This document shows positions 1 to 64,000 of a stretch of 64,000 nucleotides of DNA, in pieces; position 1 is the stretch's first letter, and every line of letters starts with the position of its first letter. This DNA comes from Bacteroidota bacterium (GTDB lineage Bacteria > Bacteroidota > Bacteroidia > B-17B0 > Aurantibacillaceae). The position numbers were made by a program, and so were the translations under genes. The notes under the pieces were generated by a model. The model saw only the letters and a list, made by a program, of their open reading frames with translations. It was not told where the DNA came from and did not search any database. The stretch spans positions 248,001-312,000 of the forward strand of contig JAJNDK010000003.1 of assembly GCA_021156365.1 (NCBI GenBank), given 5' to 3'.

Positions 1-40
1 GATGGCGAATTAAACTATGAACAAAAAAAAGTTCAAAAAG

Positions 41-72
41 TTTGAATTATTTAAATCCTTTCGTTATCTTTG
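41..72 (+). promoter_or_regulatory. Bacteroidota-type promoter of the porP-gld locus
   Basis: A TTTG at 41-44 and a TATCTTTG box at 65-72, separated by 20 bases, match the Bacteroidota housekeeping promoter form (TTTG, about 19 bases, TAnnTTTG). The porP start codon follows 55 bases after the -7 box. Both elements are seen in the sequence; promoter activity is inferred. Confidence 0.65.
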
Positions 73-127
73 TTTTCTATAATAGTCACAAACTATACTA
101 AAATTAATGTATTTTAACAGATCAAAC

Positions 128-1129
128 ATGAGAAAAACCCTTACAACCCTAGCAGTTGCTGTCACCGGATTGGTTTCTACCGCTTTTGCACAGCAGGATC
201 CTCAGTTTACTCAATTTATGCATGTTAAGCAGGCATACAACCCAGGTTATGTGGGAACAAGCGATGCAATTTGCTTTGGTGCAATGTATCGTCAGCAATG
301 GGTGAGCTTCCCGGGAGCGCCAAAAACAGGCCTTTTCGCATTTGATATGCCGGTTGCTGCTCTTCATGGTGGTGTTGGGTTCTATTTTGCAAACGATCAG
401 TTAGGTAATGATAATACCAATATGGCACGTTTGGCTTACGCTTTCCACGTTCCGTTAGGAGCAAGCGGTACAGGTAAATTATCCTTTGGTCTGGACGGAG
501 GTATCCTTCAGAAACGTATCAACGGTACCTGGGTTCCCCCTCAAACATTGAATGATCCTTCAATTCCGAATAACCAGGCAACAGGTGCTCCTGCGCTAAA
601 TAAGCTAAGCCCGGATCTTGGTTTCGGTATTTATTACACTATTCCTAACAAAATGTATGTAGGTGTATCTATGACTCACTTGGGTGCGCAGGATCTTAAA
701 GGGGCTACTCAAGGAGTGACTCTGGTGCCATATAATCCAGGTTACAAATTGCAATTCGACATCGCACGTCACTACTATGTGATCGCTGGTTATACTTTCA
801 AGCTGGATGAAGGCGCATACCATAAACTCACTCCGAACATCAAAGTTAAATCGGACGGTTCTTCCACACAGCTGGATGTTAATCTTACTTATATGTATAA
901 TAATATGATCTGGTTGGGCGCTTCTTACCGTTTGCAGGATGCAGTAGCTCCTATGATCGGTTATGTGGCTCCTTTCGGATTAAAAGTTGGTTATTCGTAT
1001 GATGTGACCATGTCTAAACTGAATGGTTATAGCTCTGGAACTCACGAAATTATGCTGGGTTACTGCTTTAAACCAAAAGTTAAACCGAATGTTTCGAGTC
1101 ATACAAACGTAAGATTCCTCGAAGATTAA
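128..1129 (+). CDS. porP: PorP/SprF family type IX secretion outer membrane protein
   Basis: This 333-residue protein belongs to the PorP/SprF family, outer membrane beta-barrel proteins of the type IX secretion/gliding system that are thought to help anchor or export surface adhesins. It opens with a signal peptide (MRKTLTTLAVAVTG, cleavage near AFA-QQ), followed by the family hallmark QDPQFTQFMH and an N-P-G-Y pattern repeated later as YNPGYK. The rest is alternating aromatic/polar beta-strand sequence ending in a charged tail. The ATG at 128 is preferred over an in-frame ATG at 107 because the signal peptide begins there. It stands directly upstream of gldK, the usual order, with a good promoter at 41-72. 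Family assignment is firm; PorP versus SprF cannot be separated by eye. Confidence 0.92.
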   Translation: MRKTLTTLAVAVTGLVSTAFAQQDPQFTQFMHVKQAYNPGYVGTSDAICFGAMYRQQWVSFPGAPKTGLFAFDMPVAALHGGVGFYFANDQLGNDNTNMARLAYAFHVPLGASGTGKLSFGLDGGILQKRINGTWVPPQTLNDPSIPNNQATGAPALNKLSPDLGFGIYYTIPNKMYVGVSMTHLGAQDLKGATQGVTLVPYNPGYKLQFDIARHYYVIAGYTFKLDEGAYHKLTPNIKVKSDGSSTQLDVNLTYMYNNMIWLGASYRLQDAVAPMIGYVAPFGLKVGYSYDVTMSKLNGYSSGTHEIMLGYCFKPKVKPNVSSHTNVRFLED

Positions 1130-1200
1130 AAAAAGTTTTGCATATTTGTAACCTTTAAAAAAAATGTTCGTTGAAACCTGTTACTACTAACATCATTATG

Positions 1201-1234
1201 TTGAAAACTTATTAGGAACTTTGGTGTAATTTTG
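1201..1234 (+). promoter_or_regulatory. Possible internal promoter before gldK
   Basis: TAATTTTG at 1227-1234 fits the TAnnTTTG -7 consensus. The nearest upstream TTG is at 1201-1203, giving a spacer of 23 bases, longer than usual. The gldK start lies 72 bases downstream. It may let gldKLMN be transcribed apart from porP. Confidence 0.35.
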
Positions 1235-1306
1235 GAAGTAGAAACGAGTTATAAGAAACAAGAGCGAAGTTGGAAGCTTTTTGTTTTAAAACTAAACAAA
1301 ACGAAA

Positions 1307-2908
1307 ATGAAAAAACTGTTGGTAATAGTTGCATCAGCAATGGCGGTAGTAACCGGTTGTACTCAGTACCCCGGTGAATTAGTTGGGGTGAAGGGCCGTG
1401 AGGAGTGGTATCAACCGGATCCATATGGAACGCTTTATATTCCTATGGGAAGTTACCATATGGGACCGAGCGATGAAGAGGTGACCTATGCGCATACAGC
1501 GAAATCAAAAATGGTTTCCGTACAGGCTTTTTATATTGATGATGCAGAGATCTCCAACAATGAGTATCGTCAGTTCGTTTACTGGGTTCGCGATTCAATT
1601 GCACGTGTTTTATTAGCTGCAGGTCAGAATGCCGACGCAGCCGACTATCAGATCGTTCCTGACGACTGGTTGGATATGTGGCCGATCTACAAAGGTGATC
1701 AGAACATGACCCCAAACAATCTCAACCCGAATTATTACCTGAACTGGGATGAGAAGATCCGTTGGAATGACGATGATCCTGATTACCAGTTAGACCTTAA
1801 TCCACTGTACCTCGAGCCGAAGGAACGTTTCTACAACAGGAAACAATACGATACCCGGAAGCTGAACTTTGAGTACTACAGGATCGATATTCGCCTTGCA
1901 GCACAAAAAAGCAACCGTTTCCTTCCGAACAAATCGATAGATGCGGTTCCTAACAAATACAAACAGGAAGAGTATCTCAATGGTGTACACGAGAACAATG
2001 CACCTACGAATGATCAGCCTGCAGCATTTACCACACCGGTTGGTGACGATAATCCTACCATTGGAATTAACGGATCTATCCCGGCTGCAAATGTTAAAAA
2101 AGACGCTTTGGGTCAATACGAAGTGGAAGACCGTGTAGCAGTTGGACAAGGAAACTATTTCCCACGCCAGCGTAAAGGTGTTGACAGAAGTGTATTTATC
2201 GTTAAAGATATTATCAATGTATATCCTGATACCCTTGCATGGGTGCATGATTTCACATATTCCTTCAATGAGCCAATGACCAATATGTATTTCTGGCATC
2301 CGGCTTATGACAATTATCCGGTAGTAGGTGTATCCTGGAAACAGGCACGTGCTTTCTGTATCTGGAGAACAAATATCCTGAACAATTATCTGACAGGCAC
2401 TGAGCAAACCATTGTAAATGACTTCCGTCTTCCGACAGAAGCAGAGTGGGAATATGCTGCACGTGGTGGTAACGATCTTTCTCCGTATCCTTGGGGTGGT
2501 CCATATATCCGTAATGCACGTGGTTGTTTCTTAGGAAACTTTAAACCAATGCGCGGATCATACATCGACGACGGTGGATTCCACACAGTTCCTATTTACT
2601 CCTACAACCCGAATGATTATGGTTTGTATTGTATGGCTGGAAATGCTTCTGAGTGGGTGGATGATGCGTACGATGAGTCAGCTTATGATTTTGCTCATGA
2701 CCTTAACCCTTCCTATAAATTTGAAGCTCAGGAAAAAGATCCTGCTGTATTAAAACGTAAGGTTATTCGTGGTGGTTCATGGAAAGATGTAGGTTACTAT
2801 CTTCAGACCAGCACCCGTACTTACGAGTACCAGGATACTGCCAAATGCTACCTTGGATTCCGTTGCGTGATGACGTATCTCGGACGTGCTAAGGGAGATG
2901 AGATCTAA
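1307..2908 (+). CDS. gldK: GldK, lipoprotein of the type IX secretion/gliding motor ring
   Basis: GldK is an outer membrane lipoprotein that forms, with GldN, a large periplasmic ring of the type IX secretion system. The 533-residue protein starts at 1307 with a lipoprotein signal (MKKLLVIVASAMAVVTGC; Cys-18 is the lipidation site). An in-frame start at 1232 would bury this signal, so it is rejected. The body has the formylglycine-generating-enzyme/sulfatase-modifying fold: MGSYHMGPSDEE near the start, YPVVGVSWKQARAFC, FRLPTEAEWEYAARGG, MAGNASEWVDDAY and VIRGGSWKD, ending in LGFRCVMTYLG. This is the normal architecture and length for the family. It is followed by gldL after 153 bases. Confidence 0.96.
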   Translation: MKKLLVIVASAMAVVTGCTQYPGELVGVKGREEWYQPDPYGTLYIPMGSYHMGPSDEEVTYAHTAKSKMVSVQAFYIDDAEISNNEYRQFVYWVRDSIARVLLAAGQNADAADYQIVPDDWLDMWPIYKGDQNMTPNNLNPNYYLNWDEKIRWNDDDPDYQLDLNPLYLEPKERFYNRKQYDTRKLNFEYYRIDIRLAAQKSNRFLPNKSIDAVPNKYKQEEYLNGVHENNAPTNDQPAAFTTPVGDDNPTIGINGSIPAANVKKDALGQYEVEDRVAVGQGNYFPRQRKGVDRSVFIVKDIINVYPDTLAWVHDFTYSFNEPMTNMYFWHPAYDNYPVVGVSWKQARAFCIWRTNILNNYLTGTEQTIVNDFRLPTEAEWEYAARGGNDLSPYPWGGPYIRNARGCFLGNFKPMRGSYIDDGGFHTVPIYSYNPNDYGLYCMAGNASEWVDDAYDESAYDFAHDLNPSYKFEAQEKDPAVLKRKVIRGGSWKDVGYYLQTSTRTYEYQDTAKCYLGFRCVMTYLGRAKGDEI

Positions 2909-3061
2909 CATTTTATCAACATATTTTCCGTTTTTTGTACTTGCTTACTTTTTAATTTGAATAATTAGAAATAAACTGTACATTGCGGGACTTTTTAGAA
3001 GTTAAAAAAAGCAAAAAACAATAATCAATCCTAACAACAAACAAAACAAAAAAGAAGAGCT

Positions 3062-3871
3062 ATGAGCAGTAAATTACCGAAAATAACAGGCTACAAAAAA
3101 ATTCTTCACGTTGTAGCTTCTGGAGGTGCAGCAATCGTAATCGTTGGTGCCTTATTTAAAATTATGCACTGGCCAGGTGCGTCACCGATGTTGATATGTG
3201 GTCTTTTGACGGAGGCGTTGATATTCTTGCTTTACGCTTTTGATATTCCACATGAGGAATGGGATTGGTCTTTGCCTTATCCGGAACTTGTTGACATGGG
3301 AGCTCACCATGAAGAAGAAAACCAGGAAGAAGATCCAAAAGCTTCTTTAACTGCTCAACTGGATAATATGCTGGAACAAGCTAAAATCGGTCCTGAACTG
3401 ATCGAAAGCTTAGGAAACAGCATGCGCTCTTTAAGTGATAATGCAAGCAAAATGGCAGATATTTCTAATGCTCACGCAGCTACCAATGATTACGTGGATA
3501 GCGTGAAATCTGCAGCTAAAAATGTAAGCACTCTTTCTGACTCATATAACAAAGCCGCTGAATCTCTTATGGGACTATCTGTTTCTAACGAAGCTGGTGT
3601 TTCTTTCGGAGAGCAGTTAAGCAAAGTTTCTAAAAATCTTTCTGCTCTTAACGCTTCTTACGAATTACAATTGCAGGGAAGCCAGGAACATCTGAAAGCG
3701 ACTTCTGTGTTCTACGATGGTTTAACAGACCTGATGAGAAACCTGAACGATTCGGTAGAAGATACAAAACGTTACAAAACAGAGATCTCTTCTTTGTCAA
3801 GCAATCTCGGTGCATTGAATACCATCTATGGTAACATGCTGACTGCGATGAATTTCAAAGGGACTAACTAA
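3062..3871 (+). CDS. gldL: GldL, inner membrane motor subunit of type IX secretion
   Basis: GldL is the inner membrane protein that, with GldM, forms the proton-driven rotary motor of type IX secretion and gliding. Two transmembrane helices lie at about residues 14-32 and 41-60 (ILHVVASGGAAIVIVGALF and the segment ending LIFLLYAF) around the conserved KIMHWPGASP loop. Glu-51 in the second helix and Lys-33 are in the places where the family carries residues needed for proton coupling. The remainder (residues 85-269) is a cytoplasmic, helical Ser/Asn/Leu-rich region, as in other GldL proteins. The length of 269 is slightly longer than the classical 215-residue version but usual for many relatives. 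It sits between gldK and gldM. Confidence 0.95.
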   Translation: MSSKLPKITGYKKILHVVASGGAAIVIVGALFKIMHWPGASPMLICGLLTEALIFLLYAFDIPHEEWDWSLPYPELVDMGAHHEEENQEEDPKASLTAQLDNMLEQAKIGPELIESLGNSMRSLSDNASKMADISNAHAATNDYVDSVKSAAKNVSTLSDSYNKAAESLMGLSVSNEAGVSFGEQLSKVSKNLSALNASYELQLQGSQEHLKATSVFYDGLTDLMRNLNDSVEDTKRYKTEISSLSSNLGALNTIYGNMLTAMNFKGTN

Positions 3872-3894
3872 TCTTTGATTAACTAAAAAAAAAT

Positions 3895-3929
3895 ACGAAG
3901 AGGAGTGTATTTTTTACACTTCTCTTCGT
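3895..3929 (+). other. Strong RNA hairpin between gldL and gldM
   Basis: Arms 3895-3909 and 3915-3929 form a 15-base-pair stem with one G-U pair and a five-T loop. There is no T-run after it on the plus strand, but a run of A precedes it, so it is a poor terminator for the gld operon and would look like a terminator only for minus-strand transcription. It may set mRNA stability or the gldL:gldM ratio; that is inference. Confidence 0.75.
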
Positions 3930-3969
3930 TATAAAGATATATTTACTAAATAAAAAAATTTAAGAAACA

Positions 3970-5634
3970 ATGGCAGGCGGTAAAGGCGAATCACCAAGAC
4001 AAAAGATGATCGGTATGATGTACTTAGTACTCACCGCACTTTTGGCGATGAACGTATCAAAGGATATCCTTAAGGCATTCGTTACTGTTAACGACAACCT
4101 GGAGCGTACCAATAAAAATTTCGATAGTAATACCAAGAAAGTACTGGAAGCGTTTAAAGCGTCAAAAGAATCAAATCCAAGTGCTCTTCCTTATTACGAA
4201 AAAGCGGAACAGGCTACCAAGATCACGAAAGAGATCTTTGACCATATTTCCAAATTAAAACAGCACATTATTGACGAAACAGAGAAGATGGAGAAAAAAG
4301 ATACGCTTCGTCTGAAATATGCAAATGCTAAAGATAATTACGATGCTCCTACGCATATCATGATCGGTGATGATGAAACGAATCCAAAGGATGGCGATCT
4401 GACAGCGAAAGATCTTAGAAAAAGGATCAACGCGGCAGAATCTAAATTGCAAGCCTTGATAGATGATATGCAAAAGGAGAAAAAAACACAGTTTCTTCCG
4501 GACGATTACAAAGCATTGAAGGAAAAGATCTCAACTATGAAAGTTGTGGATCCGAATGAAACAGAAGACGGTGCAAAGATCACGTGGGAGATCTTTAACT
4601 TCTATCACTTACCATTGGCAGGTGTTGTAACGAATCTTACACAGATGCAATCAGACATTAAGAACGTTGAGTCTGAGCTTGTATCTCAATTCTCAGGTGC
4701 TTCCGGAAAGATCGCTATCAAATTTAACCAGTTATCTGCGAAAGTAGTGGCTCCTTCCAGCTATATCCAAATGGGACAGCCTTACAAAGCCGATATTTTC
4801 CTGGCAGCTTCTTCTACCGATTTTAAAGATGACAACATGCAGGTTATTGTTGGTGTGGATTCAGCTGAAGCTGCAAAAGGTGCCACCGGAGCAGTTCAGA
4901 AACTTGAAGGCGGTATGGGTAAATACGAAGTGGGTACCGGCGGACAAGGTTTACAAACTTATAAAGGTGTTATTAAATTCAAGAAACCAACAGGTGAATA
5001 CGATTACTATCCTTTCTCCGGAGAATATATGGTGGCAGCGCCTTCTACGGCTATCGCACTGGATAAAATGAATGTATTCTACATTGGTGTACCAAATCCT
5101 GTATCTGTTTCGGCTGCCGGTGTATCTCCTACAGATCTTGTAGTGAATGCAAATGGTGGTGGAGCTAAATATGTATCAAAAGGCGGTGGTAAATACGAAT
5201 TTACATTCTCAAGTCCTGGCGATTGTAACATCAGCGTATCCGCAAAAACAAAAGATGGTACAAAACCTCAGGGACCTCCTATTAAATTCCGTGTAAAAAG
5301 AATTCCTGATCCGGTTGCTAAGATCGGTGGAAAGATCGGTAACGGTATCCTTGAGTTCAAGAAACTGGAATTAGCATCCATCGGTGGTGTGATCGCTGAG
5401 GTTCCCGGATTCGAATTCGATGCTCGTTTCGTAGTAAAATCATTTATTGTGAGTGCTGTTGTTAAAGGAAGTCTGAAAGAGTTCAACTGTGCGGGTAACA
5501 ATCTTTCTGCGGAAGCAAAAGGAGTTATCCAGAGTTTGAGCCCGGGTTCCAAATTGTATTTTGAGAATATCAAAGCAAGCGGACCTGATGGATCTACCAG
5601 AACTTTACCTAACGTATCGATCAAAGTAAAATAA
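3970..5634 (+). CDS. gldM: GldM, periplasm-spanning motor subunit of type IX secretion
   Basis: GldM anchors in the inner membrane beside GldL by a single helix and reaches across the periplasm to the GldK/GldN ring, passing on motor torque. The 554-residue protein has the diagnostic start MAGGKGESPRQKMIGMMYLV, a transmembrane segment at about residues 17-35 (MYLVLTALLAMNVSKDIL), a helical coiled region to about residue 235, then three beta-rich domains. Recognisable points are the MNVFYIGVPNPV segment near residue 360, the KFRVKRIPDPVAKIGGK segment near residue 440 that links the last domains, and an SPGSKLYFENIKASGPDG motif near the end. Length and order are normal for the family. It is followed by gldN after 40 bases. 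Confidence 0.96.
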   Translation: MAGGKGESPRQKMIGMMYLVLTALLAMNVSKDILKAFVTVNDNLERTNKNFDSNTKKVLEAFKASKESNPSALPYYEKAEQATKITKEIFDHISKLKQHIIDETEKMEKKDTLRLKYANAKDNYDAPTHIMIGDDETNPKDGDLTAKDLRKRINAAESKLQALIDDMQKEKKTQFLPDDYKALKEKISTMKVVDPNETEDGAKITWEIFNFYHLPLAGVVTNLTQMQSDIKNVESELVSQFSGASGKIAIKFNQLSAKVVAPSSYIQMGQPYKADIFLAASSTDFKDDNMQVIVGVDSAEAAKGATGAVQKLEGGMGKYEVGTGGQGLQTYKGVIKFKKPTGEYDYYPFSGEYMVAAPSTAIALDKMNVFYIGVPNPVSVSAAGVSPTDLVVNANGGGAKYVSKGGGKYEFTFSSPGDCNISVSAKTKDGTKPQGPPIKFRVKRIPDPVAKIGGKIGNGILEFKKLELASIGGVIAEVPGFEFDARFVVKSFIVSAVVKGSLKEFNCAGNNLSAEAKGVIQSLSPGSKLYFENIKASGPDGSTRTLPNVSIKVK

Positions 5635-5674
5635 CGGCATTTTGTTTGGTAGTAATAATTAAAAAAACAAAGTC

Positions 5675-6520
5675 ATGAGAAAGCAATTGAAATTAATGTT
5701 ATTACTCGCTGTACTGATTGTAACGGCAGGTAATTCATTTGCCCAGGTGTTTGCACCAGGGGATTACAGGGATGGGATTTATGACAAAGAAAACTCTATT
5801 AACAGAAAATTCATTCCTTATACGTTTCTGAGAGAGGGTGATGTTCAATGGAGCAAACGTGTATGGAGAGAGATCGATATGCGCGAAAAGATCAACCAAC
5901 CATTGTATTACCCGGTAGATCCTGTGAACGGAAGAATTTCTTTCTTTCAATTGCTTCAGAAATATATTCTGAGTGATCAGATCATCGCGTTCTCGGACGA
6001 AGAATTCCTGAAAAAAATGGAATTGGCTGAGATTAAACAGAAGATCGTTACCTGTGACTCTATTTCCGAGTCTTCGGTAAATGACATAGGTGAGGAGATC
6101 ATTACGAAAGTGTTCAAATGCGACTCCACTTCTATCTACAGAAATATCCGTAAATACCGTCTGAAAGAAGACTGGTTCTTCGACAAACAAAAATCGGTAA
6201 TGGAAGTTCGTATTGTTGGAATCGGCGTATTTACCTATGATGAAGACAAAGAAGCAGATCGTGAGCTTTTCTGGGTATATTTCCCGGCATGCCGCCCTTT
6301 CTTTTCTCAGCACGAGGTGTATAACACAAAGAATGACTCTGAAAGAAGGACTTTCGAAGATATTTTCTGGAAACGTCAGTTCAATAGCAATATTGTTAAA
6401 GAATCGAACGTATACGACAGGGGACTTAATGAATACTCAAAAGGTATCGATGCCCTGATAGAAAACGAACGTATCAAAAAAGATATTTTCCAGTACGAAC
6501 ACGATTTGTGGAACTTCTAA
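5675..6520 (+). CDS. gldN: GldN, first copy
   Basis: GldN is a periplasmic partner of GldK in the ring of the type IX secretion system. The 281-residue protein has a signal peptide (MRKQLKLMLLLAVLIVTAG, cleavage near SFA-Q), then the family motifs GDYRDGIYDKENSINRKF, WSKRVWREIDMREKINQPLY, YRLKEDWFFDKQKSVMEVRI and ELFWVYFPACRP. A second copy follows at 6743. The two agree closely except in the middle (about residues 108-150), and their last 144 bases including terminator differ by one base. The gene lies 40 bases after gldM with an A-rich leader and no Shine-Dalgarno, and ends in its own terminator at 6541-6571. Confidence 0.95.
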   Translation: MRKQLKLMLLLAVLIVTAGNSFAQVFAPGDYRDGIYDKENSINRKFIPYTFLREGDVQWSKRVWREIDMREKINQPLYYPVDPVNGRISFFQLLQKYILSDQIIAFSDEEFLKKMELAEIKQKIVTCDSISESSVNDIGEEIITKVFKCDSTSIYRNIRKYRLKEDWFFDKQKSVMEVRIVGIGVFTYDEDKEADRELFWVYFPACRPFFSQHEVYNTKNDSERRTFEDIFWKRQFNSNIVKESNVYDRGLNEYSKGIDALIENERIKKDIFQYEHDLWNF

Positions 6521-6571
6521 AAAACATTTCAATGTTAAAAATCCCCGGTCGGAAGATCGGGGATTTTTTTT
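6428..6571 (+). repeat. 144-base direct repeat, copy 1 (gldN 3' end and terminator)
   Basis: Bases 6428-6571 match 7493-7636 with a single difference (C at 6525, T at 7590) and no gap. The block covers the last 31 codons of gldN, the 3' untranslated region and the terminator. Confidence 0.9.
6541..6571 (+). terminator. Rho-independent terminator after first gldN
   Basis: A 10-base-pair stem (6541-6550 with 6555-6564, one G-U pair), GGAA tetraloop and a T-run to 6571. It ends the main porP-gldKLMN transcript before the second gldN copy. Confidence 0.9.
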
Positions 6572-6731
6572 GTACATACTTTCCTGTTTTTTCATATTCA
6601 TAGATGATCCCTGGAATTTGATGGTTTCTTCTCCCAATGAAAAGAAATTAAATTCCTGGCAGCTTGTATCTTCTCCGTTTCGATCGCGTTATGATCTGAA
6701 ACAGGGACTGAAAATGGATATAATCAATTAA

Positions 6732-6738
6732 AAGGAGG
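6732..6738 (+). promoter_or_regulatory. Unusually strong Shine-Dalgarno before second gldN
   Basis: AAGGAGG sits four bases before the ATG at 6743. Most genes in this window, including the first gldN, have A-rich leaders without such a site, as is usual in Bacteroidota. Confidence 0.7.
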
Positions 6739-6742
6739 AACC

Positions 6743-7585
6743 ATGAAACAATTGAAATTAGTGTTAATACTCGCTGTACTGATCGTAGCAACCGGTAATT
6801 CATTTGCGCAGGTATATTCACCTGGTGATTACAGGGACGGAATTTATGACAAAGAGAATGCGGTCAACAAAAAATACATTCCTGATACCCATCTCAGGCA
6901 GGGCGATGTTCTGTGGAGCAAACGTGTATGGAGGGAGATCGACATGCGCGAAAAGATCAACCAGCCTTTGTATTACCCGGTAGATCCTGTAAATGGAAGG
7001 ATTTCACTCTTTCAGCTGTTTCAGAAATACATTCGATCTAAGCAGATCATTGCCTTTTCCGACGATCAGTTTCTACTACCTATGCAACCTGCTGAGATCG
7101 AGCAGAAACTTATTACCTGTCTCGATATAGATGAAATAGGTGTTGACAGTCTGGGAAATGAAGTGCCGGTGAAAAGATATGTATGTGATTCCACTTCTAT
7201 CTGCAGAAATATCGGAAAATACCGGCTGAAGGAAGATTGGTTCTTCGACAAACAAAAATCGGTAATGGAGGTCCGCATCGTTGGTATCGGAGTATTTACC
7301 TATGATGAAGACAAAGAGGCAGACCGTGAGCTTTTTTGGGTATATTTTCCGGCATGCCGCCCTCTTTTTGCTCAACACGAGGTTTATAATACCAGGAACG
7401 ACTCTGAAAGAAGGACGTTCGAGGATATTTTCCGGAAACGCCAGTTCAATAGCACTATTGTGAAAGAATCAAATGTATATGACAGGGGGCTCAATGAATA
7501 CTCAAAAGGTATCGATGCCCTGATAGAAAACGAACGTATCAAAAAAGATATTTTCCAGTACGAACACGATTTGTGGAACTTCTAA
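6743..7585 (+). CDS. gldN: GldN paralogue, second tandem copy
   Basis: This 280-residue protein is a tandem duplicate of the gldN at 5675. It keeps the signal peptide, GDYRDGIYDKENAVNKKY, WSKRVWREIDMREKINQPLY and the C-terminal half almost unchanged. The region around residues 108-145 is much changed (PMQPAEIEQKLITCLDIDE against KKMELAEIKQKIVTCDSIS), so the copies may differ in contacts there. Between the copies lie the first terminator and 171 non-coding bases, so this copy may be separately transcribed; no clear -7 box was found in that spacer. It has a strong Shine-Dalgarno, unlike copy one. Some gliding bacteria carry a gldN/gldO pair with overlapping roles, which may be the case here. 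Confidence 0.93.
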   Translation: MKQLKLVLILAVLIVATGNSFAQVYSPGDYRDGIYDKENAVNKKYIPDTHLRQGDVLWSKRVWREIDMREKINQPLYYPVDPVNGRISLFQLFQKYIRSKQIIAFSDDQFLLPMQPAEIEQKLITCLDIDEIGVDSLGNEVPVKRYVCDSTSICRNIGKYRLKEDWFFDKQKSVMEVRIVGIGVFTYDEDKEADRELFWVYFPACRPLFAQHEVYNTRNDSERRTFEDIFRKRQFNSTIVKESNVYDRGLNEYSKGIDALIENERIKKDIFQYEHDLWNF

Positions 7586-7636
7586 AAAATATTTCAATGT
7601 TAAAAATCCCCGGTCGGAAGATCGGGGATTTTTTTT
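7493..7636 (+). repeat. 144-base direct repeat, copy 2 (second gldN 3' end and terminator)
   Basis: Partner of 6428-6571 with one base difference. Neighbouring coding sequence just upstream shows many synonymous changes, so the block is more alike than the rest of the pair. Confidence 0.9.
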
Positions 7637-7637
7637 T
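7606..7637 (+). terminator. Rho-independent terminator after second gldN
   Basis: Same stem, GGAA loop and T-run as the terminator after the first gldN: arms 7606-7615 and 7620-7629, with Ts running to 7637. Confidence 0.9.
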
Positions 7638-7676
7638 GCTAAAAGAATTTCCCTGAATTATATTTATATCTGATTC

Positions 7677-9728
7677 ATGCAGGAGTTCTTAAATAAAACC
7701 CCGTTTTTCCGCTATCTCATCCCCTTAGCGATAGGGATCGGTGTTTCTCTATGGATTGAGATGGATACTGCCTTGCATTGGCAGATCCTGGTAACCTATC
7801 TTATTCTGGCTCTGGTATATTTTTTCCTGTTCAGGAAGAAGGCAAAACGGGCAAATTATGTCTTCGCCTTGTTGCTCAATTGTTTCTTTTTTCTCATCGG
7901 GATGGAATCCTGCTACCTGCGAAAAGCTTCCAACGAGCCGGATCACTATTCCCGCAACCTGGTAAAAGATGAGCAGGTATATATGGGCTATATCAGTGAT
8001 ATTCCGCAGGAAAAAGAAAAGGCATTTAAATGTAAGATCACATTGCTTTCCCGCTATTCCGGGAAGAATTCAGAAACCGTTTCAGGAGATCTGCTGGCAT
8101 ATGTTCAAAAGTCCGAAGCGCTCCGGCCTTTGTATTATGGAGATCTGCTCTTATTCAAAGCGGCTCCGGCATCGATCAAAGAACCTCAAAATCCGGAAGA
8201 ATTCAATTACAAAAAATACCTGACCTGTAAGAATATATTTCACCAGGTATATTTGAAACCGGACGATTTTGTAACAGAGGGAAAATACAGATCCAATTAC
8301 CTGTTTGACTTCTCCGTAAACCTTCGGGTGCGGCTGCTGCAAATTCTAAAGGAACATGGCCTGACGGGCAATGAATTCGGGATTACAGCTGCTTTGCTTT
8401 TAGGATACGATGATAGCATTTCCGGGGAACTGATGTCGGCCTATTCGCATACAGGCACCCTCCATGTGCTTTCTGTTTCAGGGCTTCATATCGGTATGCT
8501 GTTTCTTGTGCTGAATTTTCTTTTACGCTTCCCGGAACGAAGACCATTCATCATATTGAAAACACTGATCATCCTGGCTGTATTATGGTTCTATGCCTTG
8601 CTATCCGGCTTATCTCCTTCCGTGGTCCGCTCTACGATCATGTTCAGCTTCGTGCTCGTTGGTGTTTTAATGAACCGGAAAGGACAGATCTTCAATACGA
8701 TCTTTGCAAGCGCAACACTGATGTTGTTATACGATCCGTTTTTATTGATAGATGCGGGCTTCCAGCTTTCTTACCTCGCTGTGGCCGGCATTGTTTTTTT
8801 CTACCCCTATGTGTTTAAATGGTACCTGCCAACTAATAAAGTATCGGAGACACTTTGGAAAATGTTTGCGGTTTCGTTGAGCGCACAGATCATTACCCTG
8901 CCCATTACTTTGTATTATTTCCACCAGTTCCCGGTCTTGTTTTTTGTCGCCAATCTTGTTGTGATACCGTTGTCCTACGTAGTCATGTTTGGAGCCGCGC
9001 TGATTATACTCTTCTCGAAAATAAAAATAATTGCTGCAGGACTGGCCTGGATCGTAGGCAAAAGTGTGTGGCTGATGAATATTTTTACGGAATGGCTCGA
9101 TAGTGTTGAGTTTTCTAATATAGCGGGTATTCATACCAGTATGTTAGAGATGGTTCTGCTGTTTGCATTGATCCTTACGCTTACGTATGCATTTCTGAAC
9201 AAACATTATCTTTCTTTTCTTTTTTCGCTGGGCATTGTCATTTTCCTGCTGGGGTCTTCTATTTTCAGTTTTTATGCGGTTGAAAAGCAGGAACGCATAT
9301 TGGTGTACAGTTTGCAGGATCATTTCGGGATGCAGTTCATCACCGGAAGCAGCAGTATAGTATTATCCGATTGCCTGAATGAGCGCTCCCGACAAACGAT
9401 CGGGAACTATTCTTCGGCAGTATCGGTTAAAAACACAAAGTATGATCAAATGAAAAAGGGTTTGTATACCTTTACCTACAAGAGCAAAAAGTGGTGCCTG
9501 CTTATTGCCGATTCACTTAGCGCATACGATACCAGGGAGCTGTCCTGCGATTATTTTGTGGTAAGCAGGAATGCTTTTGTAAAGGGGCTTGAAACAATTG
9601 ATGCCCGGCGGATCATTGTGGACGGTAGCAATGGCTATAAAACCCTGAATTACCTGAAGAAGCTGCCTGCTGAGTTTGCCGGAAAAGTATGGATCACAAA
9701 GGAAAAGGGCGCGTATATTATTGAATAA
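7677..9728 (+). CDS. comEC: ComEC/Rec2 family DNA uptake channel
   Basis: ComEC proteins form the inner membrane channel that takes up single-stranded DNA in natural transformation. The 683-residue protein has N-terminal membrane helices, an OB-like domain of the DUF4131 type (about residues 90-190), then the competence domain with the signature GTLHVLSVSGLHIGMLF near residue 260 and LLSGLSPSVVRSTIMFSF near 305, followed by many helices. The C-terminal part (about residues 530-683) is soluble, lacks the HxHxDH metal motif of complete ComEC metallo-beta-lactamase domains, and so resembles the short type common in this phylum. It lies 40 bases after the gldN terminator and 11 bases before the Smr gene. 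Confidence 0.88.
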   Translation: MQEFLNKTPFFRYLIPLAIGIGVSLWIEMDTALHWQILVTYLILALVYFFLFRKKAKRANYVFALLLNCFFFLIGMESCYLRKASNEPDHYSRNLVKDEQVYMGYISDIPQEKEKAFKCKITLLSRYSGKNSETVSGDLLAYVQKSEALRPLYYGDLLLFKAAPASIKEPQNPEEFNYKKYLTCKNIFHQVYLKPDDFVTEGKYRSNYLFDFSVNLRVRLLQILKEHGLTGNEFGITAALLLGYDDSISGELMSAYSHTGTLHVLSVSGLHIGMLFLVLNFLLRFPERRPFIILKTLIILAVLWFYALLSGLSPSVVRSTIMFSFVLVGVLMNRKGQIFNTIFASATLMLLYDPFLLIDAGFQLSYLAVAGIVFFYPYVFKWYLPTNKVSETLWKMFAVSLSAQIITLPITLYYFHQFPVLFFVANLVVIPLSYVVMFGAALIILFSKIKIIAAGLAWIVGKSVWLMNIFTEWLDSVEFSNIAGIHTSMLEMVLLFALILTLTYAFLNKHYLSFLFSLGIVIFLLGSSIFSFYAVEKQERILVYSLQDHFGMQFITGSSSIVLSDCLNERSRQTIGNYSSAVSVKNTKYDQMKKGLYTFTYKSKKWCLLIADSLSAYDTRELSCDYFVVSRNAFVKGLETIDARRIIVDGSNGYKTLNYLKKLPAEFAGKVWITKEKGAYIIE

Positions 9729-9739
9729 AGAAAAGAATT

Positions 9740-10747
9740 ATGAAACTGAGAATAGGCGATAAAGTTACGTTCCTGAACGAAAAAGGGGGAGGGGTGGTCG
9801 TGCGCCTGAAAGATAAGGATACAGCAATTGTAGAAGGTACGGATGGATTTGAGATCCCATACCCGATCAGATTGCTGGTGCCTGTTCACAATGAGCTGGT
9901 GATCAACAAAGATGCAGAAAACCTGGATATCGAGCCGGACAAGTCGGTGGAAGAACGTGTTTATTTTGTAGTGGAACCCGACCATGAAATGCCTTTATTG
10001 ATGAACGAATTGCAGCTGTATATCTACAACAGTTCTTCTTACAACATGCATTTCACCTATTCGATAAAAGACGGACATCTGTTCCAAACGCTGAAACATG
10101 GGGAAATAGGGCAGTTCCAGAAGCTGGCTATCAAAAAGATCAACAAGCGGAATCTGAAAGAATACGCATTGCATAAAATCGATGCCCTGTTTTACAAAAA
10201 CACGCATTACCCTGCACAATTACCAACTGCGGAGATCATCCATATTACCGATCAGCTGTTCAACAAAGCCAATCTGATCAAACATTACGAATTCAAATTT
10301 CCGATCCTTGCCTTTCCGATCAAGGAAAACTTTATGAGTGCCAACCAGATCAAATACCATTTGACAGAGTATGATATGGAGCGCCTGAAGCAGATCAAAG
10401 AATTCAATCCTGATAAGAAACAATCCAAATCAGCTGCGGATTATATTGCTACACGTGAGAAAGAAGTAGACCTGCACATCGAAAATCTGCTGGACTCTCA
10501 CAAAGGAATGACCAATGCACAGATCATTCAGCACCAGCTCCGGTATTTCCAACGGGAATTAGATGATGCCATCAGCAATAATTTCTATAAGATCATTTTT
10601 ATACATGGTGTAGGCAACGGCCGTCTAAAGCAGGAAATATTGGGTATCCTGCGGAATTACCCGGAGCTGGATGTACATGACGCTTCTTTTAAAAAGTATG
10701 GTTTCGGTGCAACGGAAGTGATTATACAGGGAACTACCAAAAAATAA
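9740..10747 (+). CDS. DUF2027 and Smr domain protein
   Basis: A 335-residue protein with an N-terminal DUF2027-like region (starting MKLRIGDKVTFLNEKGGG, an SH3-like barrel, then a beta domain to about residue 215) and a C-terminal Smr domain. The Smr part carries VDLHIENLLDSHKGMTN, the catalytic-site-like FIHGVGNGRLKQEI and YGFGATEVIIQ. Smr domains are nicking or RNA-cleaving nucleases best known from MutS2; the DUF2027-Smr combination is typical of Bacteroidota and its target is not known to me. It follows comEC by 11 bases and may share its transcript. Confidence 0.85.
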   Translation: MKLRIGDKVTFLNEKGGGVVVRLKDKDTAIVEGTDGFEIPYPIRLLVPVHNELVINKDAENLDIEPDKSVEERVYFVVEPDHEMPLLMNELQLYIYNSSSYNMHFTYSIKDGHLFQTLKHGEIGQFQKLAIKKINKRNLKEYALHKIDALFYKNTHYPAQLPTAEIIHITDQLFNKANLIKHYEFKFPILAFPIKENFMSANQIKYHLTEYDMERLKQIKEFNPDKKQSKSAADYIATREKEVDLHIENLLDSHKGMTNAQIIQHQLRYFQRELDDAISNNFYKIIFIHGVGNGRLKQEILGILRNYPELDVHDASFKKYGFGATEVIIQGTTKK

Positions 10748-10817
10748 CATCCGGAACAAACTTGTTGAACACGATTAGTGTTACCAAACCGTGTTTATTA
10801 TATAGGATCCATTAACT

Positions 10818-11948
10818 ATGAAAACGTCAATTAAGCTGCTTTTCGCCTGTTTATTAATTATTGGCTTTAGAGCACATGCACAGAAAGATCTTTTTTACAA
10901 GGGTTCGCAGATAAATTATTATAAAGCGGATTCAGAATTTGTGGCCATAATGCAACGACCGGTTACCAACCGTGAATATATTATCTACTTAATGTGGTTG
11001 CGAAATACCTTCGGGCCCAATTACCCGGAAATTGTATGGCATAGTTTCCCCGGTTTGAATAAGAATTCTTTACAGGGAGTGCTCTCGAAGGAAGGCTTTC
11101 GCGCAATGGACGACATAAATACGATCATTTCATGCTGTGAGCCATCTGTACGTGACTATATGTTTAATCCCCGCTATCTCGACTATCCGGTTGTGGGTGT
11201 TTCATGGCAAAATGCAAATCGCTATGGTGCATGGCTGGCAGACAGATACAATGAGAATCGGATGATCAAAACTAAATTTTTGAGTTATGTTCCTGTTCGG
11301 ACAGAATTAGATTACTTCCGTACCGATGCATATGTAGCGGGAAAATGGCAAGGCCAGGTAAGGAAAAGATTAGCCACTGGAGACAAAAGCAATCCGGAAA
11401 GAGATTTTGAATGGACTGACAATATATTTATACCTGCGTTTCGTTTACCAACTAAAAAAGAAACGACTATAACAGGAAAATCTGCAGGTGATTATTTTAC
11501 TGCATATCCTTTTACCAAAACAAACTTTTTATACTACTGGTATAAGGAACATTTCGTGGCGGAGAATGATACTCTTATGGAATTGCGGGTATCTACAGAC
11601 TATGAATTTTCGGAAAAGATAATCTGCAAAAAAAAGGTGCAGATACAAATTTCAGGTGAATTAAATCTGAATATCAATACGCAGGATGATCCGGCTGACC
11701 TGTTGAAAATTTATGGACAAAATCAGCAGGACAAGATTGAAATGGTTGATTATAAAGCTGATTTCTGGAACGCCGATTCATATCTTTCTTATCTGATCAT
11801 CAGCACGGATAGTACTAATAAGCCCATATTTGTTACCGGTTATAAGGATCTGGCCCCGGCAAACTATAAAGAGTTTAAGGTGTTCAGGCTGGCTTGTTCT
11901 GCAACCCAAAAGCAGCTGGGAATAAAGCCCGGGAAAAAAACGAAATAA
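10818..11948 (+). CDS. Secreted GldK-like protein with degenerate FGE domain
   Basis: A 376-residue protein with a signal peptide (MKTSIKLLFACLLIIGFRA, cleavage near AHA-Q) but no lipidation cysteine. Residues about 45-215 recall GldK: RPVTNREYIIYLMWLRN, YPVVGVSWQNANRYGAWLAD and FRLPTKKE, which match YPVVGVSWKQARAFC and FRLPTEAEWEYAARGG of the gldK at 1307. After that the family signatures (the NASEW and RGGSW segments) are missing and the C-terminal 160 residues are unlike GldK except for an ending FKVFRLACS. It is likely a diverged paralogue of gldK. It has its own leader of 70 bases and stands alone in orientation before the convergent mdh gene. Function is unknown; a type IX secretion accessory role is only inferred. 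Confidence 0.7.
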   Translation: MKTSIKLLFACLLIIGFRAHAQKDLFYKGSQINYYKADSEFVAIMQRPVTNREYIIYLMWLRNTFGPNYPEIVWHSFPGLNKNSLQGVLSKEGFRAMDDINTIISCCEPSVRDYMFNPRYLDYPVVGVSWQNANRYGAWLADRYNENRMIKTKFLSYVPVRTELDYFRTDAYVAGKWQGQVRKRLATGDKSNPERDFEWTDNIFIPAFRLPTKKETTITGKSAGDYFTAYPFTKTNFLYYWYKEHFVAENDTLMELRVSTDYEFSEKIICKKKVQIQISGELNLNINTQDDPADLLKIYGQNQQDKIEMVDYKADFWNADSYLSYLIISTDSTNKPIFVTGYKDLAPANYKEFKVFRLACSATQKQLGIKPGKKTK

Positions 11949-11982
11949 AGAATCCCTGCTCTTTTTCAGAACAGGGATTCTT
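11948..11982. terminator. Terminator between convergent genes
   Basis: An 11-base-pair perfect stem (11948-11958 with 11972-11982) with a 13-base loop lies between the GldK-like gene and mdh. The following plus-strand bases are T-rich and the minus side is T-rich as well, so it may serve both genes. Confidence 0.6.
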
Positions 11983-12001
11983 CTTTATTATTAAAGATAT
12001 A

Positions 12002-12943
12002 TTATGCTACGTTGATCGTGCTCAATACACCATTCATATTTCTTACGGCATCAGCACTTTTATTGAATGCAGCTTGTTCTTCTGCATCGAGTTTCACGTC
12101 AACGATGGACTCCCAGCCTTTTTTACCGATGATCACAGGAACACCTAAGCAAATATCTTTTTGCCCGTATTCTCCGTTCAATGAAACGCAGCAAGGGAAT
12201 AGTTTTTTCTGATCGTTAAGGATACTGTCAACTAAAGAAGCAACAGATGCTCCCGGAGCGTACCATGCAGATGTTCCTAACATTCCTGTTAATGTTGCTC
12301 CTCCAACCATTGTATCAGCAGCAACTTTTTGTAAAGCTTCTGCACTTAAGAACTGAGATACCGGAACGCCTTTGTAAGAAGCTAAACGTGTAAGAGGGAT
12401 CATAGTAGTATCACCGTGTCCGCCAATTACCATTCCTTCCACGTCATTAGGAGAGCAATTCAGTGCCAATGACAAATAGCATTTGAAACGTGCGCTGTCC
12501 AGGATACCACCCATACCGATGATACGGTTTTTAGGTAATTTACTTCCTGTCAATGCCAGGTAAGTCATAGTATCCATTGGGTTACTAACCACAACGATGA
12601 TCGCATCCGGAGAGTGTTTTAAAATGTTTTCTGTAACACCTTTAACAATTCCTGCGTTGATCCCGATCAATTCTTCGCGGGTCATACCCGGTTTACGTGG
12701 AATACCACTTGTAATTACGACAACATCACTCCCTGCGGTTTTAGCATAATCGTTTGTACTTCCGCTAATGCGTGTATTAAAACCGTTTAATGTTGCAGTT
12801 TGCATCAGGTCAAGTGCTTTTCCTTCTGCAAAATTCTCTTTAATATCAAGAATTACTACTTCGCTTGCAATTCCTCTGATCGCAATGTATTCTGCGCAAG
12901 ATGCTCCAACGTTACCAGCACCTACAACTGTTACTTTTGACAT
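12002..12943 (-). CDS. mdh: Malate dehydrogenase
   Basis: Malate dehydrogenase interconverts malate and oxaloacetate with NAD in the citric acid cycle. The 313-residue protein opens with the Rossmann motif VTVVGAGNVGASCAEY, and has SGIPRKPGMTREELI with the substrate-binding arginines, the NPMDTMTYLA segment with the substrate-binding asparagine, and the catalytic histidine in IGGHGDTTMIPLTR. The arginine pattern and overall length are of the LDH-like malate dehydrogenase type found across Bacteroidota. It lies 50 bases downstream of gyrB on the same strand and may be co-transcribed. Confidence 0.95.
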   Translation of the reverse strand: MSKVTVVGAGNVGASCAEYIAIRGIASEVVILDIKENFAEGKALDLMQTATLNGFNTRISGSTNDYAKTAGSDVVVITSGIPRKPGMTREELIGINAGIVKGVTENILKHSPDAIIVVVSNPMDTMTYLALTGSKLPKNRIIGMGGILDSARFKCYLSLALNCSPNDVEGMVIGGHGDTTMIPLTRLASYKGVPVSQFLSAEALQKVAADTMVGGATLTGMLGTSAWYAPGASVASLVDSILNDQKKLFPCCVSLNGEYGQKDICLGVPVIIGKKGWESIVDVKLDAEEQAAFNKSADAVRNMNGVLSTINVA

Positions 12944-12993
12944 AATTTACTTTGTTTTATATGTTTTTATTTTAGTTTATTATTTTTCCTGAT

Positions 12994-14955
<1,962 letters not shown>

Positions 14956-15143
14956 TTATTTAAAAGTTCCTGAGCTGAAATTTATTCGCTAATTCCTGTA
15001 AATATACTGATTTTATTGGTATTTCAGGCTATAAAACTTGCTAACAATTTGTTAAAAAAAGTACAGAAAAGCGACTGTTTTTTGAAAGAAAAATTTGGAA
15101 AAAAGAAAGATTTGATATTGGGGTTTTGAGGCTTTTTTCAAAC

Positions 15144-15818
15144 CTAAAATTCAAACACGTAAGTAATGGTCCCACGCTGTTCTTCTTCCGATCCGGATGC
15201 TGAAAATAACGAGCTGAAGGCAGCTTCGCAGGCTTTTAATTTTAATACTGCACTGAAGGTAGTAGTGCCTCTCCCGTTGGCTTCCGCCTTTATCACCTGA
15301 CCATTTTTAGCCACGGTGATGTTCACTACAACAATACCTTCCTCTTTTGTATCAATAGGTTTGGTAAGCGAAAGTACTTTCCGGCCTGCCAGCTGTACAG
15401 CACCGGTAGAGGAAATGCAGGACGGAACACCCGGTTCTCTGCCTGCAAAAGGATTGCCGGTCACGCCAGGCTCTTTTTCGGACGTCGGAGCCATAAAAGT
15501 AGCCTTAAGAGGATTACTGTTCCTGTAATTGCTGAAAAGCGCGTTTTCGGAAGGAATAAAATCTTCTTTACCTGTCGCATGACCGGGAGTCGTTTTATTC
15601 ACTGTGCTTTTTACAGATCCCGGATCGGGAAGTAATTCCATATCGTCCGAAAAACCTGCTAAGCTGATGGTGGTAAGTTCAGTGATCTTTTCTGATTGCA
15701 GCGTTTGCTCCCGGACGATCTTATAGAATGCAAGGAAAAGGAGAATAGAGATAGCAAACAACAGGGAAATAAGACCGGCAATGATTCTGTCGGAATGTGT
15801 TTTGGCTGAGGTGTACAT
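15144..15818 (-). CDS. TonB-like energy transducer, second copy
   Basis: A 224-residue protein with one N-terminal transmembrane helix (about residues 12-33, IIAGLISLLFAISILLFLAF), a low-complexity periplasmic stretch and a C-terminal TonB-like domain (TKEEGIVVVNITVAKNGQVI, ending GTITYVFEF). TonB proteins pass proton-motive force from ExbB/ExbD to outer membrane transporters. Its C-terminal domain closely resembles that of the next gene upstream (15905-16723), so the two are paralogues. The linker is short and less Pro-rich than in classical TonB. It is the last gene of the exbB-exbD-tonB-tonB cluster. Confidence 0.7.
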   Translation of the reverse strand: MYTSAKTHSDRIIAGLISLLFAISILLFLAFYKIVREQTLQSEKITELTTISLAGFSDDMELLPDPGSVKSTVNKTTPGHATGKEDFIPSENALFSNYRNSNPLKATFMAPTSEKEPGVTGNPFAGREPGVPSCISSTGAVQLAGRKVLSLTKPIDTKEEGIVVVNITVAKNGQVIKAEANGRGTTTFSAVLKLKACEAAFSSLFSASGSEEEQRGTITYVFEF

Positions 15819-15904
15819 GGCTTTGGGTTTTAAACGTTAATAAAAGGGACGGCGTATCATCAATGCAAAAGAGCAAGCAGTTCTTAAGCGAAAAACTCTA
15901 CGGA

Positions 15905-16723
15905 TTAAAACTCGAATTTGTAGGTAATGGTTCCTATTTGCTCATCAAATGCCTCCGAAGGCGCAAAAGTAGCACTGAGAGCAGCCTGGCGGGCTTTTGA
16001 TTTCAGGGCAGCGCTTGAAGTTGTAGTCCCTCTTCCGTTCGGTTCGGCTTCTGTTACTTTACCGGCCTTGTTCACTTTTATCGTTACTACTACAATTCCT
16101 TCTTCTTTCGTATCTGCTACTTTGGGTAAATACGTTGCTTTCCTGCCTCCAAGGTTATACCCATTGCCTCCTGCGCTGTTACCGATCTGGTTCGGGTTGT
16201 TGCCTGTTCCGCCCAGTCCGTTCGTATTCGGATTTCCGTCAGGAACCCCGTCGTTACCCGGATTACCGGAGCTTCCGTCGCCACCACTGGTACCGCCTTT
16301 TGTATTTCCTTTCACAAAGCTGTTCAGTAATGAATTATTGGTATTGCTTGGTTTTACGGGAGTGATAACGGTAGTAGCGTTGCTTTCCGTATTTGGTTTG
16401 GGATCTTTCGGATCGGCATTTATTACCGGTTCGCCGTTCTCAAAGTTCTCGGTGGGGTTTGTTTCTGCCGGTGGCGGAGTGCTCACCGATTCTTCCGTAA
16501 CCACGTTCGTTGCATCACCAATACCGTTGTTCTCCACTTCACCGGTGCCTTCATTGTAAGTACCGAAATTCATTTCCATACCTTCCGATCCTAAGAGATC
16601 AAAAGGCGGATTGCGTGTATAGATCTTTACGAAGATGAGTATAAGCAACAGGATAATAGCAATAGCGAGTGTTATCCCTCCAGCAATTGCTTTGTCACCC
16701 GGATGTTCTGAACGTGCATTCAT
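15905..16723 (-). CDS. TonB-like energy transducer, first copy
   Basis: A 272-residue protein with a single transmembrane segment (about residues 13-33, AIAGGITLAIAIILLLILIF), a long Asn/Gly/Pro/Thr-rich periplasmic linker (about residues 60-195, with runs such as NPGNDGVPDGNPNTNGLGG) and a C-terminal TonB-like domain (TKEEGIVVVTIKVNKAGKVT, ending IGTITYKFEF). It follows exbD by 31 bases. The family role is to couple inner membrane proton flow to transport across the outer membrane; which receptors it serves cannot be told. Confidence 0.78.
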   Translation of the reverse strand: MNARSEHPGDKAIAGGITLAIAIILLLILIFVKIYTRNPPFDLLGSEGMEMNFGTYNEGTGEVENNGIGDATNVVTEESVSTPPPAETNPTENFENGEPVINADPKDPKPNTESNATTVITPVKPSNTNNSLLNSFVKGNTKGGTSGGDGSSGNPGNDGVPDGNPNTNGLGGTGNNPNQIGNSAGGNGYNLGGRKATYLPKVADTKEEGIVVVTIKVNKAGKVTEAEPNGRGTTTSSAALKSKARQAALSATFAPSEAFDEQIGTITYKFEF

Positions 16724-16754
16724 ACGTTTGTTCTTCTACTCAAATTTACGAAAC

Positions 16755-17162
16755 TTATTTGGCATTTGCCGCTTTGGTGGACACTACCATTTTGCATTTC
16801 AAACGGTCCCCGATCTGCATTACATCAACAGCATCCTGCCAGCTGAGATCTTTGTCAATATTCAGGATCACCAGCGGATCAACTTGTCCGGCAGTTACTG
16901 CTGCAATGGCCGGTTCCAGGTTGCTGAACTCAATTTCCTGGTTCTCGAGGAAAAAGCGGCGATCCTTGGTAACGGCTAAATGCAATGGTTTTTTTGCTTC
17001 TACCGGAGCCTTGGTTTTGCTTGAGCTGGCCAGGTTCACCTTCATCGCATTCGGGCTGATCATGGTAGAAAGGATGAGGAAGAACAGCAGCAGGAAGAAC
17101 ATGATATCGTTCAGCGAATCTGTACTTACCTCTGCGTCTCTATGTCTTTTTCGAAGTGCCAT
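16755..17162 (-). CDS. exbD: ExbD/TolR biopolymer transport protein
   Basis: A 135-residue protein with the ExbD layout: a short cytoplasmic start (MALRKRHRDAEVSTDSLNDI), one helix (MFFLLLFFLILSTMI) preceded by the aspartate expected to carry protons, and a periplasmic domain ending in HRLK-like sequence MQIGDRLKCKMVVSTK. ExbD works with ExbB as a proton channel energising TonB. It lies between exbB and the TonB-like genes on the same strand, supporting a Ton rather than Tol role, although no tol/pal genes are near to compare. Confidence 0.9.
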   Translation of the reverse strand: MALRKRHRDAEVSTDSLNDIMFFLLLFFLILSTMISPNAMKVNLASSSKTKAPVEAKKPLHLAVTKDRRFFLENQEIEFSNLEPAIAAVTAGQVDPLVILNIDKDLSWQDAVDVMQIGDRLKCKMVVSTKAANAK

Positions 17163-17179
17163 TTTTTTTTGTTTAGATG

Positions 17180-17199
17180 ATCCCGATAGCTATCGGGAT
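17180..17199. repeat. Perfect 20-base palindrome between exbB and exbD
   Basis: ATCCCGATAGCTATCGGGAT is its own reverse complement and lies in the 61-base gap between exbB and exbD. On the minus strand it is followed by a few Ts leading into exbD, so it could slow transcription. The CCCGATAGCTATCGGG core looks like an intergenic repeat motif I recall from other Bacteroidota; only one copy occurs here. Confidence 0.7.
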
Positions 17200-17223
17200 A
17201 ATTAATTTCCACAAACGAATTAC

Positions 17224-17958
17224 TTATTTGGAAGGCTCGTTCAGGATATCCAGGAATCTCATACGCGACTCTTCCATACGGTGCGCGAATTTATCGATCA
17301 GTGTATTCATCCAGTGATACGCAATAAAGGCGAATACACCCACTATCAGACCGCTGCAGGAAGAGATCATCTTCTCATACAGACCGGTGGAGATAACGGA
17401 GATCTCTACGGTTCCCTGCAATGCAATGTCGTAAAAGATCTTGATGACCCCGATGATCGTTCCGATGAAACCGAACATAGGTGCGATCCTGCCGGTGATA
17501 TTGAGAACTCCCATGTTTTTTTCGAGGCGTCCGATCTCTATTGTTGCTGCTTCGTTCATGGCTTCACGGATATCGTTCACAGGTTGGCCGATGCGGCTCA
17601 GTCCCTTTTCCAGCATGATCGCTTCGGGCGTATTGATGCTTAAACACATGGAACGTGCGGAGTCGATATTTCCTTTGTGAATGGCTTCTTTAATGCTGCT
17701 CAACAGATTGGGGCTCTTTTTGGAGGCTCTGTTGATCGTCAACAGACGTTCGATCAACACATAAATGGCCAGCAGGAGCATCAAAGCCAGCGGGTATATG
17801 ATAATACCACCCTTCACTATCATACTCAATAAATTGAAGGAGTCTTCGGTGATGGGCTGTTGAGTAACGGCTGCTACTGTATTGGTTGCTGCGGTCTGCA
17901 ATGTATCGGCAACTGTAGCAGTTGTACCGGTATTGATCTGCAAAAGGATACCTGTCAT
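17224..17958 (-). CDS. exbB: ExbB/TolQ/MotA family proton channel protein
   Basis: A 244-residue inner membrane protein with three main helices: about residues 45-67 (LSMIVKGGIIIYPLALMLLL), 155-175 (NITGRIAPMFGFIGTIIGVI) and 195-220 (EKMISSCSGLIVGVFAFIAY). The GTIIGVIKIF and GLIVGVFA segments are the conserved channel-lining region of the family. The N-terminus (residues 1-40) is a Thr/Gln/Ala-rich extension. It heads the exbB-exbD-tonB-tonB cluster and so most likely feeds proton-motive force to TonB-dependent transport. Confidence 0.92.
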   Translation of the reverse strand: MTGILLQINTGTTATVADTLQTAATNTVAAVTQQPITEDSFNLLSMIVKGGIIIYPLALMLLLAIYVLIERLLTINRASKKSPNLLSSIKEAIHKGNIDSARSMCLSINTPEAIMLEKGLSRIGQPVNDIREAMNEAATIEIGRLEKNMGVLNITGRIAPMFGFIGTIIGVIKIFYDIALQGTVEISVISTGLYEKMISSCSGLIVGVFAFIAYHWMNTLIDKFAHRMEESRMRFLDILNEPSK

Positions 17959-18157
17959 AGTTATAAATTTACTTTACGAATGTACGATTGATGAATTCCA
18001 AGTAAATTTATGCCATAGGATAATTGTAAACAGTTTAGTGTTAGTTCAAACGGCAGATCTCCGGAAAAGTTGCATTTTTTGTATGTTAAACCATGTTAAC
18101 GCGGGAAGCAGGCATACCAAAGACAGACGCAGGTTTCGGAATTGCCTTTAAAAAGTC

Positions 18158-18165
18158 TATTTTTG
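18158..18165 (+). promoter_or_regulatory. -7 box five bases before a start codon
   Basis: TATTTTTG fits TAnnTTTG and ends only four bases before the ATG at 18170. A TTTC at 18134-18137 is 20 bases upstream and could be the -33 element. The transcript would begin at or next to the start codon (leaderless). Confidence 0.5.
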
Positions 18166-18169
18166 CACT

Positions 18170-18895
18170 ATGTTCAGGCCGGTACACATACAGAATGAAT
18201 TGGAACGGGAGCGGAAAAAACTCCTGGATGCCGGTGATATACTTGTTTTTGATGCCAAACGGATCCTGCACGATCAGCAGTTCACTGAAAAGAACATCCT
18301 CGGGAATTTGAAATCCTACAATAAATCCTTTGGCTTATTGAATGAGGAAGGATTGAACAAAGAACAGCTCTTTACCCATACGGAGATCAAAAACATCTGC
18401 ATCCGCTATCGCCTGCGTTTTGTAGACAGTGATGTGTATACCGGAGAATTTCCCTACGAATCCATACTGAAGATCAAAGACCTGAATGAGCTGCAGCGCA
18501 AGGACCTGAACTATTTTAAAGTGATCTCTACCGTCGACAGATTGAAACATCCTTTCCTCGACCAGGATACTTTACTGTTCTGCGAAACGGTGTACGGCAA
18601 CTATTACCTCATTCACCGCTGGGGTGCAGCGCTCTCTGCACGCAGGAAATGGAATTTTTTCTTTCTGCGCAATTTTGAGACGATCCTGTTGTTTACTGTT
18701 TTGATCTCTGCCTTTCTTACGCTTATTACACCCACTAAATTGATGACAAATGATCCGCGGGCAGAATTCTTCTCGCTTTACCGCAGTGCTTTGTTTTTTC
18801 ACATACTCATCATCAATACAGGCTTTGTGGTCTTTTACCTGTTCAAGAAAGGCATTCCTTTTTCTTCTTCCTGCTGGGATTCGAAGAAGCTCTGA
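18170..18895 (+). CDS. Hypothetical protein with two C-terminal membrane helices
   Basis: I do not recognise this 241-residue protein. The first 165 residues are soluble, rich in charged residues, and contain an acidic/aromatic patch (IRYRLRFVDSDVYTGEFPYE) and LLFCETVYGNYYLIHRWG. Two membrane helices follow at about 178-198 (ETILLFTVLISAFLTLI) and 216-233 (ALFFHILIINTGFVVFYLF). This suggests a cytoplasmic domain tethered at its end to the inner membrane. It is alone on its strand and converges with the methyltransferase gene with only two bases between the stops. Coding is supported by a well-placed -7 box and by the absence of any competing frame. Confidence 0.75.
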   Translation: MFRPVHIQNELERERKKLLDAGDILVFDAKRILHDQQFTEKNILGNLKSYNKSFGLLNEEGLNKEQLFTHTEIKNICIRYRLRFVDSDVYTGEFPYESILKIKDLNELQRKDLNYFKVISTVDRLKHPFLDQDTLLFCETVYGNYYLIHRWGAALSARRKWNFFFLRNFETILLFTVLISAFLTLITPTKLMTNDPRAEFFSLYRSALFFHILIINTGFVVFYLFKKGIPFSSSCWDSKKL

Positions 18896-18897
18896 AC

Positions 18898-20073
18898 TTA
18901 ACGGCTGATCTCGCTTACAAACATACAATCCGCTCCCTGATCTGAATTATTGATGAGCCGGGCAGATTTAGGGTTTGGAGCAATTGCTTCCAACACATTT
19001 TCGTTCTCCTCTTTAAAAGCGGAGCAGGTAATATAGATCAGGTTTTTTCCGGGTTTGATATATTTCAATGTGTTTTCGAGGATCTTTTTCTGAAGCGTGG
19101 AATAATGAAGCAGATTTTCCTGTGTAAAGAAATACAGGTTTTCCGGACTCCGGTGCCAGGTGCCACTGCCACTGCAGGGAGCATCGCAGATTATCCCGTC
19201 GAATTGTTTGTCCAGCTCGAAGCTTTGTGAGGCATCCAACACCTGTGTTTCAAAATTCAGAAAGTTGTTTCTCTTGATCCGCTCTTTGTAATTCTCCAGG
19301 ATGTTTTTGCGCACATCGCTTGCCAGTATATAAATGTTTTTTTCTTTGCTGAGCAATAACAAACTTTTTCCTCCGGATGCAGCACATACATCCCACCATT
19401 GGTCACCTTTTTTCGGATGCAGAAAACGCGCTGTTTCCTGCGAGCTCAGGTCCTGTACTTCAAAATAACCTTTCTTCCATGTTTCCAGGTCACTCAGGTT
19501 TTTGGTGGAAAGGATCTTTAAAGCCAGCTCATTCGTTTCTACCGGTTCAAATTCGATCCCGTTCTTTTCCAGGTCCTGTAATACTTTGTGCCTGTTCTCT
19601 GCGATCCGGATAAAAGTAGAAGCCTTTTGAAGAAAAGAATGAAAATAGTCTTCTTTGGATAAGCTGGTTGAAAGCTCAATCTCAAAAGGAAGGAAAGAAG
19701 CCGGATCAAAACCTGAAAACATTTTTTTTGCCTGTTCCACCCGTTTGCTCACATTCACTTCGGGTTCATAACTGTTCAATTGAAGCTGCGCAAGAAAATA
19801 ATGTATCGACTCCTTAGTGTTTGCACACAGATAAGATCCTAATACAATGCGTTCTTCGATCTTCGTCTTCGGGAAGGTATGTCCTGCCCTGAAATAGGCG
19901 TAGACCAATTCGCTGATGGCATTCCGGTCGCGTTTACCATATTTACTATACTGCTTAAAATAACTTTTCAGGTATAAATGGAGCGGTGTGAATTTTTGTG
20001 AAGCTTCCTGTGTATACTGCTGAACCAGCTGTATTGCAATGGAAAGATACAGTTTCAATACATTTTCTTTCAT
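18898..20073 (-). CDS. RsmB/NOP family RNA (cytosine-5) methyltransferase
   Basis: A 391-residue SAM-dependent RNA methyltransferase of the RsmB/NSUN family, which makes 5-methylcytosine in rRNA or tRNA. Seen are the SAM-binding motif WWDVCAASGGKSLLLLS, the motif IV catalytic region CDAPCSGSGTWHRSPE and motif VI LIYITCSAFKEENE, each with its expected cysteine. A short N-terminal helical region replaces the NusB domain of enterobacterial RsmB. It starts 11 bases after the MBOAT gene, so it may be transcribed with the acyltransferase cluster, though the functions look unrelated. Confidence 0.85.
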   Translation of the reverse strand: MKENVLKLYLSIAIQLVQQYTQEASQKFTPLHLYLKSYFKQYSKYGKRDRNAISELVYAYFRAGHTFPKTKIEERIVLGSYLCANTKESIHYFLAQLQLNSYEPEVNVSKRVEQAKKMFSGFDPASFLPFEIELSTSLSKEDYFHSFLQKASTFIRIAENRHKVLQDLEKNGIEFEPVETNELALKILSTKNLSDLETWKKGYFEVQDLSSQETARFLHPKKGDQWWDVCAASGGKSLLLLSKEKNIYILASDVRKNILENYKERIKRNNFLNFETQVLDASQSFELDKQFDGIICDAPCSGSGTWHRSPENLYFFTQENLLHYSTLQKKILENTLKYIKPGKNLIYITCSAFKEENENVLEAIAPNPKSARLINNSDQGADCMFVSEISR

Positions 20074-20084
20074 TGCGTTGGAGA

Positions 20085-21776
20085 TTAAAATTGGAAATAA
20101 ATAAAAGGCTGCATTTCTGACGACATAGCCTGGTACAGCAAAAATACGGCAAAAATAACAGTTAATGCCATTGCAGGAACGGGCATGCCGGCAAAGGCAG
20201 TTCTGTACACGTTCTTAAAACGTTCCGGGATCCAGTGAATGAGATAGCCTACAATCATTACGGCTAATACAACACGATAGCCCCAGAGGATATCCCAGAT
20301 GAGCTCCCATCCCATGTGGTTTTGGATCCGGTCGAAAATAAATCCTACTGTTTCGAGGTTGGCGCTCCGGAACCAGATCCGGGTGAAGCTGATGAAGGTA
20401 AGCGTAAACAGGATCATCAGGATGCGATAACTGGTAGACGGACTTGTAAACGGAACGATTTTTTGCCAGAGCTTATGGATGATCAATCCGAGCCCGTTCA
20501 ATCCTCCCCAGATAATGAACATCCAGCTGCTGCCATGCCACAATCCGCCCAACAGCATTGTCACAAGAAGATTGATATTGGTGTTGAGCGCCTGTTTGAA
20601 AGCAGAGATGAAATACGTGAGAACGAAAAGCAGAACAGCCACAGCAGCAAAAATAAAGAGCAGCCACAATTTCCCCGTGAGTAAAATGACTACCAGTGCG
20701 ATCAGTGAGATGCATAAATACGATCCTACACTGCCTTTCTTATTTCCACCCAAAGGAATGTAGAGGTACTCTTTCAGCCAGGAAGACAAGGAAATATGCC
20801 AGCGCTGCCAGAATTCACTGGTACTGGCTGCTTTGTAAGGTGATCTGAAATTCGTTTTCAACCGGAAACCTAAGAGCAAAGCCACCCCGATGGCAATATC
20901 CGTGTAACCGGAGAAATCCGCATAGATCTGCAGCGAGTAGCCAAAAATGCCAAAGATCACTTCCACACCCGAATAGTAATTCGGGTTTTCAAAGATCCGG
21001 TCGATATAATTCAGTGCAATATAATCGGCAAGGATCTTCTTGGCAAAACCGTTTATGATCCAGAACAAAGCCATCCCGAAGTCCAGGCGGGTGAGCTTAT
21101 ACGGGAGATTGATCTGCCAGAGGAACTCATGTGCTTTTACGATGGGGCCTGCCACCAGATGCGGGAAGAAACAAACAAAGAAGCCATATTCCAGAATATT
21201 CTTTACGGGTTTTACTTTTTCCCTGTAGAGATCCACGATGTAGGAAATACTCTGGAAAGTGAAAAAAGAAATACCAACCGGCAGGATCAGCTTATCTACC
21301 CTGAATTCCGTACCGAAGCAGGTATTGCTGAATTGTGCATAATGATTGAAGAAAGGAAGTGCATTGCCGGTGATCTGGTTAAAGCTTTCATGAAAAAAGT
21401 ATGCATACTTGAAATAGCCTAATAATGTAAGGTTGCAAATGATACTTATGGTAAGAAAGAGCTTCTTTCGTCCCTGCGTTTTCGCCTTTGAGATCCCCAT
21501 CCCAAGGAAATAATCATTGGTAATAGTAAAGAGTAGCAGGATGATGAAAAATCCACTGGTTTTAAAATAGAAGAAGAAGGAAACAAGCAGCAGGAAAACA
21601 GTGCGGGCCAGGTTGAATCTGTAAACAATAGAATATCCTAACAATACGACCGCAAAGAAACCCCAGAAAAACAGGTTCATGAACGTGAGCGGAGATGCAG
21701 GATCCCAGGCAAAAATGTTTTTTATCCATTCCCAAACCGGGTTCTGTGTTTGGGTTTGAAACATTTCTTCAAACAT
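20085..21776 (-). CDS. MBOAT family membrane-bound O-acyltransferase (AlgI-like)
   Basis: A 563-residue polytopic protein of the membrane-bound O-acyltransferase family. It shows the AlgI/PatA/DltB signature SEFWQRWHISLSSWLKEYLY (about residues 320-340) and the active-site histidine in LGGLWHGSSWMFIIWGG (His near residue 414). Such proteins carry acyl groups, usually acetyl, across the inner membrane for transfer onto exopolysaccharide, peptidoglycan or teichoic acid. The two preceding genes are SGNH/GDSL proteins that overlap end to start, the arrangement of alginate or peptidoglycan O-acetylation systems. The acceptor here is unknown; no polysaccharide synthesis genes are adjacent. Confidence 0.9.
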   Translation of the reverse strand: MFEEMFQTQTQNPVWEWIKNIFAWDPASPLTFMNLFFWGFFAVVLLGYSIVYRFNLARTVFLLLVSFFFYFKTSGFFIILLLFTITNDYFLGMGISKAKTQGRKKLFLTISIICNLTLLGYFKYAYFFHESFNQITGNALPFFNHYAQFSNTCFGTEFRVDKLILPVGISFFTFQSISYIVDLYREKVKPVKNILEYGFFVCFFPHLVAGPIVKAHEFLWQINLPYKLTRLDFGMALFWIINGFAKKILADYIALNYIDRIFENPNYYSGVEVIFGIFGYSLQIYADFSGYTDIAIGVALLLGFRLKTNFRSPYKAASTSEFWQRWHISLSSWLKEYLYIPLGGNKKGSVGSYLCISLIALVVILLTGKLWLLFIFAAVAVLLFVLTYFISAFKQALNTNINLLVTMLLGGLWHGSSWMFIIWGGLNGLGLIIHKLWQKIVPFTSPSTSYRILMILFTLTFISFTRIWFRSANLETVGFIFDRIQNHMGWELIWDILWGYRVVLAVMIVGYLIHWIPERFKNVYRTAFAGMPVPAMALTVIFAVFLLYQAMSSEMQPFIYFQF

Positions 21777-22990
21777 TATTTCTTCAGTTTAGAGTTTGTG
21801 TTATAACTATTCATCATCGCTTCAAACATCAGCTCTGCCACAATACGATATCCTTTCGGGTTAAAATGCACTTTGTCTTTCGCCGCCAGATGCGCCTTGT
21901 ACCATTTATACATGCTTTTGTAGCCGCCCATTACTTCAAAGAGATCCCATACAGCCAGACCTCTTTTTTCAGCGAGTGTAATGATCGCGTCTTCCCCGTA
22001 AATACTTTTTTTGTTGGGCGTTTTGCGACGGATATAGTTATCGGTAATAGTAGTGAACAGGATCGCACAATCGGGATCTGCCAGCTTTACCCAGCTAACA
22101 AGCGTGTCGTAGTGCGCCATGAAATCCGAAGCTTTAAAATTCGGACCGTGTGAATCATTTACGCCTAAGGAAAAGATAACAAGATCCGGCTTCAGGGATC
22201 GAAGCTGCCGGGTAAAATCCTCGCATTTCAAAAAGGATTCGGTGGAAGCACCGTTCACACCCATGGTTGCATAATAGACCCCCGGTTTTTCATTCTCCAG
22301 GCTGAAGCCGTACAGGGCAAAATCTCTTTGATTGGTATCCCTGCGTGTGAGCTCGAAACAAAAAGTATCAATGGGTGTGTCGAATTCATACAAGGTGTAT
22401 CCTTCTTTAAAATGCTCGAAACGTTTGTAAGCAGTAGGTGATCCGCGTTTCAATGAGAAATGAAAGCTTTTATTAAAATTGTGGTAGATCTTCACCTTTG
22501 TGAAATTTTTCAGGTGTTCATTTGGCTGGATCTTTAACGCGAAAAAATTGGAACTGTCGTTCGTAACTACTGCAATGCCTGATACACCAAGCGGTGTACA
22601 TTTTTCTTTCATGACGCAACGGCAACGTTTCCAGGTTCCGTTTGTAAAGGTTTTGAATGAATGAGGACTGTTTGTTTTAGCCAGCTTGAACGGGAAAGCA
22701 TACATGCCGCCACCTTCAAAAGCCCCTAATGCCTGGAATTTGTCCTGAACGGATTCTGTCCAGATCCCCGCCTGCACGTGCGATCCGCCAATGTGTACGA
22801 TCGTTATCCTGTCTTTTGTTCCGTTTCGCAGATCATCCAGCTTTTGATAAAAGCCAAGCATATTCGAACTGTCCTTCCCGAATTGCAGCTTGTTCTGGTC
22901 ATACCGTATGAAAGGATATTTCTCTGCCTGCTGGGCATATCCGCCTATCATCATCCAAACCCACATCACTATGCCTGCTGCTAATCTCAT
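21776..22990 (-). CDS. Secreted SGNH/GDSL hydrolase-like acyltransferase partner
   Basis: A 404-residue protein with a signal peptide (MRLAAGIVMWVWMMIGGYA, cleavage before QQ). SGNH blocks are visible: ITIVHIGGSHVQAG (Ser-70, block I), LVIFSLGVNDSHG (block III Asn, near residue 277) and DKVHFNPKGYRIVAE (Asp-x-x-His, near 373). It should act in the periplasm as esterase or acyl transferase. It overlaps its neighbours by one base on each side, so three proteins are made from one transcript. It is likely to finish the transfer of acyl groups delivered by the MBOAT protein, as PatB or AlgX do. Confidence 0.87.
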   Translation of the reverse strand: MRLAAGIVMWVWMMIGGYAQQAEKYPFIRYDQNKLQFGKDSSNMLGFYQKLDDLRNGTKDRITIVHIGGSHVQAGIWTESVQDKFQALGAFEGGGMYAFPFKLAKTNSPHSFKTFTNGTWKRCRCVMKEKCTPLGVSGIAVVTNDSSNFFALKIQPNEHLKNFTKVKIYHNFNKSFHFSLKRGSPTAYKRFEHFKEGYTLYEFDTPIDTFCFELTRRDTNQRDFALYGFSLENEKPGVYYATMGVNGASTESFLKCEDFTRQLRSLKPDLVIFSLGVNDSHGPNFKASDFMAHYDTLVSWVKLADPDCAILFTTITDNYIRRKTPNKKSIYGEDAIITLAEKRGLAVWDLFEVMGGYKSMYKWYKAHLAAKDKVHFNPKGYRIVAELMFEAMMNSYNTNSKLKK

Positions 22991-24483
22991 TATTTTCCCT
23001 TCTTAATGTAATTGTTATAATCCGTGATAATTGCCGAGTACAAGATCGTGGCAATTTTTCGCGCGCCTCCCGAACTGAAATGTATATAGTCTTTTGCTGC
23101 AATACCTGCATCTACCCAGCTCACCATACTTCCGTTGCCTCCCATGCAGGCATACATATCAAAGAAAGCACAATTGGTGTTGAAGGCAGCGCTCCGGATC
23201 GCATTCCGCAGATTTTCCACCTGCGGGTGCGAAACGTATGCTGTTTCCTCTTTCACACCCATATCTGCAGGTCCGATAACGATAAAGCTTGCATTAGGCA
23301 TCATCTTTTTCAATGTGCTGATCTGTGCCTGCAGGTAGTTACCGAAATTGTCACATTGTTTTTTATCCTTGATGTAAGGCAGTGAATTGCCGCCGAACTG
23401 AAGTATAAAAAGCTTCACATTCATGTTGTCATAAAAAGACTTCAGCTGTCCGTAATTCATCTGGTTAAAAAAAGTACCGGAGCTTCCGCGCAAACCGAAA
23501 TTATCGACCATGATACCGCCATTGCCTTCGAGGGAAAGGCCATAAATATCCGGGCTATCTTGTCCTTTGAATTTCATCTCAAATTGCGGAGGTGATGTTG
23601 TTACGCTGAATTGTTTGACGTTGAAAACACCTCCGATGTTTAATGTATCACTTTCTTTTAGTTCGCCGTTCTCATAAAACTCTACGGCAGTTTTGTATTG
23701 TGCATTCCCATAAAATAATTTCACTTTGTTATAACTTGCCAGGTTAGCTCCTCCGGCTTTGCTGGTAACGGTTTTCAGCCAGGCTTGTTGTATTTCCGAA
23801 GAATCATTTAACGTTTTATAACCAAGATACCTGCAGAAACCCGCGCCGGCACCGTAACTGGTGTGTTTCACGCGCTTGTCTTTCCCCGTGAAAGCCGTAT
23901 ACCGGTTCCAGTTCTCGCTCCAGGTTTGTTTCAATGCCACACAGGGCGCAACAGGCATCGGAGAAACAAATCCCTGTCCTTGTCCGCCGAATTGATTCTG
24001 TAGCTTCAGGCGCAGGAAATCAGAGATGCGATCACCTTCTATCTGCGAGTCGCCGTAATGCAGGATGTGGATAGCTCTCGAATCATTGATCTCACTGGCC
24101 AGTGCATTGAAAAATTTATCAAGCGAGTTTTTTTCTTCGTTTACGTATTCCAGGGGTGTTACCAGTTTCAGTGAAGGATCTTTTATTTCTCCATGCTGCT
24201 GATTCGGTGTAGTATCGTTTTCTGCAATGCTGTCTTTTTTCAATGGCTTCACGGCTATCAGCGCCGTTGTGTCGATCGCAGCCGTATCGCTGAGGTCCAG
24301 TATTTTTGAAATATCCGTTTTTTCTTTCTTCGGCTCAAAAACAGAAGCGAGAGTAGGAAATTTTAATCCGGGTCCTACACCTAAGGGAATGCCGTCTTTC
24401 GGAAATAACCAGCTGATCAGTGCAAGGCCGCCAAAAACGGCTCCGGCAAACAAAAGGGTATGGAAAGGCTTGAAAGTGCTCAT
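22990..24483 (-). CDS. Membrane-anchored SGNH/GDSL hydrolase-like protein
   Basis: A 497-residue protein, counted from the ATG at 24483; an in-frame start at 24537 is rejected because the membrane anchor (FHTLLFAGAVFGGLALISW) begins just after 24483. After a linker, the SGNH domain shows IHILHYGDSQIEGDRIS (Ser near residue 145), LFILQFGGNSLP (near 361) and KDYIHFSSGGARKIA (Asp-x-x-His, near 468). A beta-rich insert of about 120 residues between the first blocks resembles a carbohydrate-binding-like domain, but I cannot name it. It is the first gene of the SGNH-SGNH-MBOAT operon. Confidence 0.86.
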   Translation of the reverse strand: MSTFKPFHTLLFAGAVFGGLALISWLFPKDGIPLGVGPGLKFPTLASVFEPKKEKTDISKILDLSDTAAIDTTALIAVKPLKKDSIAENDTTPNQQHGEIKDPSLKLVTPLEYVNEEKNSLDKFFNALASEINDSRAIHILHYGDSQIEGDRISDFLRLKLQNQFGGQGQGFVSPMPVAPCVALKQTWSENWNRYTAFTGKDKRVKHTSYGAGAGFCRYLGYKTLNDSSEIQQAWLKTVTSKAGGANLASYNKVKLFYGNAQYKTAVEFYENGELKESDTLNIGGVFNVKQFSVTTSPPQFEMKFKGQDSPDIYGLSLEGNGGIMVDNFGLRGSSGTFFNQMNYGQLKSFYDNMNVKLFILQFGGNSLPYIKDKKQCDNFGNYLQAQISTLKKMMPNASFIVIGPADMGVKEETAYVSHPQVENLRNAIRSAAFNTNCAFFDMYACMGGNGSMVSWVDAGIAAKDYIHFSSGGARKIATILYSAIITDYNNYIKKGK

Positions 24484-24626
24484 TTTAGCAAAGTATAATG
24501 ATACAGATTTAGCGGAAAGCAGCGGTATCAGGCCCAAAATACTTTTTCACAATGGATTTTTAATTAATCCGTTCCGGCAGGAAGAAGGAAGGCTTTTTTC
24601 AGCTTCGGTGAATGGTATAATTCTTG

Positions 24627-24634
24627 TATATTTG
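24627..24634 (+). promoter_or_regulatory. -7 box of the DUF4783-nadC transcript
   Basis: TATATTTG matches TAnnTTTG, 16 bases before the ATG at 24651. A clear TTTG is not present at -33; TTCG at 24604-24607 is the nearest candidate. Confidence 0.45.
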
Positions 24635-24650
24635 GTAGAAAATCAAGGTA

Positions 24651-25040
24651 ATGAAGACCATCATTCTGTTTATCACTTTCTTTACAACTATACTGGGAGG
24701 CTCTTATATGGATGTCAGCACGGAAGTGTTGGATGCGATCAAACAGGGAAATGCCACCGCCATCGCTAAAAATTTCAATGATAAGATAGATCTCAAGATC
24801 CTCGACCAGGAGGATGTATACAGCAAGGCCCAGGCCGAATTGGTACTGAAAGACTTTTTTGCCAAACACCCGGTGAAAAGCTTTGTAGAAAGCCATAGCA
24901 GCAATGCCAAATCCGCCAATCAGTTTGTAGTGGGAACACTCACTTCCACCAATGGCAAATACCGTGTTTCATTTTTGTTGAAGAAATTTGGCGAACGTTT
25001 TTTAATTTCGCAGTTCAGAATCGAAAACGAAAATGACTAA
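24651..25040 (+). CDS. DUF4783 family protein
   Basis: A 129-residue protein with a signal peptide-like start (MKTIILFITFFTTILGGSY) and a small alpha/beta domain of the DUF4783 kind, recognisable from AIKQGNATAIAKNFNDKID, AELVLKDFFAKHPVKSF and the ending SFLLKKFGERFLISQFRIE. It has an NTF2-like look. The family is found next to nadC in many Bacteroidota and has no known activity. It overlaps nadC by eight bases, so translation is likely coupled. Confidence 0.85.
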   Translation: MKTIILFITFFTTILGGSYMDVSTEVLDAIKQGNATAIAKNFNDKIDLKILDQEDVYSKAQAELVLKDFFAKHPVKSFVESHSSNAKSANQFVVGTLTSTNGKYRVSFLLKKFGERFLISQFRIENEND

Positions 25041-25905
25041 TTCATACATCCGCTCACACGCCCGGCATTTTAATTTCAACCAATTCATAAAAGACGCTTT
25101 TAACGAAGATGTGGGTGATGGTGATCACACCTCTCTTTCCACGATCCCAGCTTCACATAAAGGGAAAATGCGGCTTTTTGTGAAAGAGGATGGCATTCTT
25201 GCAGGTATGGAAGCAGCAAAAGAGATCTTCCGTATCACAGATCCTTCTTTCAGATTCAAACAACTTATAAAAGATGGAACGCAGGTGAAAAAGGGCGATG
25301 TGGCTTTTGAAGTAACAGGCAATTCACAAAAACTACTGACCACCGAGCGCCTGGTATTGAACATCATGCAACGCATGAGCGGGATCGCTACGCATACGTA
25401 TGAATTGATGCAACTGTGCAAAGGGACCAAAGCAAAAGTAATTGATACACGCAAAACCACACCCGGTTTCCGGTTCTTCGAAAAGTGGGCGGTTGTAATT
25501 GGTGGCGGAGCCAATCATCGCTACGGCTTATTTGACATGATCCTGATCAAGGATAATCACATTGATTTTGCAGGCGGTATCAGCAAAGCGATCGACGCAG
25601 TACATGCTTATCAGAAAAAAAACAAAAAGAAGCTAAAAGTCGAAATAGAAGTACGTTCGTTGAATGATATCAAGGAAATACTGAAGAAAGGCGGAGTAGA
25701 CCGCATCCTCATCGATAATTTCACACCTGCAGAAACCAAAAAAGCTATTGCCCTCATCGATGGTAAATTCCAAACCGAATCATCGGGTGGGATCAATAAA
25801 AAGACAATTCGTGCCTATGCTCAGACAGGAGTGGATTTTATTTCTGTTGGCGCACTCACACATCATGTAAGCAGCCTGGATCTGAGTTTGAAAGCAGTGA
25901 AGTAG
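25033..25905 (+). CDS. nadC: Nicotinate-nucleotide pyrophosphorylase (carboxylating)
   Basis: NadC turns quinolinate and PRPP into nicotinate mononucleotide in de novo NAD synthesis. The 290-residue protein shows NEDVGDGDHTS, the RLVLNIMQRMSGIATHT segment, DTRKTTPGFRFFEKWAV, the GGGANHRYGLFDMILIKDNH active-site region, VEIEVRSLNDIKE and the barrel end TESSGGINKKTIRAYAQTG. Length and motif order are normal. It follows the DUF4783 gene with overlap. nadA and nadB are not in the window. Confidence 0.95.
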   Translation: MTNSYIRSHARHFNFNQFIKDAFNEDVGDGDHTSLSTIPASHKGKMRLFVKEDGILAGMEAAKEIFRITDPSFRFKQLIKDGTQVKKGDVAFEVTGNSQKLLTTERLVLNIMQRMSGIATHTYELMQLCKGTKAKVIDTRKTTPGFRFFEKWAVVIGGGANHRYGLFDMILIKDNHIDFAGGISKAIDAVHAYQKKNKKKLKVEIEVRSLNDIKEILKKGGVDRILIDNFTPAETKKAIALIDGKFQTESSGGINKKTIRAYAQTGVDFISVGALTHHVSSLDLSLKAVK

Positions 25906-25910
25906 GTCTG

Positions 25911-26048
25911 CCGCAGATTCTTACAGATTTCGCGGATAAAACTCCGGGAGCTCCTCAAGCGAACATAAAAAAATAATTATTTATTCAGGAACATTAAACA
26001 CAGATCTGTACCGATTCAAAAATCTGCGTAATCTGTGAAAATCCGCGG
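25911..26048. repeat. Intergenic imperfect inverted repeat (CCGCAGATT family)
   Basis: Arms 25911-25937 and 26022-26048 are inverted copies with about 22 of 27 matches, around an AT-rich centre. The arms contain degenerate tandem CGCAGATT/ACAGATT units. This fills the gap after nadC and before the convergent LuxR gene. The type recalls non-coding repeats often found between genes in Bacteroidota. Confidence 0.7.
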
Positions 26049-26062
26049 TTAAAAAGAGTGTT

Positions 26063-26737
26063 TTAGTTGGCGAACAAAAGCGTATTAGGTTCCAGCAGAT
26101 TGTTTTTAACAGCATACATCACAATTCCAGCAGTGTTATTCACACCTAATTTGTTCATGATGTTTTTGCGGTGTGTATTTACCGTATGCGTGCTCAGGAA
26201 CAATTTATCGGCGATCTGCTTGTTGGACAGACCTTCGGAAATATAACGGATCACATCGGCTTCACGTTCTGTAACAGTGATTCCTTCACAGGAAACCGAT
26301 TTCATATATGCAGGAGAAGGAACGATCTCTTCAGGCGAGCTCAGCACATGTGCTATCTTACCGCAAAGGAAACGTTTCCCTTTTTGTGTTTCGTGGATCG
26401 CATCGATGATCTCTTCCCGGTCGCATTCTTTCAGCAGGTAGCTGGTTACTTCCCCGTTCAGGAAACTGCTGATCTCATTTTTAGAGATCAGCTGCGTGAT
26501 AGCAAGGATACGAAGATTTTTATTTGATCTTTTCAGCGCTTTCAGCTCGCTGTTACCAGTCAGTAAAGAATAACAATCGATGATAAGAACATCCGGTTTG
26601 AAGAGATTATTCATCTCTTTCAGCTGTGTATTGTTCTCTGCTTCACCTACAAATTCAAAATTAGTAATGTCGCTAAGCAATGCTTTAAAACCTTCGCGGA
26701 TCAGAATGCAGTTGTCGGCTATTAGTAATTTTATCAT
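26063..26737 (-). CDS. NarL/FixJ-type response regulator with LuxR helix-turn-helix
   Basis: A 224-residue DNA-binding response regulator. The receiver domain (MIKLLIADNCILIREGFKAL) keeps the phosphoacceptor aspartate in KPDVLIIDCYS, the threonine in ILAITQL and the lysine in SYLLKECD, but the usual acidic pair is Asp-Asn rather than Asp-Asp. The LuxR helix-turn-helix is at about residues 155-215 (VTEREADVIRYISEGLSNKQ, then LFLSTHTVNTHRKNIMNKLG). The start at 26737 is chosen because the promoter at 26765-26796 lies downstream of the longer start at 26782. No cognate kinase is adjacent. Confidence 0.92.
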   Translation of the reverse strand: MIKLLIADNCILIREGFKALLSDITNFEFVGEAENNTQLKEMNNLFKPDVLIIDCYSLLTGNSELKALKRSNKNLRILAITQLISKNEISSFLNGEVTSYLLKECDREEIIDAIHETQKGKRFLCGKIAHVLSSPEEIVPSPAYMKSVSCEGITVTEREADVIRYISEGLSNKQIADKLFLSTHTVNTHRKNIMNKLGVNNTAGIVMYAVKNNLLEPNTLLFAN

Positions 26738-26764
26738 TTTGTTCTTATTTAGACTAATTTTAAA

Positions 26765-26796
26765 CAAAGATACTTTGTCCAAATGGTTTGTGCAAA
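26765..26796 (-). promoter_or_regulatory. Promoter of the LuxR-type regulator
   Basis: On the minus strand TTTG (26796-26793), 20 bases, then TATCTTTG (26772-26765) fit the Bacteroidota promoter very well. The regulator's ATG is 27 bases beyond the -7 box. Confidence 0.7.
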
Positions 26797-27711
26797 TTAA
26801 ATCTTCACTTTTTCCCCCTCCAGGGCCAGCAAAGTATTGTCGAAAAGAGGCCGGGCCTCCAGCAAAAAAGGGCTGGAATCCTCATACCTGGCGGAGAAAT
26901 GCCCTAACAACAATTTTTTAACATTCGCCTTTTGGGCAATCGTAGCGGCATCTTCGGCAGTGGAGTGGAAGGTAGATCTTGCCCGGTCTTTCATGTCCTT
27001 CAGAAAGGTAGATTCGTGGTAAAGCAGATCGGCATTGGCAATATGCGGCAATATGTCTTCGAAGTAGCAGGTATCGCTGCAGTAGGCAAAACTTCGTGTC
27101 CGGTCCGGATTTTTTGTCAACAGCCTGTTAGCAATAGTATCTCCTTCATCATTTATAGCATCCTGTCCGATACGAAGCTTATGGATCTCTGCTATGGAAA
27201 CCTTGTATTTTTCCAGGGCTTCTTTCACGATCTTCCGGCCTCCTTCTTTTTCACGGAACATAAAGCCACAGCAGGCAATGCGATGACTGAGTGGAAAGGA
27301 AGTAATGCTGAGCTTTTTATCGTCCAAAAGAAGTTTGGGCTGTTTAGGATCTGTATAATTATAAATGATCTCGTAGTTAAGAACGGTTTGCGAATGTTTG
27401 TTCTGTATATCGATGATCTCTTTTAATTCGGGAAAACAAAATAAATACAGCGGCTTTTTACGTCCGAGCAGATGCATGCTTTGCAGAAGACCCAACAGCC
27501 CCAGGTAATGATCACCGTGCAAGTGAGAGATCAGGATGTGATCGATGCGGTGCATATTCAGCTTGTATTTGCGCAGCTGCATTTGGGTACCTTCGCCGCA
27601 GTCGATCAAAAAAAAACGCTCAGCTGCATTTAACAGCTGAGCGGATGGATTTCTTTTGGTAGTGGGAGAGGCGGAACCGGTGCCTAATATCGTTATTTCA
27701 AATCTTTGCAT
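26797..27711 (-). CDS. rnz: Ribonuclease Z
   Basis: RNase Z is the metallo-beta-lactamase endonuclease that cuts the 3' trailer from tRNA precursors. The 304-residue protein has the metal motif ILISHLHGDHYLGLLGLLQ, the N-terminal ILGTGSASPTTKRNPSAQ, the aspartate in FAYCSDTCYFED and the late histidines in TFHSTAEDAATIAQKA and LLLGHFSARYED. This matters here because the tRNA-Asp gene in this window lacks an encoded CCA. Start and preceding stop overlap by one base, so it is translated with the sorting-domain protein gene upstream. Confidence 0.93.
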   Translation of the reverse strand: MQRFEITILGTGSASPTTKRNPSAQLLNAAERFFLIDCGEGTQMQLRKYKLNMHRIDHILISHLHGDHYLGLLGLLQSMHLLGRKKPLYLFCFPELKEIIDIQNKHSQTVLNYEIIYNYTDPKQPKLLLDDKKLSITSFPLSHRIACCGFMFREKEGGRKIVKEALEKYKVSIAEIHKLRIGQDAINDEGDTIANRLLTKNPDRTRSFAYCSDTCYFEDILPHIANADLLYHESTFLKDMKDRARSTFHSTAEDAATIAQKANVKKLLLGHFSARYEDSSPFLLEARPLFDNTLLALEGEKVKI

Positions 27712-28490
27712 TAATCGTTGTTTACGATCAATCGTTTGGTGATTGATTTTCCTTCGAATTCAAGGGTATAGAGGTATACTCCGGAAGCCAGCTCATTTAC
27801 ATCCAGCTCAAAAGAGTTTTCGCCCTGTTTTCCTTCTGCTTTTTTCGAAAGGATGTTTTTGCCCAATGTATTGTAAAGGCTCAGTTTACTGGTACCGCTT
27901 TTTGGCAGGGAATATTTGATCAGCGAAACAGAGCTGGAAGGATTAGGAATCGGATTGCTTACTTCAAATTTGGAAGCAGTTGCATCGTTCAGTCCGATCG
28001 GAGTGTTGATCACAATTTTGTAATACGTCAGGGTTTGTGTATTTACGCTGCTAAAAGGGAATTCCGTTACATAGGTCTTCAGCTGAAATGAAAGCATATA
28101 GGTGCCTGCTGTAGTAGGTGTTCCATAGATCACCATGCAGCTGGTATCATTTCCGGGAAAATGAAAATTAGCCGGAGTGCCGGCAAGGCTCAATCCCGGA
28201 GGCAAACCGTAGTTAACCGGTGAGGAAATATTTGTCTGCAGATCGATGTGTGAAAAATGAACATTTCCCAGACCTGCTACGGTAGTATCATAAGGAACCC
28301 TGATGGTCACGTTTTGTGTATAGGGTGTGCCGACATTGCCGCTTACAAAATTGGTAGCGCTATCGGGCCATACACCGTATTCTCCCGTTGCAAGCCAGAC
28401 CATATCATACTGGCAGGTTTGAGACTTCGATTCATAAAAAGAGAAAAATAGTACCGCAAAAAAAGCAAAGTAGAGTTTTTTCATAGTCAT
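27711..28490 (-). CDS. Secreted protein with type IX sorting domain
   Basis: A 259-residue secreted protein: signal peptide (MTMKKLYFAFFAVLFFSFY), a beta-rich domain (about residues 25-170) with IRVPYDTTVAGLGNVHFSHI and LPPGLSLAGTPANFHFPG that recalls putative-Ig or cadherin-like modules, and a C-terminal type A sorting domain (from about residue 185: NPIPNPSSSVSLIKYSLP, YNTLGKNILSKKAEG, GVYLYTLEFEGKSITKRLIV). The sorting domain marks it for export through the type IX system coded at the start of this window and for surface attachment or release. It is transcribed with rnz. Confidence 0.88.
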   Translation of the reverse strand: MTMKKLYFAFFAVLFFSFYESKSQTCQYDMVWLATGEYGVWPDSATNFVSGNVGTPYTQNVTIRVPYDTTVAGLGNVHFSHIDLQTNISSPVNYGLPPGLSLAGTPANFHFPGNDTSCMVIYGTPTTAGTYMLSFQLKTYVTEFPFSSVNTQTLTYYKIVINTPIGLNDATASKFEVSNPIPNPSSSVSLIKYSLPKSGTSKLSLYNTLGKNILSKKAEGKQGENSFELDVNELASGVYLYTLEFEGKSITKRLIVNND

Positions 28491-28525
28491 GTTTTGTTTG
28501 TTAGTTGAACTGCTAAGATAGCAGA

Positions 28526-28867
28526 TTAGGATAACTTTTGCAAGCCTTCCTCGATAGAATTTGCAATATGGATAATGGAATCCAATTGGGAAATGGAGAT
28601 CAGTTTTTTAACCGTATCATTCAGGTTGCAAAGCACAAATTTGCCTCCGGCGTTTTTACACAGCCTGTTCCCTACCAGGATAGCACTCAGGCCGGAAGAA
28701 TCACAGTAACGGGCATTTTTAAGATCGAACAGGATGTACTTTATTCCGTCCGAGTTCAGGATCACGAGCTCGGACTTCAGCAGTGGAGATACACTGCTAT
28801 CCAGCTTGTCCACATTGATGGAGACTTCCGCGTGCTGATCTTTTTTATGAATAGTAAATTCTGTCAT
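28526..28867 (-). CDS. STAS domain protein, anti-sigma factor antagonist-like
   Basis: A 113-residue single STAS domain of the SpoIIAA/RsbV kind, counted from the ATG at 28867. The conserved phospho-site region reads NARYCDSSGLSAILVGNRLC, with serines where the family is phosphorylated, followed by AGGKFVLCNLNDTVKKLI. Such proteins bind an anti-sigma or other partner only when unphosphorylated. The upstream gene on the same strand is a SpoIIE-type phosphatase (55 bases away), the class of enzyme that removes this phosphate, so the pair likely forms a partner-switching module. The matching kinase is not in the window. Confidence 0.9.
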   Translation of the reverse strand: MTEFTIHKKDQHAEVSINVDKLDSSVSPLLKSELVILNSDGIKYILFDLKNARYCDSSGLSAILVGNRLCKNAGGKFVLCNLNDTVKKLISISQLDSIIHIANSIEEGLQKLS

Positions 28868-28921
28868 AGGAGACTGCAAATATAGAAAAAAATACGAACA
28901 GTCGAAACACCCCGTCTACAG

Positions 28922-31384
28922 CTACAACTGAACCCCGATGACCAGGAAGTCGTCTACCTGCTCGTTGGTGCCCATCCATGTTTGCATTTCCTGCTCCAGC
29001 CGGTCGCGGTGCCCTGAAATAGGTATGGATTGAAGGTTTTTCAGGATCTCTTTGAAACGGGCCGTCATTAGTTTTTTACCCTTCTCGCCACCAAACTGAT
29101 CGGCATATCCGTCGGAGAACAGATAGAAGGTATCGCCGCTCTGAAGGTTCAGCTCGTGCATATCAAATTCCTGGTTCGTGGATGTATACCCGCCGATAGC
29201 GGCTTTGGTGGGTTTCAGCTCTATGAATTCCTTATTTTTGAAAACATATACGGGTCGGTTGGCCATGGAGAACTGTACAACGTATTCATGCTCCTTTTTC
29301 TGGTCGATAACTGCCAGCGCAATATCCAATCCATCCCTCGTAGCGTTTTGCGCCAGCGTCTGTTTCAGGGCTTTTTTAATTCCTTTGTTGAGGCGTTTCA
29401 AAATGGCATTCGGCTCATTATAGATCCGTGCGCTGGTATCCAGTTTCTGGTAGCTAACAACGCTCATCAATGCTCCAGGAACCCCGTGCCCTGTACAGTC
29501 TGCTGCAGCTATTATCAGTTGGGTCTCATTTTCAGTATTCTTCTTTTTTACAGAGGCGAAGTAATAGAAATCACCACTGACAATGTCTTTTGGTTTATAA
29601 TAAACAAAACTGTTGGGCAGGTGTTTACGTATCTGCTCATCATCTGGGAGCAGGGCCGTCTGGATCCGTTTGGAATAATTGATACTATCGGTGATCTCTT
29701 TTTTCTGTGTTTCGATCTGTTGTTTTTGCCTGCCCAGCTGGATATTCACTAATTTTTGTTTACGCTGGCTTCTGAAGATCACAATGGCAAGAACGAGAAC
29801 GAGCAGCAAACCGATAAAAGAAAAGATCGTATACATTTGCTGTTTGTGTAGTTCTGCTTCTTTGATCGCATCTTTTTTTGCCTGTTCCAGCTCGTGCACC
29901 TTTTCCTGTTCGGTGAATTCGAATTGGAGCTGTTGCTGAACCAGTTTTTTTGTAGTCTCTTCGTTTCGTGAGCTGTCGCTGAGGTTTTTGAAAAGCACGT
30001 GGTAGTGAAACGCATTTTTAAAATCACCCGATCTTTCGTAGATCTTGTATAAGCTTTCGCAAACCGATCTTTTATTGGCGATCACATTCACTTCATTAGC
30101 GATCGCGAGACTTTCTTCCGCATATTTTTTTGCCAGCTTAAAGTCTTTTTTCTTAAAATACAGATCGGAAAGCGAGGTAAGCACATTGCCTTCAGTGGCT
30201 CTGTTACCAATCTCTTTAGACAGATCGAGCGACCTGAAAAGAAATTCTTCGGCTTTGGAATAATTGAGGCGGAGCGTGTGCAGGTCGCCGATCATATTAT
30301 AACAATCGGAGACTCTCCAGTTATCATTGATCTCGTTTGCAATGCTGATCGACCGGTTGAAATATTCCATGGCAAGATCATATTGATTCTCAGTTTTTTT
30401 GAGCATGCCGAGTGCAAAATAGCAATAAGACTTCGTGTATTTGTAATTGATCTGCGTAGAGATGGAAAGCGATTTTTTGTAATAGGTTTCGGCATTCTCA
30501 TGATCCACCTCGGTCCTGAACACATCGCCCATAGAGGCGTAACAATCGGCCATACGGATATTATCTTTCAGGTCTTTGGCCAGCAATAAGGATTTTTGCA
30601 GGTACTCCAGGGCTTTGCTGTGTTCGGAGTTGTATAGATAGATCTCTCCCACCGAATAATAATTGTTGGAAGCAAGGTTTTTGTTATTGATCTTGATGGA
30701 TTTGTCGATCGATTCGTTCAGGTATTTAAGCGCCAGTGGAAGGTCGCTTTGCTGGCGGTATACCTCTCCGATGGCTGTGAGAATATATGCCTGCTGGTTC
30801 TGATCGTTTATTTTTTCTGCCAGTTTCAGTGCCTTATTGAAAAGCAGGATGGCCGAATCTCCTTTTTGTTGCACGCGGTTCACTTCTCCTAAGTTCCGCA
30901 GGCAATACACGATGCGTTCATTGTCATCAATTTGATTTGCATAAAAGATCGCCTCGTTCAGAAACTGGTTGGCTTTTGCAAAGTCGTTCTGTATGCGGTA
31001 GAGCGCGCCGGTCCAGGAAAGTGCCTGGGCGATCAGTTTTTTATTATTGATCTGCTTGGCAATAACAAGGCTTTTGGTATAGCAATCAAGTGTATTCTCA
31101 TAATCGTCCTGGTAATAAAAAGCGATCCCTTGTTTGTGAATAGCATCTGCGATACCATATTGATAATTGATGGATTTTGCGATTTTCAGCGCTTCATCTG
31201 CATATTTTTTTGTTTTGGCAGGATCGGAGTTTACCAGCTTTTCAGCTAATAGGTTCAGCGTATTTACTTTTTCCTGTCCCTGCAAAGAGGATAAAACAGA
31301 TTCCAAAGAATCCGTATTCTGCCCTGTGGAAAAAAAAGGCAGCAGTATGAACAGAAAGAGTTTATACGAAAAAGGACACCTCAT
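28922..31384 (-). CDS. TPR and SpoIIE-type PP2C phosphatase, membrane-bound
   Basis: An 820-residue signalling protein: signal peptide (MRCPFSYKLFLFILLPFFST), about ten tetratricopeptide repeats in the periplasm (about residues 40-460, e.g. GIAFYYQDDYENTLDCYTKS), one transmembrane helix (about 518-540, IFSFIGLLLVLVLAIVIF), a coiled coil with KKEITDSINYSKRIQTALLP, and a cytoplasmic SpoIIE phosphatase domain (about 595-820) with AADCTGHGVPGALMS and LFSDGYADQFGGEKGKK carrying the metal-binding aspartates. It should sense something in the periplasm and dephosphorylate a cytoplasmic STAS partner, most simply the neighbour at 28526. A relative with the same plan is at 50205. Confidence 0.92.
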   Translation of the reverse strand: MRCPFSYKLFLFILLPFFSTGQNTDSLESVLSSLQGQEKVNTLNLLAEKLVNSDPAKTKKYADEALKIAKSINYQYGIADAIHKQGIAFYYQDDYENTLDCYTKSLVIAKQINNKKLIAQALSWTGALYRIQNDFAKANQFLNEAIFYANQIDDNERIVYCLRNLGEVNRVQQKGDSAILLFNKALKLAEKINDQNQQAYILTAIGEVYRQQSDLPLALKYLNESIDKSIKINNKNLASNNYYSVGEIYLYNSEHSKALEYLQKSLLLAKDLKDNIRMADCYASMGDVFRTEVDHENAETYYKKSLSISTQINYKYTKSYCYFALGMLKKTENQYDLAMEYFNRSISIANEINDNWRVSDCYNMIGDLHTLRLNYSKAEEFLFRSLDLSKEIGNRATEGNVLTSLSDLYFKKKDFKLAKKYAEESLAIANEVNVIANKRSVCESLYKIYERSGDFKNAFHYHVLFKNLSDSSRNEETTKKLVQQQLQFEFTEQEKVHELEQAKKDAIKEAELHKQQMYTIFSFIGLLLVLVLAIVIFRSQRKQKLVNIQLGRQKQQIETQKKEITDSINYSKRIQTALLPDDEQIRKHLPNSFVYYKPKDIVSGDFYYFASVKKKNTENETQLIIAAADCTGHGVPGALMSVVSYQKLDTSARIYNEPNAILKRLNKGIKKALKQTLAQNATRDGLDIALAVIDQKKEHEYVVQFSMANRPVYVFKNKEFIELKPTKAAIGGYTSTNQEFDMHELNLQSGDTFYLFSDGYADQFGGEKGKKLMTARFKEILKNLQSIPISGHRDRLEQEMQTWMGTNEQVDDFLVIGVQL

Positions 31385-31427
31385 AAAGCTTGTTACAAGG
31401 TAGCAATTTTTTTAAAAGGAGGAAAAT

Positions 31428-32546
31428 CTACGCCTTTGCTGCTTCTTTCATGTTCGTTACGAACTCATCAAAGAGGTAACGGCTGTCATAAGGGCCAGGA
31501 TTGGACTCCGGATGATACTGCACGCAGAACACTTTTTTGCTTTTCATGCGGATACCTTCGATCGTGTGATCATTGAGGTTCATGTGCGTGATCTCCACAT
31601 CCGGATTTTTCTTCAGGTCTTCCGGTGTGATGCTGAATCCGTGGTTTTGAGAAGTGATCTCGCTTTTTCCGCTGATGAGGTTTTTCACCGGGCTGTTGAT
31701 GCCGCGGTGACCTGCGTGCATCTTATAGGTAGAGATCCCCAGCGATTCTGCGATCAGCTGATGGCCAAGGCATATGCCAAATACAGGAATATTGGTGTCT
31801 ATCACTTTTTTTACCAGCTCTATTTCTTCTTTCATTACGCCCGGATCGCCGGGGCCGTTGCTGATCATGAATCCATGTGGTTTGAAGGCAAGCATATCTT
31901 CCAGCTTTGCATTCATCGGGAATACTTTTACATGACAACCCCTTTCTACGAGGCAGCGAACAATATTTTGTTTTACACCGTAATCCATCAGGGCTACACG
32001 GTAAGCCGCATTCGCCTCTTTTTCTTCGTAAGGTTCGGTGGTGGCCACTTTCGACGATAATTCCAGCCCGTGCATGGACGGAACTTTGGCAAGCTGTTTT
32101 TTGAGATCGTCTATCGAATGATTTTCGGAAGTAATGATGCAGTTCATGGAGCCTTTGTCGCGGATGTAACGTACGATCGCGCGCGTATCCACATCTGAGA
32201 TACATACGATACCTGCTTTTTCGAGATAATCCTGCAGGGATCCGGTAGCTCTTTTGCGGGAATAGCCATTATTGAACTTTTTGCAGATCATCCCGGCAAT
32301 CTTGATAGACTTACTTTCTACTTCATCTGTTTGTACGCCGTAATTCCCGACATGTACATTGGTCATGGTAACTACCTGCCCGAAATAGGAAGGATCGGTA
32401 AAGATCTCCTGGTAGCCTGTCATCCCGGTATTGAAGCAGATCTCGCCGGTGGTGGTACCTGTTTTGCCAGCTGCTTTTCCTTCAAAAATAGTCCCGTCCT
32501 CTAAAAGTAAAATGGCTTTTTGTTTCTCCTGGTACTTCAATTGCAT
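31428..32546 (-). CDS. carA: Carbamoyl-phosphate synthase small chain
   Basis: CarA is the glutaminase subunit that supplies ammonia to CarB for carbamoyl phosphate, a precursor of arginine and pyrimidines. The 372-residue protein has the small-subunit N-terminal domain (ILLLEDGTIFEGKAAGKTG, FNTGMTGYQEIFTDPSY) and a class I glutamine amidotransferase domain with the nucleophile in VFGICLGHQLIAES and the His-Glu pair in FCVQYHPESNPGPYDS. The ATG at 32546 is preferred over an in-frame TTG two codons upstream. carB is not adjacent. Confidence 0.96.
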   Translation of the reverse strand: MQLKYQEKQKAILLLEDGTIFEGKAAGKTGTTTGEICFNTGMTGYQEIFTDPSYFGQVVTMTNVHVGNYGVQTDEVESKSIKIAGMICKKFNNGYSRKRATGSLQDYLEKAGIVCISDVDTRAIVRYIRDKGSMNCIITSENHSIDDLKKQLAKVPSMHGLELSSKVATTEPYEEKEANAAYRVALMDYGVKQNIVRCLVERGCHVKVFPMNAKLEDMLAFKPHGFMISNGPGDPGVMKEEIELVKKVIDTNIPVFGICLGHQLIAESLGISTYKMHAGHRGINSPVKNLISGKSEITSQNHGFSITPEDLKKNPDVEITHMNLNDHTIEGIRMKSKKVFCVQYHPESNPGPYDSRYLFDEFVTNMKEAAKA

Positions 32547-32642
32547 ATCCAATGGTTATATTGGGTGGCAAAATTGCTAAAAAATGCTGATTTTACGGGG
32601 GACTGTTGATTAGTTTTTAAAATAATATTCCCGGGACCAGGG

Positions 32643-32671
32643 AAAAAAAAAGTCCCGAACGAATCGGGACT
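32643..32671 (-). terminator. Terminator of tRNA-Asp
   Basis: An 8-base-pair stem (32651-32658 with 32664-32671), five-base loop and, on the minus strand, a run of eight Ts. It lies 25 bases downstream of the tRNA. Confidence 0.85.
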
Positions 32672-32695
32672 TAATTTAAGTGCTTGATTTTCAAG

Positions 32696-32769
32696 CGGTC
32701 CGGACGGGACTCGAACCCGCGACCTCCGCCGTGACAGGGCGGCATTCTAACCAGCTGAACTACCGGACC
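32696..32769 (-). tRNA. tRNA-Asp (anticodon GTC)
   Basis: A 74-nucleotide cloverleaf: acceptor arms GGTCCGG and CCGGACC with discriminator G, D-arm with GGTTA, anticodon loop CTGTCAC between CCGCC and GGCGG, and the T-loop TTCGAGT. Anticodon GTC is at 32735-32733. The 3' CCA is not encoded, so it must be added after processing. Confidence 0.97.
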
Positions 32770-32906
32770 AACAACCAAAATTTCTTTTGGGAGTGCAAAT
32801 GTACAAATAAGTTTTAATTCACAAAAAAAATTGTGAAAAATAATTTTCTTTTTCGGGAACTAAAGATAGCCCGGCACTATAAAAAAAACAACTACTTTCA
32901 ATATAT

Positions 32907-34610
32907 ATGAAGAAACCTCTTGTTTTTTTACTCCCATTTTTGTTGTGCCTTCTTAGTTGTACGAACACGGATAAACAGGAAAGTCGCATCCGGATAGTTA
33001 CCTTCTGCGATGGGTATTCAGCCGAAGAGGTAGAGCGCAACATTACAGCTCCTATAGAGAACGCATTTAAAGATGTAAGCACCAGCTCCATCACATCTGC
33101 CGGAAAATGTATCATCACGCTTTCTTCAGAAGTATCTGCCGATTCATTACGTATGCTTGCCCAAGACCGCATGCCTGTAAAATACCTTCCAAAAGACACC
33201 AAGCCTGTGATCCAAAACTATACCGATCCGGATGCTGCCGTTATCCGCTATGTTTTGACAAGTGATGTGCTTCCCCTGACAGAGCTTCGTAAATGGGATG
33301 AAGAGGTACTGGCTGCCGAACTGGAACGATGGCCCGCTGTTACAGCTGCCTATGCTGTTGGCGGCGGAGAAGAAGTTTTCCTGATCGATCCCGATCTTCA
33401 TAAATTAAACAGCTTTGGAATCGGAATGGATGAGTTTGCGAATGCAATTGAAAGGAGCTTATATCCTGTAGAAACGCTTCCCGGCAAATTGAACCTGAAT
33501 ATAAAAGCAAAAATAAAAACGCCGGAAGAGATCGCCAATATGATCATAAAAACAAGCGGATCAACTGCAATTATGGTAAAAGATGTAGCGCAGGTATCTC
33601 TTAGCGTGAAAGAGACTAACGAGGCAGTGTATAATGCAGATAAGCCATCCATTGAAGGGATCGTAACGTTTAAGAACGGCTTGTCTCCGATCGAAATAAA
33701 AAAACAGTTTTATTCAGTGTTGGAGCAGGTAAAGAAGAAAGGGATGCCTGCTGGCATTTCCATCCATCCTTTTTTTGAGCCGGGAAACAGGAAGTCAACA
33801 GGCATTTTTAAAGTACAGCTCCCTTCAGGGCTATCTCATAAAGACAGACATGACGCATGGATGAAGATATGGCAGGCAGTGCAAAAAACCGAAGGCGTAG
33901 TATCCTTTGTTTCCGAAACCGGATATTCGGTAAATGAAAATACGGAAGAAGAGAATTGCCTGAATTTTTATATAGACATTGGCCAAAACCAAAACACAGT
34001 GGAAGTCGAAAATGCCCTGCAGGAAAAACTGGATGCTTTTCCGGGAATGCGGTATTGGTTTGTTCATCCTGCGTCCGGAGAATGGCCGGCTGATTATAGC
34101 ATTAAGATTTTCTCAGAGGATGAAGGAAAGATGAGGGAAGCCATGACCGAATGGAGAAAAAAACTGGAACTTGTAAAGGGCCTGAAGAATATCCACAGCA
34201 AGGGTGATCAGCAAATTCCGGAATTGAATTTTAAAACAGACAGGGAGAAAGCTGCACAGTATGGTATAAGTATAGATCTGCTCCAAAAAACCGTGCGTTT
34301 TCCTTTGGAAGCGAAAGTATGGAGCGCCGGGCTGGAAATACCCGTACAGCTGAAAATACTACATGGAGCAGAAATAAACGATCTCAGTTTCCTGAAAATA
34401 AACAGCAGGAATGGCCTGATACCTGTTATGGAATTAATAACGATAGAGGAGAGAAGTGTCTCTTTCACTATTTTGCATGAAGATGCCAGGACATATACAG
34501 CGCTTTCTTTTACGGTGGCAGACGAAAATGCTCTACAAGCGCTGCAGGAACAGTTGCAAAAACAGGCAGCAGGATCCGGGGACCTCCTGATCAGGTTGGA
34601 AAAAGACTAG
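32907..34610 (+). CDS. Lipoprotein resembling the RND efflux porter without membrane helices
   Basis: A 567-residue lipoprotein (signal MKKPLVFLLPFLLCLLSC, lipidated Cys-18) whose body reads like the two periplasmic loops of an RND permease (AcrB/CusA family) joined together. The first half has YSAEEVERNITAPIENAFKD, matching the PGxSPEEVExxVTxPIExAL start of RND porters, then the ELRKWDEEVLAAELERWPAV, LNSFGIGMDEFANAI and IMVKDVAQVSLSVKETNEAV segments. The second half (from about residue 300) repeats the plan with LNFYIDIG, REKAAQYGISIDLLQKTV and NGLIPVMELITIE. None of the twelve RND helices nor the proton-relay region is present. It stands alone without membrane-fusion or outer membrane factor genes. 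Role unknown; a docking or substrate-binding part of a pump is only inferred. Confidence 0.75.
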   Translation: MKKPLVFLLPFLLCLLSCTNTDKQESRIRIVTFCDGYSAEEVERNITAPIENAFKDVSTSSITSAGKCIITLSSEVSADSLRMLAQDRMPVKYLPKDTKPVIQNYTDPDAAVIRYVLTSDVLPLTELRKWDEEVLAAELERWPAVTAAYAVGGGEEVFLIDPDLHKLNSFGIGMDEFANAIERSLYPVETLPGKLNLNIKAKIKTPEEIANMIIKTSGSTAIMVKDVAQVSLSVKETNEAVYNADKPSIEGIVTFKNGLSPIEIKKQFYSVLEQVKKKGMPAGISIHPFFEPGNRKSTGIFKVQLPSGLSHKDRHDAWMKIWQAVQKTEGVVSFVSETGYSVNENTEEENCLNFYIDIGQNQNTVEVENALQEKLDAFPGMRYWFVHPASGEWPADYSIKIFSEDEGKMREAMTEWRKKLELVKGLKNIHSKGDQQIPELNFKTDREKAAQYGISIDLLQKTVRFPLEAKVWSAGLEIPVQLKILHGAEINDLSFLKINSRNGLIPVMELITIEERSVSFTILHEDARTYTALSFTVADENALQALQEQLQKQAAGSGDLLIRLEKD

Positions 34611-34699
34611 AGAACGACATCCATATTTCCTGATCCCACACGTGTGAAATACGTTCCGGCGGGCACAATATTTTCTATAGAGATACAAATTGCCTGGCT

Positions 34700-35344
34700 A
34701 TGGAAGATACCATTCATCATAAGCAGTACCGGAACGAATTAGTAAAGCTTTTGCATGAAAAAGGTATCAGCGACGAAAAAGTACTGGAATCGATCAGAAG
34801 AGTACCGCGACATTTGTTCATCGAAGCAAAACTCAGTGTAAAAGACATGTATGAAGACGAACCCATTGGGATCGGGCAGGGGCAAACCATTTCCCAGCCT
34901 TTCACGGTGGCCTGGCAAACACAATTACTGGATATTGTATCCGGCGATAAAATACTGGAGATCGGCACAGGTTCCGGTTATCAGGCTGCGGTCTTATACA
35001 TAATGGGGGCAGAGGTCTTTACGATCGAGCGGCAAAAAAAGCTCTATGACGAAACCAAAAAGCGGATTACCCGCCTGGGTTATTCGCAGATCCATCTATT
35101 CTATGGCGATGGCAACAGGGGACTTCCGGAACTAGCTCCTTTTGATAAGATCCTTGTAACGGCGGCGGCTCCTTCCATACCGGACCTGCTTGTTGAACAA
35201 CTCAGGATAGGAGGCTCACTCGTCGTACCTGTGAATGGGGGACTTCAACGGATGCTCAAAATAACAAAACTGTCGGAAACGGAAACACGGATAGAGGACC
35301 ACGGGCACTTTCGTTTTGTTCCTTTATTGCCCGGAACGGAGTAA
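34700..35344 (+). CDS. pcm: Protein-L-isoaspartate O-methyltransferase
   Basis: Pcm methylates isoaspartyl residues in aged proteins so they can be repaired. The 214-residue protein shows VLESIRRVPRHLFIEAKL, the active-site region GIGQGQTISQPFTVAWQTQL, the SAM-binding motif ILEIGTGSGYQAAVLYIMGA, LFYGDGNRGLPELAPFDKIL and GGSLVVPVNGG. Start and length are normal. It is a stress-survival enzyme, which fits with the DUF892 protein 1.4 kb downstream, though a shared transcript is not shown. Confidence 0.95.
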   Translation: MEDTIHHKQYRNELVKLLHEKGISDEKVLESIRRVPRHLFIEAKLSVKDMYEDEPIGIGQGQTISQPFTVAWQTQLLDIVSGDKILEIGTGSGYQAAVLYIMGAEVFTIERQKKLYDETKKRITRLGYSQIHLFYGDGNRGLPELAPFDKILVTAAAPSIPDLLVEQLRIGGSLVVPVNGGLQRMLKITKLSETETRIEDHGHFRFVPLLPGTE

Positions 35345-35582
35345 GTTTTTGTTTGATATATCTCAGCATCGTTTTTTGTCCCTGTTAGTGGCAAAATTTT
35401 CCTACCAGGGGATCTACTGTGGAATAGATGTTATGAAAACTATACGAAATTGTAAGTTAGATAAGGAAATTGCTACCCATCCTGCTGGCATGAATTTTTC
35501 TTGAAGTATTTTTTTCCACGCAGCACATTGATTTTCTACGGAAAAAAATTCCCCGGCCCTTTATTATCAATGATTTCAGAGC

Positions 35583-35598
35583 TGGCACAGGGCTTGAA
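35583..35598 (+). promoter_or_regulatory. Weak sigma-54-like promoter candidate
   Basis: TGGCAC at 35583-35588, five bases, then TTGAA at 35594-35598 resembles the sigma-54 form TGGCAC-N5-TTGCA, but the -12 GC is replaced by GA. The predicted start would be about 20 bases before the ATG at 35632. No other promoter was found in the 287-base gap after pcm. Confidence 0.3.
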
Positions 35599-35631
35599 TG
35601 CCCCGGGGTGAACTTTAAAAAACATTCCATT

Positions 35632-36609
35632 ATGATTACAAGAAATCAAAGAAGAGGTGCTCAATCGAGAGAAAGGGACTCTGAAGGCCGGTTTTCGACC
35701 AATCCACGCCGTCAGTACAATGAATCAGGAACGTATAATTCCGAATATGGAAACGAAGACTATGACGATTTTGACGACTATGATGAGGATGAGAACGACA
35801 GCCGGTATGAAGGCAGCAGGAATTTCAACAGCAGTTATGATGAAGACCTGGAAGATGAGTATGATACACGCGCAAGCGATTATGATTACGATGAGGATGA
35901 TGAAGACCGCGACGAGGATCGTTACGAAAATAACCGTGGAAACTACACTTCTTCGCGTAACAGCATGAACCGTTCAGGAAACAATCAAAACGAAGGAAAT
36001 TATTCAGGAAATCGCGGATCGTATGCGGGCACAAATCGTTCATACGGTACTGGCTATTCAGCACAGGGACGCTACCACGACTCGCAAAGCGATTATTACG
36101 GAAACGGCAGTCAGCGTGGCGATAGTAACCAATACGGATCGTATGGTTCATCACGCGGAACAGGTTACGGTTCATCGCGCAGTAATGAGTTTTCCCGTTC
36201 ATCGAATGGCAATAACTCTTATGGTACTTCGCGCAGTGGATCAGGATCTTCCCGTGGATACGGTTCATCGTATGGATCTTCACGCGGTACTGATTCTTCC
36301 CGTTCATCGAATGGCAACAATTCGTACGGATCATCCCGCAACAATTCTGATTATGGATATGATTATTCCGGCACCACAGGTCGCGGAAGAAATTCGAATT
36401 CCGGATCAGGCTCGTCACGCGGATACGGAAACAGCGGTTACGGCTCATCGAACAACTACGGAAATTCTTCTTATGGCAATTCCAATTCCTCTTCACGCGG
36501 AACAGGAAGCAACCGTAATTCGAATACAGGAAACAGCCGCAACAGCTCGTACGGAAATTCCGCTTCCCGCAACACACGCTCTACATCTTCCCGCAACAAA
36601 AACAGATAA
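35632..36609 (+). CDS. Low-complexity disordered Ser/Gly/Arg/Tyr/Asn-rich protein
   Basis: A 325-residue protein with no visible fold. Residues 1-30 are basic (MITRNQRRGAQSRERDSEGR), 35-105 are very acidic with Asp/Glu/Tyr runs (EDYDDFDDYDEDENDSRYEG), and 110-325 are made of Gly, Ser, Arg, Asn and Tyr with repeated YGSSRG, SSRGYG and SRSSNGNNSYG words. Two copies of a 35-residue unit start near bases 36192 and 36297. There is no signal peptide, cysteine or long hydrophobic stretch. The ATG at 35632 is chosen because the sequence upstream of it is AT-rich leader. Composition resembles RGG/prion-like condensate-forming proteins. The next gene encodes a DUF892 stress protein with a similarly low-complexity start, so a stress role is inferred. 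Confidence 0.8.
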   Translation: MITRNQRRGAQSRERDSEGRFSTNPRRQYNESGTYNSEYGNEDYDDFDDYDEDENDSRYEGSRNFNSSYDEDLEDEYDTRASDYDYDEDDEDRDEDRYENNRGNYTSSRNSMNRSGNNQNEGNYSGNRGSYAGTNRSYGTGYSAQGRYHDSQSDYYGNGSQRGDSNQYGSYGSSRGTGYGSSRSNEFSRSSNGNNSYGTSRSGSGSSRGYGSSYGSSRGTDSSRSSNGNNSYGSSRNNSDYGYDYSGTTGRGRNSNSGSGSSRGYGNSGYGSSNNYGNSSYGNSNSSSRGTGSNRNSNTGNSRNSSYGNSASRNTRSTSSRNKNR

Positions 36610-36634
36610 TTTTGTAAGGAAGAAACAACATCAC

Positions 36635-36660
36635 AAAAGCGGCCCAAAGCCGCTTTTGTT
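36635..36660 (+). terminator. Terminator after the disordered-protein gene
   Basis: A 9-base-pair stem (36635-36643 with 36649-36657) with a five-base loop and a T-rich tail (TTTTGTTT). The DUF892 gene starts 37 bases later, so either read-through or a separate promoter is needed. Confidence 0.75.
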
Positions 36661-36696
36661 TCGTGAGAACTAATCATATAAAAACAATTTTAAACA

Positions 36697-37443
36697 ATGG
36701 CAAAATCAACTACAACGTCTGCAAGCCAGAAAAAAGGCAGTACAGACACAAAATCGGGCAATGGTATTGCTAAAAACGATATGTCGAAAAATACAAAGGA
36801 AGATACGATGAAAAACAGCTCTTCAAAGTATGATACGGCAAAAAGCGGGTTTTCGAAAAACACCGGCTCTAATTCAGCTTCAGCTACCGGCTCGAAAAGC
36901 AGCTCGTCCAAAAGACACAAAACACTGGAACAACTATTCGAGGAAGAATTAAAGGATGTTTACAGTGCCGAAAAACAGCTGATAGAAGCCTTGCCAAAAA
37001 TGGCTGAAGCAGCTTACAGCGAAGAGCTCCAGGATGCATTCGAACATCATCTTCAGCAAACAAAACGCCATGCGGAACGGATCGAAAAGATCTTTGACCG
37101 TATGGGCATTAAGAAAGAAGAGAAAAAATGCTTTGCGATGGAAGGCCTGATCAAAGAAGGTAATAAGATCATTGATGAATTTGATGAAAGCTTCGTGCGC
37201 GATTCGGCACTGATCATCGGTTCACAAAAGATCGAGCATTACGAGATCGCTTCTTATGGTTCGCTTTGTGAGCTGGCAGATGTACTTGGCTATGGAAAAG
37301 TACGGGATCTGCTGCACCGCACGCTTGAAGAAGAAATGGATACGGACGAGCACCTCACCATGATCTCTCAGGCGGTGAATGATGAAGCGTATGAAATGAG
37401 CCGCGACGAAGAACACGCGGAAGTATACTCATCAGAGCGATAA
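36697..37443 (+). CDS. DUF892 (YciE/YciF-like) ferritin-like protein with disordered N-terminus
   Basis: A 248-residue protein. Residues 1-72 are low-complexity Lys/Ser/Thr/Asn sequence (MAKSTTTSASQKKGSTDTKS, TGSKSSSSKRHK). From about residue 73 the DUF892 four-helix domain is clear: TLEQLFEEELKDVYSAEKQL, MAEAAYSEELQDAFEHHLQQ, HAERIEKIFDRMG and LHRTLEEEMDTDEHLTMI, with Glu and His residues in the pattern of ferritin-like metal sites. Members such as YciF are induced by osmotic and other stress in enterobacteria. The N-terminal extension is not part of the usual family and echoes the neighbouring disordered protein. It ends in a bidirectional terminator. Confidence 0.9.
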   Translation: MAKSTTTSASQKKGSTDTKSGNGIAKNDMSKNTKEDTMKNSSSKYDTAKSGFSKNTGSNSASATGSKSSSSKRHKTLEQLFEEELKDVYSAEKQLIEALPKMAEAAYSEELQDAFEHHLQQTKRHAERIEKIFDRMGIKKEEKKCFAMEGLIKEGNKIIDEFDESFVRDSALIIGSQKIEHYEIASYGSLCELADVLGYGKVRDLLHRTLEEEMDTDEHLTMISQAVNDEAYEMSRDEEHAEVYSSER

Positions 37444-37470
37444 GCTCTGTGTTTAAGTTGACAATACATA

Positions 37471-37502
37471 AAAAAATCCCGCTGGTTGAGCGGGATTTTT
37501 TT
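37471..37502. terminator. Bidirectional terminator
   Basis: Stem TCCCGCT/AGCGGGA (37477-37483 with 37489-37495), extended by an A-run before and a T-run after, between the convergent DUF892 and sorting-domain genes. It can end transcripts from both sides. Confidence 0.9.
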
Positions 37503-37519
37503 ATGTGGGATAAACCGTA

Positions 37520-39820
37520 TTATTTTTTGATAACGATCCGTTGGTTTACTACTTTGCCTGCAGTAACACCAGAGATCATGTAAACACCGTTGTTGAGGTC
37601 ATTTACGGCTACACTGAAATTGTTCTTAGCATTCAGCTCAATGGTTTTTACCACCTGGCCTAATTCATTGTAAATCGTATAGCTTCCTTCGCTTCTTGTT
37701 TTGATCACAAATGCACCCGAGCTTGGGTTCGGGAATACAGAGATCGCCTCATTGGAAGCTGTTTGCTGGGAAAGCCCTACAACTGTTACTGCTACGCAGG
37801 CAGAAGTATCCGAGCAGCCGTTCTCTGTTACAAGAACAGCATAGTTACCGGATGCAACAGGGGAATAGCTTTGACCGGTTTCGCCGGAGATCACTGCATT
37901 TCCATTATCGCAATCCAGCCACAGGAAAGTCGCGGTTGCAGGAGTCGCATTGGCAGTGATAGTAGAACCTGCTACAGATGTCGCTACATCAACAGCAGGG
38001 CTTACGGTTAAATTCGTAGTCACTATACTGTCACATCCGTTTGCAGCTGTTAATACATCGCTGTACACACCTGTTGCAGTATATGTGCTGGTTCCCACTG
38101 TTACGCTAAGACCTGCGCACAATGTAAGTGTTTGTGATCCTGTGATAGCAGCCGGTTCTGTAATAACAAATGTTGTATTTGTCATACAGCCGCTTGCATC
38201 CGCCACGGTTACAGAATACGTTCCTGCTCCGAGATTCGTAGCGCTTCCACCACTACCGGATGGCATCCAGACATAACTATAAGGTCCCGTTCCGCCGGTA
38301 GGGGCAATAGATGCAGTTCCGTCGGTAGCTCCGTTACAGCTTGCATTCGTAGATGTAGCCACCGCCCCTGATAATGTACAGCCGAAGTTTGGTCTCAGTA
38401 CGGAGGCGCGGGCAAAGTTAACACCGAAATCTTCGGGGTTGGACCAACCCGGAGCTGCATTTGTAGGCCAGTCTACCCAGCCTCTGTCTGCAATATAAAT
38501 GTCAGCAGTTTGTCCAAGGCTGAGTGTACTGTCAAATTCGATAGCAGTGATAGCATAACGTCCCGGAGCGAGGTTATAGAAACCTCCGTGGATAGGAAGC
38601 GTATATATACGTGCACTGTCATCAGGATATAAGAGAGTGTCGGTTCCGGCAATAATTGCATTCGGAGCACCGGCACTCATATCCCAGATCGCAGCAGCCA
38701 TTCTTCTACCTGTGTATCCTTGGGTAAAGTACATGCTTACAGATGTAATATCATCGGCATTCACGATCAAAAAATCCTGCCCGAGGTATCCGCCATTGCC
38801 GGCACCGATGCCAAGGCCACCTGTAATAACGCCGTTATCACGCGCGTAGGTAGAGTCGGTAACTGTAATGTATCGGAAAGTGGTGTCGTTGCTGGTAGTC
38901 TGGTCCGCTTCTGTTGCACTCACATGGTAACGGACGGTATAGTCGTCCGCAACCGAAGGAGTGAAGGGAGCTACAGTAAATGTACTGGTAGCGCTGGCAG
39001 CGAGGCCCGCTACGGTACTTGAAGCACTGTATACATTCGTATTCACACTGTTGAATACATTTACATTGAGCTGCACATTGGTCAATGCCAGAATACCATT
39101 GTTATTGATACTTGCACTGAAGTTCAGAGGAGCCGTCTGAGTTACAGGGGTCTGTGTATATTCAGAAGGAAGTGCGGTACTTACGATTCTTGCGTCGTGA
39201 TTAACCAGAACCTCTACTTTGATGTCATCAATAACCAGAAGGAATTTATCCGTACTCGTAAGTCTGAACCCGATATAAACCGACTGCCCTGCATATGTAT
39301 TTAAACTTACACTGCGTGCGGTCCAGACAGCGACTTCAGCAGGATTGCTGTACAATACGGTAGAATTGGTGATCTGGTTGCCGATAACACCTGTGCCTCC
39401 GGTTGGGGTTGTAGGTGCAGTCATAATACGCACTTCATATCCATCAAGATACGTAGGATCGTAGTTTTTTGCATTCCAGCTTAACACTGCATTGGCCGGA
39501 AGAGGCCCGATTAATGGAGTCCACATCCAGTCATTAGCCCCTCCCGCAGGAGTATACCACGAGGTGGCGAATGCAACTGAATCAACCACAGAAGTCTGGA
39601 AATCTTCCCTGCGTTCCCATGCATCATTTACATAGTTTACGTTCGCTGCAGGAGTACGATTGTCGACATTACGTAACATAAAGCCTGAAGGAAAGGTGTA
39701 GGTTCCGGCTCCTCCTGCTGTTGGTCCGCCTATTCCGTCGAAATCTTCCTGGAACAGGACCTGGCTGTTTGCCCCGTAAAAAGAAGCGCCAAGTAAAAAA
39801 GAAAATAATAGTTTTTTCAT
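37520..39820 (-). CDS. Large secreted protein with SprB-type repeat and type IX sorting domain
   Basis: A 766-residue surface or secreted protein counted from the ATG at 39820, where the signal peptide begins (MKKLLFSFLLGASFYGANS). It starts with a choice-of-anchor/cleaved-adhesin-like jelly roll (VLFQEDFDGIGG, SWYTPAGGANDWMWTPLIGP), followed by Ig-like domains with VNVFNSVNTNVYSASSTVAG. Around residues 488-560 is one SprB-type repeat (TSTNASCNGATDGTASIAPT, GAGTYSVTVADASGCMTNTT). The C-terminus is a type A sorting domain (AISVFPNPSSGAFVIKT, GVYMISGVTAGKVVNQRIVI). SprB repeats occur in the gliding adhesin, so an adhesive role through the type IX system is likely. Confidence 0.88.
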   Translation of the reverse strand: MKKLLFSFLLGASFYGANSQVLFQEDFDGIGGPTAGGAGTYTFPSGFMLRNVDNRTPAANVNYVNDAWERREDFQTSVVDSVAFATSWYTPAGGANDWMWTPLIGPLPANAVLSWNAKNYDPTYLDGYEVRIMTAPTTPTGGTGVIGNQITNSTVLYSNPAEVAVWTARSVSLNTYAGQSVYIGFRLTSTDKFLLVIDDIKVEVLVNHDARIVSTALPSEYTQTPVTQTAPLNFSASINNNGILALTNVQLNVNVFNSVNTNVYSASSTVAGLAASATSTFTVAPFTPSVADDYTVRYHVSATEADQTTSNDTTFRYITVTDSTYARDNGVITGGLGIGAGNGGYLGQDFLIVNADDITSVSMYFTQGYTGRRMAAAIWDMSAGAPNAIIAGTDTLLYPDDSARIYTLPIHGGFYNLAPGRYAITAIEFDSTLSLGQTADIYIADRGWVDWPTNAAPGWSNPEDFGVNFARASVLRPNFGCTLSGAVATSTNASCNGATDGTASIAPTGGTGPYSYVWMPSGSGGSATNLGAGTYSVTVADASGCMTNTTFVITEPAAITGSQTLTLCAGLSVTVGTSTYTATGVYSDVLTAANGCDSIVTTNLTVSPAVDVATSVAGSTITANATPATATFLWLDCDNGNAVISGETGQSYSPVASGNYAVLVTENGCSDTSACVAVTVVGLSQQTASNEAISVFPNPSSGAFVIKTRSEGSYTIYNELGQVVKTIELNAKNNFSVAVNDLNNGVYMISGVTAGKVVNQRIVIKK

Positions 39821-39856
39821 GCTGTTTTTTTGGTGGTTTGTGTGTAAAATTCGGAT

Positions 39857-39864
39857 CAAATATA
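39857..39864 (-). promoter_or_regulatory. -7 box before the SprB-repeat protein
   Basis: On the minus strand TATATTTG (39864-39857) fits TAnnTTTG, 36 bases before the start codon. A matching -33 TTTG is not evident. Confidence 0.4.
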
Positions 39865-39869
39865 AAACA

Positions 39870-40406
39870 TTATTTGGACTTGAAATGATTTTTCAACTGA
39901 ATGTAATTATTTATCATTAGTCCGTTAATGTATGGTTCCAGTTGTACTTTCTTAGGCACCAGTGTAGCGGGTTGATTCAGGGCTGCCTGGTTCACAATAA
40001 TCGTGTCGGAACTGAACTGAAGCAATTGCCCGGAGGGGATATGCTCGAGAATAAGCACTTGTGCAAGACCCATAAACGGCTGGCCGGTGCTGGTTTGAGC
40101 GCCACATCTTTCCGTTATGATCAACTGGGTTTTAGAGATCCGATAGCTGGCTTTTTCAAGTGATTTGCCTGTTTTTAGCTTGAATTTTTTTATCGACTCA
40201 TTCGAATACTGAAGTACTTTCTCTTTCAACACTACGGTATCAAGAGGCAACATAGTAGAAAGCCTGCAGGAAGATTTTACACGGACCTCGACGGTGTTTT
40301 CTTTCGTATAAAGAACAGATGCCTTTTTAGTATGTGTTGTACAGCAAAAAAGTAAAATGGAAAAAATGCTTATACATGCAGCTTTCGCAGGAATAAAAGA
40401 TCTCAT
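39870..40406 (-). CDS. Hypothetical lipoprotein
   Basis: I do not recognise this 178-residue protein. The start (MRSFIPAKAACISIFSILLF followed by CCTTHTKK) is a lipoprotein-like signal with a double cysteine. The remainder has beta-strand character with TVEVRVKSSCRLSTMLPLDT, RISKTQLIITERCGAQTSTG and DTIIVNQAALNQPATLV, two further cysteines, and a basic tail. No membrane helix follows the signal. It lies 49 bases upstream of the sorting-domain gene on the same strand but the promoter between them suggests separate expression. Confidence 0.65.
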   Translation of the reverse strand: MRSFIPAKAACISIFSILLFCCTTHTKKASVLYTKENTVEVRVKSSCRLSTMLPLDTVVLKEKVLQYSNESIKKFKLKTGKSLEKASYRISKTQLIITERCGAQTSTGQPFMGLAQVLILEHIPSGQLLQFSSDTIIVNQAALNQPATLVPKKVQLEPYINGLMINNYIQLKNHFKSK

Positions 40407-40494
40407 CCTGCAATATTACAATTAATCCGCCTACAGATCCGGGTGGGTTGATAAAAAAATGAAGTGTTTACTGCATTCACGATGGCAAATTATG

Positions 40495-40502
40495 TAGGTT
40501 TG
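40495..40502 (+). promoter_or_regulatory. -7 box of the TPR histidine kinase gene
   Basis: TAGGTTTG fits TAnnTTTG and lies 18 bases before the ATG at 40521, which supports that start over the in-frame ATG at 40464. No clear -33 element. Confidence 0.45.
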
Positions 40503-40520
40503 TTATTCCAAAATCTTCGC

Positions 40521-42356
40521 ATGCCTGCAAAACAATACCTGGTTTTCTTTTTCATTCTCTGCAATTGCTTTTTGTTCTCACAAAGTAAGGAGACAGCAGA
40601 TAGCCTTTCGAAAATTATCATACAGGGGGCAGACACGTCGAAGATCGGGGCCTACAATGAGCTGGCTAAATTTCTCACAGGCACAGATGATAACAAAGCA
40701 CTGGAGCTGTCCTTTAAAGCACTTAAGCTATCAAAAGAAATAAAATATCAGAAACATATTGCACATTCCTACAACCGTGTCGGTACTATTTACGACCAGA
40801 TGGGCAAATCGGACAGCGCAGGTTTTTATTTCACACAGGCCATTGTGATCTTCGAAAAAATGAAAGATACCTCCGGTCTTGGTTCGGTGTACCAGAACAT
40901 AGGTGTGATGTATTATTACCTCGAAGAATATGATAAGTCGCTGGAAAACAATTTTAAGGCATTGGAGCTGAAGAAGAAAGCAAAGGAAGATTATTATGTA
41001 GCACAGATCCTCAACAATATTGGCGCGGTATACCGGATACAGGGGCGCAACAAGGAAGCGCATGAGATCTACAAAACCGCCCTTGAGCTGAAATTAAAGA
41101 ATCACGACAGGCCGGGAGAAGCAGCTGCATATCAGAATTATGCCATGTTGTATATGGTCGAGAACAAATACGATTCGGCTTTTGCGAATATAAACAAAGC
41201 GATCCGGATCTATGAAGAAGCAGGAAGTACCATTGATATTGCCAAAACACAATATTTGCTTGCAAACATTTATCACTCGATCGGGAATTTTGAGCAGGCA
41301 GAGAAATATCTGCTTACCTCGATAGAGATGGCTGAGAAAGTGAAATCGGAAGAACAGCTGTTTAAATGTTATGAGCTGATGCTGAATATAAAATCTGATA
41401 AAGTAAATGACAAAGAACTTCTTGCCATTTTTAAGAATTACAAAAAATACAAAGACGCGCACCTGAGATCCGAAAAACTGAAAGCCATCAATAAGCTCCA
41501 GATCAGTTACGAAACGGAAAAGAAAGACGGAGAGATCAAAAACCTGAACGAACAGAATACCAGTAATTCCAAGCTGAACAAGAGGCTTTACATTATTATT
41601 GCACTTATCTCCGTTTTCCTTGCAGCTATTCTTTTTTTTTACAGGCAGAAAAGGAAAGCCAATGTTTTGCTGACCCGGCAAAAGAAAGAGATCATTGAAA
41701 AAACCGAATTGTTGAACAGGCAATCGGCAGAAATTGCCCGTCACCGGAGCCAGATGAATCCGCACTTTGTGTTCAATGCATTGAGCGGCCTGCAGGCAAG
41801 TGTACTGAAGAAGAACGATGCGAGGGCTTTGAACCAACTGACACTTTTATCGAAGCTGATGCGAACCACGCTTAATAATAGCGACAGGGAATGGATACCG
41901 CTTGCCGACGAAATTACTTTCCTCGAACAATATGTAGCTTTCGAAAAATTGCAGGCCGATTTTGATTTCCGTTTTTCAGTAGAGCTTTCTCCGGATATAG
42001 ATAAAGAAGACATAGCCATTCCACCTATGCTCCTGCAGCCCCTGCTGGAAAATACGTTCAAACATGCGCAACTGGAAAAAGTGAAGGATCCTGAAATGAA
42101 GCTTGTTTTTAAGATCCGCAATGAACAGTTTTTGGAGATTGTGTATTGGGACAATGGAAAGGGGAAGATCGAAAAGGAAAACAGTGGAAATTTATCCAAA
42201 GCGTTGTCAATTGTACAGAAAAGGGTGGACGAGAGCAATTCCGGATCGGGCCTGTCTCCCTGGTCTGCTATAACTGTGCAGGACCTGAATGAGACTGATC
42301 CGGAGCAGAAAGGCTTAAAATACACGCTCCGCCTGCCGCTCCATCGTTTGTTTTAA
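40521..42356 (+). CDS. TPR-containing LytS/YehU-type sensor histidine kinase
   Basis: A 611-residue membrane kinase: signal peptide (MPAKQYLVFFFILCNCFLFS), six or so tetratricopeptide repeats (about residues 50-290, e.g. GVMYYYLEEYDKSLENNFKA), a coiled coil, one transmembrane helix (about 357-375, LYIIIALISVFLAAILFFY), and a His_kinase domain with the phospho-accepting histidine in SQMNPHFVFNALSG (near 415) and the N box in MLLQPLLENTFKHA. The ATP-binding G1 box is DNGKGK; the G2 region is weak. LytS-type kinases normally pair with a LytTR regulator, but none is adjacent. The start at 40521 fits the signal peptide and a -7 box. Confidence 0.9.
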   Translation: MPAKQYLVFFFILCNCFLFSQSKETADSLSKIIIQGADTSKIGAYNELAKFLTGTDDNKALELSFKALKLSKEIKYQKHIAHSYNRVGTIYDQMGKSDSAGFYFTQAIVIFEKMKDTSGLGSVYQNIGVMYYYLEEYDKSLENNFKALELKKKAKEDYYVAQILNNIGAVYRIQGRNKEAHEIYKTALELKLKNHDRPGEAAAYQNYAMLYMVENKYDSAFANINKAIRIYEEAGSTIDIAKTQYLLANIYHSIGNFEQAEKYLLTSIEMAEKVKSEEQLFKCYELMLNIKSDKVNDKELLAIFKNYKKYKDAHLRSEKLKAINKLQISYETEKKDGEIKNLNEQNTSNSKLNKRLYIIIALISVFLAAILFFYRQKRKANVLLTRQKKEIIEKTELLNRQSAEIARHRSQMNPHFVFNALSGLQASVLKKNDARALNQLTLLSKLMRTTLNNSDREWIPLADEITFLEQYVAFEKLQADFDFRFSVELSPDIDKEDIAIPPMLLQPLLENTFKHAQLEKVKDPEMKLVFKIRNEQFLEIVYWDNGKGKIEKENSGNLSKALSIVQKRVDESNSGSGLSPWSAITVQDLNETDPEQKGLKYTLRLPLHRLF

Positions 42357-42452
42357 CACTTCTTATACAAATCCGCCCTTTGGTTTTTGTTAAATAACGG
42401 AACTTTCCTGATCCACAACGGGTATAAGAAGCAGGAATAGTACCTCTTCACC

Positions 42453-43688
42453 ATGTCCCGGAAGAAAAAAAAGATCAGCAGCGAAGCACTTCAGAAAATT
42501 GAAAGAGCCCGGCAGCGGAATGAGTTCATCGCTCGTTTACATAAGTTCTGCGATCAGGTAGCAGGCCCGGATGTGTTTTCCCTGATACCCGAAAAGGAGC
42601 TTGAAATGATCTACCTGATGAGGTGCCAGCCAATACGGGTGAGAGAAGCAAAAGGCCAGGCGATAGATCCGGAAATGATGAAGGAGTTTAAAACGATGGC
42701 CCCGCTTATGTTCAAAAGCTGGCAGCTTCCCTTCGAGATCGGCAGCCTGAAAACGATAAGTGCTTACGACTTTTTCACGGTAGGCTTTACTCTTATAATA
42801 TACGCAAACCGGATAAAGGAAGGCGGTTATGACAATGCCTTTATAGTGAAGAACAAATTAGCGCACATTGCTACGCTGGAGCATAATCCTTCCTTCTCTC
42901 ATCTCTGGAATCAGCATGCTCAAATGGCCAACCTCTTTACGATGCTTTACAGCGATTTAGGTTACGGGTGTTATGTGTTTAAGACAGAAATGAGAATAGA
43001 GGTAAACGGGATCCTGGGTCTGAATATTTATTTAGAGGCATACTGCATAAAACCGGAGGATATGCCGGTAACGATAGAGAACAGACAGCGCCAGGTATTC
43101 CGTGTAGGCTGGCCGCTGGCACATCCCGCTCCTCATTTTGAGTATGTACGAATGCCTTCAGCAGCGCTCGATAAATTGCCTGGTTTATTTCTCGATGTAT
43201 ACATCCAGTCGCACGCTTTGAAGAGATTCTTCGAACGCATGAATGGCGTTCCGTCAGGGCTGTTGCACTATAGTCTCTTCCACTCGCTAAAGAATCCAAA
43301 AGTTTTCCGCAATAAAGATGGAACTCTTTTGTTTGAATTTAGTTTATGTGGGAAAAAATCCGGGTATCTGGTTGCTTCTGTAGTTGAGGGAATGATCATT
43401 ATCCGCACCTTCCTGTTCCTTACGAATGCGGGGACTCCGGAAGGTGATCGGTTGCGGGGTAATTTAGGCCTGAAAACAAAAGATGTCATTTATCTGCAGA
43501 TCGATAAGCTGAGCGCCTTCCTGGAGTCTGATATAGCAGAAAATCCCGAAGTAAAAGAGATCTTCCTGGCTGCGGGGTGCCGGACATTGTTTGAGATCGA
43601 TAAAGCTTTTTATTATCCTCAGTCCGAAAAAGAAAGACATCTTGCCGGTTTCATTGCCGCTTATCTTGGCCTCAAAGGTGCTGCCTGA
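42453..43688 (+). CDS. Hypothetical 411-residue protein
   Basis: I do not recognise this protein. It is soluble, with no signal peptide, and starts with a basic run (MSRKKKKISSEALQKIERAR). Residues 60-180 are helical with LMFKSWQLPFEIGSLKTISA and AHIATLEHNPSFSHLWNQHA. A beta-rich half follows, with YCIKPEDMPVTIENRQRQVF, DVYIQSHALKRFFERMNGVP and FSLCGKKSGYLVASVVEGMI. The SHALKRFFER segment recalls a nuclease or toxin-like helix but this is too weak to name a family. Between the kinase and pssA, on the same strand, with 96 and 41 bases of spacing. Confidence 0.75.
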   Translation: MSRKKKKISSEALQKIERARQRNEFIARLHKFCDQVAGPDVFSLIPEKELEMIYLMRCQPIRVREAKGQAIDPEMMKEFKTMAPLMFKSWQLPFEIGSLKTISAYDFFTVGFTLIIYANRIKEGGYDNAFIVKNKLAHIATLEHNPSFSHLWNQHAQMANLFTMLYSDLGYGCYVFKTEMRIEVNGILGLNIYLEAYCIKPEDMPVTIENRQRQVFRVGWPLAHPAPHFEYVRMPSAALDKLPGLFLDVYIQSHALKRFFERMNGVPSGLLHYSLFHSLKNPKVFRNKDGTLLFEFSLCGKKSGYLVASVVEGMIIIRTFLFLTNAGTPEGDRLRGNLGLKTKDVIYLQIDKLSAFLESDIAENPEVKEIFLAAGCRTLFEIDKAFYYPQSEKERHLAGFIAAYLGLKGAA

Positions 43689-43716
43689 TCTTCCAAACGG
43701 GTTTCGTATTTTTTCC

Positions 43717-43724
43717 TACTTTTG
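43717..43724 (+). promoter_or_regulatory. -7 box directly before the pssA GTG start
   Basis: TACTTTTG fits TAnnTTTG and ends five bases before the GTG at 43730. The transcript would start at or beside the start codon. No clear -33 TTTG. Confidence 0.45.
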
Positions 43725-43729
43725 TCCCC

Positions 43730-44629
43730 GTGAGTTTTATCAAACGGAATATCCCGAATACCATCACCTGTGGTAATTTACTTTGCGGCTGTCTTGCTAT
43801 CGTAAAAGCATTTGAAGGCGACTTAGTATGGGCAGCTTACCTGGTAGGCCTTGCAGCGGTACTTGATTTTTTTGATGGCTTCGCCGCAAGATTACTAAAA
43901 GTAAGTTCGCCTATCGGGAAAGATCTCGACAGTCTGGCGGATATGGTGACGTTTGGAGTAGTGCCGGGTGTAATTATGTATAAGATAGCGCAATTCGGAC
44001 AACAGGCTTACGTTGAAGAAGCAACTATTGGACTGAAACTTGAATCTGTTAGCTGGTCTGAAATAGTCCCGCTTTTTTGTTTTGTAATCACAATTTTTTC
44101 TGGGATAAGACTTGCTAAATTTAATAATGATGCAAGACAAACAGATTCCTTTATTGGAGTGCCGACCCCGGCAATAGCCATATTTGTTTGTTCCATTGTG
44201 CTGGTTTTCGGAGCAGGCAAACCGCCACGCGATCTCGGTCTTGGAACCTTATATGCTTTTTTAAGTAACTATCATGCTTCACATATTCCTAACGATACAA
44301 AACCGGTTTCAATGGTTTCCATAGATGCTTTGAGCTCATTTGAAACAATGAAATTAAATTTTGCCCGTGTTTACGTAAATACAGTAAATTGTGTGGGTAT
44401 ATCGATCCTATTTTCTTTCCTCCTCGTTTCCGAGCTTCCCCTGATCGCCCTTAAGTTCAAGCATTTTAAATGGAAAGGCAATGAGATCCGTTTTATTTTC
44501 ATCATCGGGGCGGTAATTTTACTAGCCTCTCTACAGCTGGTCGGGATCCCACTGGCGATCATTTTTTACATCCTTTTGTCGATTATCAACAATATACTAA
44601 CAAAGCAGAAAGCTAAATTGCCAAAATAA
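43730..44629 (+). CDS. pssA: CDP-diacylglycerol-serine O-phosphatidyltransferase
   Basis: PssA joins serine to CDP-diacylglycerol to make phosphatidylserine, the precursor of phosphatidylethanolamine. The 299-residue membrane protein starts with GTG. It has the family start FIKRNIPNTITCGNLLCGCL and the complete CDP-alcohol phosphotransferase motif: DFFDGFAARLLKVSSPIG followed by KDLDSLADMVTFG, with all aspartates. Helices follow. An extra stretch of about 55 residues (AGKPPRDLGLGTLYAFLSNY onward, about residues 163-218) splits the C-terminal half; most relatives are near 230-250 residues long. No psd gene is adjacent. Confidence 0.92.
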   Translation: MSFIKRNIPNTITCGNLLCGCLAIVKAFEGDLVWAAYLVGLAAVLDFFDGFAARLLKVSSPIGKDLDSLADMVTFGVVPGVIMYKIAQFGQQAYVEEATIGLKLESVSWSEIVPLFCFVITIFSGIRLAKFNNDARQTDSFIGVPTPAIAIFVCSIVLVFGAGKPPRDLGLGTLYAFLSNYHASHIPNDTKPVSMVSIDALSSFETMKLNFARVYVNTVNCVGISILFSFLLVSELPLIALKFKHFKWKGNEIRFIFIIGAVILLASLQLVGIPLAIIFYILLSIINNILTKQKAKLPK

Positions 44630-44671
44630 GCAGAATTAGTATATTCGTGCCTCATTTTATCAGCCATACAC

Positions 44672-44926
44672 ATGAAATTTATAGCAGAAATAGACGTAAT
44701 GCCTCTTAAAGCATTACTCGACCCGCAGGGAAAAGCCGTTACCGGAAGCATGACAAACCTCGGTTTACCCGAGATCGCTAACGTCCGCATCGGAAAACAC
44801 ATTACACTGGAGATCGAAGCAGCCAGCAAAGATGCAGCTCACGCAAAAGTAGATGAGGCCTGTAAAAAATTACTGTGCAACCAGATCATGGAATTCTACG
44901 AATTCGAATTGAAGGAAAGCAAATAA
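44672..44926 (+). CDS. purS: Phosphoribosylformylglycinamidine synthase subunit PurS
   Basis: PurS is a small dimeric bridge that lets the ammonia-producing PurQ work with the short PurL in purine synthesis step four. The 84-residue protein reads [60 protein letters not shown] and [18 protein letters not shown], a full-length PurS domain. Its presence suggests that this organism uses the three-part PurSQL enzyme rather than the large single-chain PurL common in many Bacteroidota. purQ and purL are not in the window. Confidence 0.88.
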
Positions 44927-44951
44927 ACTTCGTCAGGCTCAGTCTGACTTA
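44927..44951. repeat. Short hairpin of a TTCG-CAGGCTCAG-type intergenic repeat
   Basis: CTTCGTCAGGCTCAGTCTGACTT sits between purS and metK; GTCAG (44932-44936) pairs with CTGAC (44944-44948). It resembles a repeat of the form CTTCGACAGGCTCAGCCTGAC that I recall from many Bacteroidota intergenic regions. Confidence 0.5.
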
Positions 44952-45033
44952 CGGTATATATCGGACAAGACTGCAACGGACTGTACATAACAGAAATAAA
45001 CAAATCAAAAAACAAACAAATCAAAAAATAAAC

Positions 45034-46287
45034 ATGGGATATTTATTTACATCCGAATCAGTTAGTGAAGGACATCCGGACAAAGTTGCGGATCAGATTT
45101 CAGACGCCTTGATCGATAACTTCCTGGCATTCGATCCGAACAGTAAAGTGGCTTGCGAAACGCTTGTTACCACAGGGCAGGTAGTATTGGCAGGTGAAGT
45201 GAAATCAAAAACATACCTCGATGTGCAGGATATCGCGCGCGAAGTGATCCGCAGGATCGGTTACACCAAATCAGAGTACATGTTCGAAGCCAACTCCTGC
45301 GGTATTTTTTCCGCTATCCACGAGCAATCGGCGGATATCAACCAGGGTGTTGATCGTAAGAAAAAAGAAGAACAGGGTGCAGGCGATCAGGGGATGATGT
45401 TCGGTTATGCAACCAACGAAACGCCTAACTACATGCCATTGGCGCTCGACTTAGCGCATGCTATTTTACTGGAGCTTGCTGCATTGCGTCGCGAAGGGAA
45501 ACAGATCAAATACCTGCGTCCGGACGCTAAATCACAGGTTACACTGGAGTACGATGACAACAACAAACCGGTTCGTATCGATGCGATCGTTGTTTCTACC
45601 CAGCACGATGATTTCGACGCTGAAGCAAAAATGCTGGCGAAGATCAAAAAAGACATCGTGGAGATTCTGATCCCACGTGTGAAGAAAAACTATCCTAAAT
45701 ACGCTCATTTATTCAACAATAAGATCGCTTATCATATCAACCCGACCGGCAAATTCGTTATCGGTGGACCGCATGGTGATACCGGCTTAACAGGTCGTAA
45801 GATCATCGTAGATACCTACGGCGGAAAAGGCGCACATGGTGGCGGAGCATTCTCCGGGAAAGATCCAAGCAAAGTGGATCGCTCGGCGGCATACGCTACA
45901 CGTCACATTGCGAAAAACCTGGTAGCGGCAGGCGTTTGCTCTGAAGTGCTCGTACAGGTTTCCTACGCTATCGGTGTGGCCAAACCAATGGGTATTTACA
46001 TCAATACATACGGAACAGCGAAAGTGAAAATGAACGATGGACAGATCGCGAAGATCGTGGAAAGCATATTCGATATGCGTCCATACTTCATCGAACAACG
46101 TCTGAAACTGCGCACCCCAATGTACAGCGAAACAGCTGCATACGGACACATGGGACGTAAGAACGAGATCGTTACCAAATCATTCAAATCCCCTGACGGT
46201 AAAACAAAAACCATGAAAGTGGAATTGTTTACCTGGGAAAAACTGGATTACGTAGCGAAAGTGAAAGCTGCTTTCAAAATGAAATAA
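45034..46287 (+). CDS. metK: S-adenosylmethionine synthetase
   Basis: MetK makes S-adenosylmethionine from methionine and ATP. The 417-residue protein starts at 45034 with [20 protein letters not shown]; the longer frame from 44875 overlaps purS and is rejected. Further motifs are [20 protein letters not shown], the glycine-rich [20 protein letters not shown] loop, and [20 protein letters not shown]. The leader is rich in A and C with a direct repeat of ACAAATCAAAAAA, as is typical for well-expressed genes of this phylum. SAM-dependent enzymes elsewhere in the window include pcm, the RsmB-type protein and a radical SAM protein. Confidence 0.97.
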
Positions 46288-46305
46288 TCTATTCACATTT
46301 TATAG

Positions 46306-46338
46306 AAACCCGGATCCCGAAAAGGTCCGGGTTTTTTT
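46306..46338 (+). terminator. Terminator after metK
   Basis: Stem AAACCCGGA/TCCGGGTTT (46306-46314 with 46326-46334) followed by a run of Ts to 46338. Confidence 0.9.
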
Positions 46339-46349
46339 ATGAAATAACG

Positions 46350-46357
46350 TATATTTG
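46350..46357 (+). promoter_or_regulatory. -7 box before the 191-residue hypothetical gene
   Basis: TATATTTG fits TAnnTTTG, 22 bases before the ATG at 46380 and just after the metK terminator. No clear -33 TTTG. Confidence 0.4.
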
Positions 46358-46379
46358 ATAATAGACCAAATGAAGTAAA

Positions 46380-46955
46380 ATGGGTTGGGATACGCAGATC
46401 GTTATCATAGCAGAAAACATACGTGACGAGGAAGAGGTAATTTTCCGGGCTTTGTATGAAAAGGATGCGAAGGACTACATACACAACGGAATTTCGTTCG
46501 CAAAGGTCAAACACCTGAACGATCAATCAAAAGTCCTGTTCTTTACGTATGAAAGAAGAAAATATCTTCCTTACTGGATCATTCAGGAAGTTTCCGTTAT
46601 CTACAAAGATGTATACTTCACGGTTGCTGCACGTTGTCCCGACTTTATCGGAGGACCGGCGGGAATTATAAAAGTAAGCAATGGCGAGATCACCGACAGT
46701 TATGGCTTTTGGGGTGAGCGTCGGGAAATGCTGGAAAATCCGGATCCTGAGCTGATCTATAATTGGTTTGCAATGGACAAACAGGAAGAGCGGTTTAGAA
46801 AGCTATACAGTACAAGCCGGCCTAAAAAATGGATAGAAGAACTATACAGTGAGAATATCTTTGAGCTTAGTCCCCTGCAGGAAGCTGTCTTGCATGAATA
46901 CAGGCAAAGTAATAAAACAATGCCGGATAACTGGGAAGATATGCCATTGCCATAG
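46380..46955 (+). CDS. Hypothetical 191-residue protein
   Basis: I do not recognise this protein. It is soluble, with an acidic alpha/beta composition: MGWDTQIVIIAENIRDEEEV, KVLFFTYERRKYLPYWIIQE, SVIYKDVYFTVAARCPDFIG and SYGFWGERREMLENPDPELI. The pattern of short strands and aromatic residues suggests a ferredoxin-like fold of the kind seen in small stress or toxin-immunity proteins, but no family can be claimed. It has its own -7 box and follows the metK terminator, so it is probably a single-gene unit. Confidence 0.75.
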   Translation: MGWDTQIVIIAENIRDEEEVIFRALYEKDAKDYIHNGISFAKVKHLNDQSKVLFFTYERRKYLPYWIIQEVSVIYKDVYFTVAARCPDFIGGPAGIIKVSNGEITDSYGFWGERREMLENPDPELIYNWFAMDKQEERFRKLYSTSRPKKWIEELYSENIFELSPLQEAVLHEYRQSNKTMPDNWEDMPLP

Positions 46956-47064
46956 TATCAAAAATTAACAAATTTCGTGTTCTTCCTAACATTCTAACGT
47001 TTATAACTCCCCTGTGTTTTGGCAGATTCCGCCTTCCTGCCGGCTATCTTTGTGAGGATTAGCC

Positions 47065-49626
47065 ATGGCCGAGACGAAACGTAATAAACTGAAGATCCCT
47101 GAATCTGCTTCCAAAACGGAAGTGGAAGATGTGGTTGTTGAAAAACTAAAACCGAAGAAAGAAAAAGCGGCAGCGGAAAAAAAGCCCAAAGCCGAACCGA
47201 CCGCACCGAAGCTTACACTGCAGGAACGTTTTGCAAAATTCATGACTTTTTACCGCAACGAACGTACGCAGAAAGTAATGGGATTGTTGCTCATCCTTGG
47301 TGGAGCTTACCTTGCCATAGCTTTTGCTTCTTTCATATTCACCTGGCGCGAAGACCAGGACAAAGTAATGGCGCCGCTTTCCGAATTTCTTTCGAATGAG
47401 ACCAAAGTGCGTAACTGGTTGGGCAAAGCAGGAGCACTGATCTCGCATCTCTTTATGTTCAAATGGTTCGGCATGAGCTCCTTTTTGCTGGTGCCGGTGC
47501 TGCTGGTGGCAGGATTGAAACGCCTGATCTCAAGGGATTTTTCCTTTTTCAAAAAAATAAATTATTCCATTTTCTTTTTTCTTTTCTGGGTATCTGTCAC
47601 ATTCGGTTTCTTTTTCACCGAACATTTTTTGTTCATGGGTGGCGGCTTCGGATACACGATCAATGAGAAGCTCCAGGGGATCATAGGATCGGCCGGAACG
47701 CTTGCATTGCTGGCCGTGGCCCTGCTCGGCTATCTTGTCATTGCATTTAATTTTTCCTTTGACCGTAAGAAAAGGCCGGAAGAAGAAATGATAATGGAAG
47801 AAGAGGAGGAAGAAATAATTCAGAATGAAACAATAACTTCCAATAAATTCAAAGTATCCGAAGATCCCTCCGAACCTGAGCTGAGCCCGGAAGAAGAAGC
47901 CGAGCTGATGAACATCGAGCTGCACGAAACAACAGAGGAAGAGCAGAAAGAAGAAAATAAAGAGGAGATACCGCTTGAGATCGAATCCACTTCGCAGCCT
48001 GAAAAAAAAACGGGTGAAATTGATTTTGTAGTTGAAGGCCCGAAAGCAGAGGCGATCATAGATGATCAGGAGCCGGAAGATAAAGCAAAGAACCTTGTGG
48101 AGCGTTTTGGTGAGTTTGATCCGACCCTGGATCTGGGTTCGTACCAGTTCCCAACACTTGACCTGTTGCAGAACTTCGGTCACATCGAAACCAAAATAAA
48201 CCAGGAAGAATTAAACGGCAACAAGAACCGGATCATCGATACACTGAAAAATTACGGTATCGAGATTGCCAGCATCAAAGCTACCGTAGGACCTACCGTT
48301 ACCCTGTATGAGATCGTTCCGGCTGCCGGTGTACGTATTTCCAAGATCAAAAACCTCGAGGACGATATCGCACTTAGCTTGTCAGCATTGGGTATCCGGA
48401 TCATTGCGCCTATTCCGGGCAAAGGAACGATCGGTATCGAAGTTCCGAATCAGAACCCGGAGATGGTGCCGATGCGTAATATCATCGCTTCCGAAAAATT
48501 CCAACATTCTACTTTTGATCTTCCTATTGCATTGGGCAAGACTATCAGTAACGAAACCTTTATTGCCGACCTTGCCAAAATGCCTCACTTATTAATGGCA
48601 GGTGCTACAGGGCAGGGTAAATCTGTCGGTTTGAATGCAGTGTTGGTTTCTCTTTTGTACAAAAAACATCCGGCACAGATCAAGTTTGTACTGGTAGATC
48701 CGAAAAAAGTAGAGCTTACCCTATTCAATAAAATAGAACGACATTTCCTTGCCAAGCTTCCGAATTCGGAGGATGCCATCATCACCGACAATACAAAAGT
48801 GATCCATACCCTAAACTCGCTTTGTATTGAAATGGATAACCGCTATGCTTTGCTGCAGGATGCACAGGTACGGAATATCAAGGAATACAATACAAAATTC
48901 GTTGCACGTAAACTGAATCCGAACGAAGGACACAAATACCTGCCGTACATCGTGCTCGTAGTGGATGAGTTTGCCGATCTGATCATGACGGCCGGAAAAG
49001 AAGTGGAAACACCGATTGCCCGCCTTGCCCAGCTGGCACGTGCTATCGGGATACATTTGATCATTGCCACCCAGCGCCCTTCCGTTAATATCATCACCGG
49101 TACGATCAAAGCCAACTTCCCGGCGCGTATTGCATTCCGTGTTACTTCCAAAATAGATTCGCGTACCATCCTCGATGCAGGTGGAGCTGAACAGCTGATC
49201 GGTCGCGGAGATATGTTATTGTCTACAGGCAACGACCTGATCCGTATCCAGTGTGCATTTGTAGACACGCCGGAAGTAGAGAAGATCACCGATTTTATCG
49301 GAACACAGCGTGCTTATCCAAGTGCCTTTATGCTGCCCGAGTATGTGGGTGAAGACGGGGATGATGGAAAAGACGATGTGGATCTTTCGGAACGGGATAA
49401 GATGTTTGATGAGGCGGCCAGGATCATTGTGCAGCACCAGCAGGGCTCTGCCTCCTTATTGCAGCGTAAGCTGAAGTTGGGATACAATCGTGCAGGCCGC
49501 ATTGTGGATCAGCTGGAAGCCGCAGGCATCATTGGCCCTTTTGAAGGCTCCAAAGCGCGTGAAGTACTGATCAAAGACCTGAGTCGCCTCGATGAGATCA
49601 TCAGGGAATTAAAAGAAAAGCATTAA
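47065..49626 (+). CDS. ftsK: FtsK/SpoIIIE DNA translocase
   Basis: FtsK pumps chromosomal DNA through the closing division septum and activates dimer resolution. The 853-residue protein has a Lys/Glu-rich start, four membrane helices (about residues 72-235, e.g. VMGLLLILGGAYLAIAFASF), an acidic linker (about 240-345), the alpha domain and the beta motor with Walker A MAGATGQGKSVGLNAVL (near 513) and Walker B VLVVDEFADLIMTAG (near 633). The C-terminal winged-helix gamma domain is at about 790-850 (SLLQRKLKLGYNRAGRIVDQ). All expected parts are present and the length is normal. Confidence 0.96.
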   Translation: MAETKRNKLKIPESASKTEVEDVVVEKLKPKKEKAAAEKKPKAEPTAPKLTLQERFAKFMTFYRNERTQKVMGLLLILGGAYLAIAFASFIFTWREDQDKVMAPLSEFLSNETKVRNWLGKAGALISHLFMFKWFGMSSFLLVPVLLVAGLKRLISRDFSFFKKINYSIFFFLFWVSVTFGFFFTEHFLFMGGGFGYTINEKLQGIIGSAGTLALLAVALLGYLVIAFNFSFDRKKRPEEEMIMEEEEEEIIQNETITSNKFKVSEDPSEPELSPEEEAELMNIELHETTEEEQKEENKEEIPLEIESTSQPEKKTGEIDFVVEGPKAEAIIDDQEPEDKAKNLVERFGEFDPTLDLGSYQFPTLDLLQNFGHIETKINQEELNGNKNRIIDTLKNYGIEIASIKATVGPTVTLYEIVPAAGVRISKIKNLEDDIALSLSALGIRIIAPIPGKGTIGIEVPNQNPEMVPMRNIIASEKFQHSTFDLPIALGKTISNETFIADLAKMPHLLMAGATGQGKSVGLNAVLVSLLYKKHPAQIKFVLVDPKKVELTLFNKIERHFLAKLPNSEDAIITDNTKVIHTLNSLCIEMDNRYALLQDAQVRNIKEYNTKFVARKLNPNEGHKYLPYIVLVVDEFADLIMTAGKEVETPIARLAQLARAIGIHLIIATQRPSVNIITGTIKANFPARIAFRVTSKIDSRTILDAGGAEQLIGRGDMLLSTGNDLIRIQCAFVDTPEVEKITDFIGTQRAYPSAFMLPEYVGEDGDDGKDDVDLSERDKMFDEAARIIVQHQQGSASLLQRKLKLGYNRAGRIVDQLEAAGIIGPFEGSKAREVLIKDLSRLDEIIRELKEKH

Positions 49627-49629
49627 TTC

Positions 49630-50154
49630 ATGTTGCAATTTCCACAGGGATTTTTCTTTCCCTTTACAGCGCGTATCTTTTCCGGCATTTTAATGATGTT
49701 TGCCTTGTTGGCGATGATGAACAGCCTGTTTTTCGGGATACTACTGGTCTTCATTTTCGCGCTCCCGTTTACAGTGCATAAAGGTGCAGAATTCGACAGG
49801 AATAAAAATAGTTTCAGAACATATGTGAGTGTTTACGGGATCAGAGCGGGTAAATGGTTATCACTGGATGATTTCCCTCATATCTGCCTGCTTCGGAGAA
49901 ACTATCAGTTGACCACAGGTGCAGTGGGAGGCACAAAAGGTATGGGCATGTAAGTACAGAGTGATTTCGGGACAATAGAGGTCATTATTACGGATGAGCA
50001 GTTCCGCAAAAAGATCACCGTGAAGATGGAAGAAACAGAAGAAAAAGGGAAAGCAGAGGCAACAAGGATTGCAGAAATGCTTGGTAAAAATTTCGTAGCC
50101 TACAGTCCAAAGCGTTCGCCCAACAATCCACGCAAAAGAACTACCCGCCGGTAG
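49630..50154 (+). pseudogene. Membrane protein gene split by an in-frame stop codon
   Basis: The reading frame opens at 49630, three bases after ftsK, and stops at a TAA at 49951-49953 after 107 residues. The same frame then continues open to TAG at 50152-50154, giving another 66 sensible residues (VQSDFGTIEVIITDEQFRKK and on to a basic tail PNNPRKRTTRR). Together they make a 174-codon protein with two helices (PFTARIFSGILMMFALLAMM, FGILLVFIFALPFTV), then GAEFDRNKNSFRTYVSVYGI, a plan I recall in small Bacteroidota membrane proteins with a PH-like tail. The stop may be a real mutation, a sequencing error, or read through. Confidence 0.75.
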
Positions 50155-50204
50155 GGGAATTGCAGAATTTTCTTAATTTTAAAAGATAATTCCTTAGCAT
50201 TTTT

Positions 50205-52088
50205 GTGGGCCGATCCGTATTTATCATAACACTGCTCTTCACCTGTTTCGTGTCCCTGGCTCAGGATCCCGTTCGCTATCTACAGATCGCCGATTCCATT
50301 TATTATTCCAATCCCGATTCCTCTTTCAATCTGAGCACGAAGGCAGAAAAAATGCTTACTGACAGTTCGGATGCATTGCTCCGCGCAAAAGCGAAAGTTT
50401 TCAAGGGACGCTACCTGCTGCTGAAATCGATGCTGGAGGAAGCAGAAATGGAATTCAACGGAGCCTATAATATATATAAGGATCAGAAAGACACCGCCGG
50501 GATTGCATATGTGTTGAAATTGAAATCCATTCTTCAGGAGCGCCTGGGCAATGATGCGGAATCCTTTTTCCTGCTGGAAGAAAGCATTGCTCTCAGTAAA
50601 AAAACGAAAGATTATAAAAAAGCGGTAGGCGGGCTCCTGAACCTGATGCGCAAATATACTGACAATGGAGAATACTATAAATCGGAAGTCATCGTAAAAG
50701 AAATTGAGAGCCTGCAGGAACATTTATCTACCAGCAACACCTATTTCTTTAACCAGAACAAAGGCGTATTGTCGATGGGAAAGAAAAAGTATGATGAAGC
50801 CTATGCGTATTTCATAAGCGCCCGGAAGATCGCCCACGAAAATACAATGATCGACAGTGAGGCTACTATCCTTATGCTCATGGCAAAAGCGAATCGTCTG
50901 AGAGGCAGGCAGGCAGAAGCTATTTCTTTTTTAAAGGAAAGCGAGAAGATATGTACTGATAACAACCTGGAGCATGAAATGCTGGATAATTATACGGAAT
51001 ATGTAACTGCCTACGAATTAATGGGCAATTACAAAGAGGCATTCCGCTACCAGAAGCTGAAGGAAGAGCTTTCACAAAAGATCCTCGGCCTGGAGGAAGT
51101 GAACAGGGTGGCAGCATTGGAGAAAAAGCTGGCTGTTACAGAGAAACAAAAAGAGATCGATATAGAAAAGATCAATACGCAGGATGAAAAGGTGAGATCA
51201 CAGCGTCTCATCTGGTTCCTGGCATTTGTAGGTCTTTTATCGGTATTGCTGGTGTTTTTGTTTGCCCGTGCCCGGAAGCTTAAAAACAAGATCCAGGAAA
51301 AGAATCATATAGTGGAAGAAAAACAGCGCGAGATCCTTGACAGTATCCAGTATGCAAAACGCATTCAAAGTGCATTGCTTACGTCGGATGCGTATATAAA
51401 GAAGTACCTCGACGATTTTTTTATCCTGTATAAACCCAAGGATATTGTAAGCGGCGATTTTTACTGGGCCATTCAGCACGAAGGAAATTTTTACATGGCG
51501 GTTGCAGATTGCACGGGACATGGTGTTCCGGGTGCATTTATGAGTATGATCGGTATCAATCTGCTCAGCCAGATCATTGTGGAACGCAAATGTACCAACC
51601 CGGCCCTGATCCTTGACATCCTTCGTGAAGAGATCATCCGTAACCTGAACGGGGAACATACGGAAGAAGAATCGCGGGACGGCATCGATATGGTGATACT
51701 GAAGCTGAACAGGGAATCGAAACAATTGGATTTTGCAGGAGCCAATAACTCTGTTTATGTCCTGGATTCGATCAGCAATGAATTAAATGAATACAAGGGA
51801 GATAAAATGCCGGTTGGCAAACATACCGACCACACCGACGCCTTTACGAAACACACATTGCAACTGAAAGCCGGGGATCTTGTGTATGCTTTCACGGATG
51901 GCTTCCCGGATCAGTTTGGCGGCCCGAAAGGAAAGAAATTCAAATACAAACAATTAGAAGAGCTGTTGCGGACCAATGCATCTTTAGCTACAGCAGACCA
52001 GCGTACTGTACTGGATCGTACTTTTGAAAACTGGAAAGGCAATCTTGAACAGGTGGATGACGTTTGTATCATAGGCATCCGTATATAA
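50205..52088 (+). CDS. TPR and SpoIIE-type PP2C phosphatase, membrane-bound
   Basis: A 627-residue signalling protein that starts with GTG. It has a signal peptide (MGRSVFIITLLFTCFVSLAQ), tetratricopeptide-like repeats in the periplasm (about residues 25-290), a transmembrane helix (about 335-356, LIWFLAFVGLLSVLLVFLF), a coiled coil (EILDSIQYAKRIQSALLTSD), and a SpoIIE phosphatase domain (about 395-627) with VADCTGHGVPGAFMSM and YAFTDGFPDQFGGPKGK, holding the metal-binding aspartates. It is a relative of the 820-residue protein at 28922 with fewer repeats. No STAS partner is nearby, so its target may be encoded elsewhere, possibly the STAS protein at 28526. Confidence 0.9.
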   Translation: MGRSVFIITLLFTCFVSLAQDPVRYLQIADSIYYSNPDSSFNLSTKAEKMLTDSSDALLRAKAKVFKGRYLLLKSMLEEAEMEFNGAYNIYKDQKDTAGIAYVLKLKSILQERLGNDAESFFLLEESIALSKKTKDYKKAVGGLLNLMRKYTDNGEYYKSEVIVKEIESLQEHLSTSNTYFFNQNKGVLSMGKKKYDEAYAYFISARKIAHENTMIDSEATILMLMAKANRLRGRQAEAISFLKESEKICTDNNLEHEMLDNYTEYVTAYELMGNYKEAFRYQKLKEELSQKILGLEEVNRVAALEKKLAVTEKQKEIDIEKINTQDEKVRSQRLIWFLAFVGLLSVLLVFLFARARKLKNKIQEKNHIVEEKQREILDSIQYAKRIQSALLTSDAYIKKYLDDFFILYKPKDIVSGDFYWAIQHEGNFYMAVADCTGHGVPGAFMSMIGINLLSQIIVERKCTNPALILDILREEIIRNLNGEHTEEESRDGIDMVILKLNRESKQLDFAGANNSVYVLDSISNELNEYKGDKMPVGKHTDHTDAFTKHTLQLKAGDLVYAFTDGFPDQFGGPKGKKFKYKQLEELLRTNASLATADQRTVLDRTFENWKGNLEQVDDVCIIGIRI

Positions 52089-52184
52089 CATTTTTCGCGT
52101 ATATTTAATGTAAACAGGGTGTAAACAAATGGGGAATCCGTTGGTTTATTTAGTGTAATTTTCGGCCTGTTTTAATTTGACAAG

Positions 52185-52973
52185 ATGGAAAAGAACAAAA
52201 AAGTTGTATTGATCGGATCGGGTAATCTTGCTACGCACCTCGCGGAATTGCTCCTGAAAAAAGGGCACGAGATCATCCAGTTTGCCGGGAGAAATGCAGG
52301 AACTACCTCTGCCCTGGGCCTTAAATATTTTACTTCTCATACCACCGATCTGAAACAGATCAACAAAGGTGCTGACGTCTATATTATTTGCGTGAGTGAT
52401 TCGGAGATCGCCAATGTAGCCAAACAATTGAAGCTCCCGAAAAAACTGGTGCTGCACACTTCAGGTACCGGCGCTCTTTCTTTATTAAAAACTGTTTCCG
52501 ATCGTACGGGAGTGTTGTATCCATTGCAGACCTTCAGCAAAGGAAGCAAGGTGAAATGGGCGAAGACACCGCTCCTGGTAGAAGGAAACACAGCTTCCAC
52601 GAGCCAGGAAGTAGAGGATTTTGCAGCTACGCTTGTGAAAAAAGTAGTGAAAATGAGCTCGGGCCAGCGTCTTAAATTCCATGTGGCGGCAGTGCTTGCC
52701 TGCAATTTCACCAATCATTTGTACGCACTTTCCAAAGATTTTTTAAGCAAGGAAAGGGTTAACCATTTTGAGCTGCTCCTGCCACTCATCAATCAAACAG
52801 TGAAAAAGATCAAAAAAGCCGACCCCGCTGAAGTGCAGACCGGTCCGGCTATTAGGGGGGATAGAGCCACTATCGCCTCCCATATGAAATTACTTCAAAA
52901 ATATCCCAACACAAAAAAGATATATTCCGTACTTTCGGACAGCATTACTGCGTCGAAAAATGGAAAACTTTAA
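52185..52973 (+). CDS. DUF2520/Rossmann-type NADP-binding protein
   Basis: A 262-residue protein with an N-terminal Rossmann domain (KVVLIGSGNLATHLAELLLK, DVYIICVSDSEIANVAKQL, LVLHTSGTGALSLLK) and a C-terminal helical DUF2520 domain (AAVLACNFTNHLYALSKDFL, TGPAIRGDRATIASHMKLL). It resembles 6-phosphogluconate-dehydrogenase-like and F420-dependent NADP oxidoreductase-like enzymes, but the substrate is unknown. Its end overlaps the start of the KdsC-like gene by 14 bases. The order DUF2520, KdsC-like, UbiA, maf is, as I recall it, a common one in Bacteroidota. Confidence 0.87.
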   Translation: MEKNKKVVLIGSGNLATHLAELLLKKGHEIIQFAGRNAGTTSALGLKYFTSHTTDLKQINKGADVYIICVSDSEIANVAKQLKLPKKLVLHTSGTGALSLLKTVSDRTGVLYPLQTFSKGSKVKWAKTPLLVEGNTASTSQEVEDFAATLVKKVVKMSSGQRLKFHVAAVLACNFTNHLYALSKDFLSKERVNHFELLLPLINQTVKKIKKADPAEVQTGPAIRGDRATIASHMKLLQKYPNTKKIYSVLSDSITASKNGKL

Positions 52974-53472
52974 AACAAAACTTACACGGGTAAACACCTT
53001 TATTTTTGATATGGATGGTGTACTCACCAACGGAACCATATGGGTGATGCACGGACACGATCCGATCCGTAACCTGAACAGCAAGGATGGCTATGCCTTT
53101 CAGCTTGCCGCAAAAAAAGGCTATAAACTGTTTTTATTATCCGGCGGTAATTCCGTTGCAGTAAAAGAGATCCTCCTGAGAAGCGGCTTTACGGAAGTAT
53201 ACATGGCTCAGCATGATAAAGATGCCTGTTATCAAAAGATGCTTACCGATCATAACCTGAAGCAGGAAGAGATCCTCTACATGGGCGACGATCTTCCCGA
53301 TCATTGTGTATTAAAACAGGTAGGCGTAGCTACTTGTCCTGCCGATGCGGCTCCTGAAATAAAGGATATCTGTATCTATACTTCTCAGAAGAAAGGCGGC
53401 GAAGGCTGCGCACGGGATATTGTAGAGCAGGTGATGCGCGCAAGAGGGGATTGGGAGATCGCAAACTGGTAA
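52960..53472 (+). CDS. KdsC-like HAD phosphatase
   Basis: A 170-residue C0-type HAD phosphatase. The nucleophile motif is FIFDMDGVLTNG, followed by LFLLSGGNSVAVKEILLRSG and the metal-binding MGDDLPDHCVLKQVG with the late ECG-like GGEGCARDIVEQVMRARGDW. This is the family of 3-deoxy-D-manno-octulosonate 8-phosphate phosphatase (KdsC), which acts in lipopolysaccharide core sugar synthesis. The fit to KdsC is good, yet no other KDO genes are adjacent and related HAD proteins act on other sugar acids, so substrate assignment is tentative. Confidence 0.85.
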   Translation: MENFKTKLTRVNTFIFDMDGVLTNGTIWVMHGHDPIRNLNSKDGYAFQLAAKKGYKLFLLSGGNSVAVKEILLRSGFTEVYMAQHDKDACYQKMLTDHNLKQEEILYMGDDLPDHCVLKQVGVATCPADAAPEIKDICIYTSQKKGGEGCARDIVEQVMRARGDWEIANW

Positions 53473-53490
53473 GAACTGTCGGACTTTTTT

Positions 53491-53590
53491 CGCGCAGAGA
53501 CGCTATGAACGCAAAGAAATAACAATTTTTTTCACACTCCACCAGAAACCTTTGCGCCCTTCGCGGAATGCTCTGCACCCTTTGCGGTTA
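53491..53590. repeat. Intergenic inverted repeat with GCAAAG/GCAGAG units
   Basis: The gap between the KdsC-like gene and the UbiA gene holds CGCGCAGAGACGC and ACGCAAAGAA, then, inverted, CCTTTGCGCCCTTCGCGG and CTCTGCACCCTTTGCGG. This is an imperfect palindrome about 100 bases long around an AT-rich centre, of a kind frequent in Bacteroidota intergenic DNA. It is unlike the repeat at 25911. Confidence 0.7.
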
Positions 53591-53664
53591 AGTAAACTTC
53601 TTACATGACTCAAAGAGCCCTGTAATTCATTTGTTTCCAGGCCTCTTATCTTCCAATCATCTCA

Positions 53665-53694
53665 TTTTGTAATCTTCAAATTATAGTATATTTG
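53665..53694 (+). promoter_or_regulatory. Promoter of the UbiA-maf transcript
   Basis: TTTTG at 53665-53669, 17 bases, then TATATTTG at 53687-53694. The GTG start at 53701 is six bases after the -7 box, so the transcript is probably leaderless. Confidence 0.6.
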
Positions 53695-53700
53695 TAATAC

Positions 53701-54717
53701 GTGAGCCAGACAAAAACCATATTACAAAACCCTGTCATTGCTTTTCTCAAACTGATCCGTTTCGAGAACATCCTGATCGTCTTTTTTACACAATACCTGA
53801 TCCGCTATTGCGTGATCGACAGCCTGCTTTTCTACCGTACCGAAAGTTATTACCAGAAGATATTCCTGCAGCTTAGTCATGGCACTTTTTTTCTGCTAAC
53901 GCTGAGCACTGCCCTGATCGCGGCAGCCGGGTACATTATCAATGACTATTTCGACCTGAAAACGGATAAGATCAACCGCCCTGATAAAGTGGTGCTCGAC
54001 CGAACGATCAAACGTCGCTGGGCCATGGTGATCCATATTATATTCAATGCGATCGGAATTTTACTGGGTATCTATGTTGCCTGGAAAGCCGGCAATGTGA
54101 AGCTGGCCCTGATCCATGTAATTTCAGCCGGGCTGCTTTGGTATTATTCCACTACCTTCAAAAAACAATTGCTGATCGGAAATATCATCGTTTCATTCCT
54201 TACGGCGCTGGTTCCTTTAACGGTGATGCTTTTCGAGCTGCCGAGGGTCATTGATATTTATGACCAGATGCTGCCCGACATGACACTTAATTTCAGCACC
54301 CTCTATAAATTCATCATTGCTTTCAGCGTATTCGCATTTCTTTCTTCACTGATCCGCGAGATCATAAAAGATATGGAAGATGTGGAAGGAGACCTGGAAA
54401 CCGGTTGCAATACCATTCCTATAGCCTGGGGCATGAAGGCTGCCAAAGCCATTGTGATTGGCCTGATCACCAACATGATTCTCATCCTTTCCTTTTTGAT
54501 CTATTCCTTATACAATCCGGCAGAGAACCTGCCTACTTTTTATATTCTTTTTGGCATCATTTTCCCGTTGGTGTATCTGATCTATAAAATGTACAGGGCT
54601 AAAACCCCGAAAGATTATCACTGGGCAAGCGTATTTATAAAGATCATCATGCTCGTGGGTATCAGTTTTTCATTTATAATCTATTATTTAGCCAATAACA
54701 TCAATGCTGCAAGTTGA
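53701..54717 (+). CDS. UbiA family prenyltransferase
   Basis: A 338-residue polytopic protein of the UbiA superfamily, which attaches prenyl chains to aromatic rings or glycerol phosphates. The first Asp-rich motif is INDYFDLKTDKINRPDK (about residue 80) and the second is IKDMEDVEGDLETGC (about 220); about eight membrane helices are visible. Family members in this conserved gene neighbourhood are annotated as geranylgeranylglycerol-phosphate geranylgeranyltransferase-like, and menaquinone or other lipid synthesis is also possible. It starts with GTG and its end overlaps maf by 14 bases. Confidence 0.87.
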   Translation: MSQTKTILQNPVIAFLKLIRFENILIVFFTQYLIRYCVIDSLLFYRTESYYQKIFLQLSHGTFFLLTLSTALIAAAGYIINDYFDLKTDKINRPDKVVLDRTIKRRWAMVIHIIFNAIGILLGIYVAWKAGNVKLALIHVISAGLLWYYSTTFKKQLLIGNIIVSFLTALVPLTVMLFELPRVIDIYDQMLPDMTLNFSTLYKFIIAFSVFAFLSSLIREIIKDMEDVEGDLETGCNTIPIAWGMKAAKAIVIGLITNMILILSFLIYSLYNPAENLPTFYILFGIIFPLVYLIYKMYRAKTPKDYHWASVFIKIIMLVGISFSFIIYYLANNINAAS

Positions 54718-55297
54718 AGAAACCATTAAGAATTTTCCCTACCAGCTTATTTTGGGATCCAATTCGCCACGTCGCCAGGAACTATTAAAAAGCCTGGGTT
54801 TTGACTATCTGTTGAGGCCGATCAATGCGGACGAGGACTATCCTTCCGACCTGGTAGGAAGTGAGATCCCGGTTTACCTGGCCGAAAAGAAAGCCGATGA
54901 ATATCCCGAAGAAGTAAAGGAGAATGAGATCCTGATCACAGCTGATACCATTGTTTGGCTGGAAGGCAAAGTGCTGAATAAGCCTGCCAAATATGATGAG
55001 GCAGTAAAAATGCTGGAATCCCTGTCGGGGAAAATGCACGAGGTGTTTACCGGTGTCTGCCTGAAATCCGGGACCAAACAAACTACCTTTTTCGATACGA
55101 CGAAAGTATATTTCAAAAAACTGAAAAAGGAAGAGATTGAATACTATGTAGCTAATTTCAATGTCTACGACAAAGCAGGCGGATACGGCGTACAGGACTG
55201 GATCGGTTATATCGGTATCGATAAGATCGAAGGAAGCTTCTACAATGTGATGGGACTTCCGGTGAAAGAGTTGTATGAGGAGCTGATAAAGTTCTGA
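54704..55297 (+). CDS. maf: Maf-type nucleoside triphosphate pyrophosphatase
   Basis: Maf proteins hydrolyse dTTP, UTP or modified nucleotides to monophosphates and have been linked to control of septation. The 197-residue protein shows LILGSNSPRRQELLKSLGFD, ITADTIVWLEGKVLNKP, MLESLSGKMHEVFTGVCL and the C-terminal AGGYGVQDWIGYIGIDKIEG. The SxSPRR substrate motif is present as SNSPRR. It overlaps the UbiA gene by 14 bases and converges with the propeller-like gene with only one base between stops. Confidence 0.93.
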   Translation: MLQVEETIKNFPYQLILGSNSPRRQELLKSLGFDYLLRPINADEDYPSDLVGSEIPVYLAEKKADEYPEEVKENEILITADTIVWLEGKVLNKPAKYDEAVKMLESLSGKMHEVFTGVCLKSGTKQTTFFDTTKVYFKKLKKEEIEYYVANFNVYDKAGGYGVQDWIGYIGIDKIEGSFYNVMGLPVKELYEELIKF

Positions 55298-55298
55298 T

Positions 55299-56075
55299 CT
55301 ATTCCCACATCAGCGAATCGGTATACTGCTTGTAGAACGTACCGTTCATCCATTTCATATCTTTCGGGTACGGCTTTGCGATCAGCGAGTCGAAGTTATT
55401 CAGCAGTTTCGTATTGTAGCTGCTGATGACGCTGTCTTTGTAATAAAAGATCTGCTGTTCTGCCACCTGGAAGGAACGGATATTAAACAGCGAAATGGTT
55501 TTGTAATAGGTTCCGTAAATATCGAAAACCAGGATCCCGTTCTTGGTGTCGCTCATGTATACATAGCCACTGTTCTCATTCAGGTACAGGGGTTTCAGCT
55601 CTGTGTTCAGCAGGTTGTTCAGGTTGCCGGTAGACACCACTCTTTCCAGCTTCTCGTCGAGCCGGATCAGTTCTGCATTCTGCCGGTTGTAGAGCCAGAT
55701 CCCGTTGTTAAAAGAGCTGCAGATAAGATCGCTTTGCTCGAGGTTAAGGTTCAGCAGGTCGATGGGATCACCGTTCTGTGTAAGCTGCGAATCGAGAAAA
55801 ATCACCTGCGACTGGTCTTTGTAGAAAACCACGATCCGCAATGCATTGGAAGCATCTATCGAAAATATCTTTCCCGCTCTTTTATTGGAGAATATTTTGA
55901 GCAGCTCGCCTTTTTTATTGAATTTCCGGATCTCGTCATTGGCAACCGTGTATACATTGCCCATATTGTCGACCGCAAAAAAATCATAGGCATGTTTGAC
56001 GATCGTAGTGCTTTTGTCATCCCTCGTAAAAGAGAGCAATGCAAAGGCAAAGAATATGATCAGTAATTTTTTCAC
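55299..56075 (-). CDS. Hypothetical secreted beta-propeller-like protein
   Basis: A 258-residue protein with a signal peptide-like start (MKKLLIIFFAFALLSFT). The rest is beta-rich with repeated short blades: VDNMGNVYTVANDEIRKFNK, NGIWLYNRQNAELIRLDEKL, NSGYVYMSDTKNGILVFDIY and QIFYYKDSVISSYNTKLLNN, which look like a six-bladed NHL/SMP-30-like propeller. There is no lipidation cysteine near the start. It is a single gene in this orientation, 67 bases downstream of ribH. Function unknown. Confidence 0.72.
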   Translation of the reverse strand: MKKLLIIFFAFALLSFTRDDKSTTIVKHAYDFFAVDNMGNVYTVANDEIRKFNKKGELLKIFSNKRAGKIFSIDASNALRIVVFYKDQSQVIFLDSQLTQNGDPIDLLNLNLEQSDLICSSFNNGIWLYNRQNAELIRLDEKLERVVSTGNLNNLLNTELKPLYLNENSGYVYMSDTKNGILVFDIYGTYYKTISLFNIRSFQVAEQQIFYYKDSVISSYNTKLLNNFDSLIAKPYPKDMKWMNGTFYKQYTDSLMWE

Positions 56076-56142
56076 GGTTTTGATCGTTCGTTAAAGCTAA
56101 ACAAAAACTATGCTATAAACAAGCGGATCAGTCAGGCACCGG

Positions 56143-56658
56143 TTAGAAACCTACTTTCTTCCCGTCTCTTTTGAAGCTGCGTTTCAGATCTACCATCTTA
56201 ATAGCCGTTACCGCCGCTTCATCGCCTTTGTTGCCATGCTTTCCGCCTGCACGGTCCTGTGCCTGCTCATACGTGTTGGGAGTAAGAACGCCAAAGATCA
56301 CCGGGATATTGTATTTGATATTGAGATCCGTGATCCCTTTGGCAACAGCATCGCAGATAAAATCAAAATGTTTGGTATCGCCCTGTATCACACAGCCTAT
56401 GCAAATGATCGCATCTACGTTGATCAATTCAGCCATGTATTGCGCGCCCAATGTAAGCTCAAAGCTGCCCGGTACCCATTTGCTGATAATGCGCTCTTCG
56501 GTGGCTCCGTGTTTCAGCAAAGTAGCTATAGCACCCTGCTGCAGCGCAGAGGTTATTTCATGGTTCCATTCTGCCGTTACGATCCCGAATTTCATATCTG
56601 CTGCCGACGGGATCTTCCCGCCTTCAAATTCCGATAGGTTCTTTAATTCGCTTGCCAT
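56143..56658 (-). CDS. ribH: 6,7-dimethyl-8-ribityllumazine synthase
   Basis: RibH condenses 5-amino-6-ribitylaminouracil with 3,4-dihydroxybutanone 4-phosphate in the step before riboflavin. The 171-residue protein shows [58 protein letters not shown] with the catalytic histidine, and [20 protein letters not shown]. It is full length and fits the icosahedral or pentameric lumazine synthase fold. It is 75 bases after the TPR gene on the same strand, with a terminator between. Confidence 0.95.
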
Positions 56659-56684
56659 GTTCTTTAAAATTTATCGTTTGGAAA

Positions 56685-56713
56685 TAAAAAAAGGTGATAT
56701 TGCTATCACCTTT
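56685..56713 (-). terminator. Terminator between TPR gene and ribH
   Basis: A perfect 10-base-pair stem (56690-56699 with 56704-56713), four-base loop and, on the minus strand, a T-run. It may reduce or stop expression of ribH from the upstream promoter. Confidence 0.8.
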
Positions 56714-56733
56714 CATTCTTAAAAGATCCCTGT

Positions 56734-57432
56734 TTACAGATTTCCTGCAGTTTTTGCACGCTGGATGTATTTTTCCACATCACGCGCTTCTGTGCTTTTC
56801 GAAAATTCTTTTTGTATGCGTTCGTATAATTTCAAAGCGTCAGCATACTGTGCTTTGCTTTCATATGCCAATGCCGCTTTTTTCAGGTAAATAGGAGTAG
56901 TGAACGTATTGGTGTTTTTATCAGCTGCTTTCAGGTAATACTTGATCGCTTCGTCTGTTTCTTTCAATTCCATTTTTGCATCACCGATCGCGCCGGTAGA
57001 AACCACTGAAAGCATGATATCATCACTGCTGAAATTCTCGAGGTGATCGATCGCTTCCTGGTATTTTCCCTGCTGTAACAAAGCTACACCTGTCATGTAT
57101 TCGGCAACCTGCCCCGATGGAGTGCTTCCGTAGTTCGCAGCGATATCTTCAAGGCCGGTATAAGTGGTTCCGTTGTAATTGCCGCCTTTCAATGCCATGT
57201 TCATCGAATCTTTATCGAATAAAGATTGTGCAACATACATTTCTGCCTGTGCTTCCTGGTTTTGTCCGGGAATATACCACATTTTGTATGCGACCACACC
57301 TGCTATGATAACAGCAAGCGCTACACCTACATAAGCAACCATTTTTTTATTTTTTTCGAAGAACATTTCTGCACCGTCCATCTTTTCCTGAACGTCAAAA
57401 TTTGTCTTTTTTTCTTCCGAAACCTCGGCCAT
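56734..57432 (-). CDS. Membrane-anchored TPR protein (YfgM-like)
   Basis: A 232-residue protein with an N-terminal cytoplasmic start (MAEVSEEKKTNFDVQEKMDG), one transmembrane helix (about residues 33-51, MVAYVGVALAVIIAGVVAY) and tetratricopeptide repeats over the remaining length (GVALLQQGKYQEAIDHLENF, KELKETDEAIKYYL-type units, ALAYESKAQYADALKLYERI). This is the architecture of YfgM-like or PpiD-associated periplasmic proteins. The pairing of such a gene with ribH recurs in Bacteroidota, but its function is not known. The tail ends in AKTAGNL. Confidence 0.85.
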   Translation of the reverse strand: MAEVSEEKKTNFDVQEKMDGAEMFFEKNKKMVAYVGVALAVIIAGVVAYKMWYIPGQNQEAQAEMYVAQSLFDKDSMNMALKGGNYNGTTYTGLEDIAANYGSTPSGQVAEYMTGVALLQQGKYQEAIDHLENFSSDDIMLSVVSTGAIGDAKMELKETDEAIKYYLKAADKNTNTFTTPIYLKKAALAYESKAQYADALKLYERIQKEFSKSTEARDVEKYIQRAKTAGNL

Positions 57433-57536
57433 AGTCTATAAAATTTAGTGTGCGAAGATACGGTTTTTCATTTATTCAGGAAAATTTAATTTAACTCTGA
57501 TTAAATTACTGATTTTCAGTTGATTGATAAGGAGGT

Positions 57537-58592
57537 TTAGCGCTTTTTTAGCAGAAATTTTTGTAATCCGGCAAACAGCACTTCATTCCCGTTTTGCCGG
57601 TAAGCTGCCAGCTTTTCCTCAAACAACGGTAAATCGTATAAAAATGATTTCAGGCTATCGGCACTCAGCTCCTCAAAATGCCTTCCATATCCGAGCTTTT
57701 GTATATAGGCAGCATTTACCCATTGCTCAAACTGGTTGTGGATGGGAAAAGAATAAACAGGCTTTTTCAGATACACAGCTTCACTGATAAAAGAGAAACC
57801 ACCATTGGCGATCACTGCTTTTGCGCCGGACAGGTCATCAATAAAACCTTTTTCACTGAAAGGTTTGAAAACAACATTTCCTTCGGTATAGTCCTGGTTC
57901 ATGCCATACACAAAGAAGGTCTCGTTTGGCAATTGTTGCAGTGTCTCCTTTACTGTCTTCAGGCTGCTGGATGTTTGATACATGATGATGTGGCTCTTCT
58001 TGCTGATCTGTGCATCCTGTACCGCTTTGCGGATAATAGGCGGAACCATCTCTGTATTTTCTTTGCTGATCTCCGCAGCAAAAAAACTGGTAATAAGATA
58101 ATGATCGCAGCCCGGGACCTTTGCTTTTACAATGTTCTTCGCCAGCCGGTAATTGCTTTTTTCTTCCTTCGTGATGGGTATGTCCAGTTTGCAGCGGTTC
58201 ATCACCTGCATATTATCGATGCTGATCAGCGGGAGCTTATGGAGCTTTGCAAAGAAATAAGAGAAGCTTTCAAAATCACTGATCACCAGTTCGATCTTAA
58301 ACGAGCGTCCGATCATCAGCTCCTTACCGATATTATAGACCAGGTTTTTTCCGGCCGCTTTCAGGTTCAATAAAAAGGTCCCGCTTTTGGATACTTCGGC
58401 ATTTTTGTAGGCAAAATGAAATCCTTTGATCTCGGTTACTCTTCCGGGGAATGTTTTGTCGAGGAACTGAAAGGCGCGTGAACTGGATACAATGTGCACA
58501 TCATGACCTTCCTGCAGCAGGAAATCGATGATTACTTTGCTGCGTGTTGCATGTCCCATACCTTCTCCCGGAACTCCGTATAAAATATTCAT
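57537..58592 (-). CDS. MJ1255/VC2487-type glycosyltransferase
   Basis: A 351-residue soluble GT-B-type protein counted from the ATG at 58592. It begins MNILYGVPGEGMGHATRSKV, the glycine-rich nucleotide-sugar loop of the MJ1255/VC2487 family, then GHDVHIVSSSRAFQFLDKTF, and in the C-terminal half SHIIMYQTSSSLKTVKETLQ, AVIANGGFSFISEAVYLKKP and YSFPIHNQFEQWVNAAYIQK, a donor-binding region typical of lipid-glycosylating enzymes. It follows the radical SAM gene by 22 bases and is probably co-transcribed. Acceptor and sugar are unknown. Confidence 0.85.
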   Translation of the reverse strand: MNILYGVPGEGMGHATRSKVIIDFLLQEGHDVHIVSSSRAFQFLDKTFPGRVTEIKGFHFAYKNAEVSKSGTFLLNLKAAGKNLVYNIGKELMIGRSFKIELVISDFESFSYFFAKLHKLPLISIDNMQVMNRCKLDIPITKEEKSNYRLAKNIVKAKVPGCDHYLITSFFAAEISKENTEMVPPIIRKAVQDAQISKKSHIIMYQTSSSLKTVKETLQQLPNETFFVYGMNQDYTEGNVVFKPFSEKGFIDDLSGAKAVIANGGFSFISEAVYLKKPVYSFPIHNQFEQWVNAAYIQKLGYGRHFEELSADSLKSFLYDLPLFEEKLAAYRQNGNEVLFAGLQKFLLKKR

Positions 58593-58614
58593 GTGTTCGT
58601 TTTGAATTGAATTA

Positions 58615-59697
58615 TCAGGCAAAGGCACTGCAACACCTGCTGCATGCCGGCAACAGGCCTCCTGCTTTTGTTACGTCTTTCCTGAACCGTGAAACAACCG
58701 TACTGTTCCAGATCTCATCCAGGTTCTGCTCATAGATATTGCCGATGGTAAGGTTGTAGCATCTGCCATGTGCCGGGATCACATCCCCGTTCGATTTGAT
58801 CATAATAGCCGTAAAGATATCGTGACATCGTTTGCCGAACAGTTTTTCCGGCTCGTGATAGAACGAATGCAGTTTTTCATACGAGCTTATTTCGGGCGAA
58901 AAAGAAACACGGAAAGGATAGGACTGTTTTTTGATCGCTTCCATTTCTGTATACAGCAATTTCAGATCATAGGCATCAAGATCAATATCTTTCATATTGG
59001 AAGCTGTGGCATGATAGAGATCGCCGAAACGAAGGTTGTGATCATCCGCTACCTGATCGGGTGTGTAATTGGTGTGCATAAAACCGATCTGCTCCAGGGG
59101 ATATTTTTTGAAATAGTCGAGGAACTCCTGCAATCTCCCGATATTCCATTGGGTGATCACGCAGAAGACGGAGATCTTCGGCTGGTTTTTTTGTGCCAGC
59201 AGATACTCGATCCCTTCGATCGCTTTCTCGAACGATTTGCTGTATCCCCTGATCTCATTGTGGATCTCAGGCGGACCATCGAGTGAAATGTACAATTCAT
59301 CCAAACCACCGTCGATGAGCTTATCCGACCATTTTCTCAAGGAAAGTGCGTTGGTGGTGATGCTCGTAAATAGTTTTTTTTCAGTGGCGTATTTCAAAGA
59401 TTCATACAGGTGGCTGTACACCAAAGGTTCGGTGAATGCATAACCTAATTTACTTTCCGGAAAATACCGGGCGGTCTGGTCGGCTATTCTTTTGAACAAA
59501 TCCATCGGCATGTGCAGTGGTTTGGTTCCTACGAGGTTCTGGTAAAAATTACTTTCGCTGTAATCCACTCCCACATCGCACATTTTGCAATGCAGGTTGC
59601 AGGTATTGTTCACGCCCAGCACGATCCATTTCGGCGCATAGAAAAGCTTTCCGGGATAAAATTTTTGATTGAAGGAGATCAGCTTGTTTTTGATCAC
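58615..59697 (-). CDS. Radical SAM/SPASM domain protein
   Basis: A 360-residue radical SAM enzyme. The cluster motif is NNTCNLHCKMCDVGVD with CxxxCxxC spacing (about residues 33-40), followed by the barrel with LGYAFTEPLVYSHLYES and GLDELYISLDGPPEIHN. A SPASM-like C-terminus carries further cysteines: VIPAHGRCYNLTIGNIYEQN and the ending LLPACSRCCSAFA, likely ligands of a second iron-sulfur cluster. The substrate is unknown. It starts a short operon with the glycosyltransferase, so a modified sugar, lipid or peptide is a possible product; no precursor peptide gene was seen nearby. Confidence 0.88.
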   Translation of the reverse strand: MIKNKLISFNQKFYPGKLFYAPKWIVLGVNNTCNLHCKMCDVGVDYSESNFYQNLVGTKPLHMPMDLFKRIADQTARYFPESKLGYAFTEPLVYSHLYESLKYATEKKLFTSITTNALSLRKWSDKLIDGGLDELYISLDGPPEIHNEIRGYSKSFEKAIEGIEYLLAQKNQPKISVFCVITQWNIGRLQEFLDYFKKYPLEQIGFMHTNYTPDQVADDHNLRFGDLYHATASNMKDIDLDAYDLKLLYTEMEAIKKQSYPFRVSFSPEISSYEKLHSFYHEPEKLFGKRCHDIFTAIMIKSNGDVIPAHGRCYNLTIGNIYEQNLDEIWNSTVVSRFRKDVTKAGGLLPACSRCCSAFA

Positions 59698-59750
59698 TGC
59701 CTGAGTTTTCTGGTTCTTAAAGGTAAAAATATTTGGGCAAAAGTGCCGTA

Positions 59751-60596
59751 TTATTTTCGTGTCAGCCAGTGCCGGGTAAAATCAATATAAAGGAACAGCA
59801 GCCCGATCAGGATACCGAGGGTAGCTCCCGCGCTTACATCCAGCGCTGTGTGTGCGCCCATCGCCACACGCGAGATCCCCACACCCGCAGCCCAGGCAAA
59901 AGGCAGGAAAAACAGCTTGCGCAATTTGGGTCTGCTCCGGTTGAAGTAGATTGCATAGGCGATCACCATGGCAAAGAGGAAAGCGTTGAATGTATGCCCG
60001 CTTGGAAAAGAAAACCCTGCTTCGTCTATCCAGTGCTGCTGCACCCGTGCATCGATATCTTTGAAGGCATCGATGTGATCTTTGACCAATGCCGCGAAGA
60101 ATTCTCCCCGCTCTTTTTTACCAAGTGTATACAGCGTGTCTATCTTATCCGCTATGTGAGTTTGCTTCAGCATGTATACATGACTGGGCCTTTGCAGCTT
60201 CAGGATAGGTTTGGTATAGTGCTCGTTGACCCATGCCAGTGCACCGAAGACAAGAATAAGAGAGATAACGGATTTGAAGAAAATAATAACTTTTTGCCGG
60301 AAGATCTTTTCACTGAGTGTATAAAAGAAACCGGTAAGCAATAGCAGGATAAAAAAGCCGACCGCTCCGCCCGATGTAGTGAAGCCGTATGCGATCAGGC
60401 ACCAGTAGCTGCCCGGCGAACAGGCCGTGAATGCAATGGGTGTGAGCCATATGACAAGCAGCAGGATGCAGAGAAAAGCAAGGGCGGTATATACGATCGT
60501 TCTGATGGGTGTATTTTGAATAGAGCCAAGATAAGAAATTGAGACAGAATTACAAACAATGAAAGGGAACTTGTTTAATCCGTAACTTTCCGGCAT
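59751..60596 (-). CDS. PAP2 family phosphatase
   Basis: A 281-residue polytopic membrane phosphatase of the type-2 phosphatidic acid phosphatase family. The motifs are GFSFPSGHTFNAFLFAMVI (the PSGH catalytic block) and GISRVAMGAHTALDVSAGA (the SRxxxxxH-xxx-D block), with the basic RSRPKLRKL segment between helices. It may release phosphate from lipid phosphates such as undecaprenyl or phosphatidylglycerol phosphate. The start at 60596 is tentative; 60638 would overlap the divergent gene, and 60596 leaves only 10 bases to it. It lies 53 bases upstream of the radical SAM gene. Confidence 0.85.
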   Translation of the reverse strand: MPESYGLNKFPFIVCNSVSISYLGSIQNTPIRTIVYTALAFLCILLLVIWLTPIAFTACSPGSYWCLIAYGFTTSGGAVGFFILLLLTGFFYTLSEKIFRQKVIIFFKSVISLILVFGALAWVNEHYTKPILKLQRPSHVYMLKQTHIADKIDTLYTLGKKERGEFFAALVKDHIDAFKDIDARVQQHWIDEAGFSFPSGHTFNAFLFAMVIAYAIYFNRSRPKLRKLFFLPFAWAAGVGISRVAMGAHTALDVSAGATLGILIGLLFLYIDFTRHWLTRK

Positions 60597-60606
60597 ATAA
60601 GATCGT

Positions 60607-61011
60607 ATGACCATCCGGTATAAAATAGAAAAGCCCATAGAGCAGGTATATCCCTACTTGTCCGACATGCAAAAGTTTATGGAAGTGCATCCTGTTATTT
60701 ATAAAGTGGATCACCTGAGCGGACAGGAATATTTGTTCTATGAAACACTGAAAGTACTCTTCATTCCGGTTAGTTTCAGTTACAAGGTATCCCTTACCAA
60801 AACAGTAGAAAACAAACAGGTAGTCATATATTCGAGAGTGCAGCCGGGTGTTTACCTGGATCTTATTTTCGACATCGAACAGGATGGAACAGGTACACAT
60901 GTAAGGGAAACGATAAAGATCAAAGCCTTACCCGGAATTAAACAGCTCTTCACATCGATTATCCGGAAAGCGCACCTCCGTTTTTTTGAGAACCTGAAAG
61001 CGATCAAATAA
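60607..61011 (+). CDS. SRPBCC (START-like) family protein
   Basis: A 134-residue protein of the SRPBCC/START-like fold: MTIRYKIEKPIEQVYPYLSD, the open-cavity strands FYETLKVLFIPVSFSYKVSL and VVIYSRVQPGVYLDLIFDIE, TGTHVRETIKIKALPGIKQL and a long C-terminal helix KAHLRFFENLKAIK. Members bind hydrophobic ligands or act as polyketide cyclases, but no ligand can be assigned. It is alone on the plus strand, divergent from the PAP2 gene by 10 bases. Confidence 0.85.
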   Translation: MTIRYKIEKPIEQVYPYLSDMQKFMEVHPVIYKVDHLSGQEYLFYETLKVLFIPVSFSYKVSLTKTVENKQVVIYSRVQPGVYLDLIFDIEQDGTGTHVRETIKIKALPGIKQLFTSIIRKAHLRFFENLKAIK

Positions 61012-61046
61012 AGGAGTAAGGGATTTTATTTTCCTGCAACAGGAAT

Positions 61047-61724
61047 TTACTTTTTCACTAAAGGCTTTATCCGACTGAAAATTTTCCCTTTCCAGAAGAT
61101 CATTTCTTTCGGATCCTTTTCATTCACCAGTTGAAAATCAAATTCTGCCTTCAGGATCCCGGATTGCCAGTATTCTTTATCCACCTTTATCTTTCCGCTT
61201 ATGCATACATACCAGGCATCACCGTCGGGCACAATGCTTATAAGATTAGAAGCGACATAACAATTATCTTTCACCAGGTCCAGCTGCAGGTTGCAATGTG
61301 TGCCTGCGTCAGTGGCGGTAATGCAAAAAACACTGTCGTTGCTTTTTCGATACGAATCAATAAAATCCGTTCCTGCAAATTCGGAACAGGACGAGCGGCA
61401 CTGGATGGAATGCGGAGTGTGAATAGTGTCCAAGAGACTATAGAATGCAGTGATGGAATCTTTCAATATCACACCATACTCATCTAGCATCCGGTAACAT
61501 CTTTGCGGGCAAAAACCACCGTCGGCGCATCCCGGTCTGCCGTCCGGTTTCAGCTCCACATTGTCAGGATAGCTCCATTTTTCGGAAAAAGAAAAATCAC
61601 CGGGGATAGTGTCTGTCCATGTGATCTTTATAGCTGCTGATTTCTTAACAGGAGCGGAGGTCTTTTTCTGCCCGAACGATACCTGACAGATAAGGACCAG
61701 CAGGAGTATAGATAGTTTTTTCAT
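61047..61724 (-). CDS. Secreted cysteine-rich hypothetical protein
   Basis: I do not recognise this 225-residue protein. It has a signal peptide (MKKLSILLLVLICQVSFGQ) and then a Lys/Ala-rich stretch. The mature part contains clustered cysteines: GRPGCADGGFCPQRCYRMLD, SIQCRSSCSEFAGTDF, DSVFCITATDAGTHCNLQLD and DNCYVASNL, probably disulfide-bonded in the periplasm or outside. It follows the TPR/PD40 gene with only one base between stop and start, so it is made from the same transcript. A role with that protein is inferred only from position. Confidence 0.72.
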   Translation of the reverse strand: MKKLSILLLVLICQVSFGQKKTSAPVKKSAAIKITWTDTIPGDFSFSEKWSYPDNVELKPDGRPGCADGGFCPQRCYRMLDEYGVILKDSITAFYSLLDTIHTPHSIQCRSSCSEFAGTDFIDSYRKSNDSVFCITATDAGTHCNLQLDLVKDNCYVASNLISIVPDGDAWYVCISGKIKVDKEYWQSGILKAEFDFQLVNEKDPKEMIFWKGKIFSRIKPLVKK

Positions 61725-61725
61725 C

Positions 61726-63747
61726 TTATTTTCTTTGTACCGGTATCAGGCCCATTTTTTCCAGTTCGTCGAGGTATATCCGCTTGCCATTATAGATAGC
61801 AGTGATGAATGCATCGGATTGCCCGGCAGTTTTTACTTTGTTGCAATGCTCGGTAGCCGTATTCAGGCTTTTGAATTCGCCGCCGATCGTGAAACGGGCA
61901 ATACCATCGAGTTCCATTTTTTCTACTTTGCCCAGGCCTTTCAGCTTTTTGTATTCATAATTCTCCGGCATTTTATAGGCGGCTATCTGCACTTTGAATA
62001 TCAGTCCTGCTGTTTCTTCATTCCCTGTTTTTGCATTGCTCATATTGGGAGAATTGTCAGATCCGGTAGTATTCTTCACAGGCACAGGATCTGGCTTCGG
62101 CTCGTTCCCAGTGGTGGTGATAGTGTTTACCACTTTTGCCGTATCGGGTTTTGAAGTGAAATTAATATCGATCACCTGTTCGTTATATCCGCTGAGGGAA
62201 GTAAGGTCCAGTACTTTTTCCTGGTCGTTCTGTCCTTCGTGCCTGTATACGATCCTGTACTTCTCACCGGCCGGAAGGTTCACCAGGTATTTGCCATTCG
62301 TGGCATTGGAGCTGATGTTCGCATAATTCGCATTTTTATTTTCAATCTCCACATGTACTTTTCCTTCCACCGGAATACCGTCCAGTGTAACAGTTCCTTT
62401 CAACAAAGCAAGATACGGTGTGAGGCCTATCAGTCCCGGGGAGATCCGGTAGATATCCTGCAATCCTTGTCCTTCCACCTTCCCGGAGGAGTAGTACCCG
62501 GTTTTTCCATCGGCCGTCAATACATAATAAATATCATCATCGGGCGAATTGATCGGGTAGCCCATGTTCTCCGCATCGGACCAGGTAGAATCGTTGAAGT
62601 TGTGCACCGTACGAAAGATATCATAGCCACCCATGCTGTTCTTTCCTTTGCTGCTGTACAATAAGATCCTGTTATCCGGGTGAATAAATGGTGCGTCATC
62701 ATCATATGCGGTATTGACCTTGTCACCCATATTCACAGCAGGTCCCCAGGTTCCGTCAGGCTGCATCCGGGAGTAATAAATATCTTTTCCTCCAAATCCT
62801 CCGCCCCGCTCGCTGGAGAAATAAAGTATTTTTCCATCCGAAGAAAGCGAACAGCTGCCTTCCCACGAGGAAGAGTTTACATCGCCGCTCAGGCGTTCAG
62901 GAACAGACCAGTCAGCACCCGTGAGCGAGCTCATATACAGATCACCGCCATTGTTGCCATCATCTTTATAGATAAAAAGCTTTTGTGCATCGGGAGAAAG
63001 TGCTACTGCCGCATCGTTCGATATACTGTTAATAGTAGGGCCTATCTCTTTGGGCTCAACGAATTTTCCATTGTCGTCTTTGTGCGTAATAAAAACATCT
63101 TCGTAATAAATGCCGAAGGGGTCCGGCTGATTGACGCCATTTTGCAGGCCACCCAGACTTTTTTTACCAACATAGGTGTAGATCATCACAGACTCATCAG
63201 AGGAGATCACCGGCACATACTCGGATGCTTCCGTGTTAAGAGGCACACCTATATTGGTGATAGTAGCCGGCAGCGGGTTGGCGACCAGTTTTTTTCCGTT
63301 GTTGCAATAGTCAACCAGCAGCTGCAATTGTTTTTGCGTGGCGGGTTTGATCGCCTTGTTCTTCGTTTTATATAGCTCGATCAGCTGAAGCGCCTCGTCA
63401 AATTTGTAATTGAGGTGATTGGCTTTGGCGAGATCAAATTCAATTTCAGATGTCTTTTTGTTTTTTTCGTATACCTCTGTCAGGTATTTCAACGCCTCCC
63501 CGTGTTTGTCGCTCCTGTATAAGCCACAGAGACCATTCACGTATTTGAGATAAAGCTCGTTTGGGTGATTTTTCAGCAATTGCTCATAAATAGGAATGGC
63601 TATTACATAATGTCCTTCCTCGAATAAAACATGCGCCCTTTCCATGGAATCACGTTCTGTTTTCCTCCATTTACTCGTATTCATCTTGTTTTGGGCGAAT
63701 ATGCCAATAGAAAAAGTAAGGAAGAGGAACATGTAGAATTTCAGCAT
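61726..63747 (-). CDS. TPR/PD40 protein with SPOR-like C-terminus
   Basis: A 673-residue secreted protein: signal peptide (MLKFYMFLFLTFSIGIFAQ), tetratricopeptide repeats (about 25-160), then WD40-like PD40 repeats (about 180-430) with SKGKNSMGGYDIFRTVHNFN, LYFSSERGGGFGGKDIYYSR and AVALSPDAQKLFIYKDDGN, a carboxypeptidase-regulatory-like beta domain (about 445-525, LLKGTVTLDGIPVEGKVHVE) and a C-terminal SPOR-like domain (about 580-673, IFKVQIAAYKMPENYEYKKL). The TPR-PD40 part resembles PorE of the type IX secretion system, but PorE ends in an OmpA peptidoglycan-binding domain; here a SPOR-like domain may bind the cell wall instead. Confidence 0.82.
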   Translation of the reverse strand: MLKFYMFLFLTFSIGIFAQNKMNTSKWRKTERDSMERAHVLFEEGHYVIAIPIYEQLLKNHPNELYLKYVNGLCGLYRSDKHGEALKYLTEVYEKNKKTSEIEFDLAKANHLNYKFDEALQLIELYKTKNKAIKPATQKQLQLLVDYCNNGKKLVANPLPATITNIGVPLNTEASEYVPVISSDESVMIYTYVGKKSLGGLQNGVNQPDPFGIYYEDVFITHKDDNGKFVEPKEIGPTINSISNDAAVALSPDAQKLFIYKDDGNNGGDLYMSSLTGADWSVPERLSGDVNSSSWEGSCSLSSDGKILYFSSERGGGFGGKDIYYSRMQPDGTWGPAVNMGDKVNTAYDDDAPFIHPDNRILLYSSKGKNSMGGYDIFRTVHNFNDSTWSDAENMGYPINSPDDDIYYVLTADGKTGYYSSGKVEGQGLQDIYRISPGLIGLTPYLALLKGTVTLDGIPVEGKVHVEIENKNANYANISSNATNGKYLVNLPAGEKYRIVYRHEGQNDQEKVLDLTSLSGYNEQVIDINFTSKPDTAKVVNTITTTGNEPKPDPVPVKNTTGSDNSPNMSNAKTGNEETAGLIFKVQIAAYKMPENYEYKKLKGLGKVEKMELDGIARFTIGGEFKSLNTATEHCNKVKTAGQSDAFITAIYNGKRIYLDELEKMGLIPVQRK

Positions 63748-63781
63748 AGACAGGGGTTTTCAGCCAAAGATAAAGGGAATT

Positions 63782-64000
63782 TTAGAAAACTCCAATATCT
63801 TTTGTAGGCACCCAGCCTTCATTGCCATTCTCCAGCAACACGGAGGTCCACTCGTCGTTGGTAACAAGGATCTCCACTTTTGTGCCTTCGTGCAGCACAA
63901 ACTGTGATTTGGCATTCGCAGTAGGGGAGTTGAGTACCTGCACTTCCGACGCGAGTACAATGGCCTGCGTTTGACGGGTAACCGCATTGAGTGCAAGAAA
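63782..64000 (-). CDS. batE: BatE-like SH3 protein, C-terminal part only
   Basis: The minus-strand frame ending in TAA at 63782-63784 is open to the window edge and gives 72 residues: an end of membrane region (FLALNAVTRQTQAIVLAS) then an SH3-like domain (KSQFVLHEGTKVEILVTNDE, EWTSVLLENGNEGWVPTKD, GVF). This matches the C-terminus of BatE, the last gene of the bat aerotolerance operon, in which TPR repeats are followed by an SH3 domain. The rest of the bat genes should lie just beyond 64000. It ends 34 bases before the TPR/PD40 gene, which is likely read from the same transcript. Other frames over this stretch were judged shadows. Confidence 0.78.
   Translation of the reverse strand, partial: FLALNAVTRQTQAIVLASEVQVLNSPTANAKSQFVLHEGTKVEILVTNDEWTSVLLENGNEGWVPTKDIGVF

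Follow-up and report, generated by a model that had tools for sequence, protein, structure and literature searches.

The open reading frame (ORF) at 32907-34610 encodes the entire periplasmic porter part of an RND permease (subdomains PN1, PN2, DN, PC1, PC2 and DC), in which a lipoprotein signal precedes a single chain of about 550 residues. This architecture of an RND porter module is new and known so far from a single genome (a Bacteroidota bacterium of the Aurantibacillaceae), and the RND similarity of the ORF, as judged from the sequence, is far above chance. "RND transporter" is the wrong name for this ORF, since the defining features of such a transporter were checked and are absent. The window is the whole stretch of DNA that was analysed (64,000 nucleotides), and its features around the porter gene are the following:

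32695..32769, minus strand: tRNA-Asp(gtc), upstream of the porter gene (ARAGORN)
32907-34610, plus strand: porter-lipoprotein ORF, with ATG at 32907 and a stop that ends at 34610 (567 aa)
32907..32960, plus strand: lipoprotein signal peptide with lipobox LLSC, residues 1-18, the sole hydrophobic stretch of helix strength (sequence and pattern scan)
32958..34607, plus strand: predicted mature protein from Cys-18 (550 aa), a TM-free RND porter module (ACR_tran 1.3e-46; fold match to ZneA, CusA, AcrB and AcrBper)
32979..33779, plus strand: loop 1 (PN1, PN2, DN), residues 25-291, aligned to AcrB 39-330 and to CusA
33462..33479, plus strand: shortened intersubunit arm, residues 186-191 (profile alignment; in a low-confidence part of the model, 186-202)
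33777..33803, plus strand: junction, residues 291-299 (EPGNRKSTG), where TM2-TM7 are absent (profile jump from ~327 to ~564)
33804..34607, plus strand: loop 2 (PC1, PC2, DC), residues 300-567 (alignments; separate model matched to ZneA 547-839)
34700..35344, plus strand: pcm, protein-L-isoaspartate O-methyltransferase (PF01135, 2.1e-57)

The product begins with MKKPLVFLLPFLLCLLSC followed by TNTDKQ, in which the sequence and a pattern scan place a lipobox with Cys-18; signal peptide, lipobox and invariant Cys, the features of a bacterial lipoprotein, are thus all present in MKKPLVFLLPFLLCLLSC and the adjoining T. In a hydropathy scan, the signal peptide is the sole segment of membrane-helix strength (KD 1.62; next best 1.01), whereas the same scan finds twelve segments at 1.8-2.8 in the genome's own pump. 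The ORF therefore lacks the twelve TM helices in two bundles that mark an RND permease. No further RND piece appeared when 26-42 kb were scanned with the profile in all six frames (best E 0.57), and because no helix pieces lie in nearby frames, the ORF is not a frameshifted pump. The codon-usage score also favours the 567-codon open frame (0.037, vs -0.018 and -0.014 in the other frames). The first-pass annotation had described a lipoprotein signal (Cys-18) and a 567-residue body lacking membrane helices, and had named frameshifted helices in the neighbouring bases as one of the findings that would overturn it. The ORF, the lipobox and every landmark that it quoted are present, the hydropathy scan agrees, and the six-frame scan turned up no such helices.

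The product is predicted to be lipid-anchored on the periplasmic side of the outer membrane or, less probably, of the inner one. The Thr at +2 after the lipobox Cys is common to the ORF and to a GldK-like lipoprotein (1307-2905) in the same window; GldK is an outer-membrane lipoprotein, which makes the outer membrane the likelier address. The GldK-like gene is among the type IX secretion genes of the window, together with GldM (3970-5631) and PorP/SprF (107-1126).

The RND identity of the body was established with sequence profiles. The search against ACR_tran proposed in the first-pass annotation gave a match at E=1.3e-46 (159 bits vs a cut-off of 28), and this was the sole Pfam family found in the ORF. 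Both homologous porter loops of an RND permease (loops 1 and 2; ACR_tran, PF00873) are present: an ACR_tran search at genome scale returned two stretches, covering profile positions 42-322 (1.2e-28) and 560-835 (1.5e-16). A comparison profile, made in this analysis from 22 complete pumps, matched at 5e-62 and placed ORF residues 25-290 on pump positions 47-327 and residues 292-554 on positions 564-838, with profile columns 328-563 and 839-1029 left unmatched. The missing pump positions are TM1, TM2-TM7 and TM8-TM12, and the cuts fall at membrane boundaries or domain edges in three places. The best PDB sequence match of the ORF is ZneA (2e-14). The region that carries the proton relay (AcrB D407, D408 and K940) is absent from the ORF, and the lipoprotein thus cannot pump or transport actively.

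All six subdomains are recognisable, and in order, in an alignment with E. coli AcrB and CusA: PN1 (25-108), PN2 (109-154 and 235-291), DN (156-234), PC1 (300-392), PC2 (393-430 and 532 to the end) and DC (431-531). The borders follow those of the AcrB subdomains. The lipid Cys takes the position at which TM1 would exit the membrane, ~8 residues ahead of the first porter strand, and the C-terminus (GDLLIRLEKD) stops immediately ahead of the place of TM8. Conserved cores are kept in every subdomain; over the strongly conserved porter columns, 40 of 99 are kept and 59 are changed, and the losses take in conserved hairpin and arm motifs. In the profile alignment, the arm has 6 residues vs 17 in AcrB (211-227), leaving 11 of the 17 without a counterpart. 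The docking hairpins are shortened, that of DC by 6 residues. The switch-loop segment has kept its length, and Gly-339 and Tyr-340 lie opposite AcrB 614-615.

The ligand residues of known pumps are mostly replaced. The metal-binding methionines of CusA (M573, M623 and M672) correspond to F301, C351 and a gap, and the triad is absent from the ORF. The deep-pocket phenylalanines of AcrB (F136, F178, F610, F615, F617 and F628) correspond to A110, V151, V335, Y340, V342 and Y355; aromatics are kept at two of the six positions, both as Tyr, and the other four Phe are replaced by Ala or Val.

An AlphaFold2 model built from 36 pump rows has a mean pLDDT of 68 and a pTM of 0.56, with both docking hairpins among its poor parts and residues 186-202 at low confidence. 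Foldseek against solved structures ranked ZneA best (1.5e-28) and placed AcrBper, unexpectedly, among the top matches (7b8r_B, E 2.7e-28, TMq 0.69). VIA-align likewise gave ZneA (4k0j) as the closest fold (Z 31.6), and CusA at Z 29.8 over 515 residues with an rmsd of 4.6 A; a viral fold library returned no match. The full-length alignment behind the model misplaces residues 295-330, and for this reason loop 2 was modelled separately. Alone, it reached a pLDDT of 70 and a Foldseek match to ZneA at 3.6e-11; against ZneA 547-839 it scored Z 10.2 with a large rmsd, and a small ferredoxin-like S6 fold scores equally on one of its subdomains. MAFFT, given the two loops as separate rows, aligned loop 2 to loop 1, which reflects an internal repeat. 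Because the alignment behind the models consists of pump sequences, part of the fold match is built in, and the sequence profiles are for the same reason the stronger evidence. Together, profiles and predicted structure support the earlier claim that two RND periplasmic loops have been fused into a helix-free lipoprotein: where an unrelated fold would have spoken against it, the predicted fold is that of an RND porter.

The nearest counterpart is an engineered one. AcrBper is a fusion of the two E. coli AcrB loops (PDB 5EN5, 5ENO, 5ENS, 7B8R-T; PMC8617272), and these loops alone fold, trimerise in DARPin co-crystals and bind drugs (PMC8617272). Like AcrBper, the ORF combines both loops in one helix-free chain, which has the porter fold in the models. 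The two share the removal of TM1, TM2-7 and TM8-12 from one chain with two RND loops, a similar length (572-589 modelled residues in AcrBper vs about 550 in the porter lipoprotein) and a strong fold match. However, AcrBper is man-made and lacks lipidation, and arms and pocket are intact in the drug-binding trimers that it forms, whereas the porter lipoprotein is natural, carries a lipobox and keeps only a minor part of the arm and of the AcrB pocket. Among natural pumps, the CusA/CzcA/ZneA (HME) group is the closest clade in the tree, the closest fold and the best PDB sequence match, yet the porter lipoprotein lacks its membrane helices, its proton relay and the CusA methionine triad. AcrB/MdtBC-type (HAE) pumps share the porter subdomains and their order, but they are more distant (15-20% identity) and differ in having helices and a phenylalanine pocket that the porter lipoprotein does not match. 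A looser parallel may be drawn with periplasmic accessory lipoproteins of efflux systems, such as YbjP with TolC (PMC13095208): both would be envelope lipoproteins possibly linked to efflux. This likeness would be functional only, and the abstract on YbjP (PMC13095208) claims no RND porter fold for it.

A maximum-likelihood tree of the porter loops gives the ORF a long branch (1.76 substitutions per site), which joins next to the CusA/CzcA clade as a whole; none of the sampled pump groups includes the ORF. An ACR_tran search of the genome found only two complete pumps (C1:320640 and C22:123552), of which one groups with AcrB-side pumps and the other is of a 1166-residue type, and it found no heavy-metal pump of the CusA/CzcA class. 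The porter gene is absent from a 98%-complete congener (G001), in which a pump of 1459 residues groups with CusA. We infer that a divergent RND pump from the heavy-metal side of the family may have lost its three membrane blocks to give the porter lipoprotein, with the lipidated Cys taking the place of TM1.

The first-pass annotation had also called for homologues with the same architecture; the search was run, and no second example emerged from the collections covered. Among the Bacteroidota genomes searched, only complete pumps were found, at identities of about 30% or less. Complete pumps or nothing came from the genus (3 genomes), from the family and order (the same 87 genomes), from samples of the class and of the phylum (395 each, with some overlap), from the class with the junction and loop 2 as query, from another order (270), from GTDB contigs selected by peptide patterns, from plasmids and from viral contigs. 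In the large genome samples the best 3-5 candidates per genome were scored, and one set of GTDB-contig loci was chosen by loop-1 motifs, so that very diverged relatives could escape either search. Nearly all the short frames among the matches run off a contig edge, one locus (L211) carries a pump divided between two frames, and in none of the short frames checked is loop 1 connected with loop 2 in the absence of helices. Searches of the open-licence literature turned up no description of a helix-free RND lipoprotein.

The surroundings of the gene contain no adaptor, outer-membrane factor or pump; the neighbours are carA, tRNA-Asp, pcm and a DUF892 gene. Upstream, tRNA-Asp and carA lie on the other strand, and pcm follows ~90 bases downstream in the same direction. 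This pcm is the genome's second copy (the other, at C9:138826, is 51% identical), and its nearest relative found, in genome G026 (57%), has no adjoining RND-like gene. Further along, 35608-36609 encodes a long, highly repetitive, acidic low-complexity protein rich in Ser, Gly, Asn, Arg and Tyr and without a Pfam match, followed by the DUF892 gene (36697-37443). Codon usage is somewhat atypical in the porter gene and the most atypical of the window in pcm, and gives a weak hint that this pair is not native; the GC content is ordinary. In the congener, carA adjoins tRNA-Asp near a contig end, in the opposite relative orientation; the tRNA-Asp beside the porter gene is possibly an insertion hot spot.

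We favour the reading, to which we give an even chance, that the ORF encodes a lipoprotein exapted for the passive binding of a ligand or a partner in the periplasm. The cleft between PN2/PC1 and PC1/PC2 would receive a ligand; alternatively, the porter surface would bind an envelope partner. By analogy with AcrBper, whose loops alone fold, trimerise with DARPin and bind drugs (PMC8617272), such a role would be physically reasonable. The retention of both loops in order, the conserved cores, the cuts at membrane boundaries, the open frame, the codon usage and the fold matches all speak for it, and the long divergence with the frame intact argues for selection. Against it stand the lack of any orthologue found, the loss of the known ligand residues of CusA and AcrB, the shortened docking hairpins and a fold match that is partly built in. 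More tentative, and somewhat short of an even chance, is the proposal that the ORF represents a new class among the envelope lipoproteins: an RND porter module, freed from its motor, would have been turned to the passive binding of a ligand or partner, probably as a monomer.

The same divergence could instead mark a remnant, a divergent RND pump stripped of its membrane parts by deletion and drifting to loss without present function. This is unlikely but deserves weight: the gene is a singleton without an orthologue found, its branch is long (1.76 substitutions per site), 59 of 99 conserved columns have changed, no partner genes lie nearby, and it is lineage-specific, being absent from the 98%-complete congener G001. 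However, random decay would not delete three membrane blocks in frame at domain borders, nor would it create a good lipobox and keep the frame open over 567 codons, and the coding statistics favour the frame.

An accessory or decoy subunit, which would modulate one of the cell's complete RND pumps by joining it or by docking to it or its adaptor, is rather improbable. Porter and docking surfaces are natural contacts for RND subunits and adaptors, and the genome does have two full pumps (C1:320640 and C22:123552). Those pumps, however, belong to other clades, whereas the ORF branches with heavy-metal pumps; no pump, adaptor or TolC gene adjoins it; and the reduction of the arm from 17 to 6 residues, with a DC hairpin shorter by 6, removes the main AcrB trimer contact.

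The arm bears equally on trimerisation at the membrane, which the first-pass annotation proposed alongside docking to a pump and substrate binding; a free-standing trimer might act there as a scaffold or passive conduit. AcrBper does form trimers despite having no membrane helices, at least when co-crystallised with a DARPin (PMC8617272), but deletion of 211-227 leaves AcrB folded, monomeric and inactive (PMC3925222). With 11 of the 17 arm residues gone, an AcrB-style trimer is doubtful, and a free trimer of this kind is highly unlikely; the porter lipoprotein is probably monomeric, or oligomerises differently from AcrB. That misassembly or a sequencing error took the helices out of a normal pump is scarcely credible: the gene is unique in our searches, but no sign of an artefact was found, identity to any pump found is only ~25%, the gene lies inside a 533-kb contig, and a lipoprotein signal occupies the place of TM1 with no helix fragments around.

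RND pumps have always been described as a membrane motor that drives an outside porter, the part that handles the drug or metal. Nature seems to have made the porter construct that crystallographers built by hand from AcrB, with a lipid anchor replacing the first helix. The claim is a modest one because a single example is known. For annotators, the ORF would be a warning that an ACR_tran match does not mean an efflux pump, and for ligand-binding studies the porter lipoprotein would provide a naturally helix-free RND porter. A natural porter-only protein would bear out what the engineered AcrBper suggested, that the RND porter can stand apart as a module, and would show, if the reading as a passive binding lipoprotein is true, that this domain can evolve as an independent unit.
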